From contig JAIQGG010000002.1 in the NCBI GenBank assembly GCA_020072785.1, positions 620,001-684,000 of the forward strand: a stretch of DNA of 64,000 nt, written 5' to 3'. This DNA comes from Terriglobia bacterium (GTDB taxonomy: Bacteria > Acidobacteriota > Terriglobia > Acidiferrales > UBA7541). Position 1 is the first letter of the stretch. Each line of letters starts with the position of its first letter. The notes beneath the pieces were generated by a model. That model did not search any database, was not told the DNA's origin, and saw only the letters and a list, made by a program, of their open reading frames with translations. Below, in pieces: positions 1 through 64,000 of this stretch. The position numbers were made by a program, and so were the translations under genes.

Positions 1-990
1 AACTTGACACACCGTGACCGGCTCTGCATTCCGGTCCCTTTCTACCATTGTTTCGGCATGGTCCTGAGCAACCTGCTGTGCGTGTTGTCCGGAGCGACGA
101 TGGTTCTTCCCGCCGCGCATTTCGACGCTTTGGAAACTCTGCGGGCAATAGCCGAGGAACGCTGCACGGCAGTGCATGGTGTGCCGACCATGTTTATCGC
201 GCAACTGGAGCACCCCGAGTTCAGCCGCTTCGATCTGAGCATGCTGCGCACTGGAATTGTCGGCGCTTCCCCCTGTCCGATCGAGGTGATGAAGCGCGTG
301 GTGCAGTCCATGCACTTGCGGGACTTAACGATTGCCTACGGCCTCACCGAGGCTTCTCCCCTGATCACACAAACCAGCACCGGCGTTTCCGTGGAACTCC
401 TGGTTACGACTGTGGGCCAGGCGCTGCCGCACACCGAAGTGAAGATTATTGATGTAGGGACAGGGATGACTGTCCCGGTTGGCGTGCAGGGAGAGCTGTG
501 TGTTCGCGGATACATGGTGATGAAAGGCTATTACAAGAACGCCGAGGCCACCCGGCTGGCGATTGACGAAGACGGCTGGCTGCATACGGGAGACCTCGCC
601 ACGCTGGGCGATGACGGATATTTCAGGATCACCGGACGAGCCAAGGACGTCATCATCCGGGGCGGGGAAAATATTTATCCGGGGGAAATCGAGGAGTTCT
701 TGTACACATGTCCCGGCGTCAGCAACGCGCAGGTGATCGGCGTGCCGGACGCGAAGTATGGAGAGCGCATCGTCGCATGGGTAAAACTGGAACCCGAGGC
801 CAAGTTGACCGCGGAAGAGATCATGAAGTTCTGCGAAGGCAAAATCGCCGCGTACAAGGTTCCCAAGTTCGTCAAGATTGTTGATTCTTTCCCGATGACC
901 CTGAGCGGGAAAATCCAGAAGTTCAAGATGCGCGAAATGACCATCCAGGAACTACAGTTGAAGGGAACGGCTAATACGGGGAGTTCCTGA
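1..990 (+). CDS. Acyl-CoA ligase (AMP-binding, FadD-like), 5' end outside the window
   Basis: The frame is open from base 1, so the gene starts left of the window; only about the last 329 residues are present. The fragment has the ANL-superfamily motifs YGLTEASP, the GRAKDVIIRGGENIYP hinge segment and a C-terminal PMTLSGKIQKF segment whose lysine is expected to be catalytic. Such enzymes make acyl-AMP and then acyl-CoA from a carboxylic acid, ATP and CoA. It is a close paralogue of the ligase at 13031-14755: both share IPVPFYHCFGMVLSN, SPCPIEVMKRVV and much of the C-terminal domain. It converges on the PaaX-type gene, 28 bases away. The exact substrate cannot be read from the sequence; a medium-chain or aromatic acid fits the context. 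Confidence 0.9.
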   Translation, partial: NLTHRDRLCIPVPFYHCFGMVLSNLLCVLSGATMVLPAAHFDALETLRAIAEERCTAVHGVPTMFIAQLEHPEFSRFDLSMLRTGIVGASPCPIEVMKRVVQSMHLRDLTIAYGLTEASPLITQTSTGVSVELLVTTVGQALPHTEVKIIDVGTGMTVPVGVQGELCVRGYMVMKGYYKNAEATRLAIDEDGWLHTGDLATLGDDGYFRITGRAKDVIIRGGENIYPGEIEEFLYTCPGVSNAQVIGVPDAKYGERIVAWVKLEPEAKLTAEEIMKFCEGKIAAYKVPKFVKIVDSFPMTLSGKIQKFKMREMTIQELQLKGTANTGSS

Positions 991-1030
991 GGAGGATACG
1001 ACAAGCCGATCTCTCCGGCTATACCGCCTC
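988..1030. terminator. Imperfect inverted repeat between convergent genes
   Basis: An inner AGCCG/CGGCT stem (1004-1008 and 1016-1020) sits inside a longer imperfect stem in which GAGGAGGATA (989-998) pairs largely with ATACCGCCTC (1021-1030). It overlaps the end of the upstream ligase gene and the stop of the minus-strand PaaX-type gene. It could serve as a bidirectional terminator, but neither side has a clear T-run, so this is tentative. Confidence 0.3.
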
Positions 1031-1930
1031 GTAAAATCCTTGTAGCACCCTTTGGCGCCCCTCTTGCTGCTCTTTCTGAGTATGAGACGGCCCCACAAAG
1101 ATGTGTTCGAAATAGTGCAACGCCCGCTCGGCGAGCAAAAGATAACAATCACGGAAGATGTGCCAGGCTTCATCGCCTAACCAGCCTTCGGGCAGGAGTT
1201 CGGAGGGGAGCTCGGGATCGTTGTGCAGAAACTCGCCGAACTGGTGCAGCAGATGGATTCGGGTGGCGAAGCAGACGTTCTCTGGCGGGGGCTGGCCGCG
1301 GCGGAATTTAGCCGCGTAATCCTGCCTGCGAGGTTCCCAAGCATTAATGAAGTGACGGTACTGAGTCTGTATGGCGTCCAGATCCCAGCACCTTCTAACC
1401 AACGCGGTATTTGTCAGGCCGCTCACTTGGTGGCCGCGGAAGATCTGTACGTGTGCATCCAGCTTGCGGATGGCCAGGTGCCGCAAGGTGACCTCGACGA
1501 CAGCTTTTGGACTGATCCAGGTGGCCGAGTTTAGAGGACCGAAGCCCAGCCAGTTCAATTCATGGCGAAGGCGGTCCCGGTGATGGCGCAGCCTCTCCGG
1601 CAGGGAGTAGGTCAGAATCGTCCACTGCCCGTCCCACCGGCTGCTGTGATGAGCAAAGATTCTGGGACGCGCCTCCTCGAGTCGCTCACGCCCCATTCTT
1701 GTCAGTGCGTAGTAACTGCGGTTGTTTTCGACGCTCCGTTCGAACCAACCTTGGGAAGTCATTCGGCACAGTGCGCTGCGAATCGTACTTACGGGCAGGC
1801 CCAGCTCGGAGGTCAGCTGGAGCAAGCTGGCGATGTAGATGGAGCCGCCGTAATGTTGCACGTAGTCGAAATAGACTTCGAAAATAGCCCGGTGTGCTTT
1901 GTATGATGTCACGGACGAGGTCGTGTTCAT
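1019..1930 (-). CDS. paaX: PaaX-family transcriptional repressor
   Basis: This 303-residue protein matches the PaaX family: an N-terminal winged helix with YGGSIYIASLLQL and STIRSALCRMTSQGWF, then the middle and C-terminal domains. Characterised PaaX proteins repress phenylacetate degradation genes and are released by phenylacetyl-CoA. I chose the ATG at 1930. A GTG at 1960 would add ten residues and lies 11 bases from a GGGAGG. That GGGAGG is better spaced for an ATG at 1964 opening a six-codon ORF (MGALFS, stop at 1944-1946), a possible leader peptide. The gene is divergent from the amine dehydrogenase operon and convergent with the ligase fragment, so an acyl-CoA made by these ligases is a plausible ligand (inference). 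Confidence 0.85.
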   Translation of the reverse strand: MNTTSSVTSYKAHRAIFEVYFDYVQHYGGSIYIASLLQLTSELGLPVSTIRSALCRMTSQGWFERSVENNRSYYALTRMGRERLEEARPRIFAHHSSRWDGQWTILTYSLPERLRHHRDRLRHELNWLGFGPLNSATWISPKAVVEVTLRHLAIRKLDAHVQIFRGHQVSGLTNTALVRRCWDLDAIQTQYRHFINAWEPRRQDYAAKFRRGQPPPENVCFATRIHLLHQFGEFLHNDPELPSELLPEGWLGDEAWHIFRDCYLLLAERALHYFEHIFVGPSHTQKEQQEGRQRVLQGFYEAV

Positions 1931-2012
1931 TACGCAATGCACGCTACGAGAAAAGCGCACCCATGATACATCCTCCCTGTTTCAGGGAAAGGAAAATCAG
2001 CAATAAAATTAA

Positions 2013-2055
2013 GCCTAAGATGCCTCTTGACATGTTTAGGCGCTTTCCATAGCAT
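2013..2055 (+). promoter_or_regulatory. Promoter with overlapping operator-like inverted repeat upstream of the QHNDH operon
   Basis: TTGACA at 2027-2032 is followed after 17 bases by TAGCAT at 2050-2055, a perfect -35 and a 4/6 -10 box. GCCTAA (2013-2018) and TTAGGC (2036-2041) form an inverted repeat that brackets the -35 box, where a repressor would occlude RNA polymerase. It lies in the 349-base gap between the divergent PaaX-type gene and the receptor gene. PaaX as the binder is inference. The rest of the gap shows no gene. Confidence 0.45.
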
Positions 2056-2279
2056 TACGCTCCAACCGAGAAGCGTGTACCAAATGCAACGTCAGACCGA
2101 AGCTCCGCCCTCGCCGGCTGCTTCGGACATGGGGGGCGTGGAGTGGTTGCACCGCCGCAAGCCAACGGCCTGGTTGACACCCGTGGCCCTCGATCCGCGC
2201 TCGTCAAACCCCATCTCTCCGCAATTCATGTGCGCCTGAAACTTTCCATACCCGGGAATGCTTGCCAGAGGAGGAACTC

Positions 2280-5200
2280 ATGCCTTCGTGTAATCGTCGG
2301 AGCTTCACCTGTGTAATTGCTGCACTGGCTGTGATTTTGTTCTGGGGCGATGTATGCCACGGGCAGTTGACCAACTCCACGCTAGTGGGGACGGTGCAAG
2401 ATACGAGCGGGGCGCCGGTTGCTGGCGCCACCGTGAGCGCTCGCAATACGGCGACTAACGAAAGCCGTTCCGACACCACGAATGCCGACGGAATGTATCG
2501 CATTCCCAATCTCCCGCCCGCGGTCTATGAACTGCGCGTGGGTAAGGCTGGTTTCAAGAATGTGATCACGTCCGGCGTCACATTGCACGTGGGGGAGACT
2601 TCGCGAGTCGATGTGACCCTGCAGGTCGGTACCGTGGCGGAGACGGTGGAGGTGACCGGGGGCGCGATTTTGGTGAATACGGAGGACGCCGGCACGACGG
2701 ATATCGTCGAACAGAAGCAGGTGGAAGAGCTTCCGCTGATGCGCCGCAACATCTACCAGTTGCCGGTGATGGAGCCGGGGACGACCCCGACGCACGTTCA
2801 GGTGCCGACCTACTACAGCAACTCCTCCTACGACATGAGCTTCGTCACCTACGGGAAGAGCATCCGGGCGACCAATTTCATGCTGGACGGCGCGCCCAAC
2901 AATGACAATGGCCTCGGAGGGGTGCCGGCGATTGCCCCCATCCTGGATGCGGTGCAGGAGTTTCAGGTTTCCACCAACGATTTCGCCCGCGAGTTCGGGC
3001 GCAATTTTGGCGCCGATATCAACGTGGCCACCAAGTCGGGAACCAATTTGATCCACGGTTCGGCGTGGGAATTCCACCGCAATGCCGCCCTGAACGCGAA
3101 AAACTTTTTTGACGCAGAGAACCCCTCGGCGCTGATCCAGAACCAGTTTGGATTCACCCTGGGCGGGCCCATTCAGAAAGATAAAACATTCTGGTTCATG
3201 GCGTATGAAAGCTTTCGCGAAAAACGTGGCACGACCCGCGATGTGCAGGTGGAAACCCCGCAGTTGCGCCAATGGGTGGCTGAGAACGCTCCGAATAGCG
3301 TCGCCAACTATCTGTTCACAAATTTTCCTGGGCCCTCCACTATTCTTCCGGGCACCGGCGTAAGCTTGGACATCCAGGGCGGTGGCCTTCCCGATCTTGG
3401 GACTGGCGTGGGCCAGGCTGTCAATTACACCACCAATGACGAATACATCATCCGTGTCGATCACAACTTCGGGATCAAGGACAAAGTGTTTGTCCGCTGG
3501 GCGGACTTCTACCCCCGGACCAGCGGTGCGGGTGAACTCACCACCATCGGCGGGCTGGGGCGGCAGATGCGCGGCTTTCGGCGCCCGGCGGACGGCACTG
3601 TCCGCAACCTGGCGGTAGGTTACACGCACATGTTCGGCCAGAGCATGGTGAACGATTTCCGTTTTGGTTACCTGCGAAATCAAGCCACCACTAGCGCCTA
3701 TCCCGAAACAGTCCCCAACATGGTGATGCTGGACTTCACGCTGGGCTTTGGCTCGGACTTCTTTTTGCCGATCAGCTTCCGGAACAATGAAATCAACTTC
3801 AAAGACAACCTCTTCGCCACGCGCGGAAACCACGGATTGAAAATGGGAGTGGAATTTAACAACGATCGGGAAAACGGCACTTTCGATGCGGCCGGCCGCG
3901 GTGTTTTCGTCTTTCTGGGGCTTCCCGACCTGGTGAATGACTCTCCCCTTGCCTACCTGGTCCAAATTGATCCGGTGGCCGGAACCAGCATCGTCAATAG
4001 CCCCAATGACGTGCGGAATTTCCGGCGCAATGACGTGGCCTGGTTCTTCCAGGACGACTGGAAGCCAATGAAGAACCTGACGATCAACGCAGGGGTCCGC
4101 TGGGAATATTTTGGCGTGATCAAAGAGACCAACGGCAAGCAAGCCGGTATGACCCTGGGACCGGGGAATAACATCCAGGATCAGCTCGTCGGGGCCAGTG
4201 TCGGCCCATTGAGCGAAATGTACTCTCCCAACTACAAGAATTTCGGTCCTCTGCTCGGCCTGGCCTGGGACCCCACGGGCAAGGGGAAATTTTCCGTGCG
4301 CGCCGGGTGGGCCATCAACTTCGACCGCATCCATAACGATCTGATGAGCGAGCCGGCCCGCTTTACGCCGCCCTACGGCGCGTTCGCGGTGAGCGTCGCT
4401 GATTATACAGACCCAGTAACCTGTCCCATGCCCGATTACACGATCAGCAATGTGTTCCAGTATCCGCCGGTCTTGCCTGCCGGCTTTGGCGGGGGACTCG
4501 ATGCAAACGGATTCCTGGGCTCCTGCTTGTCCGGCGGGTTGATGTTGATTGACCGCAACCTCCGCACTCCCTACGTGGAGCAGTGGAACCTCACCCTGCA
4601 GTATGGTTTGGCGAACGACTGGATGTTGGAATTGAGTTACGCTGGAAATCAGGGCCACAGGCTCGCCTTCAGCAACGACCCCAATCGCGTAACCGGAGGT
4701 TATGGGGGGTTTCCGTACAACCGTCCCAACAACACCATGGCCAATCTCTATTACCTGAGTACCACCGGATACTCCAACTACAACGGGGCTTCGGTGCAGC
4801 TGAAGAAGCGCTTCAGCCATGGCTACCTGTTGCAGGGCAGCTATACCTTCGGGAAAGTGCTGAATATTCAGGACGACGCCAATGCCGGCGACTTCAGCGG
4901 CGCGGGAACCGGATACAACGGGACGCAGGACGCCTCGAATGTGCATCTCGACTACGGGCGTTCCAGCTTTGACGTCCGGCACCGGATCACCGTGAATGGC
5001 GTGTGGGAAATCGGACCGCTCTCCAAGTACGGATCCGTCGTGCACACCATCCTGGGCGACTGGCAGCTCAACGCCATCGCCTCGTACGAGTCGGGAAGAC
5101 CGTTTACGGTCTCCAGCTCGGTCGTGGATTACAACACCGATGGCGGAGGAGCGGCGCAGGCCCCTCCTCAGGGATCTGCCTACGATCGCCCGGACACCCC

Positions 5201-5582
5201 GGCCTTTGGCAATAGCGTGGGATGCCGTTCGCCGCACGATTACGTGAATGGTCTCTTTACCCCTGCCGATTTTCCAACGCCGCCGGTGAGTATCAACGGG
5301 AACGGTTCGAACGGGACCCTGGGACGCAACACATTCTGCGGTCCCAACTTCAAATCCTTGGATCTCTCCCTGGTGCGGAATTTCAATGTCCCCTTCATGG
5401 GCGAGCGGGGCAAGATTCAATTCAAGGCGGAAGCGTTCAATGCCTTCAATCGCGTAAACCTGTTTCTGCCGGATGCTGATTTGGGCGTCGCCCTGTTGCA
5501 GGCGACCCAAACCACGTTTGGCAAGTCCACGCAGGCGTACACGCCGCGCGAACTGCAGTTCGGATTGAAGCTCACCTGGTAA
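2280..5582 (+). CDS. TonB-dependent receptor, Oar-like with carboxypeptidase regulatory-like domain
   Basis: A 1100-residue outer-membrane protein. A signal peptide (about residues 1-28, ending CHG before QL) is followed by a carboxypeptidase-regulatory-like beta-sandwich (about 33-115), a plug region and a long beta-barrel ending in Trp, typical of outer-membrane proteins. I chose the ATG at 2280 because a GAGGAGG lies just upstream; an in-frame TTG at 2262 lacks one. Proteins of this design are abundant in Acidobacteria and are thought to import bulky ligands or act in the envelope; the ligand is unknown. It is the first gene of the putative QHNDH operon, with 55 bases to the next small ORF, so it may bring the amine substrate or a cofactor into the periplasm (inference). 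Confidence 0.9.
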   Translation: MPSCNRRSFTCVIAALAVILFWGDVCHGQLTNSTLVGTVQDTSGAPVAGATVSARNTATNESRSDTTNADGMYRIPNLPPAVYELRVGKAGFKNVITSGVTLHVGETSRVDVTLQVGTVAETVEVTGGAILVNTEDAGTTDIVEQKQVEELPLMRRNIYQLPVMEPGTTPTHVQVPTYYSNSSYDMSFVTYGKSIRATNFMLDGAPNNDNGLGGVPAIAPILDAVQEFQVSTNDFAREFGRNFGADINVATKSGTNLIHGSAWEFHRNAALNAKNFFDAENPSALIQNQFGFTLGGPIQKDKTFWFMAYESFREKRGTTRDVQVETPQLRQWVAENAPNSVANYLFTNFPGPSTILPGTGVSLDIQGGGLPDLGTGVGQAVNYTTNDEYIIRVDHNFGIKDKVFVRWADFYPRTSGAGELTTIGGLGRQMRGFRRPADGTVRNLAVGYTHMFGQSMVNDFRFGYLRNQATTSAYPETVPNMVMLDFTLGFGSDFFLPISFRNNEINFKDNLFATRGNHGLKMGVEFNNDRENGTFDAAGRGVFVFLGLPDLVNDSPLAYLVQIDPVAGTSIVNSPNDVRNFRRNDVAWFFQDDWKPMKNLTINAGVRWEYFGVIKETNGKQAGMTLGPGNNIQDQLVGASVGPLSEMYSPNYKNFGPLLGLAWDPTGKGKFSVRAGWAINFDRIHNDLMSEPARFTPPYGAFAVSVADYTDPVTCPMPDYTISNVFQYPPVLPAGFGGGLDANGFLGSCLSGGLMLIDRNLRTPYVEQWNLTLQYGLANDWMLELSYAGNQGHRLAFSNDPNRVTGGYGGFPYNRPNNTMANLYYLSTTGYSNYNGASVQLKKRFSHGYLLQGSYTFGKVLNIQDDANAGDFSGAGTGYNGTQDASNVHLDYGRSSFDVRHRITVNGVWEIGPLSKYGSVVHTILGDWQLNAIASYESGRPFTVSSSVVDYNTDGGGAAQAPPQGSAYDRPDTPAFGNSVGCRSPHDYVNGLFTPADFPTPPVSINGNGSNGTLGRNTFCGPNFKSLDLSLVRNFNVPFMGERGKIQFKAEAFNAFNRVNLFLPDADLGVALLQATQTTFGKSTQAYTPRELQFGLKLTW

Positions 5583-5637
5583 CGCGCGAAGCGCTATTTG
5601 CTGCGCATGCGGCACTTTGCAGAGCAGGGAGAATCTC

Positions 5638-5742
5638 ATGAGTTCCACCGCCAAGATGGCTAAGTTTCAGATTCCTTCCGGGAAGATGCAGCGGAGTGAT
5701 CCGGAACGATTCGGAATCTTCAAAGCCGGAGTAACCTCATGA
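5638..5742 (+). CDS. 34-codon small ORF translationally coupled to the QHNDH alpha subunit
   Basis: An ATG at 5638, preceded by GCAGGGAG, opens a 34-residue frame beginning MSSTAKMAKFQIPSGKMQ and ending in TGA at 5740-5742, which overlaps the ATG of the alpha-subunit gene (ATGA). The peptide is basic, with five lysines and two arginines, and has no cysteine, tryptophan, signal peptide or membrane segment. It is not one of the known qhp genes as I recall them. It could be a leader that couples translation of qhpA, a small assembly factor, or a modified peptide substrate. The ribosome-binding site, the stop/start overlap and the lack of spare space around it support real translation; no function can be assigned. 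Confidence 0.55.
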   Translation: MSSTAKMAKFQIPSGKMQRSDPERFGIFKAGVTS

Positions 5743-7337
5743 ACCGGAAGCAAGGGATTGGTTTGCTCACGCTTCTCTGGAGTCTGCTCGCCTGTGCCGT
5801 TGCGGTGCAGGCCGAGGGCTTACCTATTAAGAGCCAGTTGGTTCGTGATACGTGCGGCGCGTGTCACCAGGTTGATTCCGAGCAGCGCATGAGCCGCATC
5901 TCCTACGTCCGGAAAACACCGGAAGGATGGGAGGAGACGATCAGGCGCATGGTGCGGCTTCACAAGCTGCAGATCTCGCCGGCAGACGCCCGTCAGGTTG
6001 TCCAGTATCTTGCGGACAATCAAGGCCTGACTGCTTCCGAACTGGACAAGATCTCCTACGCGTTGGAGTTCCGTGAGCAGACCGAGCAAATTCCGAACGA
6101 TGCCGTGAAAGCCGCCTGCGCCACGTGCCATAGCTACGCCAAAATAGCGGCGCAGCGGCGCAGCAGGGAGGAATGGTTCAAGCTGAAGGACTTCCTCCTG
6201 GCCATGTTTCCCACCATTGTTTACCAGCACCGGCAAATCGACTGGACGCACACGGCCGACGAAGCCCTGGCCTGGCTGGCCGATCAGTACCCTCTGGAGA
6301 CCCCGGAATGGCGGCGCGAAAAGGGACAGCCTCCTCCCGGCGCGGGCCGCTGGCTGGTAATCGGCCACCAGCCGGGTCAAGGTGACTACGCCGGTATCAT
6401 CCGTGTTACGGATACCCCCGATGGAGGCCGGCAGACGCAGACCTCCGTGGAGTTTGCCGACGGCACCAGGATGAGCAGCTCCGGCAAGGGGCGGTGGTTT
6501 GGCGGCTATTCTTGGCGAGGCAGCTCCGAATGGCAGGACGGGCGCAAGGCGCGCGAGGTGATGCATCTCTCCGCGGATGGGAAGGTCCTGCGCGGCCGGT
6601 GGTTTATCCTGCAACACACGGAATTGGGCGCGGAGGAGGTTCGCTACCGGATCGAGGAGGGCCAAGCGCGCCTTGCGGCAGTTTTCCCCCAGGCGGTGAA
6701 GCGGGGAGCCACTGTGGCGCTCATGATCTACGGCGCAAACCTGCCGGATGTCATGAAACCCGGCGCTCTGAACTTGGGCGATGGCATCACAATCGAGAAA
6801 ATCAGCGAAGCGTCAGCGGAGAAGATCATCGTTCAGGCGAAAGTCTCGCCCGATGCCAAGATCGGTTTACGGGACGTGCGCGCCGGCGCGGTTACCGGCG
6901 CGGGATTGCTGGCCGTCTATGACGCCGTGGATTACCTCCGCGTTTCCCCGCAGAGCATTTTGGCCCGAGTGGGCGGTGAGCGTTATCCAAAGAAGTTCGC
7001 GCAGTTCGAAGCGCATGCGTTCAGCAATGGGGCCGATGGTGTGGCCGGATCGGCCGACGATCTGGACCTGGGCCCGGTGAAGGCTTCTTGGAAACTGGGG
7101 GAAGCCTTTACTTCCTACGATGACAACGATCTGCTTTTTGTCGGCAGCATCGACCAGAACGGCCTGTTCACCCCCGCGGTCGAAGGGCCGAACCCGGCGC
7201 GCCGGCGCAGTACGAACAATGCCGGCGATGTCTGGGCGGAGGCCAGCTATACACCGGTGGGCGCTAGTCAGGAATTGAAGGCCCGGGCATTCCTGCTGGT
7301 CAGCGTTCCTGTCTACCGGATGAACCTCATACCCTGA
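5739..7337 (+). CDS. qhpA: Quinohemoprotein amine dehydrogenase, alpha subunit (diheme c)
   Basis: A 532-residue periplasmic subunit with a signal peptide (about 1-25, VQA before EG). It has two heme c sites, CGACH at 39-43 and CATCH at 127-131, followed by the beta-sandwich domains typical of the QHNDH alpha subunit. In characterised enzymes this subunit carries electrons from the CTQ cofactor of the gamma subunit to an external acceptor while primary amines are oxidised to aldehydes. Length and domain order fit the Pseudomonas and Paracoccus proteins. Its start overlaps the stop of the small ORF, and the radical SAM gene begins 15 bases after its stop. The identity rests on the heme motifs together with the unmistakable gamma-subunit gene nearby. 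Confidence 0.93.
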   Translation: MNRKQGIGLLTLLWSLLACAVAVQAEGLPIKSQLVRDTCGACHQVDSEQRMSRISYVRKTPEGWEETIRRMVRLHKLQISPADARQVVQYLADNQGLTASELDKISYALEFREQTEQIPNDAVKAACATCHSYAKIAAQRRSREEWFKLKDFLLAMFPTIVYQHRQIDWTHTADEALAWLADQYPLETPEWRREKGQPPPGAGRWLVIGHQPGQGDYAGIIRVTDTPDGGRQTQTSVEFADGTRMSSSGKGRWFGGYSWRGSSEWQDGRKAREVMHLSADGKVLRGRWFILQHTELGAEEVRYRIEEGQARLAAVFPQAVKRGATVALMIYGANLPDVMKPGALNLGDGITIEKISEASAEKIIVQAKVSPDAKIGLRDVRAGAVTGAGLLAVYDAVDYLRVSPQSILARVGGERYPKKFAQFEAHAFSNGADGVAGSADDLDLGPVKASWKLGEAFTSYDDNDLLFVGSIDQNGLFTPAVEGPNPARRRSTNNAGDVWAEASYTPVGASQELKARAFLLVSVPVYRMNLIP

Positions 7338-7352
7338 CGCGAGGCGCAATTG

Positions 7353-8966
7353 ATGAGTTTGAGAGCGCACATTCCCCAGGGATTTTTTCCGCTCTCGGGG
7401 CTCGTCCCCCGGATGCCGCCGGCGGAGCCTGTCCTCCCTGCCGAAAAGATCCCCGGCTTGTCCCAATTGGAAGAACCTTCGCAACCCGGCGTGCAGCTGG
7501 GTGAAGTTCGGGAGTTCCGCGCAGGAGGGAAGCCGTACGTGTTTGTTGCGTCGGTTACGGCGATCTTCGGCCTGGATGAGCTGGGTGCGGAACTGTTGCA
7601 ATTCCTGCGGCCGCAGAGCGGGACACTGGCGGCGACCGCGGCAATTCAGGTGCCCGCGTCCCGGCACGTTTCTCTCCGGGAAATCTTTTCCACATTCCGG
7701 GCGCGCTACACACGGCAGCAGATCGTGGAAACGTTGAAGGAACTCCGCGGGATCGGGGCCTTGCGCTTTCTGGGCTTTCGGGATCAGGGACTGCAAGAGC
7801 CGCCCCCGCAGCTTCCGCCGCTTCCTTTCCCGCAGCGCACCCTGGTCCTCAGCGTGGCCAATGATTGCAATCTCGGCTGCAGTTACTGCTTCGCCGCGCA
7901 GGGCGACTACGGCGGACCGCGGCGCATGATGAGTCAGGAGACTGCGCGGAGCAGCGTGGACTTTTTGCTCGCCAATTCCGGCGAGCACAAGACCGTGACG
8001 CTGGTTTTCTTCGGTGGAGAACCGCTGATGAATCTGGCGGAGATCAAGCGGCTGGTGGCTTACGCGAACGAGGCCGGACGCAAGGCTGGCAAGCAGGTGG
8101 AATTCACGATGACCACCAACGCCACGTATCTCACCCCCGAGGTCATCGGCTTTCTAAGCGACAATGCCATCGGCGTCAGCGTAAGCATTGATGGACCGAA
8201 AAAATACCATGACCTGCGGCGGACCTATAAGGATGGGCACGGGTCCTACGACTTTATCCACCCGCGCATTCTGAACCTGCTGCGCAACCACAAGACCCGC
8301 CAGGTTGCGGCGCGTGCGACCCTCACCCATGGGGTTACCGCAGTGCGGGAATGTTTCTGGCACCTCATGGAGATGGGGTTCCACGAAGCGGGCTTCGCTC
8401 CAGTCACCTCTGCCGCGCAGCAGGACTATGCCCTGACACCGGAGGAATTGTGGGACGTGCTGGACGAATTCCGGCACCTCGCCGGAATTTACGTGCAACG
8501 CGCGCTCCGTAACGAGTACCTGGGCTTTTCCAACCTTACCAATCTCCTTTCGGAACTGCACGCGGGCTATGTAAAGGCCTATCCCTGCGGTGCGGGTCTC
8601 GGACTGCTGGGTGTGGGCGCCAGCGGAGACCTGCATCTGTGCCACCGCTTTCTCGAGTCGAGTGAGCACCGCATGGGCAATGTGCGCGAGGGCCTGGACC
8701 TCGAGAAACAGTCCGAATTCTTGCGTCGCGCCCATTTGAGCAACAAGACCGGCTGTCAGACCTGCTGGGTGCGGCATATCTGTTCCGGTGGCTGCCACCA
8801 CGAGGCGTACACCCGCCACGGGCGGATGTATGAGGCCAATTCGCATTACTGTGAATGGATTCGCACCTGGATCAACCTGGGGCTGGAGTGCTACGTGGAA
8901 ATCATGGACAAGAATCCCGGGTTCATCGAGCGGTATATCGAGAAGCGAGGAGCAGGAAGATCATGA
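7353..8966 (+). CDS. qhpD: QHNDH maturation radical SAM/SPASM enzyme
   Basis: A 537-residue protein that in known systems forms the Cys-to-Asp/Glu thioether cross-links in the gamma subunit. The radical SAM motif CNLGCSYC is at 172-179. A cysteine-rich C-terminal SPASM region (around CGAGLG, CQTCWVRHICSGGCHHEA and the final SHYC) should bind auxiliary Fe-S clusters. The N-terminal 150 residues contain a PqqD-like winged helix (roughly 60-145, REFRAGGKPYVF to IGALRFLG) that may bind the gamma-subunit leader. Start chosen at ATG 7353, eight bases after GAGG; the TTG one codon earlier is less likely. Its stop overlaps the start of qhpC (ATGA), consistent with co-translation of maturase and substrate. 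Confidence 0.95.
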   Translation: MSLRAHIPQGFFPLSGLVPRMPPAEPVLPAEKIPGLSQLEEPSQPGVQLGEVREFRAGGKPYVFVASVTAIFGLDELGAELLQFLRPQSGTLAATAAIQVPASRHVSLREIFSTFRARYTRQQIVETLKELRGIGALRFLGFRDQGLQEPPPQLPPLPFPQRTLVLSVANDCNLGCSYCFAAQGDYGGPRRMMSQETARSSVDFLLANSGEHKTVTLVFFGGEPLMNLAEIKRLVAYANEAGRKAGKQVEFTMTTNATYLTPEVIGFLSDNAIGVSVSIDGPKKYHDLRRTYKDGHGSYDFIHPRILNLLRNHKTRQVAARATLTHGVTAVRECFWHLMEMGFHEAGFAPVTSAAQQDYALTPEELWDVLDEFRHLAGIYVQRALRNEYLGFSNLTNLLSELHAGYVKAYPCGAGLGLLGVGASGDLHLCHRFLESSEHRMGNVREGLDLEKQSEFLRRAHLSNKTGCQTCWVRHICSGGCHHEAYTRHGRMYEANSHYCEWIRTWINLGLECYVEIMDKNPGFIERYIEKRGAGRS

Positions 8967-9292
8967 AACACGTGAAGGCGCTCAATAAGAAGGCAAGAAT
9001 GTTCGAAGAGAAGCAGCAGGAACGCGCGGCGGCGGCCGAAGAGGGCGACGTGCGCGCCATGCAGAACCAGACGCTGGGCTGCTCCCTGGTCTTCGATCCC
9101 GGGTGGGAAACCGATTCCACCGGCGGTGTGACCGGCCTGTGCCAGCCGGTGGAGTCCGATCTGTACGGTTGTTATGACGACTGCTGGTGGCCGGCTCAGC
9201 TGCCCGACCAGCTCACCAACTACCTGGAGTGGGCGGACAAGTGTGCGGCGGCAGAACGGGATTGGCGCCAGCTGGATCTGATTTATCCATAG
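8963..9292 (+). CDS. qhpC: QHNDH gamma subunit precursor (CTQ and thioether cross-links)
   Basis: A 109-residue precursor. Aligned by eye to the remembered Pseudomonas and Paracoccus gamma subunits, every cross-link partner is kept at the right spacing: Cys40-Glu49, Cys60-Asp66 and Cys74-Asp82 for thioethers, and Cys70-Trp76 for the cysteine tryptophylquinone. The core reads DLYGCYDDCWWPAQ. By this register the mature chain would begin near Gln34, leaving a leader of about 33 residues rich in Lys, Glu and Ala and lacking a Sec signal; the known leader is about 28. Cys94 is an additional cysteine that I do not recall in characterised subunits. The gene overlaps qhpD by four bases and lies 20 bases before qhpB. 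Confidence 0.96.
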   Translation: MKHVKALNKKARMFEEKQQERAAAAEEGDVRAMQNQTLGCSLVFDPGWETDSTGGVTGLCQPVESDLYGCYDDCWWPAQLPDQLTNYLEWADKCAAAERDWRQLDLIYP

Positions 9293-9312
9293 TCGAAGTG
9301 AGGGAGGTTTTC

Positions 9313-10410
9313 GTGATTCCCATGATGCCTGCCACTGCTCCTTCTCCATGGCGCGGCGCAGTGTTGCTCGTTCTTATTTTTCTCGTCTTGTTCGCTCCTT
9401 TTGCAAGCGCCCAGAGCTCTTCTCCTGAGTTGTATGTGATCGGCATCCATCCTCGCGGAATCGCCATTCTGGATGGCAGCCGGGATGAAATCCTGGCCGA
9501 GATTCCCACGCAGGGTCGTACCGTCAAGGATATCGAGCCCTCCCCCGACGGCAAGCGTGTGTATGTGACCTCCGAAGCGCGCACGCAGATCGAGGTCGTG
9601 AATTTGCAGGAACGCAAGGTGGAAAAGGTCTTCAAGATAACGCCCCCGGGGCAGCGCTTGATCATTTTCGGGATGGTCCTCAGCCACAAGGGCGACCGGC
9701 TGTACGTTCATGTGAAACCCGTGCAGCTGCTGGCCGACGAATTTAAGGTGCTTCCCCCGGAAATATGGACGGTGGACGTGAACACCGGGGAGACCCGCAA
9801 GGTCCTCGAAGTGCCGCATGGAATCTGCATGCTGACTCTGACCCCTGACGATCGCCGTCTGGTCGCCTGGGGGCGCGACCTCTACTACATTGACCTTGCC
9901 CAGAAGCGCATCGTAGATACCTTTCCCTTGATGACCGTCCGCCAAGCGGGTCACAGCGAATACAACACCCTGCCAGTCTGGCCGCTGTATGAGCGCAGCG
10001 GGATCGCCAGCGTGCCGTACTACACGGTCGATCCCGTCACGAAGAAAGAACTGTTCGGGCTGGCGCAACTGGATGTGGATACCGGAAAGATGCAGTTGGT
10101 GGAATTGGGGGCGCCGGTCCCGCTCTATTCGTCGGTCGTATCTCCCGACCGCAAGCGCGCCTATGCCGTGATGAACGTGCTTGTCGTCGTGGATCTCCAG
10201 CAAAAACGGGTGCTGCAGATTTTGGACGTGAATCGCACGCACTATGTTCTCAATATCAGCAAGGACGGCAAGAAGCTCTACGCGGCCGGGGCGGGGCGCA
10301 GCATCGAAGTCTTCGACACGGCCACGATGAAACGGATCAAAACTGTGGAGCTTTCCGGCGATCCCGGCGTATCCTCGTTCCGCGCCCTGCCTGCGAACGC
10401 TATGCAGTAA
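9313..10410 (+). CDS. qhpB: QHNDH beta subunit (seven-bladed beta-propeller)
   Basis: A 365-residue exported protein with a hydrophobic signal segment (about residues 15-33, ending FASAQ) and repeated YVTN-type propeller motifs such as SPDGKRVYVTSE and SKDGKKLYAAG. In the QHNDH heterotrimer the beta-propeller holds the small gamma subunit and helps form the active site. I chose GTG 9313 because AGGGAGG sits five bases upstream; the ATGs at 9322 and 9325 are worse spaced. It lies between the gamma-subunit gene and the ABC exporter gene, the order found in known qhp clusters. Confidence 0.9.
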   Translation: MIPMMPATAPSPWRGAVLLVLIFLVLFAPFASAQSSSPELYVIGIHPRGIAILDGSRDEILAEIPTQGRTVKDIEPSPDGKRVYVTSEARTQIEVVNLQERKVEKVFKITPPGQRLIIFGMVLSHKGDRLYVHVKPVQLLADEFKVLPPEIWTVDVNTGETRKVLEVPHGICMLTLTPDDRRLVAWGRDLYYIDLAQKRIVDTFPLMTVRQAGHSEYNTLPVWPLYERSGIASVPYYTVDPVTKKELFGLAQLDVDTGKMQLVELGAPVPLYSSVVSPDRKRAYAVMNVLVVVDLQQKRVLQILDVNRTHYVLNISKDGKKLYAAGAGRSIEVFDTATMKRIKTVELSGDPGVSSFRALPANAMQ

Positions 10411-10446
10411 GGCGTCGCCAATCGCCAGCAGGAGGGGCCAAACGGA

Positions 10447-12246
10447 GTGCAAGGCATTCCCAATCCAGGCAGTCAGAATCCCGGCTTGCCGCCGCTGCCG
10501 CAGTTTCGCCGTCTCTTGCCTTTCGTGCGTCCGTATGTCCGGAAACTCTCCCTCGTCTTTCTCCTGACGGTTTTTTCCTCGCTGATTGGGCTGGTCTATC
10601 CGCTGGGAGCAAGGTTCCTCATCGACAATGTGCTGGGCGCGCGAAACCTGCGCCTGCTTGTCGGAGTCACGTTTGTGCTGGCGGGGATAGTGCTCCTGGG
10701 CTTTCTTCTCAGTGCTCTGACCCGTTATCTGTACACCCTCGTTTCCGCGCGCATCCTGATGGACATGCGGCTGTCTCTTTTCCGGCACCTGCAGAACCTC
10801 TCCCCGCGCTTTTTTGCCAAAACGAAAACGGGCGAAATTCTGTCGCGCTTGAGCAGCGACGTGTCGGAGATCCAGTCGCTCGCCACCGATGGGGTGTTCA
10901 GCTTGGCTCTCAGCTTGCTCACTCTGGTGGGCACGGTCGGCATACAACTTTACCTGAACTGGAAGTTGTTCCTCCTGTGCACCTTCTTCCTGCCCCTGAG
11001 CGGACAGCTCCTGGTTCGCTTCCGCCAGCGGATCGCCGGGCAGGCCCGGACTGTCCGCGAGCGCAACGCCGAAGTTAGCAGCACCCTGGTCGAATCCTTG
11101 CAGGGGATGAAGTGGATCCGGACGGTGGGGGCGGAAGGCGCCGAGGCGGATAAACTCAAGCAGAAGAACGAGGACTACGTTGCGGCCCTTCTGGGTTACC
11201 AGGTTGTTTCCGCCTATGCCAATGCCCTCCCTATGGCCTTCCTCAGCTTGAGCACGCTGGTGCTTTTGCTCTACGGCGGCAATCAGGTCATTGCCGGGCG
11301 GATGACCCTGGGCAGCCTGGTGGCCTTTGCCGCCTACCAGGCGCGCGTGTTGAATCCGGTGCAGAATATCATCGGTCTTTACCTCAGTGTGCAGAGGGCC
11401 AGGGTTTCGCTGAATCGCGTTTTCGAATTTTTCGACCTCCAGCCGGAAGTGCTGGAAAGGGAAAACGCCTTCCGGCTTTCGCCGCCCAAGTGCGAGATCG
11501 AATTTCGCGATGTCTCCTTCGCCTATCAAAGCGGGGAGCCGGTTCTGCGGAGCATCAATCTGCGCATACCGGAAGGCAGCCGCGTGGCCATCGTCGGGCC
11601 CAGCGGAGCCGGCAAGTCCACCCTGGTGGATCTGCTGCTGCGTTTCTACGATCCTCAGCAGGGCAGGGTGATGTTCGCGGGGCACGACCTGAAGGATGTG
11701 CAGTTGAGCAGCCTGCGCGAGTCCTTCGCGGTGATCAGCGCCGAGCCGTTTCTGTTCCACGCCAGTATTGAAGAGAACCTGCGCTACGCCAACCCGCGCG
11801 CCAGCGAGGAAGACGTCTGGGCCGCGGTGCGATTGGCCGACCTCGAGGAATTCATCCGCGGCCTGCCGGACGGCATGGCGGCGATGGTCGGCGAAAGGGG
11901 CTTGAAGCTTTCCACGGGGCAGCGCCAGCGGATGGCCATCGCGCGCGCGGCGCTCCGCGATGCGCGGGTCTGGGTCTTCGATGAAGCCACGGGAGCGCTC
12001 GATGTGCTCACGGAATCGCACATCTGGACGGCCCTCGAAAAATGCCTGGCCGGCCGCACGACGCTGACGATCAGCCATCGCCTCTCTTCAGTGCTCGGCG
12101 CGAGCCAGATTTTCGTGCTCGACCGCGGGCAAATCGTGCAACAAGGAAGCCACGCGGGGCTCGTCGGGGAAGCCGGCCTTTACCAGCGTCTGTACCAAGC
12201 GGCCGGCTTGCCCGGCATCTCCGCAGTCGAGCCGAGATGGACATGA
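10447..12246 (+). CDS. qhpF: ABC transporter (membrane and ATPase fused), QhpF-like gamma-subunit exporter
   Basis: A 599-residue half-transporter: six predicted membrane helices (about residues 25-320), then an ATPase domain with Walker A GPSGAGKST at 384-392, signature LSTGQ at 488-492 and Walker B VWVFDE ending near 513. In known qhp clusters the corresponding ABC protein moves the cross-linked gamma subunit to the periplasm, needed because its leader is not a Sec signal. The start is GTG 10447, after GGAGGGG and CGGAG. Its stop overlaps the start of the protease gene. By domain alone it could be any lipid or peptide exporter; the cluster gives the specific assignment. Confidence 0.88.
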   Translation: MQGIPNPGSQNPGLPPLPQFRRLLPFVRPYVRKLSLVFLLTVFSSLIGLVYPLGARFLIDNVLGARNLRLLVGVTFVLAGIVLLGFLLSALTRYLYTLVSARILMDMRLSLFRHLQNLSPRFFAKTKTGEILSRLSSDVSEIQSLATDGVFSLALSLLTLVGTVGIQLYLNWKLFLLCTFFLPLSGQLLVRFRQRIAGQARTVRERNAEVSSTLVESLQGMKWIRTVGAEGAEADKLKQKNEDYVAALLGYQVVSAYANALPMAFLSLSTLVLLLYGGNQVIAGRMTLGSLVAFAAYQARVLNPVQNIIGLYLSVQRARVSLNRVFEFFDLQPEVLERENAFRLSPPKCEIEFRDVSFAYQSGEPVLRSINLRIPEGSRVAIVGPSGAGKSTLVDLLLRFYDPQQGRVMFAGHDLKDVQLSSLRESFAVISAEPFLFHASIEENLRYANPRASEEDVWAAVRLADLEEFIRGLPDGMAAMVGERGLKLSTGQRQRMAIARAALRDARVWVFDEATGALDVLTESHIWTALEKCLAGRTTLTISHRLSSVLGASQIFVLDRGQIVQQGSHAGLVGEAGLYQRLYQAAGLPGISAVEPRWT

Positions 12247-13031
12247 CCGAACTGCGGACCAATCCACCGCCGATAAACCTCGGCGCGGGCAGCGGCAAGG
12301 GCGTCAAGGTCGCCGTGATCGACAGCGGCATCAACGCGCAGCATTCGCACGTGCAGCGCGTGGCCGGTGGAGTGCACATTCTCCTCGGCTCCGGGGGTGC
12401 GCTCGAGTTCCTGCCTGACTGGCGCGATTCCCTGGGACATGGCACCGCCATCGCGGGAGTTTTGCGGGCCAAGGCGCCGGACGTGGAACTCTACAGCGTG
12501 AAGGTGTTCGACAGGCAATTGCGGACGCAGGCGGAGATCGTCGCTGCGGCCATCCGCTGGGCCGCCGACAATCGGATGGACATAGCCAATTGCAGTCTGG
12601 GCACGGCGGAAGCAGCCCACCGGCCACTGCTGCAAGGGGCTTGCGAATATGCCGCGGGGAAGGGCGTCCTCGTTGTGGCCGCGTGCGAGAGTCCGGATGC
12701 GGAACTGTTCCCCGCCTGTCTGCCGGGCGTGATCCCCGTGGCCGGGGATGAGAATTGCGGGTGGGATGAGTTCTACGCCTGCGGAAAAGGCACGCCCGTA
12801 TTCCGCGCCCACCCTTGCCCGCGTCCTCTGCCCGGCCGGCCGCAGGAGAGAAATCTGCGCGGTCACAGTTTCGCTGCGGCGCATATCGCCGCGTGCCTCG
12901 CGCGTCTCTGTGAACAGTTGCCCCCTGCGGAACGCCATCGAGTCTCCGGCATTCTCTTTGCGAATTCGAGCCGGCCGCGAAGGACGGCCGGCAACCAGCA
13001 GGTGGCTCTCCCCCAGGAGGCCCTTGATTGA
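12243..13031 (+). CDS. qhpE: Subtilisin-like serine protease, QhpE-like leader peptidase
   Basis: A 262-residue S8 protease without signal peptide or pro-domain, so probably cytoplasmic. The triad is visible: Asp27 in VAVIDSG, His66 in GHGTAIAG and Ser209 in GHSFAAAH. QhpE in Paracoccus removes the gamma-subunit leader after radical SAM processing, and the position between exporter and downstream genes fits. ATG 12243 overlaps the qhpF stop (ATGA); an ATG two codons earlier (12237) is also possible. Its own stop overlaps the start of the next ligase gene (TGATG), indicating one tightly coupled transcript. Confidence 0.88.
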   Translation: MTELRTNPPPINLGAGSGKGVKVAVIDSGINAQHSHVQRVAGGVHILLGSGGALEFLPDWRDSLGHGTAIAGVLRAKAPDVELYSVKVFDRQLRTQAEIVAAAIRWAADNRMDIANCSLGTAEAAHRPLLQGACEYAAGKGVLVVAACESPDAELFPACLPGVIPVAGDENCGWDEFYACGKGTPVFRAHPCPRPLPGRPQERNLRGHSFAAAHIAACLARLCEQLPPAERHRVSGILFANSSRPRRTAGNQQVALPQEALD

Positions 13032-14755
13032 TGGCCGATAGACAGACGAAGGCGAGGCGTTTGAGCTATTCCCACGGCACCGGCTCCACGCCCCTGCTGG
13101 GAAGCTGCATCGGCCAGGTCCTCGATGAAACTGCCGCAGCCTATCCGGACAACGAAGCGCTGGTCGTCCGCCACCAGAAGAAGCGCTATACCTATCGGCA
13201 GTTTCACGCAGAGGTCGAACAGGCTGCGTGCGGTTTTCTTCGTTTGGGAATTCGGAAGGGCGACCGCGTGGGAATCTGGGCGACCAACTGCGCCGAGTGG
13301 GTCGTCGCGCAATTTGCCACGGCAAAAATCGGCGCTATCCTGGTCACCATCAATCCCGCAAATCGAACCTTTGAGCTCGAATATGCGCTGCGGCAGTCGG
13401 AGTGTCAGTCCCTGCTGCTGATCCACGGATTCCGCGACTGCGATTACGTGGCCACGGTGAGCAGTCTCTGCCCGGAGCTTGCGGGAAGCCGTCCCGGCGC
13501 CCTGCGCTCCGAAAAGTTGCCGCACCTGAAGAACCTGATCTTCTTGGGAGGAGAGACTGCTCCCCCTGGCATGTTCCACTGGCAGGACCTCCTGGCCATG
13601 GGGAGGGAACTCCCCGCGGAGGAACTCCGCAAGCGGGAAGCGGCCCTGGAAGCCGACGACGCCATCAATATTCAATATACGTCGGGGACCACGGGAATGC
13701 CCAAGGGCGCGACACTGAGCCACCACAACATCGTGAATAACGCCCAGTTGATCGCGGCTTCGATGAAGTTTACTCCCCGCGACCGCATGTGTATTCCGGT
13801 CCCTTTCTATCATTGCTTCGGCATGGTCCTGAGCAACATGGCGTGCGTGATCTCGGGAGCGACGATGGTGATCCCCGCCGCGTACTTTGACCCCCTGGAA
13901 ACCCTGCGCGCGGCTTCGGAAGAGAAGTGCACTGCATTGCAGGGTGTCCCTACCATGTTTATCGAAGAACTGGGACACCCGGAATTTGGCCGCTTCGACC
14001 TTCACCATCTGCGCACCGGTATCATGGCCGGCTCGCCCTGCCCGATTGAAGTGATGAAGCGGGTAGTGAATCTTATGCACTGTTCGGAGATGACCATCGC
14101 CTACGGGCTGACCGAGGCTTCCCCCGTCATCACCCAGACCAAGACCGACGATCCTCTCGAGCTGCGCGTGACCACTGTGGGAAAAGCGCTGCCGCACACG
14201 GAAGTGAAAATCATCAATCCAGCCACGGGCAAGATTGTTCCCATTGGCACGACGGGGGAACTCTGCGCGCGCGGCTACATGGTGATGAAGGGTTACTACA
14301 ACAATCCCGAAGCCAGCCGCCTGGCCATCGACGCGGACGGCTGGTTGCATACCGGCGACCTCGCGGCGATGGACGAGAACGGCTATTTCCGGATCACCGG
14401 CCGCGGCAAGGACGTCATTATTCGCGGCGGCGAGAACATCTATCCGCGGGAGATCGAGGAATTCCTGCACACCTGTCCGGGCGTCAGCAGTGTGCAGGTG
14501 ATTGGTGTTCCCGACCCCGTTTATGGCGAACAGGTGATGGCCTGGGTGAAGCCCCTGCCCGGTGCCACGCTGACTCCTGAAGCGATCACTCAGTTCAGCG
14601 AGGGTCGCATCGCCAAGTACAAAATCCCCAAGTACATCAAATTCGTCGATTCCTTCCCGATGACGGTGACGGGCAAGGTTCAGAAATTCAAGATGCGCGA
14701 GATTTCCATCCAGGAACTGTCGTTGCAGGACGCCGCGCGCATTTACACGGCTTGA
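13031..14755 (+). CDS. Acyl-CoA ligase (FadD-like AMP-binding) inside the QHNDH operon
   Basis: A 574-residue ANL-superfamily ligase with the ATP-binding loop YTSGTTGMPKGA (about 218-229), YGLTEASP, the GRGKDVIIRGGENIYP hinge and a C-terminal PMTVTGKVQKFKMRE lysine motif. It should convert a carboxylic acid, ATP and CoA to acyl-CoA via acyl-AMP. ATG 13031 overlaps the qhpE stop; a TTG one codon earlier is less likely. It is a close paralogue of the partial ligase at the left edge. Within this operon the obvious substrate is the acid derived from the aldehyde product of the amine dehydrogenase (inference). No aldehyde dehydrogenase lies next to it. Confidence 0.92.
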   Translation: MADRQTKARRLSYSHGTGSTPLLGSCIGQVLDETAAAYPDNEALVVRHQKKRYTYRQFHAEVEQAACGFLRLGIRKGDRVGIWATNCAEWVVAQFATAKIGAILVTINPANRTFELEYALRQSECQSLLLIHGFRDCDYVATVSSLCPELAGSRPGALRSEKLPHLKNLIFLGGETAPPGMFHWQDLLAMGRELPAEELRKREAALEADDAINIQYTSGTTGMPKGATLSHHNIVNNAQLIAASMKFTPRDRMCIPVPFYHCFGMVLSNMACVISGATMVIPAAYFDPLETLRAASEEKCTALQGVPTMFIEELGHPEFGRFDLHHLRTGIMAGSPCPIEVMKRVVNLMHCSEMTIAYGLTEASPVITQTKTDDPLELRVTTVGKALPHTEVKIINPATGKIVPIGTTGELCARGYMVMKGYYNNPEASRLAIDADGWLHTGDLAAMDENGYFRITGRGKDVIIRGGENIYPREIEEFLHTCPGVSSVQVIGVPDPVYGEQVMAWVKPLPGATLTPEAITQFSEGRIAKYKIPKYIKFVDSFPMTVTGKVQKFKMREISIQELSLQDAARIYTA

Positions 14756-14762
14756 GGTCACG

Positions 14763-16385
14763 ATGAAGGACGATCGCTACGAACAGCTCTTTCGGAATTT
14801 CCGTTGGGATGTGCCGGAGCGATTCAATTTTGCCCGCGACATCGTGGATCGCCATGCGCAGGATCCCGGCCTTCTCGCCCTCTTCTGGACCGATGAGACA
14901 GGGCGCGAGGAAAAATACACTTTCGCGCAGCTCCGTGACCTGTCCAATCGGTTTGCCAACCTCATGGCTGGCTTGGGGATCGGCAAGGGCGATGTGGTGC
15001 TGGTGATCCTGCCGCGGGTGCCGGCCTGGCAGGTGGTGATGCTCGGGTTGCTCAAGCTTGGCGCGATTGCGGCTCCGGGGGCCACGCTCCTGCAGCCCAA
15101 GGACATTGCCTATCGCATCCAGCTTGCCGGTGCGCGCGCCCTGGTCACGGACGTGGAAAACTGCGGAAAAGTCGAGAGCATCGGCGAAGTTGGCCCGGAC
15201 TTTCGGCACCGGATTCTCGTGGGAGGCAGCCGTCCGGGATGGGCCAGTTACGAGGAGGGGATGCAACGCGCAGCAACGGCCTTCACCGCGGAACACAACC
15301 TCTCGAAGGACCCGGCCCTCATCTTTTTCACTTCGGGGACCACGGGCGGCCCGAAAATGGTTCTGCACAGCCACGCCTATACCTGGGCGCACCGCTTGAC
15401 GGGAGAATACTGGATCGATCTGAAACCTACGGACCTGCACTGGAATATGTCGGACACCGGTTGGGCCAAGGCCGCTTACAGCACGTTGTTCGGCCCCTGG
15501 CATTCCGGTTGCGCGGTCTTTTCGTATAAGGGAAACTTCGAGCCGCGGAAGACCCTGGAGATGCTGGAGAAATACAAGATTACCACCTTCTGCGCTCCGC
15601 CGACCGCTTTCCGGCTCATGGTCAAGGAGGACCTGAAGAAATATCGATTCTCGCTGCGCCATGTGGTGGGAGCTGGCGAACCGCTGAATCCCGAGGTGAT
15701 CGAAGTCTGGAAGGAAGGGACGGGACAGACCATCTATGACGGCTATGGACAAACGGAGTCGATCATCGTGGTTTGCAATCACCCCAGCATCCCGGTGCGG
15801 CCGGGTTCGATGGGCAAGCCCATGCCCGGACATGTGATCGCCATCGTGGATGAAGACGGCAACGAACTTCCGGCGGACGAGGAAGGAGAAATAGCCATCA
15901 AGGGGAATCCGCCTTCGTTGTTCCTCGGATACTGGAAAGAGCCGGAACTCACGCAGGCCTCGCGCCGCGGCCCCTGGTATGTCACCGGTGACAAGGCCTA
16001 CAGAGACCAGGACGGCTACTACTGGTTTGTGGGGCGCGCGGACGACGTCATCATCAGTGCCGGATACCGTATCGGCCCCTTCGAAGTGGAAAGCGCTCTG
16101 ATTGAACACCCTGCCGTGGTGGAGGCCGCGGCCGTCGCCAGTCCCGACGAGGTGCGCGGGGATATCGTGAAAGCGTTTGTCGTGCTGCGCAGTGGCTACC
16201 ACGGATCGCCGGAGTTGGTGCGCGAGTTGCAAGAGCATGTTAAGAAGGTCACCGCCCCGTATAAATATCCGCGCGAGATTGAATTCGTTGCGCAGCTGCC
16301 GAAAACGATCAGCGGCAAAATTCGCAGAGTCGAACTGCGCATGCGGGAAGTGAAAAAGAAAAGGGCCAGCTCGGCCTCTTCATGA
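14763..16385 (+). CDS. Medium-chain/aromatic acyl-CoA synthetase (ACSM-like) inside the QHNDH operon
   Basis: A 540-residue AMP-binding enzyme of a different subfamily from its neighbour. It resembles medium-chain acyl-CoA synthetases and benzoate-CoA-type ligases, with FFTSGTTGGPKMVLHSH, YGQTES, GRADDVIISAGYRIGPFEVE and the terminal PKTISGKIRRVELR motif. The start has GAGG seven bases upstream, and the gene is seven bases from the previous ligase. Its stop overlaps the start of the flavin monooxygenase gene (ATGA). Two ligases of different classes suggest that both straight-chain and branched or aromatic acids from several amines are activated, or that one acts on a secondary product; the sequence does not decide. 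Confidence 0.92.
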   Translation: MKDDRYEQLFRNFRWDVPERFNFARDIVDRHAQDPGLLALFWTDETGREEKYTFAQLRDLSNRFANLMAGLGIGKGDVVLVILPRVPAWQVVMLGLLKLGAIAAPGATLLQPKDIAYRIQLAGARALVTDVENCGKVESIGEVGPDFRHRILVGGSRPGWASYEEGMQRAATAFTAEHNLSKDPALIFFTSGTTGGPKMVLHSHAYTWAHRLTGEYWIDLKPTDLHWNMSDTGWAKAAYSTLFGPWHSGCAVFSYKGNFEPRKTLEMLEKYKITTFCAPPTAFRLMVKEDLKKYRFSLRHVVGAGEPLNPEVIEVWKEGTGQTIYDGYGQTESIIVVCNHPSIPVRPGSMGKPMPGHVIAIVDEDGNELPADEEGEIAIKGNPPSLFLGYWKEPELTQASRRGPWYVTGDKAYRDQDGYYWFVGRADDVIISAGYRIGPFEVESALIEHPAVVEAAAVASPDEVRGDIVKAFVVLRSGYHGSPELVRELQEHVKKVTAPYKYPREIEFVAQLPKTISGKIRRVELRMREVKKKRASSASS

Positions 16386-17851
16386 TTTGCCGGGACAGAT
16401 TCGACGTAGCGATCCTGGGCGCCGGTCCCGCCGGCGCCGTCCTGGCCGAACGTCTGAGCCGGAAAGGCTACCGTGTGGCTCTTGTCGAGCGGCAGCCGGG
16501 TCCGCGCTACGCCATTGGAGAAACCCTGCCTCCGTCGGTTAATCTGCTTTTGAACCGGACAGGTATCCTGCCATCCTCCACCTCTCTGGAATTTCCCCGC
16601 ACCACAGGGAACTTGTCGGCTTGGGGGAGTAAAGAGGTCACCTTCCATCCGCATGCGGCGGATATGCGCAGCCACGGCTTACAGGTGGAAAGAGCGCGCT
16701 TCGATGGCTTGCTGGTGCAGGCGGCCCGCACTGCCGGTGTGGAGCTGTTTGCAGGCTGCCGCCCGGCGGAGATGCGCCACATCGAGCCGGGCTGCTGGAC
16801 CGTCGTGCTGGCGTTGCCGGACGGCCAATCGCAGGAGATCGAGACGCGATTCCTGTGTGATGCGACGGGGCGCGCGCGCGTACTGGCCGGAAAGCTGCGC
16901 CTGCGTGCTCGGGCGTGTGGACATTTGCTGGGTCTGGTGGCTTATTGGGACGTTCCCGCGGACACGCGGCAGTCGGACGGCTGCAACACCTTGGTCGAGT
17001 CTCTTCCCGGCGGATGGTTCTACACGGCCCCGCTGGGTGATGGGCGGCGTGTGGCCGGCTGGATGACGGATCGCGATCTTCTTCCTCCCAGCCTGCGGAA
17101 ATCCGCCCGGCAAGCCTACCTCCATGCCTTGCGGCAGACGAAGCATGTACGGCTCCGCCTGCGCAATGCACGCTGCAGCGGCGAGGTGAAGATATTTGCC
17201 GCCAACCCCACCCTGCTGGATTCCTCCTGCGGCCCCGACTGGCTGCTGGTGGGCGATGCCGCTTCTACGGTGGATCCCCTGTGCTCGCAGGGTGTCCAGA
17301 AGGCAGTCACCTCGGCGCTGGCAGCGGCCGCGGTCGTCCACACCGTGCTGGCACAGCCGGCCAGCCGTGCCGCGGCGATGCAGTTCTACCGGGAGAAAGA
17401 GAGCGCCGGTTTTCATTCCCACCTGGATGCACTGGCCGGGTACTACCGGCGCGAACAGCGATGGAGCGGGCGGCCGTTTTGGAAGCGGCGTCACGCCTGC
17501 CCGCCGGGGGCCGGTCCCGCGCCGGAGATGGAATCCAGCCTGCGCAGGCCGCAGCTTCAGGCCGCGGATCGGATCATGCGCGCGCCGGCCGCGAAAGTTC
17601 TTGTTCGCCCCGTCATCCAGGGGGAGTTCATCGCCGAGAAGTTGGTTGTGGTCTCCCCGCGGGCGCCACGCGGGCTGCGTTACTGCGGGCCAGTGTGCGT
17701 GCCGGAACTCGTGGAATTACTGGACACCAGACCCACGGTGGCCGCGCTTGTGCAGCAATACCGCCAGCTCCATGCCGGCGTTTCTTCCGCCGCCTTGCGC
17801 GATGGTCTGACGCAACTCCTGGCCCTGGGCGTGATCGAAGCGTCCCGCTAA
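16382..17851 (+). CDS. qhpG: Flavin-dependent monooxygenase for CTQ formation, QhpG-like
   Basis: A 489-residue FAD monooxygenase of the tryptophan-halogenase-like group. It has the Rossmann motif GAGPAG near residues 14-19, the GET segment at about 44, and a second FAD motif in LLVGDAASTVDPLCSQGVQ. QhpG in Paracoccus hydroxylates the gamma-subunit tryptophan that becomes CTQ. About 75 C-terminal residues (VPELVELLDTRPTVAAL onward, ending LALGVIEASR) look like a PqqD-type winged helix and may grip the substrate leader. It overlaps the ACSM-like gene by four bases and is probably the last gene of the operon; the convergent LysR-type gene ends 36 bases beyond. No clear terminator is seen. Confidence 0.88.
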   Translation: MICRDRFDVAILGAGPAGAVLAERLSRKGYRVALVERQPGPRYAIGETLPPSVNLLLNRTGILPSSTSLEFPRTTGNLSAWGSKEVTFHPHAADMRSHGLQVERARFDGLLVQAARTAGVELFAGCRPAEMRHIEPGCWTVVLALPDGQSQEIETRFLCDATGRARVLAGKLRLRARACGHLLGLVAYWDVPADTRQSDGCNTLVESLPGGWFYTAPLGDGRRVAGWMTDRDLLPPSLRKSARQAYLHALRQTKHVRLRLRNARCSGEVKIFAANPTLLDSSCGPDWLLVGDAASTVDPLCSQGVQKAVTSALAAAAVVHTVLAQPASRAAAMQFYREKESAGFHSHLDALAGYYRREQRWSGRPFWKRRHACPPGAGPAPEMESSLRRPQLQAADRIMRAPAAKVLVRPVIQGEFIAEKLVVVSPRAPRGLRYCGPVCVPELVELLDTRPTVAALVQQYRQLHAGVSSAALRDGLTQLLALGVIEASR

Positions 17852-17887
17852 GGGTCTCCCAAGTGCATGCTTCAGAAACCTCCCGCT

Positions 17888-18574
17888 TCAGGAAACCGCA
17901 TGGCTCTTGCAGCCCGGTGCCCTGAGGAGGATCGGGCCTCTTGCCGTCCGCATTCGTCTCCTCGCGCTGATTTCGTTGTCTGCAGGGCGCATGCTTGCCT
18001 GCTCGAACTGTTTTGCAAGATGCGATTGCCCCACGGTCCGCCGCACCATCCACACCGTTTCCTTCCCCCCGAAAGCCGGGAGACCCGCCACCATGAAATC
18101 GGTCTGCGCTTCGGTACTTGCGGGGGGCGATGGTAAAAACACGAAATCGATCTTGCGTTCTGCGAGTTCGTGCAGCAGCTTTTCGGGACGGTCGCACATC
18201 ATCTCGATGCGGGCGTTGAGATATTGCAGCCGGAAGGACTTGGTCACCAGCAGAAAGAGCCGGAGACCCGCGGCTCCGCTGACGCCCACCCCAATGCGCC
18301 CCGGGCAGGCAGTCTCGCTCTGCTTCAGTGTGGAAAGAGCCTCGTCCCGCAAGCCGATGATCCTCGAGGCAAATTCGTAGAGAACTTCACCCGCGTGCGT
18401 CAGCCGGAAATCCCTCTTGTGCGCGCGCGCAAACAGGGGCGTGCCGATCTCCTCTGCAAGTTTACCCAGCGCAATGCTGACGGCCGGCTGCGTGCGGCAT
18501 ACCCGCGCGGCGGCTTTGTGCACGCTGCGCTCTTCCACGACTCCGATGAACATCTCCAGTTGCATCATTTCCAT
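17888..18574 (-). CDS. LysR-family transcriptional regulator, C-terminally shortened
   Basis: A 228-residue protein with a clear LysR winged helix-turn-helix (MMQLEMFIGVVEERSVHKAA, then TQPAVSIALGKLAEEIGTPLF) and the start of the effector domain. Family members are near 300 residues. Here recognisable effector-domain sequence stops around residue 165 and about 60 unrelated, Arg-rich residues follow. The second effector subdomain is missing, by frameshift or deletion. I chose ATG 18574; an upstream in-frame start at 18622 would overlap the palindrome at 18624-18656. It may regulate the adjacent convergent QHNDH operon or be a decaying copy. Confidence 0.75.
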   Translation of the reverse strand: MEMMQLEMFIGVVEERSVHKAAARVCRTQPAVSIALGKLAEEIGTPLFARAHKRDFRLTHAGEVLYEFASRIIGLRDEALSTLKQSETACPGRIGVGVSGAAGLRLFLLVTKSFRLQYLNARIEMMCDRPEKLLHELAERKIDFVFLPSPPASTEAQTDFMVAGLPAFGGKETVWMVRRTVGQSHLAKQFEQASMRPADNEISARRRMRTARGPILLRAPGCKSHAVS

Positions 18575-18623
18575 GGGGCGCTCTCCTGTTTTTCTTCGGG
18601 CTGTTCTGTCCGCTAAAAACAAA

Positions 18624-18656
18624 GAGGCCGTTATACCTTCCCGGTATAACGGCCTC
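18624..18656 (-). promoter_or_regulatory. Perfect 14-bp palindrome containing a LysR box; also terminator-like
   Basis: GAGGCCGTTATACC (18624-18637) and GGTATAACGGCCTC (18643-18656) pair perfectly around TTCCC. The centre contains ATAC-N7-GTAT (18633-18647), the LysR-type T-N11-A box in the form described for CatM/BenM. It sits about 50 bases upstream of the LysR-type start, the usual autoregulatory position. Read on the minus strand the hairpin is followed by TTTGTTTTT, so it could also act as an intrinsic terminator or attenuator ahead of the regulator gene. Confidence 0.6.
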
Positions 18657-19105
18657 TGGCAGTGCTAAATGAAAATCTTGGGATCTGGCCGTTATCCGCT
18701 GGGGAGAAGCAGGATAAGTCGCGCAAGAATAGCGATGGTAAGGAGCAGAGGCGAAAAAAAGCGGATGGTCAGTATCGTGGGGCGCATGCGCACAGGACGC
18801 TCATCCATCCTTCGCGGCACGAGAGAGGCGCTCCGTCGCTGACTCTGGCTGCTCATTGTTGTTATTAAATATCATTATGGCCGTATTTCGTCAAATAAAT
18901 AGCTCTTATTAATGGCGGACTCTAAAGCTGGATGCCAACTGTATTCGAATGCGGCGCGACTAAGTCGCTCCGCCAATCTAGCCCGCCCCCCTGCCCAGTT
19001 CGCCGCGCGGCTGGCAGGCAAGCATGCCCCGTGCCATACTCAACTCGCGCCCCGGCCTCCTCTGGCTTGCCGGGCGTGCCCCGGGTCCCTTTCGGTGCAG
19101 TGCAC
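18657..19105. other. 449-base gap upstream of the P-type ATPase
   Basis: No convincing gene. The stretch at about 18857-18912 is AT-rich compared with its surroundings and probably holds the ATPase promoter, but no well-spaced -35/-10 pair stands out. The ATPase reading frame is open from 18932, but the translated sequence before 19106 is Pro/Arg-rich and unlike the family. I looked for a Mg-sensing leader and cannot support one. Confidence 0.4.
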
Positions 19106-21616
19106 ATGCCCATACTGGCCGAGCCCGAACTCGCCAAAGCGCCGCAGGAAGAAGGACTGACCGCGCGCCAGGCCGAAGAGCGCCTCGCGCAGTACGGCCC
19201 CAATGAACCCAGCCCGCGAGTCCGCCGCTCCGAACTCCTCGAATTCCTCCACTTCTTCCTGAATCCCCTTGTCGTCATCCTGCTGCTCGCCAGCATCGTC
19301 GCTGCCTTTCTCGGCGAGTTGCTGAACGCGGGCCTCATCGTCGGCATCGTTCTCGTTGGCGCCGGCATTAATTTTGTGCAGACCTACCGCTCCAACCGCG
19401 CCGTCGAACTGCTCCGCGCGCGCGTCGCTCCCACTGCCACCGTTCTCCGCGACGCCGCCTGGCAGGAAATCCACCGCAGCCAAATCGTCCCCGGCGACCT
19501 GGTCCGCCTCTCCGCCGGCGACTTGGTTCCCGCCGACGCCCGCCTGCTCGCCGCGCGCGACCTCTTCGTGCAGCAGGCCGCCCTCACTGGCGAATCCATG
19601 CCCGTGGACAAGGAACTCCTCCCCCAGCCCAGCCCTCTCGCGGCGGGCCCCGCCGCCCCCGACCTCGTCTTCCTCGGCACTTCGGTCGTCAGCGGCGCCG
19701 CCCTCGCCCGCGTGCTCGTCACCGGCCCCCGCACCGCCTTCGGCTCCATCGCCGAGCGCCTGGCCATGCGCCCCGAAGAAACCGAATTCGAGCGCGGCCT
19801 GCGCCAGTTCAGCATGCTCATCATGCGCACCGTCTTCTTCCTGGTGCTGTTCATCCTGGTCCTGCGCGTGGCCCTGCACAAGGACGCCCTCGAATCCCTG
19901 ATCTTCGCCGTCGCCCTCGCCGTCGGCCTCACCCCTGAATTTCTCCCCATGATCACCTCCGTTACCCTGGCCAAAGGCGCGGTGCGCATGGCCCGTGTCA
20001 AGATGATCGTCAAGCATCTCTCCGCCATCCAGAATCTCGGCAGCATTGACGTCTTCTGCAGCGACAAGACCGGCACTCTCACCCGCGGCGAAATGTCCCT
20101 GGAGAAGACGCTCGACGCCGCCGGCCAGCCCGCCGAGCACCCCCTCCTCCTCGCCTATCTCAACAGCCAGTTCGAAACTGGCATTCGCAGCCCCCTGGAC
20201 GCCACCATCCTGCAGGCCCAGGTCTCCCACGCCGAGGAATACTCCAAGCGCGATGAAATTCCCTTCGACTTCGAGCGCCGCCGCCTCTCCATCGTCGTTG
20301 ACCAGAAATCCGCCGCCAGCTCGCGGCACCTGCTCATCACCAAAGGCGCTCCCGAAGGCATCCTGGCCTTGTGCGTGGCCTGCGAGATGGATGGTCAGCG
20401 TGTGCCCATGGACGAAGCGGCGCACGAGCGCTGCGCCCGGCTCTACGAGGCGCTCTGCTCCGACGGCTTCCGCGTTCTCGCCGTCGCCTGGCGCGAAGTC
20501 CGGCTCACCGACGGCCTCACCGTCCAGGACGAAAGGGAACTGACCCTCGCCGGCTTCCTGGCCTTCTCCGACCCGCTCCGCGAGGATGCCGCCTTGGCGC
20601 TCCAAGCTCTCGAACGCGACGGCGTGCAGCTGAAAATCCTCACCGGCGACAACGAGCTCGTCGCCCGCCATGTCTGCAAGCAGCTCGGCATCGTGGATCC
20701 CCCCACCGTTCTCGGCGAGGAGCTCGAGCGCACCAGTGATGCCGCCCTCGGCCACGTCGCCGAACAGACCATGCTCTTCGCCCGCATCTCCCCCATGCAG
20801 AAACACCGCATCATTCTCGCCCTCAAGCACCGCTCTCACGTCGTTGGCTACATCGGCGACGGCATCAATGACGCTCCCTCCCTGCACGCCGCCGATGTCG
20901 GCATCTCCGTCTCCACCGCTGTGGACATCGCTCGCGACGCCGCCGACCTCATCCTCGTCGAACCCGGCCTCAGCGTCCTCCATCGCGGCATCATCGAAGG
21001 CCGCAAAGCCTCCGCCAACGTCCTCAAATATCTCCTCATGGGCACCAGCTCCAACTTCGGCAACATGTTCAGCATGGCCGCCGCTTCGCTCTTTCTCCCC
21101 TTCCTGCCCATGCTCCCCTTGCAGATCCTCCTCAACAATTTCCTCTACGACCTCGCCCAGGTCACCATCCCCACCGACAACGTCGAGGACCAGCAACTGC
21201 GCACCCCGCAGCGCTGGGACCTTCGCCTCATCCGCAACTTCATGCTCGCCATCGGCCCCGTCAGCTCCCTCTACGACTTCCTCACCTTCTACGTCCTCCT
21301 CGCCGTCTTCCACGCCAGCAAGCCGCTGTTCCACACCGGCTGGTTTGTCGAGTCCCTCGCCACGCAAACCCTGGTCCTCTTCGTCATCCGCACCATGGGC
21401 AATCCCCTGCGCAGCCGCCCCAGCCGCCCGCTCACCATCACCACCCTCCTCATCGTCCTCATCGGCGTCGTCCTGCCGTTCTCCCCGCTCGCGCACATCC
21501 TCGGCTTCACCCCGCTCCCCGCAAAATACTTCGCCTTCCTCATCTTCGCCGCCGTCACCTACCTCGCCTTCGTCGAACTGGTGAAGCGCCGCCTCTTCGC
21601 CACCCACCGCCCCTGA
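19106..21616 (+). CDS. P-type cation-transporting ATPase, MgtA-like
   Basis: An 836-residue P-type ATPase. Visible motifs are LTGESMPVDKE (actuator domain), the phosphorylation site SDKTGTLT with Asp at about 320, ILTGDNE, and GDGINDAPSLHAADVGISV. The N-terminal region and the six C-terminal helices, together with VALAVGLTPEFLPMI, match the MgtA/MgtB (P3B) group, which brings Mg2+ into the cytoplasm. ATG 19106 gives the expected N-terminus. The frame continues upstream, but that extension is Pro/Arg-rich. Codons are extremely GC-biased at third positions, which creates a long spurious antisense frame. The 94-base gap to the GbsR-type gene holds that gene's own promoter, so the two are probably separate units. 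Confidence 0.93.
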   Translation: MPILAEPELAKAPQEEGLTARQAEERLAQYGPNEPSPRVRRSELLEFLHFFLNPLVVILLLASIVAAFLGELLNAGLIVGIVLVGAGINFVQTYRSNRAVELLRARVAPTATVLRDAAWQEIHRSQIVPGDLVRLSAGDLVPADARLLAARDLFVQQAALTGESMPVDKELLPQPSPLAAGPAAPDLVFLGTSVVSGAALARVLVTGPRTAFGSIAERLAMRPEETEFERGLRQFSMLIMRTVFFLVLFILVLRVALHKDALESLIFAVALAVGLTPEFLPMITSVTLAKGAVRMARVKMIVKHLSAIQNLGSIDVFCSDKTGTLTRGEMSLEKTLDAAGQPAEHPLLLAYLNSQFETGIRSPLDATILQAQVSHAEEYSKRDEIPFDFERRRLSIVVDQKSAASSRHLLITKGAPEGILALCVACEMDGQRVPMDEAAHERCARLYEALCSDGFRVLAVAWREVRLTDGLTVQDERELTLAGFLAFSDPLREDAALALQALERDGVQLKILTGDNELVARHVCKQLGIVDPPTVLGEELERTSDAALGHVAEQTMLFARISPMQKHRIILALKHRSHVVGYIGDGINDAPSLHAADVGISVSTAVDIARDAADLILVEPGLSVLHRGIIEGRKASANVLKYLLMGTSSNFGNMFSMAAASLFLPFLPMLPLQILLNNFLYDLAQVTIPTDNVEDQQLRTPQRWDLRLIRNFMLAIGPVSSLYDFLTFYVLLAVFHASKPLFHTGWFVESLATQTLVLFVIRTMGNPLRSRPSRPLTITTLLIVLIGVVLPFSPLAHILGFTPLPAKYFAFLIFAAVTYLAFVELVKRRLFATHRP

Positions 21617-21659
21617 CGTTTCGGGATAGGTTTCTGCGTGCGCGCTTGCCGGGCGGGTC

Positions 21660-21710
21660 TTGACAATTGTCAGTTATGTCAGTAATATCTGTTGTGACAG
21701 AAAGAACTGT
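21660..21710 (+). promoter_or_regulatory. Promoter and palindromic operator of the GbsR-type gene
   Basis: TTGACA at 21660-21665 is separated by 17 bases from TAATAT at 21683-21688. TGACAATTGTCA (21661-21672) is a perfect 12-bp palindrome covering the -35 box. Just after the -10, CTGT and ACAG (21689-21700) form a further inverted repeat with a TGTGACA half-site. The layout suggests a repressor, most simply the GbsR/MarR-type product encoded 22 bases downstream of the -10, acting on its own gene. Confidence 0.65.
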
Positions 21711-22250
21711 ATGACCCAGCTAAGCACCGCCAAAAAGCAGTTCATCCTCCACTGGGGCGAAATGGGCGCCCGCTGGGGGATCAACCGCACCGTCGCTCAG
21801 GTTCACGCCCTTCTCCACGTTTCTGCCACTCCCTTAACTGCCGAGGAGATTGCCAAGACCCTCCATGTGGCCCGCTCCAATGTCAGCACCAGCATCCGCG
21901 AACTGCAGGGCTGGGGGCTCGTTCGCCCGGTGCACGTCCTCGGCGACCGCTGCCAGCATTACGAGTCCATCAAGGACGTTTGGGAGATGTTCCGCATCAT
22001 CATCGACCAGCGCAAGAAGCGGGAGATCGATCCCACCCTGGAGCTCCTCCGCCTGTGCATCGCGGAACTCCGGCAGGGGAAGGAAGCCGATGCTTATACT
22101 CGGGAGCGCCTCGAGGAAATCTACGAGTTCTTCGCCGACGTCGAGGCGTTGTACTCCGACGTGCGGCAATTCCCGGTGGCAACGCTGCGCAGCCTGGTCA
22201 AGGCGCGCGGCACGGTCCGCAAGTTGCTCTCTTTGAAGCTCGGCCGCTAG
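21711..22250 (+). CDS. GbsR/MarR-type winged-helix transcriptional regulator
   Basis: A 179-residue regulator. Residues about 30-90 form a winged helix (VHALLHVSATPLTAEEIAKTL, VARSNVSTSIRELQGWGLVRPV), and a helical C-terminal half (about 100-175) resembles the GbsR group of MarR-like proteins. Founding GbsR senses choline in Bacillus; other members respond to varied signals. ATG 21711 follows AGAAAGA; the frame extends upstream through the promoter, so the earlier start is unlikely. Neighbours are the MgtA-like ATPase upstream and the SDR-like gene 108 bases downstream, the likeliest co-regulated partner. Confidence 0.82.
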   Translation: MTQLSTAKKQFILHWGEMGARWGINRTVAQVHALLHVSATPLTAEEIAKTLHVARSNVSTSIRELQGWGLVRPVHVLGDRCQHYESIKDVWEMFRIIIDQRKKREIDPTLELLRLCIAELRQGKEADAYTRERLEEIYEFFADVEALYSDVRQFPVATLRSLVKARGTVRKLLSLKLGR

Positions 22251-22358
22251 GCCTTTTTTTGCTATGTAGTTCTGTCGTGAAAGGAAAGACTGAGGTACGG
22301 AGCGGTTGCTTGACCCAGCCGAGCTGCCGGCCCCTTCTCCGCATCCTGGGAGATACCG

Positions 22359-23312
22359 ATGATGCAGGACACCACAGTTAACCCCGCCCCCGCACCCGGC
22401 GCGCCGTTGCATGTCGTTACCGGTGCCTTCGGATTTTCCGGCAAATACATTGCCCTGCGCCTGCTGGAGCGGGGCATCCGTGTGCGCACGCTGACCAATC
22501 ACCCGGGTGGGGACTCTCCCTTGCACAGCAGGATCGAGGTGGCCCCGCTCAATTTCAAAAATATGGCAGAGCTGGCCCACAGCTTGCAGGGCGCGGCGAC
22601 GGTCTATAACACCTATTGGGTGCGCTTCGCCCGCGGAAGGATGAACCACGAAACTGCCGTCCAAAACACAAAGGTCCTCATCCGCGCTGCGGCACAGGCG
22701 GGCGTGCAACGCATCGTGCACGTCAGCATTACCAATCCCTCGCCGTCTTCGCCTTTGCCGTACTTTCGGGGAAAAGCCGCGGTGGAGGAGGCTATCCGCT
22801 CTTCCGCGCTGTCCTACGCCATCCTGCGGCCTGCGGTGGTCTTTGGAGCGGAAGACATTCTGCTCAACAATATCGCCTGGATGTTAAGGCGCTTCCCGGT
22901 CTTTGCATTGCCTGGCAAGGGCGATTACGGGTTGCAACCCATCTTCGTGGAGGATCTGGCCGCGCTTGCCGTCGACAGTGGCCGCAGCCGTGAGAATATC
23001 GTGGTGGACGCGGTGGGCCCGGAGACCTACTCCTACGCTGATCTCGTGCAGCTCATTCGCGGCACGATCGGCAGTCGCAGCCGCGTCGTGCGCATCCCTG
23101 CAGCCGGGGTTGTCCTCGCTTCCTGGCTGCTCAGCCGCCTGGTCAACGATGTCGTTTTGACGAAAGATGAAGTCAGCGGCCTTATGGCCAATCTGCTCGT
23201 CTCCAAGGAGTCGCCAACGGGCAGCACAAGTCTTCGCGCGTGGTTGCAGACACATGCCCGCACAACCGGAAGGCACTACGCCTCGGAACTTGAACGGCAT
23301 TACCGGTCGTAA
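22359..23312 (+). CDS. NAD(P)-binding protein, atypical SDR (NmrA/NDUFA9-like)
   Basis: A 317-residue atypical short-chain dehydrogenase/reductase. The N-terminal TGAFGFSGKYIALRLLERG gives the TGxxGxxG dinucleotide motif (about residues 21-28), followed by a Rossmann fold. A canonical active-site YxxxK is not obvious; PYFRGKAAVEEAIR is the closest segment. Proteins of this group reduce small substrates, sense NAD(P)H or bind quinone-complex partners. The C-terminal part has a hydrophobic stretch (VVLASWLLSRLV) that may touch membrane. Start ATG 22359 (or 22362) follows GGGAGA. Co-expression with the GbsR-type gene is plausible. Function is not assigned beyond the fold. Confidence 0.75.
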   Translation: MMQDTTVNPAPAPGAPLHVVTGAFGFSGKYIALRLLERGIRVRTLTNHPGGDSPLHSRIEVAPLNFKNMAELAHSLQGAATVYNTYWVRFARGRMNHETAVQNTKVLIRAAAQAGVQRIVHVSITNPSPSSPLPYFRGKAAVEEAIRSSALSYAILRPAVVFGAEDILLNNIAWMLRRFPVFALPGKGDYGLQPIFVEDLAALAVDSGRSRENIVVDAVGPETYSYADLVQLIRGTIGSRSRVVRIPAAGVVLASWLLSRLVNDVVLTKDEVSGLMANLLVSKESPTGSTSLRAWLQTHARTTGRHYASELERHYRS

Positions 23313-23435
23313 GCTTTGGTGCGGTGCCCGTGCGGCCTTCCGAGCGCTCCTGACTTCGGATAGGGAAGGCGCCCTTGAGAAAGCTCGCTCCCACTGACTC
23401 TTCCCCGGGCGCTTCCGCCCGCTTCCCGGTTCCCG

Positions 23436-23441
23436 TACAAT
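23436..23441 (+). promoter_or_regulatory. TACAAT -10 box giving a very short or absent leader
   Basis: TACAAT (5/6 match to the -10 consensus) ends seven bases before the ATG at 23449, so transcription would begin at or next to the start codon. No ribosome-binding site is present between them. The -35 region at 23413-23418 is weak. Confidence 0.4.
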
Positions 23442-23448
23442 CCACATC

Positions 23449-24039
23449 ATGAATCCCCTCGCAGCTCTCGGCCTGGTCCTCGGCGCGGGGTTTTCTTCTG
23501 GCCTGAACCTTTATGCCACAGTAGCCACCCTCGGCCTGCTGCAGCGTTTCGGCGTGATCCACCTGCCCGATCCCCTGCGCGTCATCGCCCACCCCGCCGT
23601 TCTCGCTATCGCCATCGCCCTCTATCTCGTGGAATTCCTCGCCGACAAAGTCCCCTACGTGGACACCGTCTGGGACCTCGTGCACACTTTTATCCGCCCC
23701 CCGGCCGCGGCTCTTCTCGCCTACGGCGCTCTCGGCGGCGTCGCGCCCTCTTGGCGCTGGGCCGCCGCGCTCCTCGCCGGCAGCGTCGCCCTCACCGCCC
23801 ACGGCGCCAAAGCGTGCACCCGCGCCGCCGCCAACACCAGCCCCGAGCCCTTCAGCAATTGGACGCTGAGCCTCGGCGAAGATGTGCTGGCCGTCTGGCT
23901 CTCCTGGCTCGCGGCGACCCATCCGATCCTGACGGCCGCGGTTGTTGCCGCGCTCCTTGCGCTCTCCCTCTATCTGCTCCTGCACCTGTTCCGTTTCCTG
24001 CGCCGCGCGTTTGGGCGCGTTCTTGCGGGCTCTTCCTGA
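23449..24039 (+). CDS. DUF4126 family membrane protein
   Basis: A 196-residue integral membrane protein with about five hydrophobic helices. It contains the family-like N-terminal segment GLVLGAGFSSGLNLYATVATLGLLQ and the loop FLADKVPYVDTVWDLVHTFIRPPAAALLAYGA, both typical of DUF4126. No function is established for the family that I know of. There is no ribosome-binding site before the ATG, and a TACAAT lies just upstream, so the mRNA may be leaderless. Downstream, 51 bases separate its stop from the stop of the convergent flavoprotein gene. Confidence 0.8.
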   Translation: MNPLAALGLVLGAGFSSGLNLYATVATLGLLQRFGVIHLPDPLRVIAHPAVLAIAIALYLVEFLADKVPYVDTVWDLVHTFIRPPAAALLAYGALGGVAPSWRWAAALLAGSVALTAHGAKACTRAAANTSPEPFSNWTLSLGEDVLAVWLSWLAATHPILTAAVVAALLALSLYLLLHLFRFLRRAFGRVLAGSS

Positions 24040-24090
24040 CGCCCGCAAAAACGCGCAGCCTTGGAGATCACTTCTCCGGCGAGACACGAA

Positions 24091-25941
24091 TTAGAGCAAA
24101 GGCAGGACTTCGCTGCTCGTCCGCACTCCCGAGCCGATTGCGCTTTCGTTTGCCGGGCTGGACTCCACGTCCTGTCCGCCAAACGATATCCGCCCGACCT
24201 GCTGCCGCGCGTAATATCGGTTGGAAGGCACGCGCGTCGCCTGGCCGCCGTTCATGATCGGAGCGCTGAAGGGCCAGCCCGGCTTCGGATAGACCATGCT
24301 GTGCCCCCAGCGATAGAGGTAGACGGCGCTGACGTCGCGGTTGAAGTCGAAATTGGGCCCCGCGAGCACGCGATTCAGATCCGCGCGCAGCGAATCCTCG
24401 TAGCTCGAAAAGGGCGTTGTCAGCAGCTTGATCCGCTCGTTGGGCTGATCCGCGGGCGACGCCGTGTTCCCTCCGTAGAAAGTCAGCACCGTCGGGCGGT
24501 TCGGGTTTACGCGGTCGGGGCCGACCCAGTCCGCAACAACAAAATCCGCCCAGTACTGGCTGCCCCAGTAGTAGGCATCGTAGCCCAGGTCCACCACCGG
24601 CGCCGCGCTGCGCAGCGTGACGTTGGCCACCATCACGGGGCCTAGCGTCACATCGTCGTAGGCCGCTAGCTGCGGCGCGCTGAACAGATGCTCGCAGGCC
24701 GTGCGCGCGGTGTGCGCCTGCCCCGCGAAAATCACCGCCTTGGCCGTCGCCCGGTAGAACTGCCCGTTGCTGAAATAGACCACGCTGGCGTTGCTCGCCG
24801 CCGTGTCGCCGCGCACCACCATGGCTCCCTGCCGGATGCGCACGTTGTTGCCGGGGTCGTCCATGGCCGTCAGGTTATACGGATTGTTCAGGAGCTCCGC
24901 ATCCGTGCTCCCGCTGATCGCCGTGGGGATCAGCCACTTCACGATGTGCCGCAGCATCCCGGAGTTTCCCCCGGGATACGCAAACTCCGGGTAGTATTCC
25001 GCGCCCAAAAAGCTGATCGAGGTGTACGCGGAGACCTGTGTTGTCATCCCGTCCAGCGCGTCCACCGCGTAGCGCGTGTAAAAGTCGGAGACCGCCGGGT
25101 GGTATTTCTGGACCTGCGTCAGGTAGTAATCAAACGTCATCGGCGAGAGATAGTCGTATTTCGGGTCGCTGTTGTCCGCCGGATCCGTGGGCGAGCCGGG
25201 CTTGTGATACCAGTTCATCAGGTCCTGCCGCGCTGCCTTCAAATCATTCACGATATTGTTGGGGTAGGGAACGCTGTTCAGACCCTTTCCATACGTGTCC
25301 ACATTCCAACTGCTCGTGCCGGGATTCACATAGGGTGTCGCGCTGTCAAAGTAGTAGCTGTACAACGGTGCTGGCAAAATGTAGTTCTGCCAGAGGATTC
25401 CCGTCGTATTGTAGATGTCGTCCAGGAACGGAGCATAAGGTTGCACGGCATAAGCCGTTGCCGTGGACGAAATGTCCGGAATGGGTGCGGCGTCATCGCG
25501 GTTCGCATTTCCCCCCGGAGTCGCCTGTCCGTCGAGGATCAGGATCTTGGTCCCTGGCCGCTGGCGCGTGAGATAAAACGCCGCCGAGCACCCCGACATG
25601 CCGCTGCCGACGATGATCACTTCATAGTTTCCGTTGTCCGCCAAAATTGGCTGGCTTCCCTGGTAGCTATCGCAGGGCGATGGCGAAATCACCACGCTGT
25701 CGCTCTTGAAGGTCAGCCGCCCGTCGCGCAGCCAGTGGCCGATATTGAACACCGAAGGCAGATTCCCGCCGCGCAGCACCCGCGGGTCGCTGCCGATGGA
25801 GCCGTCGCAAGGATAGGTGGTGGTTGCCGCATAGAACTTCATGGGGAAGGAGGACCCGACCGCCGCCGTGCCCGCGGCAATCAGCATCCCGTTGATAAAA
25901 TCACGCCGCCGGATTCCGTCGTCCCTGGTTTTATGAGTCAT
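24091..25941 (-). CDS. Tat-exported FAD-dependent oxidoreductase, spermidine-dehydrogenase-like
   Basis: A 616-residue flavoprotein. The N-terminus carries a twin-arginine signal (IRRRDFINGMLIAAG, residues 10-24), so it should be exported folded. The FAD-binding Rossmann motif VGSGMSG lies at 111-117 within VIIVGSGMSGCSAAFYLTRQ, with an acidic strand end at LILDG. Overall it resembles proteins annotated as spermidine dehydrogenase or NAD(P)-binding amine oxidoreductases, which oxidise polyamines in the periplasm; the substrate here is not proven. Start ATG 25941 has AAGGAG upstream. It lies downstream of the S9 peptidase on the same strand, separated by 177 bases that include a hairpin, so it is probably its own transcript. 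Confidence 0.78.
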   Translation of the reverse strand: MTHKTRDDGIRRRDFINGMLIAAGTAAVGSSFPMKFYAATTTYPCDGSIGSDPRVLRGGNLPSVFNIGHWLRDGRLTFKSDSVVISPSPCDSYQGSQPILADNGNYEVIIVGSGMSGCSAAFYLTRQRPGTKILILDGQATPGGNANRDDAAPIPDISSTATAYAVQPYAPFLDDIYNTTGILWQNYILPAPLYSYYFDSATPYVNPGTSSWNVDTYGKGLNSVPYPNNIVNDLKAARQDLMNWYHKPGSPTDPADNSDPKYDYLSPMTFDYYLTQVQKYHPAVSDFYTRYAVDALDGMTTQVSAYTSISFLGAEYYPEFAYPGGNSGMLRHIVKWLIPTAISGSTDAELLNNPYNLTAMDDPGNNVRIRQGAMVVRGDTAASNASVVYFSNGQFYRATAKAVIFAGQAHTARTACEHLFSAPQLAAYDDVTLGPVMVANVTLRSAAPVVDLGYDAYYWGSQYWADFVVADWVGPDRVNPNRPTVLTFYGGNTASPADQPNERIKLLTTPFSSYEDSLRADLNRVLAGPNFDFNRDVSAVYLYRWGHSMVYPKPGWPFSAPIMNGGQATRVPSNRYYARQQVGRISFGGQDVESSPANESAIGSGVRTSSEVLPLL

Positions 25942-26073
25942 GAGAGTGCTCCTTGAGGAATATTTGAAAGGAGTAACAACCTGGATTACTGCGGAATCTA
26001 GTCCTCTGGCGAGGGTTTTGCAAGGTTATTTATTTATAGCAGGGATGCTCGGAGGGAGTGTGCCGGAGGGAAT

Positions 26074-26103
26074 GTGCCGGGCGGCGCAGCACCCGCCCGG
26101 CAC
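26074..26103 (-). terminator. 11-bp GC-rich hairpin after the S9 peptidase gene
   Basis: GTGCCGGGCGG (26074-26084) pairs perfectly with CCGCCCGGCAC (26093-26103) around an eight-base loop, 15 bases beyond the stop of the minus-strand S9 peptidase gene. No T-run follows on either strand, so a Rho-independent stop is possible but not certain. Confidence 0.45.
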
Positions 26104-26118
26104 GTGCAACGTTTCCGG

Positions 26119-28182
26119 TTACTTCAGGTAAACCGCCAGCCAATCCAGAAACGTCTTATACCAGAACTGGCTGTTCTGCGGCTTCAGCACCCAGTGCCCC
26201 TCGTCGGGGAAGACCACCAGCTTGGATGGCACGTCCTGCCGCTGCAGAGCCGAGAAAAATTCCAGGCTCTGCGTATACGGCACGCGGTAGTCCATTTCCC
26301 CCGCGAACACCAGCGTTGGCGTCTTGAATTTCCCCAGCTCTCCCGCATACGTCACCGGCGCCCACTTCCGGTATCCCTCCGGATTCCCCCATGGCGTGCC
26401 CTGCATGTCGTGCTCTTCGAACCACAACTCCTCAGTCGCGTACATGGACACTTTGTCGTACACCCCCGCATGGCTGATGATGGCCTTGAAGCGGCCCGTG
26501 TGCGTCGCGATCCAGTCCGCCATGTACCCCCCATAAGATCCGCCCGCCGCGGCCATTCGCGCGCCGTCCAGGAACGAGTATTTCGCGAGCGCGACGTCCA
26601 CGCCTTTCATCACATCCTCATATGCCTTCCCGCCCCAGTCCCCCGTGATCTCATCCGTAAACTTCTGCCCGTAGCCCGTCGAGCCCCGCCGGTTGATCAT
26701 CAGCGTCACGTATCCCGGCGCCGAAAACACCTGCGGGTTCCATCGGTAGCCCCACGAATTCCCCCACATCGTCTGCGGCCCCCCGTGCAGCAGCACCAGC
26801 ACCGGGTACTTCTTCGCCGCATCGAACTTCGGCGGCCGGATCAGCATCGCTTGCACCTTCGTCCCGCCCGCTCCCTCGAACCAGAACGTTTCCGGCGCAT
26901 TCATCTCCAGCGTGCCCAGCAGCGCGTCATTCTGATGTGTAAGCTGCCGCACCCCGCTCCCGTCGCTCCCCGCCGCGAAAATCTCCGCCGGCATCGTCAG
27001 GCTCGATCGTGTGAAAACGATCGTCTTCCCGTCGCCGCTGACGCTGACTTCGCTGTTAAACCCTTCCGCGACAATCTTTTTCGGCTCCCCTCCAGCCCCC
27101 GCCGGTGCGGCATACACCGGCATGAGCGTCTCGTTCTCCGCCCCAAAATAGATCGTCTTGCTGTCCGGCGACCACGAGAGCTCCTCCGGGTTGCGGTCGA
27201 AGCCCGCTGCGATGTGCGTGTGCGTCCCGCTCTTGCGCTCGTAGAGCATCAGCCGCCAATGGTCGGATTCATAGCTGGCCCGCGCCTGCGAGCGGTACGC
27301 AATCCACTGCCCGTTCGGCGCATACGCCGGCCCTCCGTCGAACCCCGGGTTCGTCGTGATGCGTTTCGCTTCGCCCCCCGCCGCCGGTACCACGAATAGG
27401 TCCCCGTTCGTGCTGATCGCTTCCACCTTGTCCGTTACCGCCACGAAGCACAGCTCCTTGCTGTCCGGCGAAAACGCGATGTCTGCCGGACCGCCGCGCT
27501 CGTCGGGCGGCACATCGTAGTTTGCTCCCGCCGTCAAGTCGCGCGGCGCCTCGCTCCCATCCGCCGGCACTACGAACAGGTGTCCGCGCTTGCCCTCGTT
27601 CCAGTGCGTCCAGTGCCGGTAGAGCAGGTGTTCCGCCACGTGCGCCTTCACCTTGCTCTTCTCCTTTTCCGCATCCCGCGCCCGGTTGCACTCGTCATCC
27701 TTACAATCCGGGTACACGGACGACGTGAACGCGATCGTCTTTCCGTCCGGCGACCACTTCACGATGTCCGCCCCCGTCGAGAGGCTGGTCAGCGCCCGCG
27801 CCTCCCCGCCGTCCATCGCCAGCAGATACACCTGCGAATCCCCGCTGCGCGCCGAGAGAAACGCCAGCGTCTTGCCGTCCGGCGACCACACCGGCGAAGT
27901 GTCCCGCCCGCTGCGCGTCAGCTGCACCGCCGCTCCGCCCCCTGTGGCCACCAGCCAGATATTGCTGCTGTTGCGGTTGGCCTCCAGGTCCGGCATCGTC
28001 ACCGTGTACGCCACCCACTTGCCGTCCGGCGAAATCTGCGGCTCGTGCACCCGCTGCATGCGCACCAAATCCTCAAACGTAATCGCGTGCCGGGCCGCAT
28101 TCTGCGCGCGCACTCCCGCCGCAAGCCCCAGCGCCAGCACCGCGCTGCCGATTACCACCGCCATTCGCCTCATCCTGTGCAT
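26119..28182 (-). CDS. Secreted S9 family peptidase (acylaminoacyl-peptidase/DPP4-like)
   Basis: A 687-residue serine peptidase with an N-terminal signal segment (about 1-26, ending VRAQN). It has TolB/WD40-like propeller repeats (SPDGK motifs, about 40-400) and a C-terminal alpha/beta-hydrolase domain. The triad is Ser549 in GGSYGGYMADW, Asp631 in GEMDYRVPY and His663 in DEGHWV. HGGPQTMWGNSW supplies the oxyanion region. S9C-type enzymes release dipeptides or acylated amino acids from short peptides. Start ATG 28182 has GAGGAGAG upstream. It follows the amidohydrolase gene by 27 bases on the same strand and belongs to the permease-VOC-amidohydrolase-peptidase unit. Confidence 0.93.
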   Translation of the reverse strand: MHRMRRMAVVIGSAVLALGLAAGVRAQNAARHAITFEDLVRMQRVHEPQISPDGKWVAYTVTMPDLEANRNSSNIWLVATGGGAAVQLTRSGRDTSPVWSPDGKTLAFLSARSGDSQVYLLAMDGGEARALTSLSTGADIVKWSPDGKTIAFTSSVYPDCKDDECNRARDAEKEKSKVKAHVAEHLLYRHWTHWNEGKRGHLFVVPADGSEAPRDLTAGANYDVPPDERGGPADIAFSPDSKELCFVAVTDKVEAISTNGDLFVVPAAGGEAKRITTNPGFDGGPAYAPNGQWIAYRSQARASYESDHWRLMLYERKSGTHTHIAAGFDRNPEELSWSPDSKTIYFGAENETLMPVYAAPAGAGGEPKKIVAEGFNSEVSVSGDGKTIVFTRSSLTMPAEIFAAGSDGSGVRQLTHQNDALLGTLEMNAPETFWFEGAGGTKVQAMLIRPPKFDAAKKYPVLVLLHGGPQTMWGNSWGYRWNPQVFSAPGYVTLMINRRGSTGYGQKFTDEITGDWGGKAYEDVMKGVDVALAKYSFLDGARMAAAGGSYGGYMADWIATHTGRFKAIISHAGVYDKVSMYATEELWFEEHDMQGTPWGNPEGYRKWAPVTYAGELGKFKTPTLVFAGEMDYRVPYTQSLEFFSALQRQDVPSKLVVFPDEGHWVLKPQNSQFWYKTFLDWLAVYLK

Positions 28183-28209
28183 CGTCTCTCTCCTCTCTGT
28201 CCTCTCGCG

Positions 28210-29916
28210 TCAGCGCCTGCCGCTCTTCTCGTACACCAGTTCGCCGCCCACAAATGTCTTCAGCACGCTCACATCCTTCAATTCGTCCGCGGCCACCGTC
28301 AGCACATCCCGGTCCACCACGATGAAATCCGCCAGCTTGCCCGCCTCCAGCGTGCCCTTCTGCTTTTCCTCGAACCCGTCGTACGCCGCGTTGCGCGTAT
28401 ACAGCCGCAGCGCTTCGCGCACCGTCAGCCGCTCTTCCGGCGCCAGCACCTTGTCCGTTTGCGCTTCCCGCCGCACCACCGCCGCCCAGATCCCCCACCA
28501 CGGCCGCAGCGGCGTCACGTCCACGTCCGATCCCGCGGCCTCGATCACCCCGTTCTCGATGTACGACTTCGCCAGATACGCCCAGCGCGTGCGCTCCGCA
28601 CCGTACGTCGCGAAATAGCTCCCGATCCAGTAAATGAACGCCGGATTCCCGTCGGCGATCACCCCGATCTCCCGCATCCGCTTCTGAATCGCCGGCGTCG
28701 CGATCCCGCAGTGCGCGATCCGGAAGCGCGCGTCCTTCAGCCCCAGCTCCTTCTTCACCCGCGCATACGAATCCAGCACCTGGTCGATCGCTCGGTCCCC
28801 GATCGCGTGCGTCACCAGCTGCCACCCCGCCCCGGCCAGCAGAAGGTGCGCCTTCTGCATCTCCTCCGTCTTCCACACCAGCAGCCCCAGCGGATTCTTT
28901 TCGCCCTTCAATTCCGGCGGGTAAATCGCGATTGTCCGCGCCCCCATCCCGCCGTCCGCGAACATCTTTACCGCCCCCAGCTTCAGCCGGTCATCGCCGA
29001 ATCCCGTGTGCAGCCCCGATGCCGCCAGCCGCTCCGCATCCCCTAGCTTGGAGACCAGCGGCACCATCTGCACCCGCACCTTCAGCCACCCCCGCCGCCG
29101 CGCCTCCTGGTACGCCCGCATCTCCTCCGGCTGCACGGCGATGTTGTGAATCGTCGTCAGCCCTTCCTCCAGCGCGTGCTCGGAAACGTATTTCGCCGCT
29201 TCCACACTGAGGTCGGCGGGATCGGCGGGAAAAAACTTCGACACCAGCTCCATGGCATTGTCTTTCAGGATCCCGGTCGGCTCGCCCGCGGCGTCGTGCT
29301 CGATCACCCCGCCCGGCGGGTCTGGCGTGGCCCCCGTAATCTTCGCCAGTCGCAGCGCCATGCTGTTCACCGCCGCCAGGTGCCCTGTGCGGTGCCCCAG
29401 GTACACCGGATTGTTCGGAGCCACGCGGTCCAGATCCCCGCGCGTGATGTAGCGCCGCTCCGCCAGTTTGTCCTGGTCCCAGCCCGCCCCGCGGATCCAT
29501 TCGCCCGCCTTCCGTGTCCCCGCGCTCCGCTTCACCCGCTCCGCGATCTCCGCAATCGAATGCACGCTCTGATAGCTGATCTCCACCTCGGACTGCAGCT
29601 CGCTCTTCGCCCACTCGATCGCATGCGCATGCACGTCGATCAGCCCGGGCAGCACGGTGCGCCCCTCCAGGTCGAGTACCTTGGTGCGCGGCGAAACGCA
29701 CCCGGCCAGCTCCGCCTCCGTCCCCACGCCCAGAATCTTCCCGTCGCGCACCGCCAGCGCCTCCGCGACGTGATCCGCATCGTCCATGGTTACGATTTTC
29801 GCGTGCCGCACCAGCAGATCGGCATCCAGACATTGCGCCGCCACGCCCTCCGGCACAGCGCACCAAATGGTCGAAACAAGGAAGAGCAGGGAAGATGCGC
29901 ATACCCTGGGAATCAT
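28210..29916 (-). CDS. Exported amidohydrolase (YtcJ-like, amidohydrolase 3)
   Basis: A 568-residue metal-dependent hydrolase with a signal peptide ([19 protein letters not shown] to GVAAQ). Its composite amidohydrolase fold has [20 protein letters not shown] as the metal-binding HxH start, later ATHAIGDRA and FRIAHC histidines, and a C-terminal [17 protein letters not shown]. This is the YtcJ/amidohydrolase 3 group, whose members cleave N-acyl or cyclic amide bonds; the substrate here is unknown. I chose ATG 29916; the 28 residues encoded upstream are not signal-like. It sits between the VOC gene and the S9 peptidase gene, consistent with peptide or N-acyl amino acid degradation. Confidence 0.88.
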
Positions 29917-30012
29917 ATGCGGAAGGATCCTCTCGGATTGCGAAGACTCGCTGGCAGCCGCATGATGGCACGTTCCCGGCGCTCTGCCAAGCGTCCGCAA
30001 CTACCGGCCTGG

Positions 30013-30453
30013 CTATTTCGGAAGCGCCATGCCCACCGCCCAGATGTAGCCATCCACATCTGCCACCACGGCCTCGCGCCAGCCGTGCGGATAGTCCGTG
30101 GCGGGCGCGAGAACCGTCGCACCCGCGGCTTTCGCCCGCGCCTCCAGCCCGTCCGGGTCCACGCCCAGCACACGCAGCTCGGCGCCCGTTCCGCGCAGCC
30201 CCGCCTGGCTCAACCGCGCATACGACCCGTGATGGTCGTAAGCGTGATCGGCGTGCAGCATGAACTCCAGCCCCGCGAAATTCAGCGCCGCAAAGTCCGC
30301 ATCGGAATAGTGCACCATCGCCCCCAGCACCTGCGTGTAGAAGGGAAGCGCCCGCGCGATTTCCCGCACCAGCAGATTCACCGAGAAGCGCGGCAGCGAC
30401 CTCCCGTATTCGTCCGCCGGCATCCACGGCTCTCCCACGCGCTTTTTCGTCAT
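30013..30453 (-). CDS. VOC (glyoxalase/bleomycin-resistance-fold) protein
   Basis: A 146-residue single-module vicinal oxygen chelate protein: LPRFSVNLLVREIARALPFYTQ at the start, EFMLHADHAYDHHG in the middle and REAVVADVDGYIWAVG at the end, the usual beta-alpha-beta-beta-beta repeats. Possible metal ligands include the His cluster and the acidic residue of the last strand. Members range from glyoxalases to drug-binding proteins, so no reaction is assigned. ATG 30453 is preceded by GAGGAG and overlaps the stop of the permease gene (ATGA). The frame is open far upstream, antisense-like inside the permease, and that part is not real. Confidence 0.8.
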   Translation of the reverse strand: MTKKRVGEPWMPADEYGRSLPRFSVNLLVREIARALPFYTQVLGAMVHYSDADFAALNFAGLEFMLHADHAYDHHGSYARLSQAGLRGTGAELRVLGVDPDGLEARAKAAGATVLAPATDYPHGWREAVVADVDGYIWAVGMALPK

Positions 30454-31769
30454 GGCTTCTCCTCTCTTTCCGCGCCTGCGGCTCCGCCGTGCACCGCCAC
30501 CCAGTTCAGCGTCGCCACCACCAGCATCCCCCCCACCACCAGGAACTCGCTGCGCCCCATCCGCGTGAGCATCACCGCTGCGAAACCCACCCCCACCGCC
30601 GCGAACAGATACGGCGCCGGCAGCCGGAACCTCGCTCCCGTCGGATCCTTCCGTCGCAGCCACGGCACCGCCACGGCCATCGCCCCGTACACTCCCAGCC
30701 GCGCCACCGCCGAGAGCACCGCATTCCACTGGAACGTTCCCAGCGCCGCAAACCCGAACAGCAGCCCCGCGTACAGCCAGATCGAGATGTGCGGCGTGCG
30801 GTAGCGCGGATGCACCGCCGCAAAAAATTTCGGGAAGTCCCTTTGCCGCCCCAGCGCATACGTGATGCGCGGCGCGTGCAGCATATTCGCGCTCAGGTAG
30901 CCGTAGGTGGAAACCAGCGCCGCCAGCCCCATCGCCGTCGCTCCCGCCGGTCCCAGAAACACCCGCGCCGCATCCCCCAGCGGCCGCGCCGAGCCTCCCG
31001 CTCCCGGCAGCGTCACGATCACCACGTACTGCACCGCCGTGTAGATCGCCGCCACGATGGCCAGCGCCACCAGCAGCGCCACTGGCGTATCCCTCCGCGG
31101 GTCCCGCGCCTCGCCTCCCACGAACAGCGCGCCCTCGAACCCTCCGTAGGCGTAAACCATCAGCAGCACGCTCTCCATCCAGTCCCCCCGCGAAGCCGCC
31201 GGCAGCGCCAGCGGCAGCCGCAGCGCCGGATGCAGAAACCACACCGCCAACAATCCCCCCACCACGAAAAACGACAAAAACCCCACCTTCACCCCAGTGA
31301 AGATGTTGCTCACCGTATTCCCCAGGCTCACGCCGAAGTGATTGAAGACCGCCAGTTGCCCGATCAGCACCGCCAGCACTCCCAGCCGCGGTCCCGGCCG
31401 CCCCAGCACCGGAAAAAACTGCGCCGCATACGTCACGAAGAGGTTCGCCGCCGCCGCCGGCGCCGCAATCCGCGTCAGCCAGGTCAGCCACGCCATCACC
31501 AGCCCGGTGAACTGCCCGAACGCCTCGCGCGCATACAGGTAGATCCCGCCGGTCTCCTCGTACCGCGAGGAGATCTCCGCGATGCACGCCGCGATGACCA
31601 CGATGCCCGCTCCCGCCAGCATTCCGGCCAGCGGGCTGTATCCGCCCAGCCGTCCCGCCAGCAGCGACGGCAGCCCGAATATTCCCGCCCCGATGATCGA
31701 ATTGACCATCAGCGCCGTCAGGCTCCACCGGCCGATCGTGCGCACCAGACCCGTCTGTCCGTCTGCCAC
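30450..31769 (-). CDS. APC family amino acid permease
   Basis: A 439-residue inner-membrane transporter with about 12 hydrophobic helices. The first helix carries NSIIGAGIFGLPSLLAGRLGG, the substrate-binding GAGIFG signature of the amino acid-polyamine-organocation superfamily. EETGGIYLYAREAFG and YAYGGFEGALFVGGEARDP are further family segments. The start is GTG 31769, with GGAGGGAG six bases before it. It heads a minus-strand unit (permease, VOC, amidohydrolase, S9 peptidase), so it probably imports amino acids or their acyl derivatives released by the exported enzymes. Specificity is not readable. Confidence 0.9.
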   Translation of the reverse strand: MADGQTGLVRTIGRWSLTALMVNSIIGAGIFGLPSLLAGRLGGYSPLAGMLAGAGIVVIAACIAEISSRYEETGGIYLYAREAFGQFTGLVMAWLTWLTRIAAPAAAANLFVTYAAQFFPVLGRPGPRLGVLAVLIGQLAVFNHFGVSLGNTVSNIFTGVKVGFLSFFVVGGLLAVWFLHPALRLPLALPAASRGDWMESVLLMVYAYGGFEGALFVGGEARDPRRDTPVALLVALAIVAAIYTAVQYVVIVTLPGAGGSARPLGDAARVFLGPAGATAMGLAALVSTYGYLSANMLHAPRITYALGRQRDFPKFFAAVHPRYRTPHISIWLYAGLLFGFAALGTFQWNAVLSAVARLGVYGAMAVAVPWLRRKDPTGARFRLPAPYLFAAVGVGFAAVMLTRMGRSEFLVVGGMLVVATLNWVAVHGGAAGAEREEKP

Positions 31770-31920
31770 TCTGCGCTCCCTCCGCCAGGTTCTCCGCAGC
31801 CGAAACTGCCGTGCTTAAACAAAACTCTCCGGGAAACGGCGCAAGAGTAGCACAACCTCCAAAAGTCTAGTGGTGGAGAGCCGGACAGCTATCCGAGCCA
31901 TATGGCTCACCCGCTGACTC

Positions 31921-31929
31921 TGCTACAAT
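31921..31929 (+). promoter_or_regulatory. Extended -10 promoter of the class III aminotransferase gene
   Basis: TGCTACAAT is an extended -10 box (TGn plus TACAAT). Transcription would start near 31936, about ten bases before the ATG at 31947. This argues against the in-frame ATG at 31902 as the start and implies a very short mRNA leader. Confidence 0.45.
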
Positions 31930-31946
31930 CGCCTTCCGGACACCGC

Positions 31947-33284
31947 ATGACCATTCGATCCGCGCTGTTTCCGCGAAATTTCAAGAAGGACTATCCCGTC
32001 GCCGTGCGCGGCGAAGGCTGCTGGATTCACGCCGCGGACGGCAAGCGCTATCTCGACGCCGCCGGGCAGGCCGCCGTCGTCAATATCGGCCACGGCGTTC
32101 CCGAGATTGGCCGCGCCATGGCCGCGCAGGCCTCGCAAATCGCCTTCGCGCACACCTCCCAGTTCCATTCCGAAGTCGCCGAGCGTCTCGCCGCGCGCCT
32201 CCTCGCTCTTGCCCCGCCCTCCTTCCGCCATGGCGGCCGCGTCTATCTCGTCTCTGGCGGCAGCGAAGCTACCGAAACCGCCATCAAGCTCGCCCGCCAG
32301 TATCATCTCGAGTGCGGCGACACCCCCCGCTACCGCGTCCTTTCCCGCCGCCAGAGCTATCACGGCAGCACCCTCGGCGCCATGACCGTCAGCGGCAACG
32401 TCGGTCGCCGCCTCCCCTATCTCCCGCTCATGCCCGAGTGGGGACACATCGCTCCCTGCTTCTGCTCGCGCTGCCCCTTCGACGCCCGCTATCCCGCCTG
32501 CCGCCTCGCCTGCGCCGACGATCTCGAAACCCACCTGCGCGAAAAGGGCGCTCACGACGCCGCGGCCTTTCTCTTCGAGCCCGTCGTCGGCGCCACCCTC
32601 GGCGCCGCTGTCCCGCCCGCCGATTACGCCGCGCGCATCGCCGAGATCTGCCGCCGCCATGGCCTCCTGCTCATCGCCGATGAAGTTATGACCGGCCTCG
32701 GCCGCACCGGAAAGCCTTTCGCTGTCGAGCACTGGGGCCTCGAGCCCGATCTCATCACCGTCGGCAAAGGTATCGGCGGCGGCTACGCCCCGCTCGGCGC
32801 CGTTCTCGTCGGCCCGCGCGTCGTCGCCGCTTTCGAACGCGGCTCCGGCTCTTTCGCCCACGGTTTCACCTATCAGGCCCATCCCGTCGCCGCCGCCGCC
32901 GGCAACGCCGTTCTCGACTATCTAGAGACGCATCGCCTCTTCGACCGCGTCGCTCCCGCCGCCGCCTCGCTGCGCGCTGCACTCGCTCCGCTCGAATCCC
33001 ATCCCCATGTCGCCGAGGTCCGCGGCCTGGGCCTGCTCATCGGCATCGAGTTTGTTCGCGACAAAGCCGCGCGCGCGCCCTTCGAACCCTCCGAGGGTGT
33101 CGCCGAGAAAATCCGCCGTGCCACCATGGACGAAGGTGTCCTCACCTATCCCTCGCAGGGCTGCGTGGACGGCTCCCGCGGCGATCATCTTTTGCTGGCT
33201 CCGCCGTTCATTCTGTCCGGTGGGGAAGCGCACACTATCGCGCAAGCTCTTTCCGCCGCGCTCGCTCGAGTTTTTTCCACCTGA
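31947..33284 (+). CDS. Class III aminotransferase (PLP-dependent)
   Basis: A 445-residue fold-type I PLP enzyme. Key segments are VSGGSEATETAIKLARQ for phosphate contacts, FEPVVGATLGA, LLIADEVMTGLGRTGK with the PLP-pyridine aspartate, and the Schiff-base Lys274 in TVGKGIGGGYAPLGA. This group transfers the terminal or alpha amino group of omega-amino acids, diamines or beta-amino acids to a keto acid. A CxRC-type cluster (CFCSRCPFDARYPACRLAC, about residues 170-188) is an unusual cysteine-rich insertion that may bind metal. ATG 31947 is favoured by the adjacent promoter. The M28 peptidase starts 13 bases after its stop, so they are co-transcribed. Confidence 0.9.
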   Translation: MTIRSALFPRNFKKDYPVAVRGEGCWIHAADGKRYLDAAGQAAVVNIGHGVPEIGRAMAAQASQIAFAHTSQFHSEVAERLAARLLALAPPSFRHGGRVYLVSGGSEATETAIKLARQYHLECGDTPRYRVLSRRQSYHGSTLGAMTVSGNVGRRLPYLPLMPEWGHIAPCFCSRCPFDARYPACRLACADDLETHLREKGAHDAAAFLFEPVVGATLGAAVPPADYAARIAEICRRHGLLLIADEVMTGLGRTGKPFAVEHWGLEPDLITVGKGIGGGYAPLGAVLVGPRVVAAFERGSGSFAHGFTYQAHPVAAAAGNAVLDYLETHRLFDRVAPAAASLRAALAPLESHPHVAEVRGLGLLIGIEFVRDKAARAPFEPSEGVAEKIRRATMDEGVLTYPSQGCVDGSRGDHLLLAPPFILSGGEAHTIAQALSAALARVFST

Positions 33285-33297
33285 GAGGGGACCACAC

Positions 33298-35562
33298 TTG
33301 CCTTCACCAATTCCGTACCAGACTGGCAACATCCGCCGCGCCGCACTCTTCCTTCTGGCCGCGGCCTCGCTGCTTCTCGCGGCCCGCGGCCCGCAGCTCC
33401 GCGGCCAGGAACAGCCCGCCGCGCCTCCCGCCGCTGCCAAAGCCTCCATCCGCGGCTTTACCCCCCAGCATGCGCAGCGCGAACGCCAGCTCGAAACTCG
33501 CTTCCAGGCCATTCCTTCCCCGGAGAAGGCCCGCGCCTGGCTCCGCGAATTCACCGCCGAGCCCCATCCCGCCGCCTCCGCGCGCAACAATAAACTCGCC
33601 GACTACATCGCCGAGGAGTGGCGCAAGCAAGGCTGGGAAGATGTCGTCCTGCGCCGCTACGACGTCCTGCACTCCCGCCCCCGCAACGTCTCGCTCGAAA
33701 TGGTCGCCCCCGTCAGCTACAAAGCCGGCCTCCGCGAGGACGCCTACCCCGCCGACCCCGACACCAAGAATCCCGCCGTCTCCGGTGCCTATTTCGGCTA
33801 TTCCGCCTCCGGCGAAGTCACCGCCGAAGTCGTCTACGCCCACAGCGGCAACCCCGAAGACTACGACCTCCTCCGCAAGAACGGCATCAGCGTCAAAGGC
33901 AAGATCGTCCTCGTGCGCTATTCCAATCCCTACAGCTATCGCGGCTTCAAGGCCCTCACCGCCGAGCGCGAAGGCGCCGCCGCACTCCTCATCTATTCCG
34001 ACCCCGCCGAAGACGGCTACACCCGCGGCAAAGTCTTTCCCGACGGCCCCTGGGGCCCCGAGAGCCACATCCAGCGCGGCGCCATCACCTACGACTACAT
34101 CGTCCCCGGCGACCCGCTCACTCCCGGCTGGCCCTCGCTCCCCGGCGCCAAGCGCATCCCCGTCTCCGAAGCCCGCTCCCTCCCCAAGATCATGGCTCTC
34201 CCGCTCTCCTGGCGTGATGCCCAGCCTCTCCTCGCAAACATGACCGGTGCGGAAGTTCCCAAAGACTGGCAGGGCGCTCTCCCCATCACCTACCGCTTCA
34301 CCGGCAGCGTGAAAGCCCACGTCAAAATCGACATGGACACCAGCATTCAGCCCTACACCGTCGTCGAAGCCCGCATCAAGGGCAGCGAGCTCCCCGACGA
34401 ATGGGTCCTCCTCGGCAATCACCGCGACGCCTGGGCCTTCGGCGGCGTAGATCCCTCCAGCGGCACCGCCTCCCTCATGGAGCTCACCCGCTCCCTCGGC
34501 GAGATGAAGAAGCGTGGCCAGCGCCCCCGCCGCACCATCGTCGCCTGCAGCTGGGACGGCGAGGAGTACGCCCTCACCGGTTCCACCGAATGGGGCGAGC
34601 AGTTCGCCGATCATCTGCGCAAAAATCTCGTCGCCTATCTCAACGTCGACGAATCCGTCTCCGGCGCCGCCGCCACCGCCGGCCCCGACGGCCTGAGATT
34701 CAAACCCGATGCCGTCGGCTCCCTGGCTCCCATGCTTGTCGAGGCTTCCCACGACGTCCGCATGCCCTCCGGCCGCAGCCTCTACGATTCCTGGCGCGCC
34801 ACGCGCATGCGCGACGATAAATCCACATCCCTCCCCGAAGACTCTTCCCTCGTCGAGACCCGCATCGGCAGCGGCTCCGACCACACCGTCTTCCTCAACC
34901 ATCTCGGCCGCCCCGTCGCCAATCTCACCTTCTCCGGCGATTACGGCGTCTACCATTCCCAATACGACGACTTCTTCTGGATGGCCCGCATCGGCGATCC
35001 TACTTTCGAATATCACATTGCTCTCACCCGTATCTGGGGCCTCCTCGCCCTGCGCCTCGCCAACGCCGATGTGCTGCCCTTCGATTTCGCTTTCTATGGC
35101 AAGACCCTCACGCAATTCCTGGATGAGCTCGACCAGCGCTCGCACGCCGGCGCCAACCTGGACCTGCAGCCCCTGCGCGCCCGCCTCGCCGAATTCCAGC
35201 GCGTCGGCGGCGAGCTCAACGGTTCGCTGAACAAAGCTCTGGCCGCCGGAGCCATCGAGGAGAGCCTCGTTCCGGATATTAACGACCGCTTCCTGCGCGT
35301 CGAATCCAACTGGCTCAACGAAGACGGCATTCCTGGCCGCCCCTGGTTCAAGCACCTCCTCTATGCCGCGCGCTACACCTACGCGCACCTCGAGTTTCCC
35401 GGCCTGACCGAGGCCGTGGAGCAGGGCGACTGGAAGACCGCCCAGGAACAATTGTCTCTGCTGGAAAAAGCCGTGGAAAAGAATACCGAGCTGTTGCGTG
35501 TGGCTCACACCGAGCTGGACGAAATGGAGGCCCTTACCCCGCATGAAAAATCTTCGCGCTAA
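33298..35562 (+). CDS. Exported M28 zinc carboxypeptidase (glutamate carboxypeptidase II-like)
   Basis: A 754-residue metallopeptidase with a signal peptide, a protease-associated insert, an M28 catalytic domain and a transferrin-receptor-like dimerisation domain at the C-terminus. Zinc and catalytic residues are visible: His375 in NHRDAW, Asp385 in VDPSSG, Glu422/Glu423 in WDGEEYALTGSTEWGE, Asp451 in NVDESVSG and His553 in YHSQYDD. The spacing mirrors human GCPII. Such enzymes remove C-terminal glutamate or other acidic residues from peptides. The start is probably TTG 33298, after GAGAGGGG; the open frame before it overlaps the aminotransferase gene and is not family-like. Confidence 0.92.
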   Translation: MPSPIPYQTGNIRRAALFLLAAASLLLAARGPQLRGQEQPAAPPAAAKASIRGFTPQHAQRERQLETRFQAIPSPEKARAWLREFTAEPHPAASARNNKLADYIAEEWRKQGWEDVVLRRYDVLHSRPRNVSLEMVAPVSYKAGLREDAYPADPDTKNPAVSGAYFGYSASGEVTAEVVYAHSGNPEDYDLLRKNGISVKGKIVLVRYSNPYSYRGFKALTAEREGAAALLIYSDPAEDGYTRGKVFPDGPWGPESHIQRGAITYDYIVPGDPLTPGWPSLPGAKRIPVSEARSLPKIMALPLSWRDAQPLLANMTGAEVPKDWQGALPITYRFTGSVKAHVKIDMDTSIQPYTVVEARIKGSELPDEWVLLGNHRDAWAFGGVDPSSGTASLMELTRSLGEMKKRGQRPRRTIVACSWDGEEYALTGSTEWGEQFADHLRKNLVAYLNVDESVSGAAATAGPDGLRFKPDAVGSLAPMLVEASHDVRMPSGRSLYDSWRATRMRDDKSTSLPEDSSLVETRIGSGSDHTVFLNHLGRPVANLTFSGDYGVYHSQYDDFFWMARIGDPTFEYHIALTRIWGLLALRLANADVLPFDFAFYGKTLTQFLDELDQRSHAGANLDLQPLRARLAEFQRVGGELNGSLNKALAAGAIEESLVPDINDRFLRVESNWLNEDGIPGRPWFKHLLYAARYTYAHLEFPGLTEAVEQGDWKTAQEQLSLLEKAVEKNTELLRVAHTELDEMEALTPHEKSSR

Positions 35563-36937
35563 TTTTCCGCTCGTCGCGCTCATCTTCCTGCTGGCAGCCG
35601 TTTCTGCCCACGCCCAGACGCCTGCGCCCAAGCCTCGCGCGCGCGACCTCGGCGTTCCCTTCGACGGCGCCCCCGGCCCGCTCAACGCCATCACCGACGT
35701 CTCCGGCGTCACTGTCGGCCACACCACGCTCATTTCCGGGGAAGGGAAGCTGCAGGTCGGCCAGGGCCCCGTGCGCACCGGCGTCACCGCCGTTCTCCCC
35801 CGCGGCAAAGACACCATGATGAATCCCGTTTTCGCCGGATGGTTCTCCCAGAACGGCAATGGCGAAATGACCGGCACCACCTGGATCGAGGAATCCGGCT
35901 TCCTCGAAGGTCCGGTAATGATTACCAATACCCACAGTGTCGGCCTCGTCCGCGACGCCGTCATCCAGTGGCGCGTCGCCCACGGCCAGCACGACCCCAC
36001 TGGTTACTGGTGGTCGCTCCCCGTCGTCGCCGAGACCTGGGACGGCTGGCTCAACGACATCAACGGCTTTCACGTCAAGCCCGAGGATGCTTTCCACGCC
36101 ATCGATTCCGCCAGCTCCGGCCCCGTCGCCGAAGGCAACGTCGGCGGCGGCACCGGTATGGTCTGCAACGAATTCAAGGGTGGCATCGGCACCTCCTCGC
36201 GCAAGCTCGCAGCGAAAGACGGCGGCTACACCGTCGGCGTCCTCGTGCAGTGCAACTACGGCGTTCGCCCCAACCTGCGCATCGCCGGCGTCCCCGTGGG
36301 GAAAGAAATTCCAGAGGACCCCGCCTACGCCTCCGCCCATTTCGACGAACTCGACCGCGGCTCCATCATCGTCGTCGTCGCCACCGATGCCCCGCTCCTC
36401 CCGCACCAGCTCAAGCGCCTCGCCCGCCGCGTCTCTCTCGGGCTCGGCCGCAACGGCAGCATCTCCGGCAATGGCTCCGGCGACATCTTCATCGCCTTCT
36501 CCACCGCCAATCCCGGCGCCGTCAAGTCCGCGGGCCTCGCCACCCTCACCATGCTCCCCAACGACCGCATCGATCCCCTCTTCCAGGCCACCGTCCAGGC
36601 CGTCGAGGAAGCCGTCGTCAACGCCATGGTCGCCGCCGAAACCATGACCGGCATCGATAACCACCGCGTCATCGCCCTCCCCCACGACAACGTAGCCAGT
36701 GCACCGGGCCCGCCGCCCCAGCACACCCGATTCGCGCGCCCCGACACATCCGCACTCCATGCGCATGTCATCCTGAAGCCCCGATGCTTTGTATCGGGGC
36801 CGATCGCAGATTCCGGCCCGGTCGGAAAGGATCTCAACTGTCAGTGTCTGCAATACTTGGCGTTGCGGTTCTTCGGGTGCTTCCCTCGTTCTGCATGTTC
36901 GCCCGGACTCATTCCGGGGACGCTCCGACTTCGATAG
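35543..36937 (+). CDS. Exported P1 (DmpA/BapA-type) self-processing aminopeptidase with aberrant C-terminus
   Basis: A 464-residue precursor. Signal peptide MKNLRANFPLVALIFLLAAV to AHAQ, then the P1 fold. The autoproteolysis site is expected at Gly311-Ser312 in NGSGDIFIAFS, which frees Ser312 as the N-terminal nucleophile. Family members act on short peptides, including beta-peptides and D-amino acid substrates. ATG 35543 lies 20 bases inside the M28 gene, so the two are coupled. Recognisable P1 sequence ends near residue 385 (IALPHDN). The following roughly 79 residues are unlike the family and read through a dispersed intergenic repeat (36767-36838), so the original C-terminus seems to have been lost or overwritten. 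Confidence 0.88.
   Translation: MKNLRANFPLVALIFLLAAVSAHAQTPAPKPRARDLGVPFDGAPGPLNAITDVSGVTVGHTTLISGEGKLQVGQGPVRTGVTAVLPRGKDTMMNPVFAGWFSQNGNGEMTGTTWIEESGFLEGPVMITNTHSVGLVRDAVIQWRVAHGQHDPTGYWWSLPVVAETWDGWLNDINGFHVKPEDAFHAIDSASSGPVAEGNVGGGTGMVCNEFKGGIGTSSRKLAAKDGGYTVGVLVQCNYGVRPNLRIAGVPVGKEIPEDPAYASAHFDELDRGSIIVVVATDAPLLPHQLKRLARRVSLGLGRNGSISGNGSGDIFIAFSTANPGAVKSAGLATLTMLPNDRIDPLFQATVQAVEEAVVNAMVAAETMTGIDNHRVIALPHDNVASAPGPPPQHTRFARPDTSALHAHVILKPRCFVSGPIADSGPVGKDLNCQCLQYLALRFFGCFPRSACSPGLIPGTLRLR
36767..36838. repeat. Dispersed repeat with nested palindrome inside the P1 peptidase tail
   Basis: The outer sequence GTCATCCTGA (36767-36776) and AAGGATCTCAAC (36827-36838) matches the uninterrupted repeat at 57449-57479. 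The interior holds the hairpin GCCCCGAT/ATCGGGGC (36778-36785, 36793-36800) and GATTCCGGCCCGGTCGGAAAGG, nearly the same as the insert at 54967-55035. It therefore looks like one dispersed element carrying another. Confidence 0.65.
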
Positions 36938-37517
36938 CCCGCACGATGAAACGCTTCGGCGCGGGACCAACATAGTCAAACGGGAAGCACGTGATCAGAG
37001 TCAGCTCCCGCCGGTTCGACGGCCGTAAGACCTCCGTGTTTGTGGGTGGGACGACTTCAGTTGATTCCACTCGATACCGATAGGACCCGCTGCTGGTCTC
37101 CAGAGTGATGACGTCTCCAGTTCGAATCTGATGCAAGGGACGGAAGAAGGTGTCCCGATGTCCGGCGAGGGCGACGTTGCCCCATTCCCCCGGCATGGGT
37201 GTTTCGGGGAGATGCCCAACCCCTCGCCGCAGGATTCCGGGCGAATCGCCGTGAAGAACGATGGCTCGAATCCCCACACTCGGTATTTCAATCTGGCCCA
37301 CAGCCTCGCCGATGGTTCGCAGGTGTGGTTCTGCCAGCGGAACATGAAGTTTGAACTTGCGTAACTCGATCGCCTGATAAACTTGCGCGTCCAGAAGGAC
37401 ATACCCGGCGTAACTGGCGGCGAGAACGCCCGTCAAAAGAAAAAAGTAGGACGCCCAGCAAAGACCGATGGAAATCAATCTGCGCGATGCTGAGGGCGTG
37501 CGCCGGGTGGCATTCAT
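36909..37517 (-). CDS. Class D-like sortase
   Basis: A 202-residue membrane-anchored transpeptidase. One N-terminal hydrophobic helix (about 14-42) is followed by the sortase barrel. The catalytic set is visible: His120 in ALAGHRDTFF, Cys177 in LTLITCFPF and Arg189 in PKRFIVRA. Sortases cut LPxTG-type motifs and join the product to an amine acceptor. They are common in Gram-positives and sparse in diderms. It overlaps the VWA gene stop by four bases (ATGA), and an LPKTG protein is encoded at the head of the same unit, so it probably serves that substrate. Its 3' end overlaps the tail of the convergent P1 peptidase gene by 29 bases. Confidence 0.9.
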   Translation of the reverse strand: MNATRRTPSASRRLISIGLCWASYFFLLTGVLAASYAGYVLLDAQVYQAIELRKFKLHVPLAEPHLRTIGEAVGQIEIPSVGIRAIVLHGDSPGILRRGVGHLPETPMPGEWGNVALAGHRDTFFRPLHQIRTGDVITLETSSGSYRYRVESTEVVPPTNTEVLRPSNRRELTLITCFPFDYVGPAPKRFIVRAIEVGASPE

Positions 37518-38518
37518 CGCCGCTCTCCATTGGGTTGGGTCGGCAGCGCTTTTTCCGCCGGTAGGGAATAGCCGGCTCGTGTCCGCACCCGCACCTTGCC
37601 GCGGCCCGGAGCACTTACCCGCACCGTGACCTTCCGGAAGGCATCGCCTTTGATTCTCTTCTCGGGCGCAAACCCCAGCGTGTATTGTTCGCGGAGATCG
37701 CGGGCGATTTCTTTGGCAATCTCGGAGATGCTCTCCCCGGCGCGCGGAAAGAAGGCAATCCCGCCGGTGTCTTTGCAGAGCCTTTCGAGCACCCGCGGGT
37801 TCTCCTCTTCTACGGAGTTCCCCGCCAGGGCGATCGAATAAATCACTGCATGCGCTTGCCTTGCCAGGGCTAGGACGTCCCCATATTTATAATGGCTGGC
37901 ATTATCCCCGCCATCACTCACCAGGATGAGCGCTTTCTTTTCATGCTTGCCAAGTTCTAAGTGCTTCAACCCTGCGGCCACCGCGTCATACAGCGCGGTC
38001 CGGCCCCGGGCCGAAACCGCTGCGACTGCTTTTTCGAGGACTTTTGCATCGCTCGTGAAGGCTTTTCCGTCGAGCAATTCGATGGATACCGTATCGCCAA
38101 AATCCACCACGAACATCTCGTCTTCGGGATTACTCGAATGCGCAAAAGTGGTTACCGCGGTGATCACATCGGGCAGCTTGGGACGCATGCTCCGGCTGTG
38201 GTCCACGAGCAAGCCCACGGTCACTGGAGTATCTTCCTCCACGAACAATGTGATTCTCTGAAGTCTTCCCTTTTCGTAAACCTGAAAATTCGGCTCCTGC
38301 AACCCGGAGACAAACACGCCTTTCTCATCTGTCACGCTTACGGGAAGAACGACGAGATCTGTGCGGACCGTGATCTTGGCCTGCTCCGGAACCCGCGGCG
38401 CAGAAAGCGTTTGCGCGGACCGCAAATCGGCGGAGAACCAGATGGCGCATAGAAGCGCGGACAGCAGGCACATCCCGCCGCGCAGTCCGGGGCGTCGCGA
38501 TCCCTGGAGAGCATTCAT
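37514..38518 (-). CDS. Exported VWA-domain protein (Acidobacteria-type VWFA)
   Basis: A 334-residue protein with an N-terminal signal or anchor (about 10-35), a beta-rich region beginning TVRTDLVVLPVSVTDEKGVFV, and a von Willebrand A domain with the metal site DHSRSMR and SDGGDN. The overall shape matches the VWFA-related family that is expanded in Acidobacteria. VWA domains bind protein partners through a divalent metal. The C-terminal 60 residues (EQYTLGFAPEKRI to RTRAGYSLP) complete the family pattern. ATG 38518 has GGAGG seven bases upstream. It is encoded between the LPKTG protein and the sortase, so a surface or periplasmic assembly role is likely (inference). Confidence 0.88.
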   Translation of the reverse strand: MNALQGSRRPGLRGGMCLLSALLCAIWFSADLRSAQTLSAPRVPEQAKITVRTDLVVLPVSVTDEKGVFVSGLQEPNFQVYEKGRLQRITLFVEEDTPVTVGLLVDHSRSMRPKLPDVITAVTTFAHSSNPEDEMFVVDFGDTVSIELLDGKAFTSDAKVLEKAVAAVSARGRTALYDAVAAGLKHLELGKHEKKALILVSDGGDNASHYKYGDVLALARQAHAVIYSIALAGNSVEEENPRVLERLCKDTGGIAFFPRAGESISEIAKEIARDLREQYTLGFAPEKRIKGDAFRKVTVRVSAPGRGKVRVRTRAGYSLPAEKALPTQPNGERR

Positions 38519-38588
38519 AATGAGACCTCCCCGGGCCGCGGCGGGCAGCAATTCCATCAGGTCCGCGGCCCGAAGGGCCTGCTTCAGT

Positions 38589-39284
38589 CTAAGAGAGTTG
38601 TTTTGCCAGCAGCCTCAGGCCGAAGGCTGCGCCGATGGAGATTGCGCTCAGCAGGCCGATCAGTGGAATCGCGCTGCCGGTCTTCGGCAACTCCTTAGCC
38701 GCTGTCACCGGCGCCAGTGCCGGACTCGGTGCCTGCGCGGCCTGCAACGGAATGGTCTGAATCGCTTCGGCTATCGGCTTTTCTTTCCTTTCCGGCGTTA
38801 TCGCAATGAGCGGAACAGTGGTCAGAGTACTTTCCGTGGGTTCCACGGTCTCTGCGGGCACGACTTCCTTCGATGCCTCGGCCAGTTGGATAGCCCGGGC
38901 CTTCGGATATACGAATTCCTGCCCGAAATTGTCCCCTGGATAAATCCAGGCTTTTAGGGCAACGGGTGATTCGCCCGGCATCTCACGGAACTTGATCACC
39001 GTCTCACCGGTTGGTACCAGCCGGTAATTGGAAATCGCAAGGACTGTCGTAACCAGTTGTGTTTCGTCTTCGTTCCAGATCTGCACGATATGCCGGTTCG
39101 AAGAGGAGTCAAACAGCTTGAACACATAGGTCCCCGCCGGAAGCACTCTTCCGGGGACCTCAGTTGGTTGATCAAAGGTAAAAGTGGTTCTCTTGGTCCA
39201 TTGGTCTGCTTGCGCTGGATTGAAAAACATGCCAGCAAGCAGAGAAAGCATAAGCCCAACAAATACTGCCTTAAGGAAACGCAT
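38589..39284 (-). CDS. Exported protein with LPKTG sortase signal
   Basis: A 231-residue protein: signal peptide (MRFLKAVFVGLMLSLLAGMF, cleavage near AQA before DQW) and a beta-rich domain (about 25-130, TFTFDQPTEVPGRVLPAGTYVFKL). A Pro/Thr/Glu/Ala-rich stalk (about 130-197) precedes LPKTG at 199-203, a hydrophobic helix and a short tail AKQLS. The last three parts form a classical cell-wall sorting signal, unexpected in a diderm. I do not recognise the N-terminal domain beyond similarity to short exported Acidobacteria proteins. ATG 39284 follows AGGAGA; the ORF extends 15 codons further without signal features. It heads the LPKTG-VWA-sortase unit; a GGCCC/GGGCC hairpin lies in the 70-base gap to the VWA gene. 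Confidence 0.85.
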   Translation of the reverse strand: MRFLKAVFVGLMLSLLAGMFFNPAQADQWTKRTTFTFDQPTEVPGRVLPAGTYVFKLFDSSSNRHIVQIWNEDETQLVTTVLAISNYRLVPTGETVIKFREMPGESPVALKAWIYPGDNFGQEFVYPKARAIQLAEASKEVVPAETVEPTESTLTTVPLIAITPERKEKPIAEAIQTIPLQAAQAPSPALAPVTAAKELPKTGSAIPLIGLLSAISIGAAFGLRLLAKQLS

Positions 39285-39688
39285 AGGTAATTTCTCCTGG
39301 AACGCCGGACCTTGACGATCACTGGTCACTCAGCGGTAGCACCTGATGCGAGCACTCCGGTCACACACGCCCTCGTCACAACGTCCGGTCTTTGCTCCTG
39401 CTTTATTTATATCCTTTGCAATGGATAAATCTGTGATCTCTGTCACGCTTCGATGTGCCGCCACGAATGCCCAAAAGTCTTGCTGTTTCTATTTCTTGGA
39501 AGTAAAGGGATCCCTGGCATAAGGTCCGAGAGGAAAGGATTGGGGCTCGGCCTTGCCTGGCTGCCCGCGGCAGTCCGGGTCAGAAGTGGATTTATCGGCA
39601 GTTCTCTCTTCGATAGAGCTGTCGTCCATATGGGCGCTCTCTTTAGGACGCGGCCTGGCAACCCCGGCAGAGGAGGTATCCCGCTGTC
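39285..39688. promoter_or_regulatory. 404-base divergent control region with CRP-like palindrome
   Basis: TGTGA-TCTCTG-TCACG at 39432-39447 matches the CRP/FNR-family pattern TGTGA-N6-TCACA in nine of ten core positions. An AT-rich stretch (about 39402-39431), with TATAAA on the minus strand, lies between it and the LPKTG gene, compatible with activation of that gene. For the plus-strand gene at 39689 an AGGAGG is present at about 39671. No gene is seen in the gap. Confidence 0.4.
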
Positions 39689-40078
39689 ATGCAAATTCTG
39701 AAAGCTGGCGCGCTCTACTTCGCTCTGGTGTTCGGCGCGGGCTTTGTTCTTGGGACCGTTCGCGTGCTTTGGATAGTCCCGCGCTTCGGCACGCGGACAG
39801 CCGAGCTCATGGAAGCGCCCGTCATGCTCGTGGTAACCGTTCTTGCGGCGCGGTGGGTGGCCCGGCGTCTTTCCTTGTCGCCCGCACCGGCGGCCAGGCT
39901 TGCGGTCGGTTTCCTCGCGCTCGGCCTGATGCTCGTCGTGGAATTCACACTCGTACTCGGGCTGCGCGGCCTCACCATCCGCGAATACCTCGCCGCTCGC
40001 GACCCGGTTTCGGGAACGGTCTATTTTGTGCTCCTCGCGATCTTTGCGCTCATGCCCAGTCTCGTGGCTCGAAAATGA
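39689..40078 (+). CDS. Small integral membrane protein of unknown function
   Basis: A 129-residue protein made almost entirely of four hydrophobic helices (about 5-27, 42-58, 68-90 and 108-125), separated by short loops such as RVLWIVPRFGTRTAELME. I do not recognise a characterised family; similar short four-helix proteins are common in proteobacterial and acidobacterial genomes. The ATG at 39689 has AGGAGG 12 bases upstream. The nitrile hydratase operon starts 267 bases further on and has its own promoter candidate, so a functional link is not implied. Confidence 0.7.
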   Translation: MQILKAGALYFALVFGAGFVLGTVRVLWIVPRFGTRTAELMEAPVMLVVTVLAARWVARRLSLSPAPAARLAVGFLALGLMLVVEFTLVLGLRGLTIREYLAARDPVSGTVYFVLLAIFALMPSLVARK

Positions 40079-40228
40079 GATCGCTCATCCGCCCCGATGA
40101 CTGGTGCTCGGTAGATTCATCAACAGGAATCGACGGCGGACTCCATCGGTCGACCCTGCGGCATTTATGGCGTGCGATCCGATTCACACCCTGGTTCCCG
40201 AAAACTTTCCGGCTCCATCAGGCTCTGC

Positions 40229-40257
40229 TTGACACCGCCCGGAACGTGGTCAATCAT
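40229..40257 (+). promoter_or_regulatory. Promoter candidate for the nitrile hydratase operon
   Basis: TTGACA at 40229-40234 and AATCAT at 40252-40257 are separated by 17 bases, a perfect -35 and a 4/6 -10, 88 bases before the alpha-subunit ATG. No operator-like symmetry is obvious around it. Confidence 0.4.
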
Positions 40258-40345
40258 GATGCGCTGCAAGTGCTGAGCGCTGTCCCTTCCGCCGCCGCTT
40301 GCGCTTGGCTGGAATCCTCAGAGGGGACTGGGAGTAGATGGTCTG

Positions 40346-40969
40346 ATGCACGACCATGATCACAGCCACCAGGCGGTTCCTTCCGACCCTGCCTTGCGCG
40401 TCAAGGCCCTCGAATCGCTGTTGGTCGAAAAGAAGCTGGTCGATCGCGCAGCTCTCGACGCGTTGATCGATACCTACGAGCACAAGGTCGGTCCGCGTAA
40501 CGGCGCGCGCGTGGTCGCGCGGGCCTGGGTGAATCCCGCCTACAAGCAGCGCCTGCTGACCGACGCCGACGCCGCCATCGCGGAGCTCGGCTATGGCGGC
40601 TTGCAGGGCGAGCACATGGTGGTGGTCGAGAATACCCCCAAGCTGCACAACCTGGTCGTTTGCACGCTGTGCTCCTGTTATCCCTGGGCGGTCCTTGGTC
40701 TCCCGCCGGTCTGGTACAAGTCCGCGCCCTATCGCTCCCGCTCGGTGATCGACCCGCGTGGCGTGTTGCGCGAATTCGGCCTGGAGCTGTCGCCGCAGGT
40801 CGAGGTTCGCGTTTGGGACAGCACCGCCGAGGTGCGCTACCTCGTCTTGCCCGAGCGGCCCTCCGGCACGGAACAACTCAGCGAGGAGGCCCTCGCCGCC
40901 TTGGTCACCCGCGATTCGATGATTGGCGTGGCCAGGCTCATGCCCCCGGCTCAGGGAGGCCGCTCATGA
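40346..40969 (+). CDS. nthA: Nitrile hydratase alpha subunit, cobalt type
   Basis: A 207-residue subunit that binds the active-site metal. The claw motif VCTLCSC (Cys106, Cys109, Ser110, Cys111) is present; Thr after the first Cys marks the cobalt class, whereas iron enzymes have Ser. The two later cysteines are normally oxidised to sulfinic and sulfenic acid. The following [15 protein letters not shown] segment is canonical. The enzyme hydrates nitriles to amides in the cytoplasm. A His-rich N-terminus (MHDHDHSHQ) could help metal delivery. Its stop overlaps the beta-subunit start (ATGA). No amidase gene is in this window, so the amide product must be handled elsewhere. Confidence 0.96.
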
Positions 40970-41625
40970 ATGGCGTGCATGACATGGGCGGCATGCACGG
41001 CATGGGCCCGATCCAATGCGAAAAAAACGAACCCGTGTTCCATGCGCGTTGGGAAGCCCGCACGTTCGCGTTGTTGTTCGCGATGGGTGCCTGGGGTAAG
41101 TGGCCGCTGGACGCCCTCCGGCACCAGATTGAGCTGATCCCCCCGGCAGAATATTTGCGCGTGTCCTACTACGAGAAATGGATTACCGCATTGGTCGAGC
41201 TAATGGTCAAGGCCGGCCTGGTGACGCGGGCGGAGGCCGAAAGCGGGACGCTGGCATTTGGTTCGCCCCGGTTGAGCCCGGCGCTCTCCGCCGATCAGGT
41301 GCCCCAAATGGTCGCGAGCGGCGGACCCACGAATCGCAACGTCCCGGCAGTTCCGCGCTTCCGGGCCGGCCAGCGCGTCCGCGCCCGCAACATGCATCCG
41401 GTCGGCCACACTCGCCTGCCGCGCTATGCCCGAGGAAAGCTGGGCACCCTTGCTCGGGACTATGGCGTCTTCGTTTTTCCGGACACCAACGCTCATGACC
41501 TCGGCGAGAAGCCCCAGCATCTCTACTCGGTGCGCTTCGAAGCGCGCGAGTTGTGGGGCGAGCAGGCTGCGCCGCACGACGCTGTCTATGTTGATCTCTG
41601 GGATGACTACCTTGAGCCAGCCTGA
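40966..41625 (+). CDS. nthB: Nitrile hydratase beta subunit
   Basis: A 219-residue subunit with the family start [15 protein letters not shown], the helical N-terminal domain ([22 protein letters not shown]), a linker and the SH3-like C-terminal domain ([29 protein letters not shown] to [11 protein letters not shown]). It completes the active site of the alpha-beta dimer. Both the four-base overlap with the alpha gene and the GGGAGG before it support coupled translation. The next gene starts 23 bases before its stop. The gene order alpha-beta-accessory differs from the beta-alpha-accessory order of the Rhodococcus rhodochrous cobalt enzymes. Confidence 0.95.
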
Positions 41626-42010
41626 CCCCATTCGCGAGCCCGAGAACCTGGCGGCCCTGCCGCGCCTCCCGCGCGATGCGGGCGGGCCGGTCTTTGCCGA
41701 ACCCTGGCAGGCCCAGGCCTTCTCACTGGCCGTCTCGCTCTCCGCGCAAGGGCATTTCACCTGGAAGGAGTGGGCGGCCGCGCTCGCGGACGAACTCAAG
41801 GCCGCCGCCAGTCGCGGCGAGCCCGATGACGGCTCGCGCTACTACCACCACTGGCTGGCCGCTCTCGAGCGTCTGGTCACGGTCAAGGGCTTGTCCAATC
41901 CGGCCGCGCTGCTGGCGCGCAAGGAGGCTTGGGCCGAAGCCTACCGCCGCACCCCCCACGGGAAGCCCGTCGAGTTGAGCGCCGCCTCTAGCGGACAAAA
42001 GCGCCCTTGA
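41603..42010 (+). CDS. Nitrile hydratase accessory protein (p14K/NhlE-like cobalt chaperone)
   Basis: A 135-residue protein related to the N-terminal domain of the beta subunit (VFAEPWQAQAFSLAVSLSAQGHFTWKEWAAAL, then HHWLAALERLVTVKGL). In cobalt nitrile hydratases the matching protein escorts the alpha subunit and helps insert and oxidise the cobalt centre by subunit swapping. I chose ATG 41603, which overlaps the beta gene by 23 bases; the open frame further upstream is antisense-like. It is the last gene of the operon; the convergent GcvT-like gene ends 35 bases beyond. Confidence 0.85.
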   Translation: MTTLSQPDPIREPENLAALPRLPRDAGGPVFAEPWQAQAFSLAVSLSAQGHFTWKEWAAALADELKAAASRGEPDDGSRYYHHWLAALERLVTVKGLSNPAALLARKEAWAEAYRRTPHGKPVELSAASSGQKRP

Positions 42011-42045
42011 ACTGACGTCCGGCATTTGCGGGCCAGTACGCCAGT

Positions 42046-43254
42046 TCAGAGGACCGGCACCGCCGTCTTGCGTTTCGGATTGAAGAAGGGCAGCGCCACT
42101 ACCTTCGCCGCGACCGCCTGCCGCACCGCCTCCACCGTCAATTCCATCTGCAGCACCGTCCCCGGTTCGGAATACTCCCGCGCCACGCTCGCCAGCGCGA
42201 TCATCCTCTTCAGCGTCGGCGACCACGTCGTCGACGTCGCCTTCCCCGCCTGCTTGCCTCCGCGCCCCGGGCAATAGACCGGCACGGCCACCCGCGACGC
42301 CGTCCCCGGCACCTGCGGCGCCAGCCCCATCTTCTCGTAGCGCTCCTCGACCTCCGTCCAATCAATCTCCAGCCCCACCAGCGCCCGCGCCGCTCCCGTC
42401 TTCTGCTCCCGCAGCAGCGCCTCGCGCCCCACGAAGCTCTCTTTCTTCAAATCCACCAGTTTCCCCAGCCCGATCTCCGCCGGCGAATATTTCTGCTCTT
42501 CGATCAGCGCCTTCTTGCTGGAAAAATAATCCACTTCGATCAGGATCAGCCCTGCCTCGATCCGCGCGATGTCCAGCGCGATCATCCCCGCCGGATGAAT
42601 GTCCCACGCCCGGCCCTTGCCCATCAGCTCGTCCCACACCTTCACCGCGTCCTGCCACGGCATCCAGATCTCGAATCCCAGGTCCCCGGTGTATCCCGTG
42701 CGCGAAATGTCCACCGGCACGCCCGCGATCTTCCCGTGCGTTACCCGGAAATATTTCAGGTTGGCGATCTCCGCCTCCGCCACCGCCTGCAGCAGCCGCC
42801 CGGAGGTCGGCCCCTGCAGCGCCAGCGCCGCCACGCTCTCCGAAATATCCTCGATCGTCACTTCCAGCCCCAGCGCGTTCTGCCGGAACCACCGCAGGCT
42901 CGGGTCCGCCGCCGTCCAGCGGTACTCGTTCTCTCCCAGGCGCGTGATCGTCCCATCATCAATGACCTTGCCCTCGGGGTCGCACCAGCAGCCGTAGATC
43001 ACCTGGCCCGCCGCCACCTTATTAACGTCCCGCGTGATCACCCGGTTCACGAATTTCGTCGCGTCCCGCCCCGTCACCCGGTATTTGAACAGCGGCGAAA
43101 TATCGATCAGCGCCGCCGAGTTGCGGATCGCGTTGTACTCGTGCTCGTGGTGCATCTCATACACGCCCACCGTGTAGTACCCCGACCACTCCCGGTAGTT
43201 CAGGCTCTCGCACAGCGCAAAGGTTCTCTCGTGAAACGCGGTTCCGACGGGCAC
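42046..43254 (-). CDS. GcvT-like aminomethyltransferase family protein
   Basis: A 402-residue protein of the glycine-cleavage T-protein/GcvT family: an N-terminal folate-binding fold (RNSAALIDISPLFKYRVTGRDATKFVNRV), the ISRTGYTGDLGFEI segment, GMIALDIARIEAGLI and a C-terminal barrel. Members take methyl or aminomethyl groups to tetrahydrofolate from glycine, sarcosine, dimethylglycine or methylated aromatics. There are no gcvH or gcvP genes nearby, so a stand-alone demethylase-type role is as likely as glycine cleavage. GTG 43254 has GGGAGG six bases upstream; the 33 residues read before it are not conserved-looking. Confidence 0.85.
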   Translation of the reverse strand: MPVGTAFHERTFALCESLNYREWSGYYTVGVYEMHHEHEYNAIRNSAALIDISPLFKYRVTGRDATKFVNRVITRDVNKVAAGQVIYGCWCDPEGKVIDDGTITRLGENEYRWTAADPSLRWFRQNALGLEVTIEDISESVAALALQGPTSGRLLQAVAEAEIANLKYFRVTHGKIAGVPVDISRTGYTGDLGFEIWMPWQDAVKVWDELMGKGRAWDIHPAGMIALDIARIEAGLILIEVDYFSSKKALIEEQKYSPAEIGLGKLVDLKKESFVGREALLREQKTGAARALVGLEIDWTEVEERYEKMGLAPQVPGTASRVAVPVYCPGRGGKQAGKATSTTWSPTLKRMIALASVAREYSEPGTVLQMELTVEAVRQAVAAKVVALPFFNPKRKTAVPVL

Positions 43255-43441
43255 GGTATCCTCCCAGTTCCCCTGCCGGCGCACCGCGCCGCAGGGCATC
43301 CGGATTATAGGTGCGAACTCCGCGCCCCCGCAAGACGCCCGCAGTCCCGGCACTCCGTTAGCGGGTTAGTTTCCGATCACCGCGCTAATCGGGCATTGGC
43401 TCCATTGTCTGCTGGGAAACCCTGTTGTGAGCAGCTCACGT

Positions 43442-44518
43442 CTAAGGAATGGAGAACAGTTTTAGTATGCCTTCCTCGACCGTGGCTAGTTGGCGCCCAT
43501 CAGGAGAAAGTGCAGCAGCGTACGCCCCTTCAGCCAATACGTGTTTGAATATCATGTGATTGGCTCTCAAGTCGTACACGAATACTTCATTGTAGTATTG
43601 CCAACCGCGATGCGAGGAAAAGAGAGACCTTTTCATGTTTGCCATGATTGCCACGCGGGTATCGTCATCAGAAAGACCAACCAAGCTCGGTAAACTAAAC
43701 GAATCCGGGGCAGGAATGTGCCCGTCAAACAACTGTTTCCCGTTCGCGTCAACGACATACAAGTCTTGACTCAATGCATAGGCCAACGCTTCATTTCCAA
43801 TGAAAGTGAGTGCGTCGCATGCCTGCAAACCGTCTAGAGCTGTCCAATTGTGGTGAGTTGGCTCTACATGCAATGCACCTTGGCACATGCCGGGCAGGAT
43901 ATACGCGAGCTGTCGTTCGCCGAATATTGCCCTGGACTTCAGTGGATAGGAGAGACTTGCTAGCTCTTCGAGAGTCTTGCCATCGAGAAAATGCGCCGTT
44001 CGATTGTTCAGTTCTTGGTTGATGGTAGATAGGACGAGTTGGTTCAGCTTTCTGTCGAACTTGACGCTCGTAGCTGTTTTAGGCAACGAGCTAGACCTGA
44101 GCAGTTCAAGGTCTGCATCATAAAAGTCCAAGCCGTCTGCCTTGCCTATTAGAATTCCTCCCCCGGGTCCAGCCGAAAAGTCGATGTTCTTCGGGTCAGC
44201 TGGAATCACGCGCTTTGCGTGTACTAGTCCCTTCATATCGATTGTCAATATTTGAAAACTATGGGAATCCGGCCGGGACCCAGACAGCTGTCGGTCAAAA
44301 AATACGGCAAGCCGGTCTCCTGACAAATAAAAAAGTCCATTCTTCACATTCCAAGACGAGGAAGCTTCAGCTCTGGAGGGGAAATCATGCGAATGCAGGT
44401 CGATGGTTAGTGGCGGAGCCAGAGGCGATTGGGCAAGACCCCAGAATGGAAAATAGAGAAAGCCGAATATGGCTAGAGCCTGCAACAACCTATGGTGGCG
44501 GCCCGTGGACTGACTCAT
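43442..44518 (-). CDS. Exported protein of unknown function, propeller-like
   Basis: A 358-residue protein with a signal peptide (about 10-30, ending WGLAQ) and repeating beta-strand blocks such as NGLFYLSGDRLAVFFDR and ALSPDGRQLATVEEG that suggest a beta-propeller. I cannot name the family. It has few charged clusters, four cysteines and no catalytic motif. Base composition is noticeably less GC-rich and codon use is less biased than in neighbouring genes, suggesting a different history. The start ATG 44518 lacks a strong ribosome-binding site. The 187-base gap to the GcvT-like gene on one side and the 256-base gap to the CocE gene on the other contain no further genes. Confidence 0.6.
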   Translation of the reverse strand: MSQSTGRHHRLLQALAIFGFLYFPFWGLAQSPLAPPLTIDLHSHDFPSRAEASSSWNVKNGLFYLSGDRLAVFFDRQLSGSRPDSHSFQILTIDMKGLVHAKRVIPADPKNIDFSAGPGGGILIGKADGLDFYDADLELLRSSSLPKTATSVKFDRKLNQLVLSTINQELNNRTAHFLDGKTLEELASLSYPLKSRAIFGERQLAYILPGMCQGALHVEPTHHNWTALDGLQACDALTFIGNEALAYALSQDLYVVDANGKQLFDGHIPAPDSFSLPSLVGLSDDDTRVAIMANMKRSLFSSHRGWQYYNEVFVYDLRANHMIFKHVLAEGAYAAALSPDGRQLATVEEGILKLFSIP

Positions 44519-44694
44519 AGATGAGATGAGAATAAGGTCGAGTTCACTTACAAGTCAATTGCGTGCTGCCTCAGCGCATTCGACAGCATCACGCTGCACT
44601 CGGAAGGAATGCCCTTGTCTGTATAACGCGCTTCCAAGGGACTTATCTACTACCGGAACTCCGCCGGGCTTGTGCCCCGTCGCATGGAACAGCC

Positions 44695-44721
44695 GAATGT
44701 CCGTTCGGCAATACCTGAAGT
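44695..44721 (+). repeat. 27-bp direct repeat, left copy flanking the CocE gene
   Basis: GAATGTCCGTTCGGCAATAC plus CTGAAGT recurs at 47082-47108 with two mismatches in 27 bases, in the same orientation. The two copies bracket the CocE/NonD hydrolase gene at a distance of about 2.4 kb. Confidence 0.6.
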
Positions 44722-44774
44722 CTGGCGGGCGGCAGGCCTATGCTCATCGAGCGCCAGAACTCCCGCCCGCGCTG

Positions 44775-46757
44775 CTACGGCTCCGTGACCAGCGGCAGCT
44801 CGATGTAGCTCGCCTGTCCTGGCGCGTGGTAAATCCTCTGCACGGCCTTCTTGTAATCCTCGGGCTTGGCCCAGAAGATGCTCCCCACGAACGTCTGCGG
44901 ATTGCGGTCGTAGAGCGGGAACCAGCTCGACTGCACCTGCACCATGATCCGGTGTCCGGGCAGGAACACGTGGTTTGCCGTGGGCAGCGCGAAGCGGTAG
45001 GGAAGCGGCTTGTCCGCCTCGATCGCTTTCGCCGTCTCTAGGCTTTCGCGGTAGCGGCCGCGGAAGATGTCCGCGGAAACCATCAATTGATACCCGCCCA
45101 TCTCCGGCTGGCTGGCCACCTCGTCCGGGTACACATCAATCAGCTTCACCACCCAGTCCGAATCTGTTCCGCTGGTGGAAGCCACCAGATTGGCAATCGG
45201 CTGCCCGCTGATCTTCACCGGCGCGCGCAGCGCGTCCGAAACAAACACCGCCACATCCGGCCGCCCCGACGCCTCGCGCTGGTCATCCACCAGCCACCGC
45301 GGCCAGGTCAGCCCTTTGTTCTCGTCATACCCCACGGGCCGGATGGGCCGCGCGCGGAACGGCACCGGCTTTGCCGGGTCGGAAACGTATTCGTCGAACG
45401 TTGCTTCGCCGGCCTTCGGCCCGGCAAACCCCAGCTTCAGCCCCGCTCCCAGATACAGCGGCGTCGCCTTCACCGTGCAGCCGCTCGCGCAACCCGCCGG
45501 CCATCCCGGCAGCCGCCTCCAGGTGTTCGTCCCGGTTTCAAACGCGGTGACCGCCGCAATGTCCGCCTTCGGCGCTCCGTCCTTCAGATACTGGTCCAGG
45601 AACGGCCGCAGGATCTCCCGCCGGAAATACAGTCCAGTGTCGCTGTTGAATTTCAGCGCCCCCAGCGTGCTCCCGTCTCCGATCTCCTGCCCGTGATGCC
45701 ACGGTCCCAGCACCAGGAACACCTTGTCGTTTCCCGTGTCCTTCGGCTTGAGGGCCTTGTACACCGCGATGGGGCCGTAGATGTCCTCCTGGTCCCACAG
45801 GCTGTGCACCAGCATCACTGGGACCTTCAGCGGCTGCCCGGCGAGAATCTTGTCCATCGCCTGCTCCTGCCAGAAGGCGTCGTAGCTCGGATGCTCCAGA
45901 ATCTTTCGCCAGAAGCCCGCCTGTTCCAGGCCGCGCCGCCGTGCCAGTTCCCCCGCCGAGCCCGCCTCCAGGTACATGTCGTAATCGTCGTAGTGGCTGG
46001 TCCACCACTTCTCGTCGTTCTTCCGCGTCGCCTCCTGCTCGTAGATATACGGCAGATTCTGCTGCCGGAACGCGCCGTTGTGGAACCAATCGTCCCCCAT
46101 CCATCCGTCCACCATCGAATTCATCGGCACCGCCACCTTCAGCGCCGGGTGCGGATTTACCAGCGCCATCAATGGCAAAAACCCGTCGTAGGAGATCCCC
46201 AGGATTCCCACCTTGCCGTTGCTTTCCGGAATGTTCTTCACCAGCCAGTCGATCGTGTCGTAGGTATCCGTCGAATGGTCCACCGGGGTGGGGTTCAGCG
46301 GCCCGTGCAGCGGCCGCGTCATCACGTAGTCCCCCTCGGAGCCGTATTTCCCGCGCACGTCCTGCACCACCCGGATGTACCCGCCCTCGACGATCACCTC
46401 CGTCGCATTGTCGTATCCCTGCAGGATCGGCCCCAGGTGCGCGCTTTCCGCATGACTGGTCAGTTCCGTGGCGTCGTATGGCGTGCGCGTCAGCAGGATC
46501 GGCGCGCACTTGGCCCCCTTGGGTACCAGAATGACGGTGTGCAGCTTCACCCCGTCGCGCATCGGGATCATCACGTCGCGTTTCACGTAGTCGAAGCTGT
46601 CCGTCACCGCCACGAACTTCGTCGGCGTCTCGCTCGGCAGCCCCGGATACTGCGGCGTCTGCGAAGCAGACTGCGCCGCGCACGGTTCGGCGGATAAGAA
46701 GGCCAGCAGCACCGGCGCGAAAATCACCACCGCGCGAATCCGGTCAATCAATTTCAT
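44775..46757 (-). CDS. Exported CocE/NonD family hydrolase (S15-like)
   Basis: A 660-residue serine hydrolase with a signal peptide (MKLIDRIRAVVIFAPVLLAF to CAAQS), the N-terminal VKRDVMIPMRDGVKLHTVI segment, an alpha/beta-hydrolase domain and the C-terminal jelly-roll typical of X-Pro dipeptidyl-peptidase and cocaine esterase relatives. The nucleophile is Ser189 in GISYDGFLP; the partner Asp and His are expected near DQED and GPWHHGQE. Such enzymes cleave acyl bonds of peptides, beta-lactam side chains or esters. Start ATG 46757 has GGAGAG upstream. The gene lies alone between 27-bp direct repeats and is probably monocistronic. Confidence 0.9.
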   Translation of the reverse strand: MKLIDRIRAVVIFAPVLLAFLSAEPCAAQSASQTPQYPGLPSETPTKFVAVTDSFDYVKRDVMIPMRDGVKLHTVILVPKGAKCAPILLTRTPYDATELTSHAESAHLGPILQGYDNATEVIVEGGYIRVVQDVRGKYGSEGDYVMTRPLHGPLNPTPVDHSTDTYDTIDWLVKNIPESNGKVGILGISYDGFLPLMALVNPHPALKVAVPMNSMVDGWMGDDWFHNGAFRQQNLPYIYEQEATRKNDEKWWTSHYDDYDMYLEAGSAGELARRRGLEQAGFWRKILEHPSYDAFWQEQAMDKILAGQPLKVPVMLVHSLWDQEDIYGPIAVYKALKPKDTGNDKVFLVLGPWHHGQEIGDGSTLGALKFNSDTGLYFRREILRPFLDQYLKDGAPKADIAAVTAFETGTNTWRRLPGWPAGCASGCTVKATPLYLGAGLKLGFAGPKAGEATFDEYVSDPAKPVPFRARPIRPVGYDENKGLTWPRWLVDDQREASGRPDVAVFVSDALRAPVKISGQPIANLVASTSGTDSDWVVKLIDVYPDEVASQPEMGGYQLMVSADIFRGRYRESLETAKAIEADKPLPYRFALPTANHVFLPGHRIMVQVQSSWFPLYDRNPQTFVGSIFWAKPEDYKKAVQRIYHAPGQASYIELPLVTEP

Positions 46758-46836
46758 GGGAGTCTCTCCGAACTGTGAGGATAGGAAGCCTTCTACAAGC
46801 TATCCCCTAACTCCCTGGGACGGCCCACCATACGCC

Positions 46837-46869
46837 GTCATTTCGAACGAAGCGAGAAATCTCTCTTCG
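46837..46869. repeat. Dispersed intergenic repeat, uninterrupted copy
   Basis: GTCATTTCGAACGAAGC followed directly by GAGAAATCTCTCTTCG. The same two halves occur at 54950-54966 and 55041-55058, there separated by a palindromic insert. It lies in the 379-base gap between the CocE gene and the divergent flavoprotein gene, which otherwise holds only the right direct-repeat copy and an AT-rich stretch near 47108-47120. Confidence 0.65.
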
Positions 46870-47081
46870 CTGTTTGTAGGAAGCGCTCAAGCGTCGCGTC
46901 TATTGCGCCCGCTCCGGCGGCTGAGCGGCGCGATTATATCCCTGGTGCGCCTCCCCATGCCACCCGCAGATTCCCAGTGCACACCAGCGCGCTTACGCTC
47001 GAAATTGCGGCCGGGTGTGCGCATGCTCCTTGGGATGGCGGGGGACTTCCCCTGACTTGTATCGCGCCGCGCCTGACAGTA

Positions 47082-47108
47082 GAATGTCCGTTCGGCAGTA
47101 CCGGAAGT
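47082..47108 (+). repeat. 27-bp direct repeat, right copy flanking the CocE gene
   Basis: Same orientation as the copy at 44695-44721, differing at two positions. It ends 28 bases before the next gene and is directly followed by TTATTTTTTTAT. Confidence 0.6.
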
Positions 47109-47136
47109 TTATTTTTTTATAGCGGGGTTCTTCGGG

Positions 47137-48732
47137 ATGGGCCAGCACTACGACGTTATCGTCATCGGCGGCGGGCACAACGGTCTGGTCAACGCCGCCT
47201 ATCTGGCCCGTGCCGGGAAGAAAGTCCTCGTCCTCGAACGCCGCGGCGTCCTCGGCGGCTCCGCCGTCACCGAAGAGATCATCCCCGGCTTCCTCTTCTC
47301 CGAGTGCTCCTACGTCGTCTCCCTCCTGCGCCCGGAGATCATCCGCGAGCTGGACCTCCCCCGCCACGGCCTGGAAATCCTGCCCCTCGACGGCACCTTC
47401 ACCCCCATGCTCAATGGCGACCATCTCTGGCGCGTCAACGACCACGCCAAGACCCAGCGCGAGATCCGCCGCCACTCCCGCCTCGACGCCGAGGCCTACG
47501 ACGAATTCAGCAAGATGATGGTGCCCATGTGCCGCTTCGTGAAGCCCATCCTCTCCATGATCCCGCCCGACCCCACCTCCCTCAATCCCCGCGACCTCCG
47601 CAAGCTCTATTTCCTCGGCCGCCGCCTGCAGCAACTCTCCTCCGACGAGCGCTACACCCTCATCCAGCTCATGACCATGAGCGCCGCCGATTTCCTCGAC
47701 CAGTGGTTCGAGACCGATGCCCTCAAGGCCACCATGTCCGCCTCCGGCATCATCGGCACCTTCCTCGGCATCCGTTCCCCGGGTACCGCCTACGTCCTCC
47801 TCCACCACTACATGGGCGAGATTGACGGCGCGTTCCGCTCCTGGGGCTTCAGCCGCGGCGGCACCGGCGCCATCTCCCTCTCCATCGCCTCCGCCGCCCG
47901 CGAAGCCGGCGTCGAGATCCGCACCCAAGCCCCGGTCGCCAAGATCCTCGTGAAAAACGGCCGCGCCACCGGCGTGGCCCTCGAGAGCGGGGAAGAGCTC
48001 TCCGCCACTATCGTCTCTTCCAGCGCCGACCCGCATCTCACCTTCGAAATATTTCTCGACCCTAAGGAACTTCCCTCCGACTTCCTCGAGGACATCCACC
48101 GCTACAAGTTCCGCGGCTCCTCCGGCAAGGTCAACATGGCCCTCGACGCCCTCCCCGACTTCAAGGCCATTCCCGGCCCCGGTGCGCACCTCCGCGGCGC
48201 CATCTCCATCTCCCCCAGCATGGATCACATGGAACGCGCCTACGACGACGCCAAGTACGGCCGCTTCTCTCGCCGCCCCTACATTGACATGGTCATCCCC
48301 AGCCTCACCGATCCCTCCGTGGCTCCCGCGGGCAAGCACGTCCTCTCCTGCTTCGTGCAGTACGCCCCCTACAAGCTCGCCCCCGGCGAAGGCACCTGGG
48401 ACGACCAGCGCGAAAAATTCGGCGACACCGTCATTGACACCATTGCCGAGCACGCCCCCAACATCAAAAGCATCATCCGCGGCCGCCAGGTCCTCACCCC
48501 GCTCGATCTCGAGCGCGAATTCGGCCTCACCCAGGGCAACATCTTCCAGGGCGAGCTCTCCCTCGAGCAGCTCTTCTTCCTGCGCCCCGCTCCCGGCTGG
48601 GCTTACTACCGCACCCCCATCGACAATCTCTACATGTGCGGCTCGGCCACCCATCCCGGCGGCGGCATCATGGGCGCTCCTGGACGCATTGCCAGCCAGG
48701 TCATCCTCAAAGACTGGAAGAAGGCGAGCTGA
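47137..48732 (+). CDS. CrtI/PYROXD2-like FAD-dependent oxidoreductase (first copy)
   Basis: A 531-residue flavoprotein. The N-terminal VIVIGGGHNGLVNAAYLARAG and LVLERRGVLGGSAVTEE form the FAD site, and the C-terminal YMCGSATHPGGGIMGAPG is the second dinucleotide segment of phytoene-desaturase relatives. It is closest in appearance to the PYROXD2 group, whose substrates are unknown, rather than to carotenoid desaturases; no other carotenoid genes are present. Two bases separate its stop from the next gene, a paralogue of the same design. With the class III aminotransferase after them, the three genes form a probable operon. Confidence 0.88.
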   Translation: MGQHYDVIVIGGGHNGLVNAAYLARAGKKVLVLERRGVLGGSAVTEEIIPGFLFSECSYVVSLLRPEIIRELDLPRHGLEILPLDGTFTPMLNGDHLWRVNDHAKTQREIRRHSRLDAEAYDEFSKMMVPMCRFVKPILSMIPPDPTSLNPRDLRKLYFLGRRLQQLSSDERYTLIQLMTMSAADFLDQWFETDALKATMSASGIIGTFLGIRSPGTAYVLLHHYMGEIDGAFRSWGFSRGGTGAISLSIASAAREAGVEIRTQAPVAKILVKNGRATGVALESGEELSATIVSSSADPHLTFEIFLDPKELPSDFLEDIHRYKFRGSSGKVNMALDALPDFKAIPGPGAHLRGAISISPSMDHMERAYDDAKYGRFSRRPYIDMVIPSLTDPSVAPAGKHVLSCFVQYAPYKLAPGEGTWDDQREKFGDTVIDTIAEHAPNIKSIIRGRQVLTPLDLEREFGLTQGNIFQGELSLEQLFFLRPAPGWAYYRTPIDNLYMCGSATHPGGGIMGAPGRIASQVILKDWKKAS

Positions 48733-48734
48733 CC

Positions 48735-50333
48735 ATGGCCCCGCGACAGCGCATCGTTCTCGTTGGCGGCGGGCACAACGCCCTCGTCGCCGCTTTCTAT
48801 CTCGCCAAGGCCGGCTTCAAGCCCCTGGTCCTCGAGCGCCGCGCCATGCCCGGCGGCGCCGCCGTCACCGAGGAGTTTCATCCCGGCTTCCGCGTCTCTT
48901 CTCTCGCGCACACCGCCGGCCCCCTCCGCACCGACGTCGCTCGCGACATGCGGGTGGAAAAATTCGATTGCTCCATGATCCACCCCGATCCCCGCGTCTT
49001 CGCTCCCGCGCCCGACGGCCGCGCCATCCTCTTCTATAACGACCACGCCAAGACCGCCGGCAACATCGCCCGCCTCTCCGCCAAGGACGCCGCCAGGTAC
49101 ACCGAATTCGCCGCCGCCCTCGCCGAAGTCGCCGAAGTCCTCGCCCAGCTCACCCGCGTCACCCCTCCGGCCATCGACCAGCCCTCCCCCGAAGATCTCT
49201 GGAATCTCCTTAAAGCCGGCCGCAACATCCGCGCTCTCGGCAAAAAGCGCATGTTCGACCTCCTCCGCTGGGCTCCCATGGCCGTCGCCGATTTCGTCTC
49301 CGAATTCTTCGAGACCGAGCTCTTGCGTTCCACCATCGCCGCCCGCGGCATCTTCGGCGCGGCCCTCGGCCCCTGGTCGGCCGGCTCCACGGCCGTGCTT
49401 CTCCTGCGTGCCGCCGCGGATCCCCACCCCGCTGGCGCGGCCTCCTTCTCCCGCGGCGGCCTCGGCTCGCTCACCCGCGCCCTCGCCGAATCCGCCCGCA
49501 AAGCCGGCGCCGAAATCCGCACCAACGCCGAAGTCGCCCACATCCGCAGCACGGGCGGCGCGGTCACCGGCGTGGTCCTGGCCTCCGGCGAAGAGATCGC
49601 CTGCGACGCCGTCGTCTCCGGCGTGGACCCCAAGCGCACCTTCTTCCGGCTCGTGGACCCCGCGCAGCTCGATCCCGCCTTCGTCCTGCGCATCAAGAAT
49701 CTTCGCGCCTCTGGCACCGTCGCCAAAGTCCATCTCGCTCTCGGCGACGCTCCGGCCTTTCCAGCGCTCGCCTCTGTCATCGGCCCCGATGGCTTCCGCC
49801 AGGGCCTTTCCGGCCGCATCCACATCGGCCCCGACCTCGATTACCTCGAGCGCGCCTTCGACGCCTCCAAGTACGGCGAATTTTCCGCCCATCCCTGGCT
49901 CGACGTCACCATCCCCACCTTCAGCGACTCCACCCTCGCCCCTGCCGGCAAGCACGTTCTCTCCGCCTGCGTGCAGTTCGCCCCCTTCCGCCTGCGCCAC
50001 GGCGACTGGACCACCCAGCGCGACGCCCTCGGCAAGGCCGTCCTCGAAACCCTGGAAACCTATTCCCCCGGCATCTCCCATCTCGTCGAAGCCATGCAGG
50101 TCATCACTCCGCAGGACCTCGAGTCCGCTTACGGCCTCACCGGCGGCCACATCTTCCACGGCGAGCTGGCCCTCGACCAGCTCTTCACCATGCGCCCCGT
50201 CCTCGACTGGGCCCGTTACCGCTCGCCCCTGCGCGGCCTCTATCTCTGCGGCTCCGGCACCCATCCCGGCAACGGCCTCACCGGCGCTTCCGGCGCCAAC
50301 GCCGCCCGCGAAATCAGCCGTGATCTCCGGTAG
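48735..50333 (+). CDS. CrtI/PYROXD2-like FAD-dependent oxidoreductase (second copy)
   Basis: A 532-residue paralogue of the preceding protein, with IVLVGGGHNALVAAFYLAKAG, LVLERRAMPGGAAVTEEFHPGF and the C-terminal LYLCGSGTHPGNGLTGASG. The two proteins align along their whole length yet differ at many positions, so this is an old duplication or a heteromeric pair rather than a recent copy. ATG 48735 lies two bases after the previous stop; the frame is open further upstream but overlaps that gene. The aminotransferase follows after 76 bases. Together they may oxidise and then aminate (or deaminate) one substrate, which I cannot name. Confidence 0.88.
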   Translation: MAPRQRIVLVGGGHNALVAAFYLAKAGFKPLVLERRAMPGGAAVTEEFHPGFRVSSLAHTAGPLRTDVARDMRVEKFDCSMIHPDPRVFAPAPDGRAILFYNDHAKTAGNIARLSAKDAARYTEFAAALAEVAEVLAQLTRVTPPAIDQPSPEDLWNLLKAGRNIRALGKKRMFDLLRWAPMAVADFVSEFFETELLRSTIAARGIFGAALGPWSAGSTAVLLLRAAADPHPAGAASFSRGGLGSLTRALAESARKAGAEIRTNAEVAHIRSTGGAVTGVVLASGEEIACDAVVSGVDPKRTFFRLVDPAQLDPAFVLRIKNLRASGTVAKVHLALGDAPAFPALASVIGPDGFRQGLSGRIHIGPDLDYLERAFDASKYGEFSAHPWLDVTIPTFSDSTLAPAGKHVLSACVQFAPFRLRHGDWTTQRDALGKAVLETLETYSPGISHLVEAMQVITPQDLESAYGLTGGHIFHGELALDQLFTMRPVLDWARYRSPLRGLYLCGSGTHPGNGLTGASGANAAREISRDLR

Positions 50334-50409
50334 TTTTCTTAGTTGGTCTTCCTGAAGGGACGGCTCCTGTCGGCCCCTCATGATTGCAATTCATACGATG
50401 GCAGGGCAC

Positions 50410-51765
50410 ATGACCACGAAGATCGACCGCAACAAACTGAAGAAACTCCACGCCCGCGAGGAACAGCGCTTCATCGCCGAGCACCCCCGCTCCGCCGCGC
50501 TCTACCAGCGCGCCCAGAACTCCCTCCTCGGCGGCGTCCCCATGAACTGGATGAAGAAGTGGGCCGGCGCCTTCCCCGTTTTCGTCGAGACCGCCCAGGG
50601 CGCCCACTTTACCGACGTCGACGGCCGCGATTACGTGGACCTCTGCCTCGGCGACACCGGCGCCATGACCGGCCACTCCCCCGAAATCGTCGCCGAAGCC
50701 GTCGCCCGCCGTCTCCGCGAAGGCATCACCTTCATGCTTCCCACTGAAGACTCCGTCTGGGTCGGCGAAGAGCTCCAGCGCCGCTTCGGCCTGCCCTACT
50801 GGCAGTTCACTCTCACCGCCACCGACGCCAACCGCTTCGCCATCCGCATCGCCCGCGAAATCACCCAGCGCTCCAAAATCCTCGTCTTCCACTACTGCTA
50901 CCACGGCACCGTGGACGAAACCGTCGTCTCCCTGCACGACGGCGTCGTCGGCCCGCGCCGCGGCAATCTCGGCCCCCCCGTCAATCCCGCCGAAACCACC
51001 CGCGTCGTCGAATTCAACGACCTCGCCGCTCTCGAAGACGCCCTCAAGCACAACGACGTCGCCTGCGTCCTCGCCGAGCCCGCCATGACCAACGTCGGCA
51101 TCATCCTCCCCGACAATGGCTACTGGAAATCCGCCCGCGCCCTCATTCGCCGCTACGGCTCCCTGTTCATCGCCGATGAGACCCACACCATCTGCGCCGG
51201 CCCCGGCGGCTGCACCCAATTGTGGCATCTCGAGCCTGACTTCTTCGTCATGGGCAAGCCCATCGGCAGCGGCATTCCCGGCGGCGCCTACGGCTGCACC
51301 GAAGAGGTCGCCCGGCGCATCGCCGCCCGCATCCACCTCGAGGATTGCGACGTCGGCGGCATCGGCGGCACGCTCGCCGGCAACGCCCTCTCCCTCGCCG
51401 CCATGCGCGTCACTCTCGAAAAAGTCCTCACCCCCGAGGCCTTCTCCCGCATGATCCCCCTCGCCAAGCGCTTCAACGACGGCGTCGCCAGGGAAATCCG
51501 CGCCGCCGGCCTTCCCTGGAACATCCAGCAGCTCGGCTGCCGCGCCGAATACACTTTCCGCGATCCCGCCCCGCGCAACGGCGGCGAATCCGCCGCTGCC
51601 GGCGACTTCGAACTCGAGCGCTTCCTGCACCTCCACGCCCTCAACCGCGGCGTCCTCCTCACCCCGTTCCACAACATGGCCCTCATGTGCCCCGCCACCA
51701 CCGAGGCCGACGTCGACCTGCACACCAAAATCTTCGCCGAAGCCGCCCGGGAGTTGGTCGGCTGA
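50410..51765 (+). CDS. Class III aminotransferase / glutamate-1-semialdehyde aminomutase-like
   Basis: A 451-residue PLP enzyme. The Schiff-base lysine is Lys283 in VMGKPIGSGIPGG, the pyridine-binding Asp lies in LFIADETHT, and the substrate region LTATDANRFAIRIAREIT replaces the usual SGTEA with TATDA. Overall it resembles the glutamate-1-semialdehyde 2,1-aminomutase branch used for varied amine transfers. I chose ATG 50410 (MTTKIDRNKLKK); an ATG ten codons earlier is possible. It ends the three-gene unit with the two flavoproteins, and a hairpin with a T-rich tail follows 33 bases after its stop. Confidence 0.87.
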   Translation: MTTKIDRNKLKKLHAREEQRFIAEHPRSAALYQRAQNSLLGGVPMNWMKKWAGAFPVFVETAQGAHFTDVDGRDYVDLCLGDTGAMTGHSPEIVAEAVARRLREGITFMLPTEDSVWVGEELQRRFGLPYWQFTLTATDANRFAIRIAREITQRSKILVFHYCYHGTVDETVVSLHDGVVGPRRGNLGPPVNPAETTRVVEFNDLAALEDALKHNDVACVLAEPAMTNVGIILPDNGYWKSARALIRRYGSLFIADETHTICAGPGGCTQLWHLEPDFFVMGKPIGSGIPGGAYGCTEEVARRIAARIHLEDCDVGGIGGTLAGNALSLAAMRVTLEKVLTPEAFSRMIPLAKRFNDGVAREIRAAGLPWNIQQLGCRAEYTFRDPAPRNGGESAAAGDFELERFLHLHALNRGVLLTPFHNMALMCPATTEADVDLHTKIFAEAARELVG

Positions 51766-51798
51766 CCAGAAGCCTCTTCTGCGTCGCCTTTCCCGTGT

Positions 51799-51836
51799 AG
51801 ATGCCGGGCTTTAGCCCGGCATCTTTCTCTTTTCTC
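51799..51836 (+). terminator. Intrinsic-type terminator of the GTAG/TTTA hairpin family
   Basis: AGATGCCGGGC (51799-51809) pairs perfectly with GCCCGGCATCT (51814-51824) around TTTA and is followed by TTCTCTTTTCTC. It lies just after the aminotransferase gene. The same layout (GTAG, stem, TTTA loop, stem) recurs at 53824-53849, 53866-53891, 53908-53933 and 57294-57320 with different stem sequences. Confidence 0.65.
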
Positions 51837-51844
51837 TCGTCCGA

Positions 51845-51868
51845 GTAGGGGCACGGCACGCCGTGCCC
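51845..51868. repeat. GTAGGGGCAC palindromic repeat, copy 1
   Basis: GTAG is followed by GGGCACGGC-AC-GCCGTGCCC (51849-51868), a nine-base-pair palindrome. A second copy at 58387-58410 has the inner stem changed on both sides (GAT and ATC) so that pairing is kept. Confidence 0.6.
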
Positions 51869-51974
51869 GCCCCCGCAACTCCCAGCCGCGCCGAAATTTC
51901 TTCTGGCATTCCGCCACCCGCCCGCTTACAACTAATGCCCTGGAACACTTCCGCTCCCGGAGAACAATCCATCT

Positions 51975-52472
51975 ATGGGCGCCATTGAAAAAGTCTTGGC
52001 CGCAAATGCGCAATTCGCTCTCGATTATGACCCGGGACTCGTTTCCCCGCGGCCCCGCCTCGGCCTGGCCGTGCTCACCTGCATGGACACCCGGCTCTCC
52101 CGCCGGGCCCTGGGCCTCGGTCCCCAAGATGCCCACATCATCCGCAACGCCGGCGGGATTGTGACCGACGATGTCCTGCGCTCCCTGCTCATTTCCCACT
52201 ACGTCCTCGAAACCTCGGAAGTCATGGTCATCAATCACACCGACTGCGGCTTGATGAAGGCGTCCGAGGAAGCTCTCCACGCGCAAATCGAGCGCCAGGC
52301 GGGGCTCCCGCCCAGTTCGCCCGTCCATTTCTATGCCTTTCGCGACGTGGAAGCCAATGTCCGCGAACAGCTCGCCAAGCTCGACGCCCACAGTTGGATC
52401 CACAGCGGCCTGAAGATCCGCGGCTTCGTCTTCGATGTTCGCACCGGCCATCTCCGCGAAGTCCTCCGCTGA
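51975..52472 (+). CDS. Beta-class carbonic anhydrase
   Basis: A 165-residue enzyme interconverting CO2 and bicarbonate. Zinc ligands and the catalytic pair are visible: Cys36 with the Asp38-Arg40 dyad in TCMDTR, and His88 and Cys91 in NHTDCG. The short length and the VLETSEVMVINHTDCG segment fit the small clade represented by mycobacterial Rv1284. No signal peptide is present, so it is cytoplasmic. It stands alone; a transporter or other inorganic-carbon gene is not adjacent. The 209-base gap before it contains the terminator and the palindromic repeat. Confidence 0.93.
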   Translation: MGAIEKVLAANAQFALDYDPGLVSPRPRLGLAVLTCMDTRLSRRALGLGPQDAHIIRNAGGIVTDDVLRSLLISHYVLETSEVMVINHTDCGLMKASEEALHAQIERQAGLPPSSPVHFYAFRDVEANVREQLAKLDAHSWIHSGLKIRGFVFDVRTGHLREVLR

Positions 52473-52657
52473 ATCACCCGCCGCGGAGAGCGTCGGCCGC
52501 GGCCCCCGTTCTTGCGGGTTTTGCAATGGTGGCCTGGAAGCAATTGAAAAGCGGCCGCGGGTGGCCGTGATGGACGGAGCGCTGCGCACCCGTTCCCGCA
52601 CCAGGGGAGGGAAGCGCTGGCAAACTGGCGCGGAAACATTCTCAGGGAAGGCCTGTG

Positions 52658-53716
52658 TTAGTGGTGCGGGATCTTGGCCATCACCTTATAGATGGCCGCC
52701 AGCACCGGGTCCGAAGCGATCGCTTGTCCGGACGGGGCATACGCGAAGTTGAAATTGTTCTGGTTCTTCAGGCGGATGTGAAACGCATCCCGGTCGGAGG
52801 AGTACACGTCATTCTTCCGCACCTCGTCTATGCCCTCCAACGGCGTTTCGAAGGAGTGCGGGGCCTGTGTGGTCCGGAAGGCAAGCGAACTTTCGCTGAC
52901 GATAAGCGTTCCCATGCAGAAGCTCAGGAAGCCGTCCCCATGATCGTGCCAGACGATGAATTCCTGGCCGGAGGCTTCGCTTGCGCCGGCGCCTGGTGCA
53001 GGCTGTTTGTCCGGGCGGACCGCACCATATTCGCGCGCCAGTTCGCCGAAGGTGTACTTTGCTTCTTGACCCAATAGAGGCTCGACATAGTCGATGGGGA
53101 CGGCGAAATTCAGGTTTTGCGCTCCCTGCCCGGTAATGCCCTTGGTCGTGATTCCCACCACCTCGCCTTGCAGATTCAACACCGGTCCCCCGCTGCTGCC
53201 CGGCGAAGAGGGAGCCGATATCTGTAAATAGCGCGTGCCCTCGACCACGCGGATCGCGCTGATGATCCCTTCCGCCAGCGTCCGCTCCAGACCCATCGGG
53301 TTTCCCATGGCCACGATCCGCTGGCCTTGTTTGAGCTGCTCCGTATTCCCGATCCGCAAGGTCGGCAGTTTGCTCTTCCTGATTTTGATCAGCGCAATAT
53401 CCCGGCGGGCGTCGAAAGCGACCACCCCGGTGCTGTCGAAGATCTCCCCATTTTCCAGTTTCACCTCCACGCGCTCGGCCCCCGCAATCACGTGGAAGTT
53501 GGTTGCGATCACGCCGGAGGCATCCACGATGAATCCGCTGCCCAGCCCCAGCGGGCTGCCCTTGGCGTCCCGCGTTTGCAGGAAAACCACCGCCGGTCCC
53601 GATGCCGTGGCAATCTCCGCGGCGGTCTTCTCCACAATCCCCTGTTGGCACCATCCGTTGTTCGCAAGCGTGCACAGAGCAATCCCGAACCCGGCGGCAA
53701 GAAGTTCTTTTCTCAT
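52658..53716 (-). CDS. Exported HtrA/trypsin-like serine protease lacking a PDZ domain
   Basis: A 352-residue protein with a signal peptide (about 1-23, ending NGWCQ) and an S1C protease domain. The triad is His75 in ATNFHVIAGA, Asp106 in ARRDIALIKI and Ser175 in SPGSSGGPV. After the protease domain (ending about residue 220) there is no PDZ domain. Instead about 100 residues (EFIVWHDHGDGFLSFCMG to VLAAIYKVMAKI) form what looks like a small beta-rich module of the kind that binds ligands or membranes; I do not recognise it. DegP/DegQ relatives degrade misfolded envelope proteins. ATG 53716 has GAGGTG upstream. The gap of 185 bases to the carbonic anhydrase gene holds nothing I can identify. 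Confidence 0.88.
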   Translation of the reverse strand: MRKELLAAGFGIALCTLANNGWCQQGIVEKTAAEIATASGPAVVFLQTRDAKGSPLGLGSGFIVDASGVIATNFHVIAGAERVEVKLENGEIFDSTGVVAFDARRDIALIKIRKSKLPTLRIGNTEQLKQGQRIVAMGNPMGLERTLAEGIISAIRVVEGTRYLQISAPSSPGSSGGPVLNLQGEVVGITTKGITGQGAQNLNFAVPIDYVEPLLGQEAKYTFGELAREYGAVRPDKQPAPGAGASEASGQEFIVWHDHGDGFLSFCMGTLIVSESSLAFRTTQAPHSFETPLEGIDEVRKNDVYSSDRDAFHIRLKNQNNFNFAYAPSGQAIASDPVLAAIYKVMAKIPHH

Positions 53717-53807
53717 GGGAGCACCTCGGAGGGACCATTCACCTAATACTACTCCCTAACGATAGGGAAGTGCCAGCAGCCCCCTCCCCAGCCCTTTGCG
53801 TCCCGGC

Positions 53808-53946
53808 TTGTGTAGGCGACTTGTGTAGGGGACGGACTTTAGTCCGTCCGCCGCGTCCCGGTTTGTGTAGGCGACGACCTTTAGTCCGTCCATCGCTTCC
53901 CGGTTTGTGTAGGGGACGGACTTTAGTCCGTCCGTCGCTCGCGGGG
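53808..53946. repeat. Three tandem 42-bp units built around a GTAG/TTTA hairpin
   Basis: Units start at 53821, 53863 and 53905, each opening TTGTGTAGG and containing GACTTTAGTCCGTCC or a close variant, with a 13-base partial unit at 53808-53820. Units 1 and 3 form a perfect GGACGGAC-TTTA-GTCCGTCC hairpin; unit 2 has a mismatched left arm. They lie in the 492-base gap between the HtrA-like gene and the toxin gene. Confidence 0.85.
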
Positions 53947-54067
53947 TTTACGAGCGAAGAACCTCTCCTCGCATTCCTCCCACTCCATTGGCGAAAAGCG
54001 CGAACCCGCGCGGCTAGCCCCGTCTTAGCGCCCGCTCACCACTTCCTTGCCGTATCCCTCGAATCGT

Positions 54068-54138
54068 CAGGAAAGTGCGAAGAGAAAAACCCCACCCACC
54101 CGAACCCCGCGTTGACCGCTTTGCGGTCACCTAAAACA
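54068..54138 (+). repeat. 71-bp direct repeat, left copy flanking the toxin-antitoxin pair
   Basis: This sequence, containing GAACCCCGCGTTGACCGCTT followed by TGCGGTCACC, recurs at 54810-54880 with seven mismatches in 71 positions and no gaps. Just after the left copy, GACCGCTTTGCGGTCACC is present a second time (54140-54157); that core is itself a hairpin (GACCGC/GCGGTC). Confidence 0.75.
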
Positions 54139-54208
54139 TTGACCGCTTTGCGGTCACCTGGAATAACGATGCGCTGCCCGAAATCTCTCTCGGTCGTTAA
54201 GCTTGGGC

Positions 54209-54511
54209 CTATTTCAAAAGGGAAGGAATGTTTCGGGCCCCGTGAAGAATCCGGATGATTTGCAGCGGCTTTGTCTCTGGGTCGTACACGATCCAGTAAC
54301 TCCGGTAGGGCTGCACCAGCCAGAAGCGCAAGGGCAAAGCGGTCAAGTCCGTGCGCGCATGACCAGCCAGCGGAATCTCGGCCAGAAACGCGCAGGCGGA
54401 ATAAATCGCCTCTTCAACGCGGCCGGCTGCGTCAGCGGAATCTTCGGCGATGTAACTCCAAATGTCGAATAGATCTTCTGCAGCTTGGGGGGTGAATTGG
54501 CAGGCGCTCAT
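54209..54511 (-). CDS. parE: RelE/ParE-family toxin
   Basis: A 100-residue protein of the RelE/ParE toxin superfamily: CQFTPQAAEDLFDIWSYIAEDS at the start, a middle region GHARTDL, and the C-terminal strand pair YRSYWIVYDPETKPLQIIRILHGARNI. ParE toxins poison DNA gyrase while RelE toxins cut mRNA on the ribosome; the WSYIAEDS and ILHGARN segments favour ParE. The ATG at 54511 overlaps the antitoxin stop by four bases, the standard coupled arrangement with the antitoxin first. The pair lies between 71-bp direct repeats. Confidence 0.85.
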   Translation of the reverse strand: MSACQFTPQAAEDLFDIWSYIAEDSADAAGRVEEAIYSACAFLAEIPLAGHARTDLTALPLRFWLVQPYRSYWIVYDPETKPLQIIRILHGARNIPSLLK

Positions 54512-54786
54512 GCCTGGCGCTTTTCAGCGAGCCAGGCGCGTTTCCTCTTCTCCAGTGTGGCTCGAACCTGGTCGGAATCGAGCAACTCCCCGCGCTGCGC
54601 GGCGGCATAGCCTTGCTCGATTTTTGCCGCGATCTCCGTTCTATGCTCGGCCAGCCAGGTTTCTTGCTCGTGGAGCAGGGAAACGGCGTGCTCCACGAAT
54701 TCATCCACGGATTGGTACGGCCCGCGCTGCACGTCCTGCTTGATCAGTTCTTCCAGCTCCGGCCGCAGATGAATCTTCATGCCCAT
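54508..54786 (-). CDS. parD: ParD-like antitoxin
   Basis: A 92-residue (or 90, if starting at the second ATG, 54780) protein. The N-terminal half (MKIHLRPELEELIKQDVQRG, then YQSVDEFVEHAVSLL) resembles the ribbon-helix-helix fold of ParD/CopG antitoxins, which binds DNA and represses the operon. The C-terminal half (EQGYAAAQRGELLDSDQVRATLEKRKRAW) is the usual flexible toxin-wrapping helix, including the RGELLD motif seen in many ParD-type proteins. Only 23 bases separate the start from the right direct repeat, so the promoter must lie at or within that repeat. Confidence 0.83.
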   Translation of the reverse strand: MGMKIHLRPELEELIKQDVQRGPYQSVDEFVEHAVSLLHEQETWLAEHRTEIAAKIEQGYAAAQRGELLDSDQVRATLEKRKRAWLAEKRQA

Positions 54787-54809
54787 AGTCTACCCCAGGT
54801 TTTCCTCGC

Positions 54810-54880
54810 CAAGAAAGAGCGAAGAGAAAACCCCCACCCTCGCGAACCCCGCGTTGACCGCTTTGCGGTCACCCAGAACA
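54810..54880 (+). repeat. 71-bp direct repeat, right copy flanking the toxin-antitoxin pair
   Basis: Same orientation as 54068-54138, about 90 percent identical by eye alignment. It begins 24 bases upstream of the antitoxin start codon and thus probably overlaps the promoter of the module. Confidence 0.75.
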
Positions 54881-54949
54881 AGGATGGCCACCCGGATTCC
54901 TCTCACTGCTCCAAGGGTCGGCCATCCGCTCCCATTCGCCCACCCGCCC

Positions 54950-55058
54950 GTCATTTCGAACGAAGCAGGCCAACGCTTTCTTTCCCCTTCGCTCCTGCGA
55001 TCGAAGATTCCGGTCCGGCCGGAAAGGGTTGGCCTGCGCAGTGAGAAATCTCTCTTCG
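54950..55058. repeat. Dispersed repeat interrupted by a palindromic insert
   Basis: GTCATTTCGAACGAAGC (54950-54966) and GTGAGAAATCTCTCTTCG (55041-55058) are the two halves of the repeat seen intact at 46837-46869. Between them is a 69-base imperfect palindrome (54967-55035) closed by AGGCCAAC and GTTGGCCT, with GATCGAAGATTCCGGTCCGG inside, followed by GCGCA. The interior matches part of the element at 36767-36838. Confidence 0.65.
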
Positions 55059-55114
55059 TTTTTGCCTCTCTTCGCATCTGAAGAACTCCCGTCTCCGTGC
55101 CACAATCCGCCCCC

Positions 55115-55225
55115 ATGGAGCGCACCTCCCACGTCTACCTCATGGCCAGCAAATCAGAACAATTGAAAAGACTTTGCCCAGAAAGGATGCTCGCCATAAA
55201 TCTTCATTACAGCTCCACCTTCTAA
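55115..55225 (+). pseudogene. Probable stub of a GIY-YIG endonuclease gene
   Basis: A 36-codon frame starts MERTSHVYLMASKS, which looks like the first strand of GIY-YIG domain proteins (typically HVYIMASxxxxLYIGVT). After the fourteenth codon, at about 55157, the sequence turns AT-rich, the LYIGVT strand never appears and the frame ends at 55223-55225. The simplest reading is that the AT-rich island starting here replaced or displaced the rest of the gene. No GIY-YIG remainder is visible after the island. The stub is short, so the family call is moderate. Confidence 0.5.
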
Positions 55226-55330
55226 ACTGTGATAACATGTCCACTAATGGTCGTATTTGTTCATAACGTAATCGAGAGCTATTGAAAATGCGAAAGAGTC
55301 CACCAACGAAACAGCCTCAGGTCTAGTTGG

Positions 55331-55374
55331 TATGATCAACAGCGGTTCTGTCCTTTAAAGACAGTTATGTCTGT
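55331..55374 (+). promoter_or_regulatory. -10 box and repeated CTGT/ACAG half-sites upstream of the phosphorylase-like gene
   Basis: TATGAT at 55331-55336 is a 5/6 -10 box; the -35 region is weak. Just downstream CTGTC (55348-55352) and GACAG (55360-55364) form an inverted repeat around CTTTAAA, and the same ACAG pairs again with CTGT at 55371-55374. Overlapping symmetric half-sites in this position suggest a repressor operator. Confidence 0.35.
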
Positions 55375-55433
55375 TGTCAGGCTCTTGGGAATTTTGCAAG
55401 GCCGCAAGAAGAAGACCGGGTCTTTGCCAAACG

Positions 55434-56552
55434 ATGGAAATCTCGACATTACTGAGTGCCATTAAGCCCAAGAATCGTACAGACCAATATGTAATCCTCT
55501 CAGCAATGTTCGTTCTGAATGCACATAGATCTCCAGTGACCGCAAAAGAGATATCCCACTTACTTAATTTACATCTACGAACGAAGGCGCCTGATAATGT
55601 GCCTTCCAGTCTCCGTGCGTACACGGCTTACGCAAGCCCAACGGACCAAGGCCCTCGTCTGCGATGGACTCTAACAGATAAGGGAATCGAACATCTTCGA
55701 TCATTAAGTGGGCTTAGTCTCTCCAGAACATTGGACGCCGAAAGTTTTAGGTCAGACATCGGCATAATCTGCGCTCTAGAATTTCCGGAGCTCGCAGCAG
55801 TGCTTAAAGCATTCGGTGGCAAAAGTGCCTGGAAAGAAGTCGGCGACACTCGCTACACACACGTCTATCGTGAAGGTAGTTTGACTACCGCGGAAGGTAC
55901 AACTCTGCGAATAGTAGCAACCACTTCCACGTCAATGGGGCTCACCGCAGCTGCAATCGCGACGACTCAACTTGTCCTCCAGTTTCGTCCGCGGCTGGTT
56001 GCTATGATTGGGATAGCTGCCGGAACACGGTCTGGTGGTAAGCAGTTCGGCGACATCCTGGTCGCAGACCCGAGCGTTGACTACAACTCTGGAAAAGTTG
56101 CTCTCCAGAATGGAATTAGGGAATTTCAGCCAGATCCCTATCCAATTGGGCTTAATCCTCGACTTCGCAGTGTCCTGCAAAAGTACCGCAATGCAAATCA
56201 AGTATTCGAAGGAATACGTGGTCGATGGCACGGTGCCAGACCAGCGGAACCTAATCGTCTTCATTTAGGTCCTGTTGGCGCAGCTGACCAGGTTATTGAC
56301 GATGCGGGGCGCATACTCGAGATTCAAAAGAACTGGAGAAAACTGATCGGTGTAGAGATGGAAACATACGGGGTGTACCGTGCGGTCCACGAGTCACCTG
56401 AACCAAAACCACGGGTCGTATCATTCAAGGCGGTATGCGATTTTGCGGCAGAAAAATCAGATTCGTGGCAGGAATACGCCGCCTTTATGGCTGCAGAGTT
56501 TGCAAGCGAGTTTTTCAGACAAGAATGGGCCGCCTTATGGCCCACAAATTGA
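55434..56552 (+). CDS. Winged-helix plus nucleoside-phosphorylase-superfamily protein
   Basis: A 372-residue two-domain protein. Residues about 15-92 look like a winged helix (VILSAMFVLNAHRSPVTAKEI, later RLRWTLTDKGIEHLRSL). Residues 108-365 are a PNP/MTA-nucleosidase fold: DIGIICALEFPEL, VAMIGIAAGTRSGG, FGDILVADPSVDYNSGKV, VEMETYGVY with Glu310, and VCDFAAEKSD with Asp336, matching the catalytic Glu and Asp of MTAN-type enzymes. Phosphorylase-fold domains joined to regulatory domains occur in predicted defence systems, where they may consume nucleotides. I chose ATG 55434; a TTG at 55374 would add 20 residues. It is AT-richer than the surrounding genome and is followed after 17 bases by its partner gene. 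Confidence 0.75.
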   Translation: MEISTLLSAIKPKNRTDQYVILSAMFVLNAHRSPVTAKEISHLLNLHLRTKAPDNVPSSLRAYTAYASPTDQGPRLRWTLTDKGIEHLRSLSGLSLSRTLDAESFRSDIGIICALEFPELAAVLKAFGGKSAWKEVGDTRYTHVYREGSLTTAEGTTLRIVATTSTSMGLTAAAIATTQLVLQFRPRLVAMIGIAAGTRSGGKQFGDILVADPSVDYNSGKVALQNGIREFQPDPYPIGLNPRLRSVLQKYRNANQVFEGIRGRWHGARPAEPNRLHLGPVGAADQVIDDAGRILEIQKNWRKLIGVEMETYGVYRAVHESPEPKPRVVSFKAVCDFAAEKSDSWQEYAAFMAAEFASEFFRQEWAALWPTN

Positions 56553-56569
56553 AATGGCGGAGGGCTTAG

Positions 56570-57208
56570 ATGAACAGCAAAAAACAACTGACAAAAAAGA
56601 ATCCAGAGATCGCCGCAATTGGAATTGTGTACGGAGCAGTTGAGAAACTAACTCACGAGGAAGCCGCCCGAGTCCTGAGCTACGTCTGGGACAAACTGAA
56701 TCTTAAATCGGCACCCGGTACTGGAAAACTGGAGAAGGACATTGAGGATACATTTGAACCACTACCCAGCGAGAAATCGTCGGAAAGTTCGAAGGTTGAG
56801 GAAGGCGGACTCGAGGGTATCAGTCCTGTAGCAAGGAAATGGATGACCCGAAATGGTCTGAAGGCTGAAACGCTTTCTACGATCTTCAGTCTTGGAGGTG
56901 ATGAGATCGACTTGATTGCTAAAGAGATTCCTGGAAAAAGCAAAAGGGAGAGAATGCATTCGGTTCTACTTTTGAAAGGAATTGCAGCCTACCTTGGAAG
57001 TGGTGCAGCTCGGTTCACCCATGAACAGCTCAAGGAGGCATGTTTACACTATAAAGCCTTTGACTCGGCCAATTTTGCCACCTACTTAAAAGACTTCTCG
57101 GCAGAGGTGACGGGAGACAAGAGCACCGCATATGTGCTCAGTGCCCGCGGTTTGTCAAGCGCAACAGACATTGTGAAAAACATGCTTGCGTCCAAACACG
57201 CGAGTTGA
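56570..57208 (+). CDS. Partner protein of unknown function with C-terminal winged-helix-like domain
   Basis: A 212-residue protein with GGAGGG eight bases before its ATG. Residues 12-45 are helical (EIAAIGIVYGAVEKLTHEEAA), 46-85 are a charged low-complexity linker, and 128-205 have the layout of a winged helix: a first helix, ARFTHEQLKEACLHY, a wing, then TAYVLSARGLSSATDIVKNM. This C-terminal layout resembles the N-terminal domain of the upstream phosphorylase-like protein (wing, then a [YW]xLTxxG-like strand and a last helix). I do not know a named family. It shares the AT-richer composition of its partner, and the two are almost certainly one operon. Confidence 0.7.
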   Translation: MNSKKQLTKKNPEIAAIGIVYGAVEKLTHEEAARVLSYVWDKLNLKSAPGTGKLEKDIEDTFEPLPSEKSSESSKVEEGGLEGISPVARKWMTRNGLKAETLSTIFSLGGDEIDLIAKEIPGKSKRERMHSVLLLKGIAAYLGSGAARFTHEQLKEACLHYKAFDSANFATYLKDFSAEVTGDKSTAYVLSARGLSSATDIVKNMLASKHAS

Positions 57209-57293
57209 GTAGACGGCCTTACCTTCGAATGCTTTTCTTTTCCGGCGCCAGACCTTCTTCTCTTCCTCTACCAGGCTTTTTCCTCTCGATTTT

Positions 57294-57320
57294 GTAGAGG
57301 CCGGGCTTTAGCCCGGCCTC
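57294..57320. repeat. GTAG/TTTA hairpin repeat after the AT-rich two-gene unit
   Basis: GTAGAGGCCGGGC-TTTA-GCCCGGCCTC: a perfect ten-base-pair stem (57297-57306, 57311-57320) with the TTTA loop and leading GTAG shared with 51796-51824. CTGTTTTC follows, so it may terminate the upstream transcript. The rest of the 620-base gap to 57829 holds further repeats (57397-57545) and no gene. Confidence 0.6.
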
Positions 57321-57396
57321 CTGTTTTCAATGCTTTGGCCGCATGGAAACGGCCGCTGCACTTGTTCTAGCCCTTTTCCCGCACTCTGCTACACGC

Positions 57397-57430
57397 CATT
57401 CGAACGTACTATCACCCACCATTCGAAACT
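57397..57430 (+). repeat. 34-bp direct repeat, left copy
   Basis: CATTCGAACGTACTATCACC plus CACCATTCGAAACT; it recurs at 57511-57545 with one inserted base. Each copy contains ATTCGAA twice. The two copies enclose an 80-base segment carrying the 57431-57479 hairpin and dispersed repeat. Confidence 0.75.
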
Positions 57431-57479
57431 GACTATCCGACAAGGATAGTCATCCTGAGCGAAGCGAAGGATCTCAACG
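57431..57479. repeat. Hairpin joined to an uninterrupted copy of the CATCCTGAGCG repeat
   Basis: GACTATCC-GACAA-GGATAGTC (57431-57451) is a perfect eight-base-pair hairpin. It runs directly into GTCATCCTGAGCGAAGCGAA followed by GGATCTCAACG (57449-57479). The latter is the uninterrupted form of the outer sequence found around the insert at 36767-36838. Confidence 0.65.
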
Positions 57480-57510
57480 GCAGATGGACGCCAGCCCGTC
57501 GAACCGAGAT

Positions 57511-57545
57511 CATTCGAACGTACTATCACCCACTCATTCGAAACT
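57511..57545 (+). repeat. 34-bp direct repeat, right copy
   Basis: Same as 57397-57430 with an extra T before the last CATTCGAAACT. It is followed by an AT-rich stretch (57546-57580) that may contain a promoter, though no gene starts soon after. Confidence 0.75.
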
Positions 57546-57828
57546 AGTACCACACAGTAATATATTGACGAAGTATAAATACCGTGCTACCATGCCCCGT
57601 GACGCTTCCACTTCACCCCTGCGAACCCGCAAATGGTCGCCCGCTCCCCTCCTTACCTCATTATCTCTGTACCTCCTTACTTCCATTTATCTCCTGTATT
57701 TCCCATAGCTTACAAACTCTTTGCGCCCACGGCCCCGCAACAACTCCTTTGCAATCAAGCACTCCCGCACTCTTTACCATCACACGGGGGGTGGGGGTGC
57801 CCCCCTGCCCCTGTCATCGAGGATCAAA

Positions 57829-58356
57829 ATGAAAAAAGAACACTCCAAATCCAGCTCCGCCAACGACTCCCGCTGCCGCCATTTCACTCGCGAAGGCCGC
57901 CGCTGCCGCCTGCGCATTCTGAACCCTCATTCCGGTCTCTGCTTTCGACATGCTGGCCTCCAGAATAAGCAGGCCGATGCCGCCGACAGCGACCTCACCG
58001 CTGCCTTCTCCGGCCTGCTCAGCGGCTTCAAGTCCGCCGCCCAGATCAACGACTTCCTCTCCAAACTCGTGGTCCTCCTCGCCCAGAACCGCATCTCCTC
58101 GCGCCGCGCCGCCGTCCTCGCCTACATCAATCAACTCCTCCTCCGCACCCTTCCGGCCATCGAGCAGGAATGCGACCTCCAGTCGCCCGAGGACGCCTCC
58201 ACTCCCGTCATCGTCATGGATGTTGCCCGCCCAACCCGCCCGCCCTCGATAGATCGGGGCCCGCAGTCCGGCCATGCCCCAGCCATGCCCCGGCCACGCC
58301 CCGGACAGCCGTCGGGGACAGCAGTCGGGGACAGCAGTCGGGGCCAGCCCTCATGA
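57829..58356 (+). CDS. Small protein with a Cys/His (CxH...C...C-H) motif, unknown function
   Basis: A 175-residue protein beginning MKKEHSKSSSANDSRCRHFT. The segment CRHFTREGRRCRLRILNP followed by HSGLCFRHA has the spacing of a small zinc-binding CCCH-like motif that I recall from short Acidobacteria proteins of unknown role. A helical region follows (about 60-115, LTAAFSGLLSGFKSAAQIND and a basic RISSRRAAVLAYINQLLL). The last 45 residues are Pro/Arg/Gly-rich and read through repeated GGGGACAGCAGTCGGGG-like sequence, so the C-terminus is probably not conserved. ATG 57829 has GAGG eight bases upstream. It stands alone. Confidence 0.6.
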   Translation: MKKEHSKSSSANDSRCRHFTREGRRCRLRILNPHSGLCFRHAGLQNKQADAADSDLTAAFSGLLSGFKSAAQINDFLSKLVVLLAQNRISSRRAAVLAYINQLLLRTLPAIEQECDLQSPEDASTPVIVMDVARPTRPPSIDRGPQSGHAPAMPRPRPGQPSGTAVGDSSRGQPS

Positions 58357-58386
58357 CCCCCGCCGCCCACCTCCGGCTTGCAACTT

Positions 58387-58411
58387 GTAGGGGCACGATA
58401 CATCGTGCCCG
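58387..58411. repeat. GTAGGGGCAC palindromic repeat, copy 2
   Basis: GTAG is followed by GGGCACGAT-AC-ATCGTGCCC (58391-58410). Relative to the copy at 51845-51868 the inner three base pairs differ on both arms, and complementarity is preserved. Confidence 0.6.
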
Positions 58412-58476
58412 TTCTTGGGGTTTACGCGGATCCCGCCCATTTTGGCGCTCGATTCCCCTAGGCGCCTGCCCCATCC

Positions 58477-58506
58477 TTGTCCCTGGCTCGTCCCCCGCAG
58501 TACAAT
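58477..58506 (+). promoter_or_regulatory. Promoter of the P5C dehydrogenase gene
   Basis: TTGTCC (58477-58482, 4/6) and TACAAT (58501-58506, 5/6) are 18 bases apart. AGGAGG at 58524-58529 then lies nine bases before the ATG at 58539. Confidence 0.5.
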
Positions 58507-58538
58507 TAGCCGTTTGTTCGATCAGGAGGAAACCCGCC

Positions 58539-60110
58539 ATGGCCACCACCGAAACAAAACTCAACATCCCGGAATTCACCAACGAACCCTTCATCGACTA
58601 TTCCAAACCGGAAAGCCGCAAAGCCATGGAAGCGGCCCTGAAAAAGGTCGCCGCCGAATTCACCCGCGAGTACCCCATGTACATCGCCGGAAAGCCGGTC
58701 ACCACCTCCGAAAAGCGCACCTCCACCAATCCCTCGCACCCCGCGCAGGTCGTCGGCACCTTCCAGGTGGCCACCGTGGACCACGTCAACCAGGCCGTGG
58801 AAGCCGCCAACAAGTATTTTCAAACCTGGAAGCATGTGCCCGTCGAGCAGCGTGTCCAGTGCCTCTTTCGCGCCGCCGAAATCCTCCGCAGCCGCAAATT
58901 CGAGATGAATGCTCTGGTCTGCTACGAAGTGGGCAAATCCTGGATCGAAGCCGACGCCGACACCGCCGAAACCATCGATTTCTGCGAATTCTACGGCCGC
59001 GAGATGCTCCGCGTCGCCGGACACCACAAGCTCGTGCCCATGAAGGGCGAAAAGAACTACCTGGAATACATTCCGCTCGGCGTTGGCGCCGTCATTCCCC
59101 CGTGGAATTTCCCCTGCGCCATCATGGCCGGCCTGGTCGTCGCCGGTCTGGTGACCGGCAACACCATCGTGCTCAAGCCCGCCAGCGATTCTCCGGCGGT
59201 GGCCGCCAAGTTCCTGGAAATCCTGCACGAGGCCGGCGTCCCCAGGGAGGCCGTGCAATTCCTCACCGGCCCCGGCGGCAGCATGGGCGATGCCCTGGTC
59301 TCGCACCCCAAGATTCGCTACATCGGTTTCACCGGCTCCATGGAAGTCGGCTTGCGCATTCACGAGCTGGCCAGCAAGAAGCAGCCCGGGCAGGTCTGGA
59401 TCAAGCGCACCGTGCTGGAAATGGGCGGCAAGGACGCCACCATCGTGGATGAGGAAGCGGATCTGGAATCCGCCGTCGAGGGCGTCGTGCAGGCCACGTT
59501 CGGCTATTCCGGCCAGAAGTGCTCGGCCTGCTCCCGCGCCATCGTTTCCGAAAAGATCTACGACGCCTTTTTGGTCAAGCTCGTCGCGCGCACCAACAGG
59601 ATCACCACCGGCCCCGCCGAGGACCCCAACAACTACATGGGCCCGGTGGTCAGCAAAGGCGCGATGAAGACCATCCTCGATTACATCGAGATCGGCAAGA
59701 AGGAAGGGAAGCTGCTCACTGGCGGCGGGCGCGCTCCCGGCGACGGCTACTTCGTGCAGCCCACCATCATCGCCGATGTGGCCCCCACGGCGCGCATCGC
59801 TCAGGAAGAGATCTTCGGCCCGGTCCTCACGGTCATCAAGGCCCGCGACTTCGACCACGCCCTCGAGATCGCCAACGGCACGCAGTTCGGCCTCACCGGC
59901 GCGGTCTACTCCAAGAACCCCGCGAAGCTCGCCAAGGCCGCCGGCGTCTTCCACGTCGGCAATCTCTACCTCAACCGCAAGTGCACCGGCGCCATGGTCG
60001 GCGCGCACCCCTTCGGCGGCTTCAACATGTCCGGCACCGATTCCAAGACTGGCGGGAAAGACTACGTCATGCTCTTCCTGCAGGCCAAAGCCGTCGCCGA
60101 GAAAATCTGA
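58539..60110 (+). CDS. pruA: L-glutamate gamma-semialdehyde (P5C) dehydrogenase
   Basis: A 523-residue aldehyde dehydrogenase of the P5C type: VIPPWNFPCAIMAG, LEMGGKDATIVDEEADLE with the general-base Glu, the nucleophile Cys328 in GYSGQKCSACSR, and the C-terminal HPFGGFNMSGTDSKTGG anchor. It should oxidise glutamate gamma-semialdehyde to glutamate with NAD+, the second step of proline and arginine breakdown. It is the single-function form, without the proline dehydrogenase domain of PutA, and no proline dehydrogenase gene lies next to it. The ATG at 58539 is fixed by AGGAGG. An APC permease is encoded convergently 30 bases away. Confidence 0.93.
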   Translation: MATTETKLNIPEFTNEPFIDYSKPESRKAMEAALKKVAAEFTREYPMYIAGKPVTTSEKRTSTNPSHPAQVVGTFQVATVDHVNQAVEAANKYFQTWKHVPVEQRVQCLFRAAEILRSRKFEMNALVCYEVGKSWIEADADTAETIDFCEFYGREMLRVAGHHKLVPMKGEKNYLEYIPLGVGAVIPPWNFPCAIMAGLVVAGLVTGNTIVLKPASDSPAVAAKFLEILHEAGVPREAVQFLTGPGGSMGDALVSHPKIRYIGFTGSMEVGLRIHELASKKQPGQVWIKRTVLEMGGKDATIVDEEADLESAVEGVVQATFGYSGQKCSACSRAIVSEKIYDAFLVKLVARTNRITTGPAEDPNNYMGPVVSKGAMKTILDYIEIGKKEGKLLTGGGRAPGDGYFVQPTIIADVAPTARIAQEEIFGPVLTVIKARDFDHALEIANGTQFGLTGAVYSKNPAKLAKAAGVFHVGNLYLNRKCTGAMVGAHPFGGFNMSGTDSKTGGKDYVMLFLQAKAVAEKI

Positions 60111-60140
60111 GGAGCGTGCAGCGATTCGATAAGCGTTGAA

Positions 60141-61565
60141 TTAGGCTGCGTTCCGGGCAGCGCGCTGCGCCGCCCACTTCAGCGCGCGAAACACCGGATA
60201 ACTCGCCGCCAGCGCCAGCAGTGTCAGCCTGCTGTTGTCCATGTCTTCCTTGAGGACTCCCAGCAGAAACAGCACCGACCCCGCGAGCGCCGCGCCCGTC
60301 GTCCACGGATAGCCCCAGGCGCGGTATGGCCGCTTCATCTCCGGCTCGCGCCTCCGCAGCACGAACAGGGAAACGAACGACAGCGTGTAATTGGTGACGA
60401 AGAAAAACGCCAGCATCGCAATCACCCGCTGGAAACTGAAGACCGCGAAGATCACGCCGACGGCTGCGCTCAGCGCCAGCGCCAGCGTGGGCGTTCCGCC
60501 TTTGTTCACGTTGGCGACCGGGCGGAAGAAGAGACCGTCGCTGCTCATGGCATGGATGATGCGCGTGCCCATCAGGTGCAGCGCATTGAGGCTGCTGAGC
60601 AGCGAGAAGACCATGATCGCGCGGATGATGGTATCCCCGTGGGGGCCGAAGACGCGCTGCGCCGCCGCGCCCAGCGCGAAATTGTTCCCCGCAATCTCGC
60701 TCATCGGCAGGACGAAAACCACCGCGGCATTCAGCAGCAGGTAGATCCCCAGCAGCGACACCACGCTCCCGTAGATCGCGCGGGGAACATCGCGGCCCGG
60801 GTCGCGCACCTCGGCGCCGAAATAGATGACGCCGTCCCAGCCGTCGAAAGTGTAGATGGTCGCCTGCAGCCCCAGCACGAAGCCGAGGAAGAGCTTCCAG
60901 CCCACGGGCTGGATGATGGCATGCCCGGTGGACCACCCGCCATGGCCCATGACGAAACAGGCGGCGACCACGGCCAGGAACGCCAGGGCCTTGAGCAGGG
61001 AGCTGACATTCTGAATGAGGCTGCCGAGGCGCAGGCTGCGGTACTGCAGCAGGGCAAAGAGTATAATTACGAATACGGCTATAACTTTATCGTAAATATG
61101 TTCGGTGGGGAAGTGCCCGAAAGAGCGGCCGATGGCGGCTCTGGCGGCCTGGTCGTAGCGGTGCAAGACCGGGAAGAGGTCGCCGGAATACTCGCCGATG
61201 ACCAGGCCCACGGCGGCATTGGTGCCGCAGGTGGAGAGCCAGTCGCTCCAGCCGACGATGAAGCCGGCGTATTCGCCCAGGGCGCGCCGCGAATAATTGT
61301 ACTGGCCGCCGCTGCGCGGGACGGCGGCGCCCAGCTCCGCGAGCTGCGCCGCGCCGAGCAGCGCGTAGACCGCCCCGCCCACCCAGACGCCCAGGAAGAG
61401 CCAGACATTCGGAAGAATAGTGGCGATGTCGCCCGGGGTGCGCACGATGCCCGCGGCGATGGCATTGCCGACGGCGACGGCGACGCCGAAGCCCACACCC
61501 AAAATTTGCAGCAGGCGGCCGCGGGATGGCGGGGAGGAGGCGCGTGCGCCGGATTCGGTGGTCAA
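60141..61565 (-). CDS. APC family amino acid permease
   Basis: A 474-residue inner-membrane transporter with about 12 helices. The first helix region (GVGFGVAVAVGNAIAAGIVRTPG) carries the substrate-binding glycine-rich loop of APC proteins, with AELGAAVPRSGGQYNYSRRA and YTFDGWDGVIYFGAEVRDPG as further family segments. The frame starts with TTG at 61565; no strong ribosome-binding site is seen and no better ATG is available before the first helix. It converges with the P5C dehydrogenase gene, so proline or arginine uptake is an obvious guess, but the sequence does not show specificity. It is more similar in style than in sequence to the permease at 30450-31769. Confidence 0.88.
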   Translation of the reverse strand: MTTESGARASSPPSRGRLLQILGVGFGVAVAVGNAIAAGIVRTPGDIATILPNVWLFLGVWVGGAVYALLGAAQLAELGAAVPRSGGQYNYSRRALGEYAGFIVGWSDWLSTCGTNAAVGLVIGEYSGDLFPVLHRYDQAARAAIGRSFGHFPTEHIYDKVIAVFVIILFALLQYRSLRLGSLIQNVSSLLKALAFLAVVAACFVMGHGGWSTGHAIIQPVGWKLFLGFVLGLQATIYTFDGWDGVIYFGAEVRDPGRDVPRAIYGSVVSLLGIYLLLNAAVVFVLPMSEIAGNNFALGAAAQRVFGPHGDTIIRAIMVFSLLSSLNALHLMGTRIIHAMSSDGLFFRPVANVNKGGTPTLALALSAAVGVIFAVFSFQRVIAMLAFFFVTNYTLSFVSLFVLRRREPEMKRPYRAWGYPWTTGAALAGSVLFLLGVLKEDMDNSRLTLLALAASYPVFRALKWAAQRAARNAA

Positions 61566-61658
61566 GAGTTTCTGCTCACGGGCGGCTCGAAAGAGCGGCC
61601 ATCATAACCGCCGGGAAAGAAATTGCAAACCGGAAAGCGCGGCGGCGGGGGGAGCTCC

Positions 61659-63338
61659 TCAAGGGCGCCCGAGCGGGGGAGAAGACGCGGAAGGTCTCGC
61701 GAAGGGAGTGATGCCCTCGGGATCGACTTCGGGCTGAACGAGCCAGACCTGGCGGTCGCGGAAATACTCGAGTAGTTTGCGGTTCTGCTCCGGCCCCATA
61801 TCGCGGGCCCAGACCACTTTCGAGGCGTCGATGTCCGCGGCGTTATAGACCCATTCCTCGTGAATATTGTGCAGCTTTCCGTAGCGCACCAGAACGAGTT
61901 GTTTTCCCGGCAGGCGCTGGAGCTTTGCGGAAACGCGAGCGCGGCGCCAATTGCCCATGTTGCCGTTCCAGTCCCAGGCGTAGGGATCCGCGATGCGCTG
62001 ATAAAGGCCCGAGCCCACGGTGAACAGCAGGAGCAGGATGATCAGGCGCGAAAGGCCCAGGCCGGCCCGACGCCCCGCGAAGCGCATGGTGCGCAAGTGC
62101 CGCAAGCACTGGAGCAGCAGGGCATAGAGCACGCAGGCCAGCGGGGCCGAATAGTGCGGCAGGGACCAGACCACGGCGAAGAGCCCCAGGGCACTGAGCA
62201 GAAAGGTCACGAGCAGCAGGCGCATGCGGCGGTCGCGGAACAGGAGGGGCAGGCAGAAAAGCAGGGGGAACGCGCCGGGCCAAAAATATACCTCCGCGTA
62301 ATTTTCCAGTTTTTCCCGGGAGACGGAGATTACGCCATCCCACGTTCTGGAGTACTGGCCGCGGGCCCAGATGTTGTAGAAGTACTCCATCTGGGGATTG
62401 TGGTAATGCAGCGGGGGGTTCCGCGGCTGCCAGAGGAAAAGGCCGGTGGTGTGATAGGTGCGTGTGTTCAGCACGTGGGGCATCAGCAGGGCATTTCCCG
62501 TCAGTCTCCAGTTGTAATAGGCGATGAACCCCGCCAGGAGAACGAGCAGCAGCGCCAGCGGCGCGACGACCCGGCGGAAGGTCACGCGCAGGGGTGGCGA
62601 GGAGCGGCCTCCCAGCCAGAACAAGAGAACAGCCGCGGCCGGCAGGCACAGGATCAGCCCTTCGAGCGGCCGGCTGTTGGCCAGGATCGCGACTCCCAAA
62701 CCGAGCAGCAAGGCGTCGCGCAGCAAATGTTTGCGGAGGATCCGCGGCAGCGCCCCCAGGACCAGCGCGCCCCCGGCCGCGGCCACCGCGCCGCCCCAGT
62801 AGCTGTTCACCCAGTAGCTGATGAGCCCCAGCTTGAGGACGGCGATCACGCCGCCGAGCAATGCCCAGCGCGCCGGCAGCCAGGCCTGCAGCATCCAGGT
62901 GATCGCAGCGCACATGGCGGCCACGCTGAGGAGCACCCCGATCCAGGGATGTCCCAAAAGCTGGCCGGCGGCCAGCGCGAAACTCTGCGCCGGCGGAAAC
63001 ATGCCCGAATAGGTGGGGAACCAATTGACGTGGAAGGTTTCGAAACTCAGCCACAGGGGATGCGGGGGATTGGCGAGGCGGCCGTGAACGAAGGTGTCGG
63101 CCTGCAACAGATAGGCAAATTCGTCGTGGTTGCCCGGGACCGGCACAGGAATCACGGGCAGAAGCGACAGCCGCAACACGACAGCCGCAAAAAAGATCAG
63201 GGCGACCGCGGCCGTTCGCCGGGCGGCCATCCTGGAAAAGCAAGTTTCGATGAACCGAAACCAGCGGTCACCGATCCGCGGCACGAGCCCTGCGAAGACC
63301 AGCAACGCCGCCAGGACCAGCCAGGACAAGCTGTCCAA
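61659..63338 (-). CDS. Polytopic membrane protein, GT-C glycosyltransferase-like
   Basis: A 559-residue protein with about ten to twelve membrane helices. The large first periplasmic loop has PVPGNHDEFAYLLQADTFVHGRLANPPHP, an acidic DEF motif of the kind used by GT-C transferases that take lipid-linked sugars. A soluble C-terminal tail follows (about 440-559, ADIDASKVVWARDMGPEQNRK). The best start is TTG 63338, preceded by AGGAGA at proper spacing; a GTG at 63374 lacks one. It lies downstream of a GT2-type gene on the same strand, consistent with a polyprenyl-phosphate-sugar pathway. The sugar and acceptor are unknown. Confidence 0.72.
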   Translation of the reverse strand: MDSLSWLVLAALLVFAGLVPRIGDRWFRFIETCFSRMAARRTAAVALIFFAAVVLRLSLLPVIPVPVPGNHDEFAYLLQADTFVHGRLANPPHPLWLSFETFHVNWFPTYSGMFPPAQSFALAAGQLLGHPWIGVLLSVAAMCAAITWMLQAWLPARWALLGGVIAVLKLGLISYWVNSYWGGAVAAAGGALVLGALPRILRKHLLRDALLLGLGVAILANSRPLEGLILCLPAAAVLLFWLGGRSSPPLRVTFRRVVAPLALLLVLLAGFIAYYNWRLTGNALLMPHVLNTRTYHTTGLFLWQPRNPPLHYHNPQMEYFYNIWARGQYSRTWDGVISVSREKLENYAEVYFWPGAFPLLFCLPLLFRDRRMRLLLVTFLLSALGLFAVVWSLPHYSAPLACVLYALLLQCLRHLRTMRFAGRRAGLGLSRLIILLLLFTVGSGLYQRIADPYAWDWNGNMGNWRRARVSAKLQRLPGKQLVLVRYGKLHNIHEEWVYNAADIDASKVVWARDMGPEQNRKLLEYFRDRQVWLVQPEVDPEGITPFARPSASSPPLGRP

Positions 63339-63492
63339 TGGGACTCTCCTTTCGGGCCCGGGGAGTCGAGTCACCGCGGCTCAATGCCAACGGCGGCTTT
63401 CCGCCTCCCGGTGCTTCCGAAATGCTCCATTGTGCACGGGAGAGCCCCGCGATTCCAACAAAACCGGCGCTCCGTACTTCCGGAGCGGAACG

Positions 63493-64000
63493 CTAGGTTT
63501 GGCGGATATGGGTGGGCGCGGATTCCTTGGGAAGGGAAGCGTAGCGCGCGCGGAGACTCTGGAATTGCCTGCTGCGAAGGATTCCGAAACGGTGGAGCGA
63601 GTAGCGGCCCAGCAGCACGAGAATCTTGAGGCCATACACCGCGCTCTGAAAGAAGCTTGCGGACGACGCTTCGGCGAAGTAGCGCACGGGAACGGCTATC
63701 TCCGCCAGCCGAAAACGAGCCAATACGGCCTGGGCGATGATCTCCTGATCGAAGACGAAACCATCCGAGTTCATGGCGAAATTGACGGTTTCCAGGACCT
63801 CGCGGCGAAAAGCCCGGTATCCGGTGTGATATTCGCTGTGATGCAGGCGGAAGGCCATGTTTTCGAGAGCCGTCAAGAAGCGGTTGGACACGTATTTCCA
63901 CCAGGGCATTCCCTGGCGAATCGCAGAGCCCTGTTTGAGGCGGGAGCCCAGAACGAGATCGGCTTCCCCCTGGAGGATGGGTGCGATGATCTGCGGCACC
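63493..64000 (-). CDS. GT2 glycosyltransferase (polyprenyl-phosphate sugar synthase-like), N-terminus outside the window
   Basis: The frame enters from the right edge; about 169 C-terminal residues are present. ADLVLGSRLKQGSAIRQGMPWWKYVSNRF and SEYHTGYRAFRREVLETVNF are typical of dolichol-phosphate-mannose-synthase-like GT2 enzymes, and SDGFVFDQEIIAQAVLARFRLAEIAVPVRYFAEASSAS supplies the conserved second half in short blocks. The nucleotide-binding DxD region lies outside the window. Such enzymes load a sugar onto undecaprenyl phosphate for GT-C transferases; the GT-C-like gene follows after 154 bases on the same strand. Confidence 0.85.
   Translation of the reverse strand, partial: VPQIIAPILQGEADLVLGSRLKQGSAIRQGMPWWKYVSNRFLTALENMAFRLHHSEYHTGYRAFRREVLETVNFAMNSDGFVFDQEIIAQAVLARFRLAEIAVPVRYFAEASSASFFQSAVYGLKILVLLGRYSLHRFGILRSRQFQSLRARYASLPKESAPTHIRQT

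What the first reader, a model, noticed from the sequence alone, without database searches (positions are those of the whole stretch)
36909..39284. Sortase, LPKTG substrate and VWA protein as a self-contained unit in a diderm
Class D-like sortase with His120, Cys177 and Arg189, an exported protein with a textbook LPKTG-helix-basic tail, and a VWA protein form one operon with an overlapping stop/start. A Gram-negative-type cell has no thick wall to anchor to, so the acceptor amine and the surface outcome are open questions; a pilus-like or lipoprotein-like use is possible.
Basis: partly seen in the sequence, partly recalled or inferred. Interest (0 to 1): 0.7.

Follow-up and report, generated by a model that had tools for sequence, protein, structure and literature searches.

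The report
Acidobacterial sortase with dedicated anchored substrate
A soil bacterium with two membranes carries a small gene set that looks able to cut an exported protein at a C-terminal tag and join it covalently to something in the cell envelope, a job usually credited to single-membrane bacteria; the same set recurs across its phylum, so it is a real, conserved system whose attachment point is still unknown.

Summary
On the minus strand lie a secreted protein ending LPKTGS-helix-basic, a von Willebrand A (VWA) protein and a sortase with His120/Cys177/Arg189, the last two overlapping by ATGA. The genome is a diderm acidobacterium (LptD present) with one sortase, one such tail and 15 hits to the VWA family. 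The order substrate-VWA-sortase recurs across Acidobacteriota: 79 of 79 testable best-matching sortase loci have a tailed protein upstream, 62 of 80 a VWA gene, and cassette VWAs group together in a tree. In 297 phylum genomes the tail occurs in 48 of 60 with the sortase and 0 of 237 without. The usual motif is LPxTAS; LPKTGS is a minority form. The sortase is closest to class D (C. perfringens SrtD, B. anthracis SrtC), whose characterised member cuts LPNTA and links to diaminopimelate in peptidoglycan. Best reading: an inner-membrane, periplasm-facing sortase that tethers a small beta-domain protein to the thin peptidoglycan. A pilus-like use is not favoured: the tempting EFVYPK lysine is replaced by Arg, His, Glu or Gln in 14 of 98 tailed homologues. 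The acceptor is inferred. New variant of a known kind.

The parts
38589..39284 (-). Sorting substrate: signal peptide (about 1-26), beta-rich domain (31-126), short helix (128-138), disordered Pro/Ala-rich linker (about 177-203), LPKTGS motif and C-terminal hydrophobic helix (206-230) with basic end
   Evidence: translation; AlphaFold2 model; alignment of 35 relatives; tail model hit E 2.6e-13
38589..38693 (-). C-terminal sorting signal ELPKTGSAIPLIGLLSAISIGAAFGLRLLAKQLS plus stop
37514..38518 (-). Secreted VWA protein (TIGR03436 family) with a DxSxS metal site (DHSRS); ORF opens at 38557, ATG at 38518 is the likelier start
   Evidence: closest relatives align from the matching codon; grouped with other cassette VWAs in a tree
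36909..37517 (-). Class D-like sortase: N-terminal membrane helix (9-57), catalytic domain 72-196, His120/Cys177/Arg189
37514..37517 (-). ATGA overlap of VWA stop and sortase start
   Evidence: same overlap in 40 of 62 VWA-bearing relatives
39432..39447 (-). CRP-like palindrome (TGTGA-N6-TCACA, one mismatch) about 150 bp upstream of the operon, with TATAAAT about 20 bp downstream of it
   Evidence: conserved in the two closest relatives; chance level in this window alone is not negligible; enriched upstream of cassettes

Best explanation
It is a dedicated sorting cassette of a diderm. The substrate is exported by its signal peptide and held in the inner membrane by its C-terminal helix, so that LPKTGS faces the periplasm. 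The sortase, anchored by its own N-terminal helix and facing the same way, cuts between Thr and Gly (Ala in most relatives) through Cys177 with His120 and Arg189, and hands the acyl-linked protein to an amine. The most likely amine is the side-chain amino group of diaminopimelate in peptidoglycan precursors, so the product is a small beta-domain protein tethered by a flexible Pro/Ala-rich linker to the thin periplasmic wall. The co-inherited VWA protein is probably a secreted helper or binding partner of the anchored domain. Shown here: the genes, catalytic residues, predicted fold of the enzyme, conserved tail, linkage, co-occurrence, diderm marker. Inferred: cleavage, acceptor, location, VWA role.
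For: Tail and sortase co-occur: 48 of 60 sortase-bearing genomes and 0 of 237 others; the first count, with the substrate model, was 44/60 and 0/237, Fisher 1.8e-39. 48 of 61 tailed proteins lie within 3 kb of a sortase. All 79 testable loci have [LMV]PxT[AGS], with Ser next in 74. Closest solved structures by sequence are 2ln7 and 4d70, both class D; by fold 4d70. The characterised class D enzyme, B. anthracis SrtC, cuts LPNTA between T and A and uses m-diaminopimelate (PMC3297441); that SrtC is a class D enzyme is from general knowledge. LPxTA is the majority motif here. Elsewhere in the phylum the same tail sits on unrelated domains, including PG_binding_1 next to a sortase (L237) and a protein with a lipoprotein signal (L243), which fits envelope/wall tethering as the shared outcome. 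LptD marks an outer membrane.
Against: No biochemical data; the acceptor rests on homology with a monoderm enzyme. Peptidoglycan type of this organism was not tested. One sortase-adjacent homologue (L053) truly lacks a tail. The tail models were trained on sortase neighbours and the genomes share ancestry, so the p-value overstates independence. Whether the mature protein stays in the periplasm or reaches the surface is unknown.
Confidence: 0.58

Rival explanations
1. Pilus-like polymer: the sortase joins the Thr of one substrate to the lysine of the EFVYPK motif of the next, as pilin sortases do with YPKN, giving a covalent fibre.
For: EFVYPK resembles the YPKN pilin motif (PMC3297441). The Lys is present in 84 of 98 tailed homologues with a readable motif, and in only 3 of 15 readable tail-less ones.
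Against: In 14 of 98 tailed homologues the Lys is Arg, His, Glu or Gln, several directly next to a sortase (e.g. L090, L128, L150). Tail-less homologues often end there, so the contrast partly reflects the domain boundary. The enzyme is class D-like, not class C. Cassettes have one sortase and usually one substrate, and other tailed proteins in the phylum lack the motif.
Confidence: 0.1
2. The amine acceptor is not peptidoglycan but an envelope lipid or polysaccharide, or water, so the enzyme lipidates or simply releases the substrate, in the manner of rhombosortase/GlyGly-CTERM systems of other Gram-negatives.
For: Diderms use other C-terminal sorting systems (PMC3237569; PMC6219818, found). 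Nothing here tests the acceptor.
Against: The enzyme is a true sortase by sequence and predicted fold, and characterised sortases use peptidoglycan or protein amines; no precedent for a lipid amine with this enzyme class is known to me.
Confidence: 0.18
3. The VWA protein is itself the covalent acceptor: the sortase cross-links the substrate to a lysine of the VWA protein.
For: Cassette VWAs form essentially one group apart from most other genomic VWAs, overlap translationally with the sortase and are co-inherited.
Against: 18 of 80 loci have no VWA nearby, and whole groups keep only substrate and sortase (L052-L054).
Confidence: 0.07
4. Chance neighbours or a decayed relic: the genes are adjacent without shared function.
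For: The VWA family is abundant in this genome (15 hits), and VWA remnants occur in some cassettes (L042, L044, L048).
Against: Conserved order in dozens of loci, purifying selection on all three genes, phylogenetic co-occurrence.
Confidence: 0.02

Closest known systems
Class D sortases: Bacillus anthracis SrtC (PDB 2ln7) and Clostridium perfringens SrtD (PDB 4d70); NCBIfam NF058671 / NF033746
   Same: Best sequence and fold matches; LPxTA-type motif; H/C/R triad; N-terminal membrane anchor.
   Different: Host is a diderm; motif is LPxT[AG]S, not LPNTA/LPxTATN; linked VWA gene and unrelated substrate domain; the window sortase falls just under NCBIfam cut-offs (136.8 vs 140; 128.6 vs 165).
Proteobacterial class GN ('marine') sortase cassettes, TIGR03784
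   Same: Gram-negative, single dedicated sortase encoded next to a single LPXTG-like substrate (PMC3237569).
   Different: TIGR03784 scores 99.8 against a cut-off of 158.25. There the published example is a vault-protein homologue carrying the LPXTG tail; here the VWA protein has no tail and a separate small protein is the substrate.
Sortase-built pili of Gram-positives (class C sortase, YPKN pilin motif)
   Same: YPK-like motif in the substrate; substrate and sortase in one operon.
   Different: Lysine not invariant; sortase not class C by sequence; no second anchoring sortase; no fold match to pilins found.
Braun-type covalent protein-peptidoglycan tethers of Gram-negatives
   Same: Proposed outcome: protein covalently bound to diaminopimelate in a thin periplasmic wall (from general knowledge).
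   Different: Different enzyme family (sortase, not L,D-transpeptidase) and different C-terminal signal; this substrate has no lipobox.

Membership tests
Sortase superfamily (PF04203) | Sortase domain above curated cut-off | tested here: met
   113.2 bits vs 26.6; AlphaFold2 model matches 4d70 at E 1.3e-14, TM 0.82 by target
Sortase superfamily (PF04203) | His/Cys/Arg catalytic residues | tested here: met
   H120, C177, R189 invariant in 17 and 30 sequences
Sortase superfamily (PF04203) | Transpeptidation of a sorting signal | not testable with these tools
   needs enzyme assay
Class D sortase (NF058671, NF033746) | Score above curated cut-offs | tested here: not met
   136.8 vs 140 and 128.6 vs 165 for the window protein; 5 of 10 relatives pass NF058671 only. 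So 'class D-like'
Class D sortase (NF058671, NF033746) | Closest relatives among solved sortases are class D | tested here: met
   2ln7 114.6 bits and 4d70 110.3 bits, next best 87.9
Class D sortase (NF058671, NF033746) | LPxTA-type sorting signal | tested here: met
   about 59 of 79 linked substrates have LPxTA; the window copy has LPKTG
Class D sortase (NF058671, NF033746) | Diaminopimelate as acceptor | not testable with these tools
   known for B. anthracis SrtC (PMC3297441)
Class GN sortase (TIGR03784) | Score above curated cut-off | tested here: not met
   99.8 vs 158.25; 78 to 108 bits in ten relatives
LPXTG cell-wall sorting signal (PF00746/TIGR01167) | Score above curated cut-off | tested here: not met
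   10.7 vs 20 bits for the window protein; 8 of 35 relatives match PF00746 at E 0.01 or better, and some distant substrates exceed 20 bits
LPXTG cell-wall sorting signal (PF00746/TIGR01167) | Motif, hydrophobic helix, basic end at the C-terminus | tested here: met
   sequence, helix 206-230 in the model, conserved in 38 tails
TIGR03436 acidobacterial VWA | Score above curated cut-off | tested here: met
   187 vs 81.25
Sortase-dependent pilin | Invariant pilin-motif lysine | tested here: not met
   Lys in 84 of 98 tailed homologues; R/E/H/Q in 14

The most novel reading that the evidence does not exclude
The sortase polymerises its substrate through the EFVYPK lysine into a covalent fibre in or beyond the periplasm, which would be a sortase-built pilus-like polymer in a Gram-negative bacterium.
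Probability: 0.08. Interest if true: 0.85.

Novelty: new variant of a known kind. Interest (0 to 1): 0.55.

Why it matters
A recent review still describes sortase anchoring as unique to monoderms (PMC10501053, 2023) and only small Gram-negative cassettes have been noted (PMC3237569). Here a sortase with a matching tail is present in about a sixth of sampled Acidobacteriota genomes (48 of 297; the sortase alone in 60), a diderm phylum abundant in soil. If the acceptor is peptidoglycan, it gives these bacteria an independent way to bolt proteins to the thin wall, using a different enzyme from Braun-type attachment, and one that is easily tested because each cassette carries enzyme and substrate together.

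Tried and rejected
Pilin-motif lysine: looked strong in the first 35 sequences, weakened when 98 tailed homologues were read. Fold of the substrate domain: AlphaFold2 model usable (mean pLDDT 77.7), but no PDB match (best E 0.27, best Z 2.9, mostly the C-terminal helix); a weak DUF2911 resemblance (E 0.093 alone, up to 0.00036 in relatives) is only a lead. Class GN membership rejected by score. Rfam: no RNA family in the window. Promoter/terminator scan at chance level. Papers: no study of these acidobacterial cassettes found in the held open-access library; one genome paper merely counts six sortases in Solibacter.

Full report
Observation. The three genes lie on the minus strand in the order substrate (39284-38589), VWA protein (38518 or 38557-37514), sortase (37517-36909). 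The VWA stop and sortase start share ATGA. Flanking genes are unrelated: peptidases M28 and S58 on one side, nitrile hydratase subunits and an aminomethyltransferase on the other, so the unit ends with these three genes. In the two closest relatives the cassette occupies the same place between the S58 peptidase region and the aminomethyltransferase gene. All three genes show dN/dS of 0.18-0.25 against those relatives.

Enzyme. The sortase scores 113 bits to PF04203. NCBIfam puts class D models first (136.8 and 128.6 bits) but just under their cut-offs, ahead of class GN (99.8), E (86.3) and C (76.7); all 30 aligned relatives match these models. A profile of the family hits the two solved class D enzymes first, 2ln7 and 4d70. 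The AlphaFold2 model (mean pLDDT 87.8) matches 4d70 best. His120, Cys177 and Arg189 are invariant.

Substrate. It has a signal peptide, a beta-rich domain, a short helix, a disordered linker and a C-terminal helix. The domain has no solved relative that the searches could find. In its own genome it is single-copy, and a tail model finds no second tailed protein there. The genome has one sortase, 15 TIGR03436 hits, and LptD, an outer-membrane marker.

Conservation. Among 61 related genomes the order substrate-VWA-sortase recurs within and beyond the genus, with minimal substrate-sortase pairs in others. A scan of 84,980 species genomes returned 80 best sortase loci, nearly all labelled Acidobacteriota. 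In 79 of them a tailed protein lies upstream; the eightieth, L099, is cut by its contig end. One parse (L156) picked an inner LPLTG; its true tail is LPHTAS, giving about 59 LPxTA, 11 LPxTG and 9 other forms, with Ser following in most. A VWA gene is near in 62 of 80, with the same 4-base overlap in 40. These 80 were chosen by similarity to the query, so they favour the result. The wider sample is 297 phylum genomes: 60 have the sortase, 44 of these and none of 237 others have a tailed protein by the substrate model, and 48 against none by the tail model.

VWA protein. In a tree of 40 sequences the cassette VWAs form one cluster apart from most of this genome's other VWAs, with one own-genome paralogue next to the cluster and one row, L157, inside it that is itself beside a cassette in divergent orientation. 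The fork uniting the cluster has only moderate support (84/81). The DxSxS metal site is intact in 57 of 62.

What the tail is attached to elsewhere. Across the phylum the same tail sits on unrelated secreted proteins: PG_binding_1 (L237, beside a sortase), DUF4142 (L242), weak DUF5666/CusF-like repeats (L226, L227), Thr/Ser-rich proteins (L148, L149), and one protein with a lipobox (L243). So the signal is a general sorting tag, and the window's genome uses it once.

Pilus question. EFVYPK resembles the YPKN pilin motif (PMC3297441). The lysine is kept in 84 of 98 readable tailed homologues, replaced in 14, and present in 3 of 15 readable tail-less ones. Several replacements are directly beside a sortase. 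The tail-less proteins often end at this point, which explains part of the contrast. This disfavours, without excluding, polymerisation through that lysine.

Mechanism. Shown: genes, residues, predicted fold, tail, linkage, co-occurrence, selection, outer-membrane marker. Inferred from class D precedent (SrtC of B. anthracis cuts LPNTA after Thr and uses diaminopimelate, PMC3297441): cleavage and attachment to peptidoglycan in the periplasm. Unknown: the acceptor, final location, function of the beta-domain and of the VWA protein.

Novelty. The kind of system, a sortase with its substrate, is known, and dedicated Gram-negative cassettes have been described for proteobacterial class GN (PMC3237569). 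What is new here is a class D-like version, with a distinct substrate domain, a co-inherited VWA gene and an LPxT[AG]S signal, spread through a diderm phylum. I found no paper describing it in the open-access library searched, which is not the whole literature.

Noticed in passing
window 39432-39447: CRP-like palindrome upstream of the operon, conserved in the two closest relatives; sites with at most one mismatch lie upstream of 7 of 73 cassettes against 0.7% of background windows. Related genomes are counted separately, so the enrichment is approximate.
   Followed up: partly
L113, L125, L131, L134, L136, L138, L158, L159: In several Bryobacterales-type cassettes a long ORF that reads like a malic enzyme sits between substrate and VWA/sortase; recognised by eye, not tested with a family model.
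   Followed up: no
window 40346-42010: Nitrile hydratase alpha and beta genes between the cassette and the aminomethyltransferase gene are absent at this place in the two closest relatives.
   Followed up: no
L243:3128-3856: A tailed protein with a lipoprotein signal (LAGC) and LPRTGS at the other end, away from any sortase: if both ends are processed it would join a membrane to the sortase acceptor.
   Followed up: no
L086, L102, L106, L149, L150: These sortases pass the NCBIfam cut-off of NF058671, 'LPxTATN-specific', although the substrates beside them carry LPxT[AG]S; the specificity in the name may be over-extended.
   Followed up: partly
L042:6797-7246, L044:6890-7522, L048:4902-5778: VWA genes shortened or broken inside otherwise intact cassettes, suggesting the VWA part can be lost.
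   Followed up: no
L053:7948-8559: A substrate homologue directly beside a sortase with no sorting tail in any frame; another tailed homologue lies elsewhere in that genome (L085).
   Followed up: yes
L098, L120: Records titled Betaproteobacteria and Planctomycetota carry typical acidobacterial cassettes; probably mislabelled metagenome bins.
   Followed up: no

Follow-up and report, generated by a model that had tools for sequence, protein, structure and literature searches.

A horizontally spread gene pair encoding a DtcC-related nucleosidase and an unnamed winged-helix partner as a candidate phage defence system

Two neighbouring bacterial genes, here called A and B, probably represent a new, smaller form of a known suicide-type phage defence, given that they combine a Detocs-type enzyme with a different control domain and a constant, unnamed partner. 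We read them, with a probability of roughly 0.6, as a mobile abortive-infection system of two genes, where B would control A, a putative ATP nucleosidase. The pair lies in a 64,000-nt stretch of DNA (the window) from the 3.73-Mb genome of a soil bacterium of the Acidobacteriota. An earlier note on this DNA had seen in it a stress or phage-defence pair; the conservation of the unit and the immune-effector lineage of its enzyme support that reading, but the specific adaptor domain that the two proteins were thought to share is not supported. In Detocs, the ATP-cleaving effector DtcC acts during phage attack, under the control of a sensor and a small response regulator that work through its receiver domain.

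Results

Genes A and B run in tandem on the plus strand and are, as first described, 17 nt apart (2-24 nt in homologues), with A ending at 56552 and B starting at 56570. The locus has the following features.

55434..56552, plus strand: gene A, an open reading frame of 372 aa; winged helix and PNP-superfamily nucleosidase, putative effector
55473..55712, plus strand: winged-helix domain of A, residues ~14-93 (model; MarR- and B-type profile matches)
55749..56549, plus strand: nucleosidase domain of A, residues 106-372 (MTAN structures, DtcC tree, active-site alignment)
56361..56363, plus strand: codon of catalytic Glu310 (E174 of E. coli MTAN), invariant
56439..56441, plus strand: codon of catalytic Asp336 (D197 of E. 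coli MTAN), invariant
56570..57208, plus strand: gene B, an open reading frame of 212 aa; putative sensor or regulator
56603..56695, plus strand: two-helix hairpin of B, residues 12-42 (hhalign with other B-like proteins)
56918..57205, plus strand: winged helix of B, residues 117-212 (MarR/PadR-type structure matches; hhalign)
57297..57320, plus strand: terminator-like hairpin of 10 pairs (9 G-C) downstream of B (pattern scan)

We took ATG 55434 as the start of gene A and rejected an upstream TTG at 55374, because the homologues align from the ATG on; start and length are both kept in eight homologues. The hairpin downstream of B is one of four terminator-like sites found by the pattern scan (3.0 expected), has by far the longest stem and is the probable end of the A-B unit.

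The DNA is indeed less GC-rich than its surroundings, at 48.6% G+C in 55157-57230 versus 62.2% across the window, whose lowest-G+C 2-kb stretch begins at 55100. GC3 is 0.45-0.49 in A and B versus 0.82 in the aldehyde dehydrogenase gene, which flanks the pair together with genes for a trypsin-like protease, a permease and, upstream of A on the minus strand, the toxin-antitoxin pair already noticed, ParD/ParE (54209-54786). PADLOC models for RT-Protease match the neighbouring protease, an assignment that we rejected since the trypsin-like domain alone accounts for the matches, and an empty-site comparison through the same gene returned only paralogues of at most 49% identity. A 28-nt inverted repeat of REP-like look (79% complementary, 41-nt spacer) lies between ParDE and gene A at 54953-55049, and a 23-nt repeat, CATTCGAACGTACTATCACCCAC, occurs just downstream of the pair at 57397-57557 in two exact copies and one diverged copy. 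A retron-like conserved RNA partner was rejected, as Rfam gave no match in the window and the DNA upstream of A-B is not conserved among loci.

Scanning a genome collection with gene A gave eight loci outside the window, four in Acidobacteriota, two in Nitrospira and two in Bacteroidota, with A proteins 63-85% identical. A homologue of B follows directly on the same strand in all eight, and the partner gene, whose loss beside A would have counted against the original reading, is thus conserved. No flanking gene matched across loci; A and B are the sole genes that they have in common and, therefore, the unit is exactly A plus B. The two have co-evolved: their pairwise distances correlate (r 0.70), a value reached in 1 of 5000 permutations. 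Both are under purifying selection, as seen against the copy on JAIQES010000021.1, with dN 0.09 and dS 0.84 for gene A (dN/dS ~0.11) and dN 0.19 and dS 0.70 for gene B (dN/dS ~0.27).

The A protein of the window is 77-78% identical to a Nitrospira copy, 66% to Bacteroidota copies and 63% to another Acidobacteriota copy. That it stands nearer to Nitrospira than to a member of its own phylum implies horizontal transfer, by which A-B would have spread across phyla as a two-gene unit. Among 151 genomes (the genome holding the window and its relatives), three have a match to B: the genome itself and one relative carry the pair, the latter counted as one genome with the JAIQES010000021.1 copy, and another relative has a distant form of B without A. 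No A-B pair was found in viral contigs, and B had no match in plasmid sequences even at E 10. The only hit in a phage record was remote and of PNP type, on an unannotated entry of 3 kb, and not a phage copy of the pair.

Co-occurrence with defence genes, proposed earlier as a check, is clear at just one of the nine A-B loci. In Chryseosolibacter (locus L014) the pair has a DUF4062 gene on one side and an AbiJ_NTD4 gene on the other (L014:3812-4855 and L014:6951-7796). Other loci, the window included, lie among housekeeping genes and, hence, a role in defence rests mainly on the lineage of the enzyme and its mode of spread.

Residues 106-372 of A match PF01048 (E 2.5e-13) and are modelled as an MTAN-like fold, with Z ~20 against MTA/SAH nucleosidase structures and with some loops of the domain below pLDDT 50. 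E119, E310 and D336 correspond to E12, E174 and D197 of E. coli MTAN and are invariant in nine homologues, which confirms the two catalytic residues, Glu310 and Asp336, that had been picked out from the single sequence. The earlier assignment as a nucleoside phosphorylase was right as to the superfamily fold, but the word phosphorylase is probably wrong: A has the position equivalent to nucleosidase E12, which the true phosphorylase DeoD lacks, and is therefore more likely to be a hydrolase than a phosphorylase in the strict sense.

The best database match of A is the PADLOC family PDC-M60C (E 1.4e-66), in the enzyme half only (profile positions 144-400). In comparison operons from plasmid sequences, the three genes match PDC-M60A, B and C respectively, with receiver domains in B and C, and from this operon composition we infer that PDC-M60 equals Detocs. 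In a tree of 26 enzyme domains, whose comparison sequences were chosen through similarity to A itself, the nine A proteins fall into one clade with 12 DtcC proteins (support 99/100), inside or beside DtcC. A CBASS SAVED-PNP protein, two large PNP-fused proteins, a 414-aa PNP protein and E. coli MTAN lie outside this clade. The enzyme domain of A is 30-36% identical to the main DtcC group and 21% to MTAN. The motif (A/F)(D/N)PxxDxxSGK is common to A and DtcC and absent in the CBASS-type, other PNP-fused and MTAN enzymes compared. For the nucleoside- or NAD-consuming effector proposed at the outset, the enzyme lineage suggests that the substrate is more probably ATP than NAD. A 2254-aa protein of a different Acidobacteriota genome (L066:5415-12179), probably a large NLR-like or repeat protein, carries an N-terminal PNP domain (PDC-M60C profile positions 144-399, E 5e-36).

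In front of the enzyme, residues ~14-93 of A are modelled in the DSSP order helix-helix-helix-strand-strand-helix (pLDDT mostly 80-93). Residues 117-212 of B follow the same order and match many winged-helix structures of the MarR/PadR type (best Z 7.9 over 85 residues, rmsd 3.7). At the level of the fold, the idea of two similarly laid-out winged helices, N-terminal in A and C-terminal in B, is therefore correct. The region in A has no match in Pfam, residues 1-105 have none in PADLOC, and no other protein among 396 genomes of the phylum carries a winged helix of this type. Solved structures include no sequence relative of B and yield only a chance match at E 1 for the winged helix of A; a library of viral protein structures gave no meaningful match for B.

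A profile match links the winged helices of A and B at E 0.0047, and at E 1.7e-4 with a deeper profile. In hhalign, A scores 27.8 against B-type winged helices, compared with 17.7 for the best of 150 column shuffles. However, A scores 26.9 (E 1.9e-4) against a control profile built from 24 MarR domains, much as against B, and the resemblance between A and B is therefore that of the fold only. Sequence comparison supports neither a specific adaptor domain shared by the two proteins nor the proposal that such a domain couples them.

None of Pfam, NCBIfam, PADLOC and PHROGs has a family that matches gene B. The protein consists of a two-helix hairpin (residues 12-42), a disordered and hardly conserved linker (48-79), a short conserved element (82-116) and the winged helix (117-212). 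Distant relatives occur in other Acidobacteriota. By hhalign, the hairpin recurs in proteins from L027, L028, L029 and L031 (E 4e-11 to 2e-10), and the winged part belongs to the same family as proteins from L024/L026 (E 2e-14) and L025/L031 (E 1e-40). Several of these lie in gene groups of their own.

L026:4856-6155, L027:4793-6059 and L031:4850-6885: gene pairs of a B-like protein and an RNxRxxxH protein
L028:3004-5268 and L029:2915-5190: three-gene operon of a hairpin and winged-helix protein (B-like N terminus), a ParA/AAA_31 ATPase and a RelA_SpoT domain protein

In the gene pairs the B-like protein directly precedes a member of a family whose proteins, 247-259 aa long, share a conserved RNxRxxxH motif and end in a winged helix. 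They match one another at E 1e-41 to 1e-12, and no Pfam family covers them; judged by eye, the family is HEPN-like. The three-gene operon may be a further toxin-like system that uses a B-type partner, and in L025 the B-like protein adjoins an unnamed 271-aa protein. From these small numbers, B-like proteins look like a partner used with various toxic enzymes.

Compared with known systems, A-B is closest to Detocs at the effector end. The nucleosidase domain of A lies in the DtcC clade, with common motifs and an intact active site, and is fused to an N-terminal regulatory domain, as in DtcC. In contrast to DtcC, A has no receiver domain (PDC-M60C positions 1-143 are unmatched and Response_reg gives no match) and carries a winged helix in its place; the unit has B instead of the DtcB response regulator and the ~1160-aa DtcA sensor, and two genes instead of three. 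A search that recognises true Detocs operons found no PDC-M60A or B among the neighbours of A-B. Because receiver, DtcB and DtcA were all tested for and are absent, A-B is not a Detocs system, but at the effector end the two may well work alike.

PNP-superfamily effector domains are also found in CBASS (Cap17), pAgo, DRT8 and NLR-like systems, and degradation of (d)ATP has been reported for such effectors (PMC10952713). Unlike A, those compared here (one SAVED-PNP and two large PNP-fused proteins) fall on separate branches of the tree. A-B further differs from CBASS in having no cyclase or SAVED domain; no CD-NTase gene occurs among the window neighbours of A, nor does any gene besides A and B recur at the eight loci. 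DUF4062 proteins, the family next to the Chryseosolibacter pair, are reported in a 2026 preprint (PMC13174449) to be NADases that act against phage and bind the phage portal through a winged auxiliary domain, an earlier case of phage sensing by a winged fold. By its description in that work, the DUF4062 NADase Swarozyc resembles A in being a nucleotide-destroying enzyme under a winged-fold domain, but it is a single gene with a TIR-like fold and NAD as substrate. The EACC1 two-gene systems (PMC7159879) set a constant small partner beside variable effectors, as seems so for B-like proteins; yet EACC1 lies in the membrane and is paired with caspases, and its domains are unrelated to those of A-B. 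A named system of the composition of A-B was found neither in PADLOC-DB 2.0, Pfam and NCBIfam nor in the open-access literature searched, in agreement with the earlier note.

Discussion

In the reading that we prefer, A would be the effector, most likely cutting the N-glycosidic bond of ATP or dATP, so that adenine is released, the energy pool is drained and phage multiplication is blocked. The enzyme would be kept off until infection, with its winged helix replacing the receiver domain of DtcC. B may sense a phage product or phage DNA, or may block A until sensing occurs. Infection would accordingly be registered either by B or, through B, by the winged helix of A.

An unlikely alternative is a stress module of the toxin-antitoxin type with no dedicated phage trigger, in which A is a nucleotide-depleting toxin and B both its antitoxin and an autorepressor. 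The genes are co-directional and closely spaced, A is a probable toxic enzyme, B combines small size with a disordered linker and a fold of the DNA-binding type, and ParDE adjoins the pair. However, an effector that comes first, a partner that comes second and winged helices in both proteins are unlike the usual type II layout. The middle and winged parts of B (56-90%) are also almost as conserved as the enzyme of A (70-88%), and the enzyme lineage is one of infection-triggered effectors.

Less probable still is the same architecture with another substrate: as a nucleosidase triggered by infection or stress, A would then cleave NAD, a modified nucleotide or a nucleotide that serves as a signal. 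The A clade sits on a long branch (2.2), which, together with an identity to DtcC of just 30-36%, means that substrate specificity may have shifted. The A family also has a specific segment, GIREFQPDPYPIGLNPRLRSVL, most positions of which are invariant, and a role in generating signals through base release has been suggested for PNP domains (PMC7159879). The presence of the DtcC-specific motifs in A and the (d)ATP degradation by published PNP effectors argue against this alternative.

The MarR/PadR-type folds in both proteins would also suit a ligand-sensing pair of transcription regulators, with winged helices that bind DNA and a PNP fold that merely binds a nucleotide. We consider this improbable, given that all three catalytic residues are invariant in the nine homologues, that the upstream DNA differs between loci and that no common target gene stands beside the pair. 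A housekeeping MTA/SAH nucleosidase or nucleoside salvage enzyme, which the earlier note had named as a possible refutation, would fit the PNP/MTAN fold and catalytic residues but is very improbable, because A stays far below the curated MTAN equivalog cut-offs (51.3 bits versus 169 for NF004079; 32.5 versus 73.8 for TIGR01704), the genome has further PNP-family genes, and A is patchy, horizontally spread and low in G+C, with an extra winged helix and a fixed partner.

A broader and more tentative possibility concerns the B-like proteins as a whole. They might be a general, unnamed class of sensors or adaptors that arm a different toxic enzyme in each operon (an ATP nucleosidase, the RNxRxxxH family, or a RelA/SpoT-type enzyme with a ParA-like ATPase), A-B being one branch of an undescribed modular immune family.

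If the abortive-infection reading is true, the ATP-destroying effector of Detocs has moved from two-component control to a far simpler two-gene switch. Given that A-B is small, complete and 63-85% identical across three phyla, it is directly testable via cloning. B would give an unannotated partner family that can be used to find more systems and, should B turn out to be the sensor, those of its relatives that adjoin other toxin-like genes would be immediate candidates.
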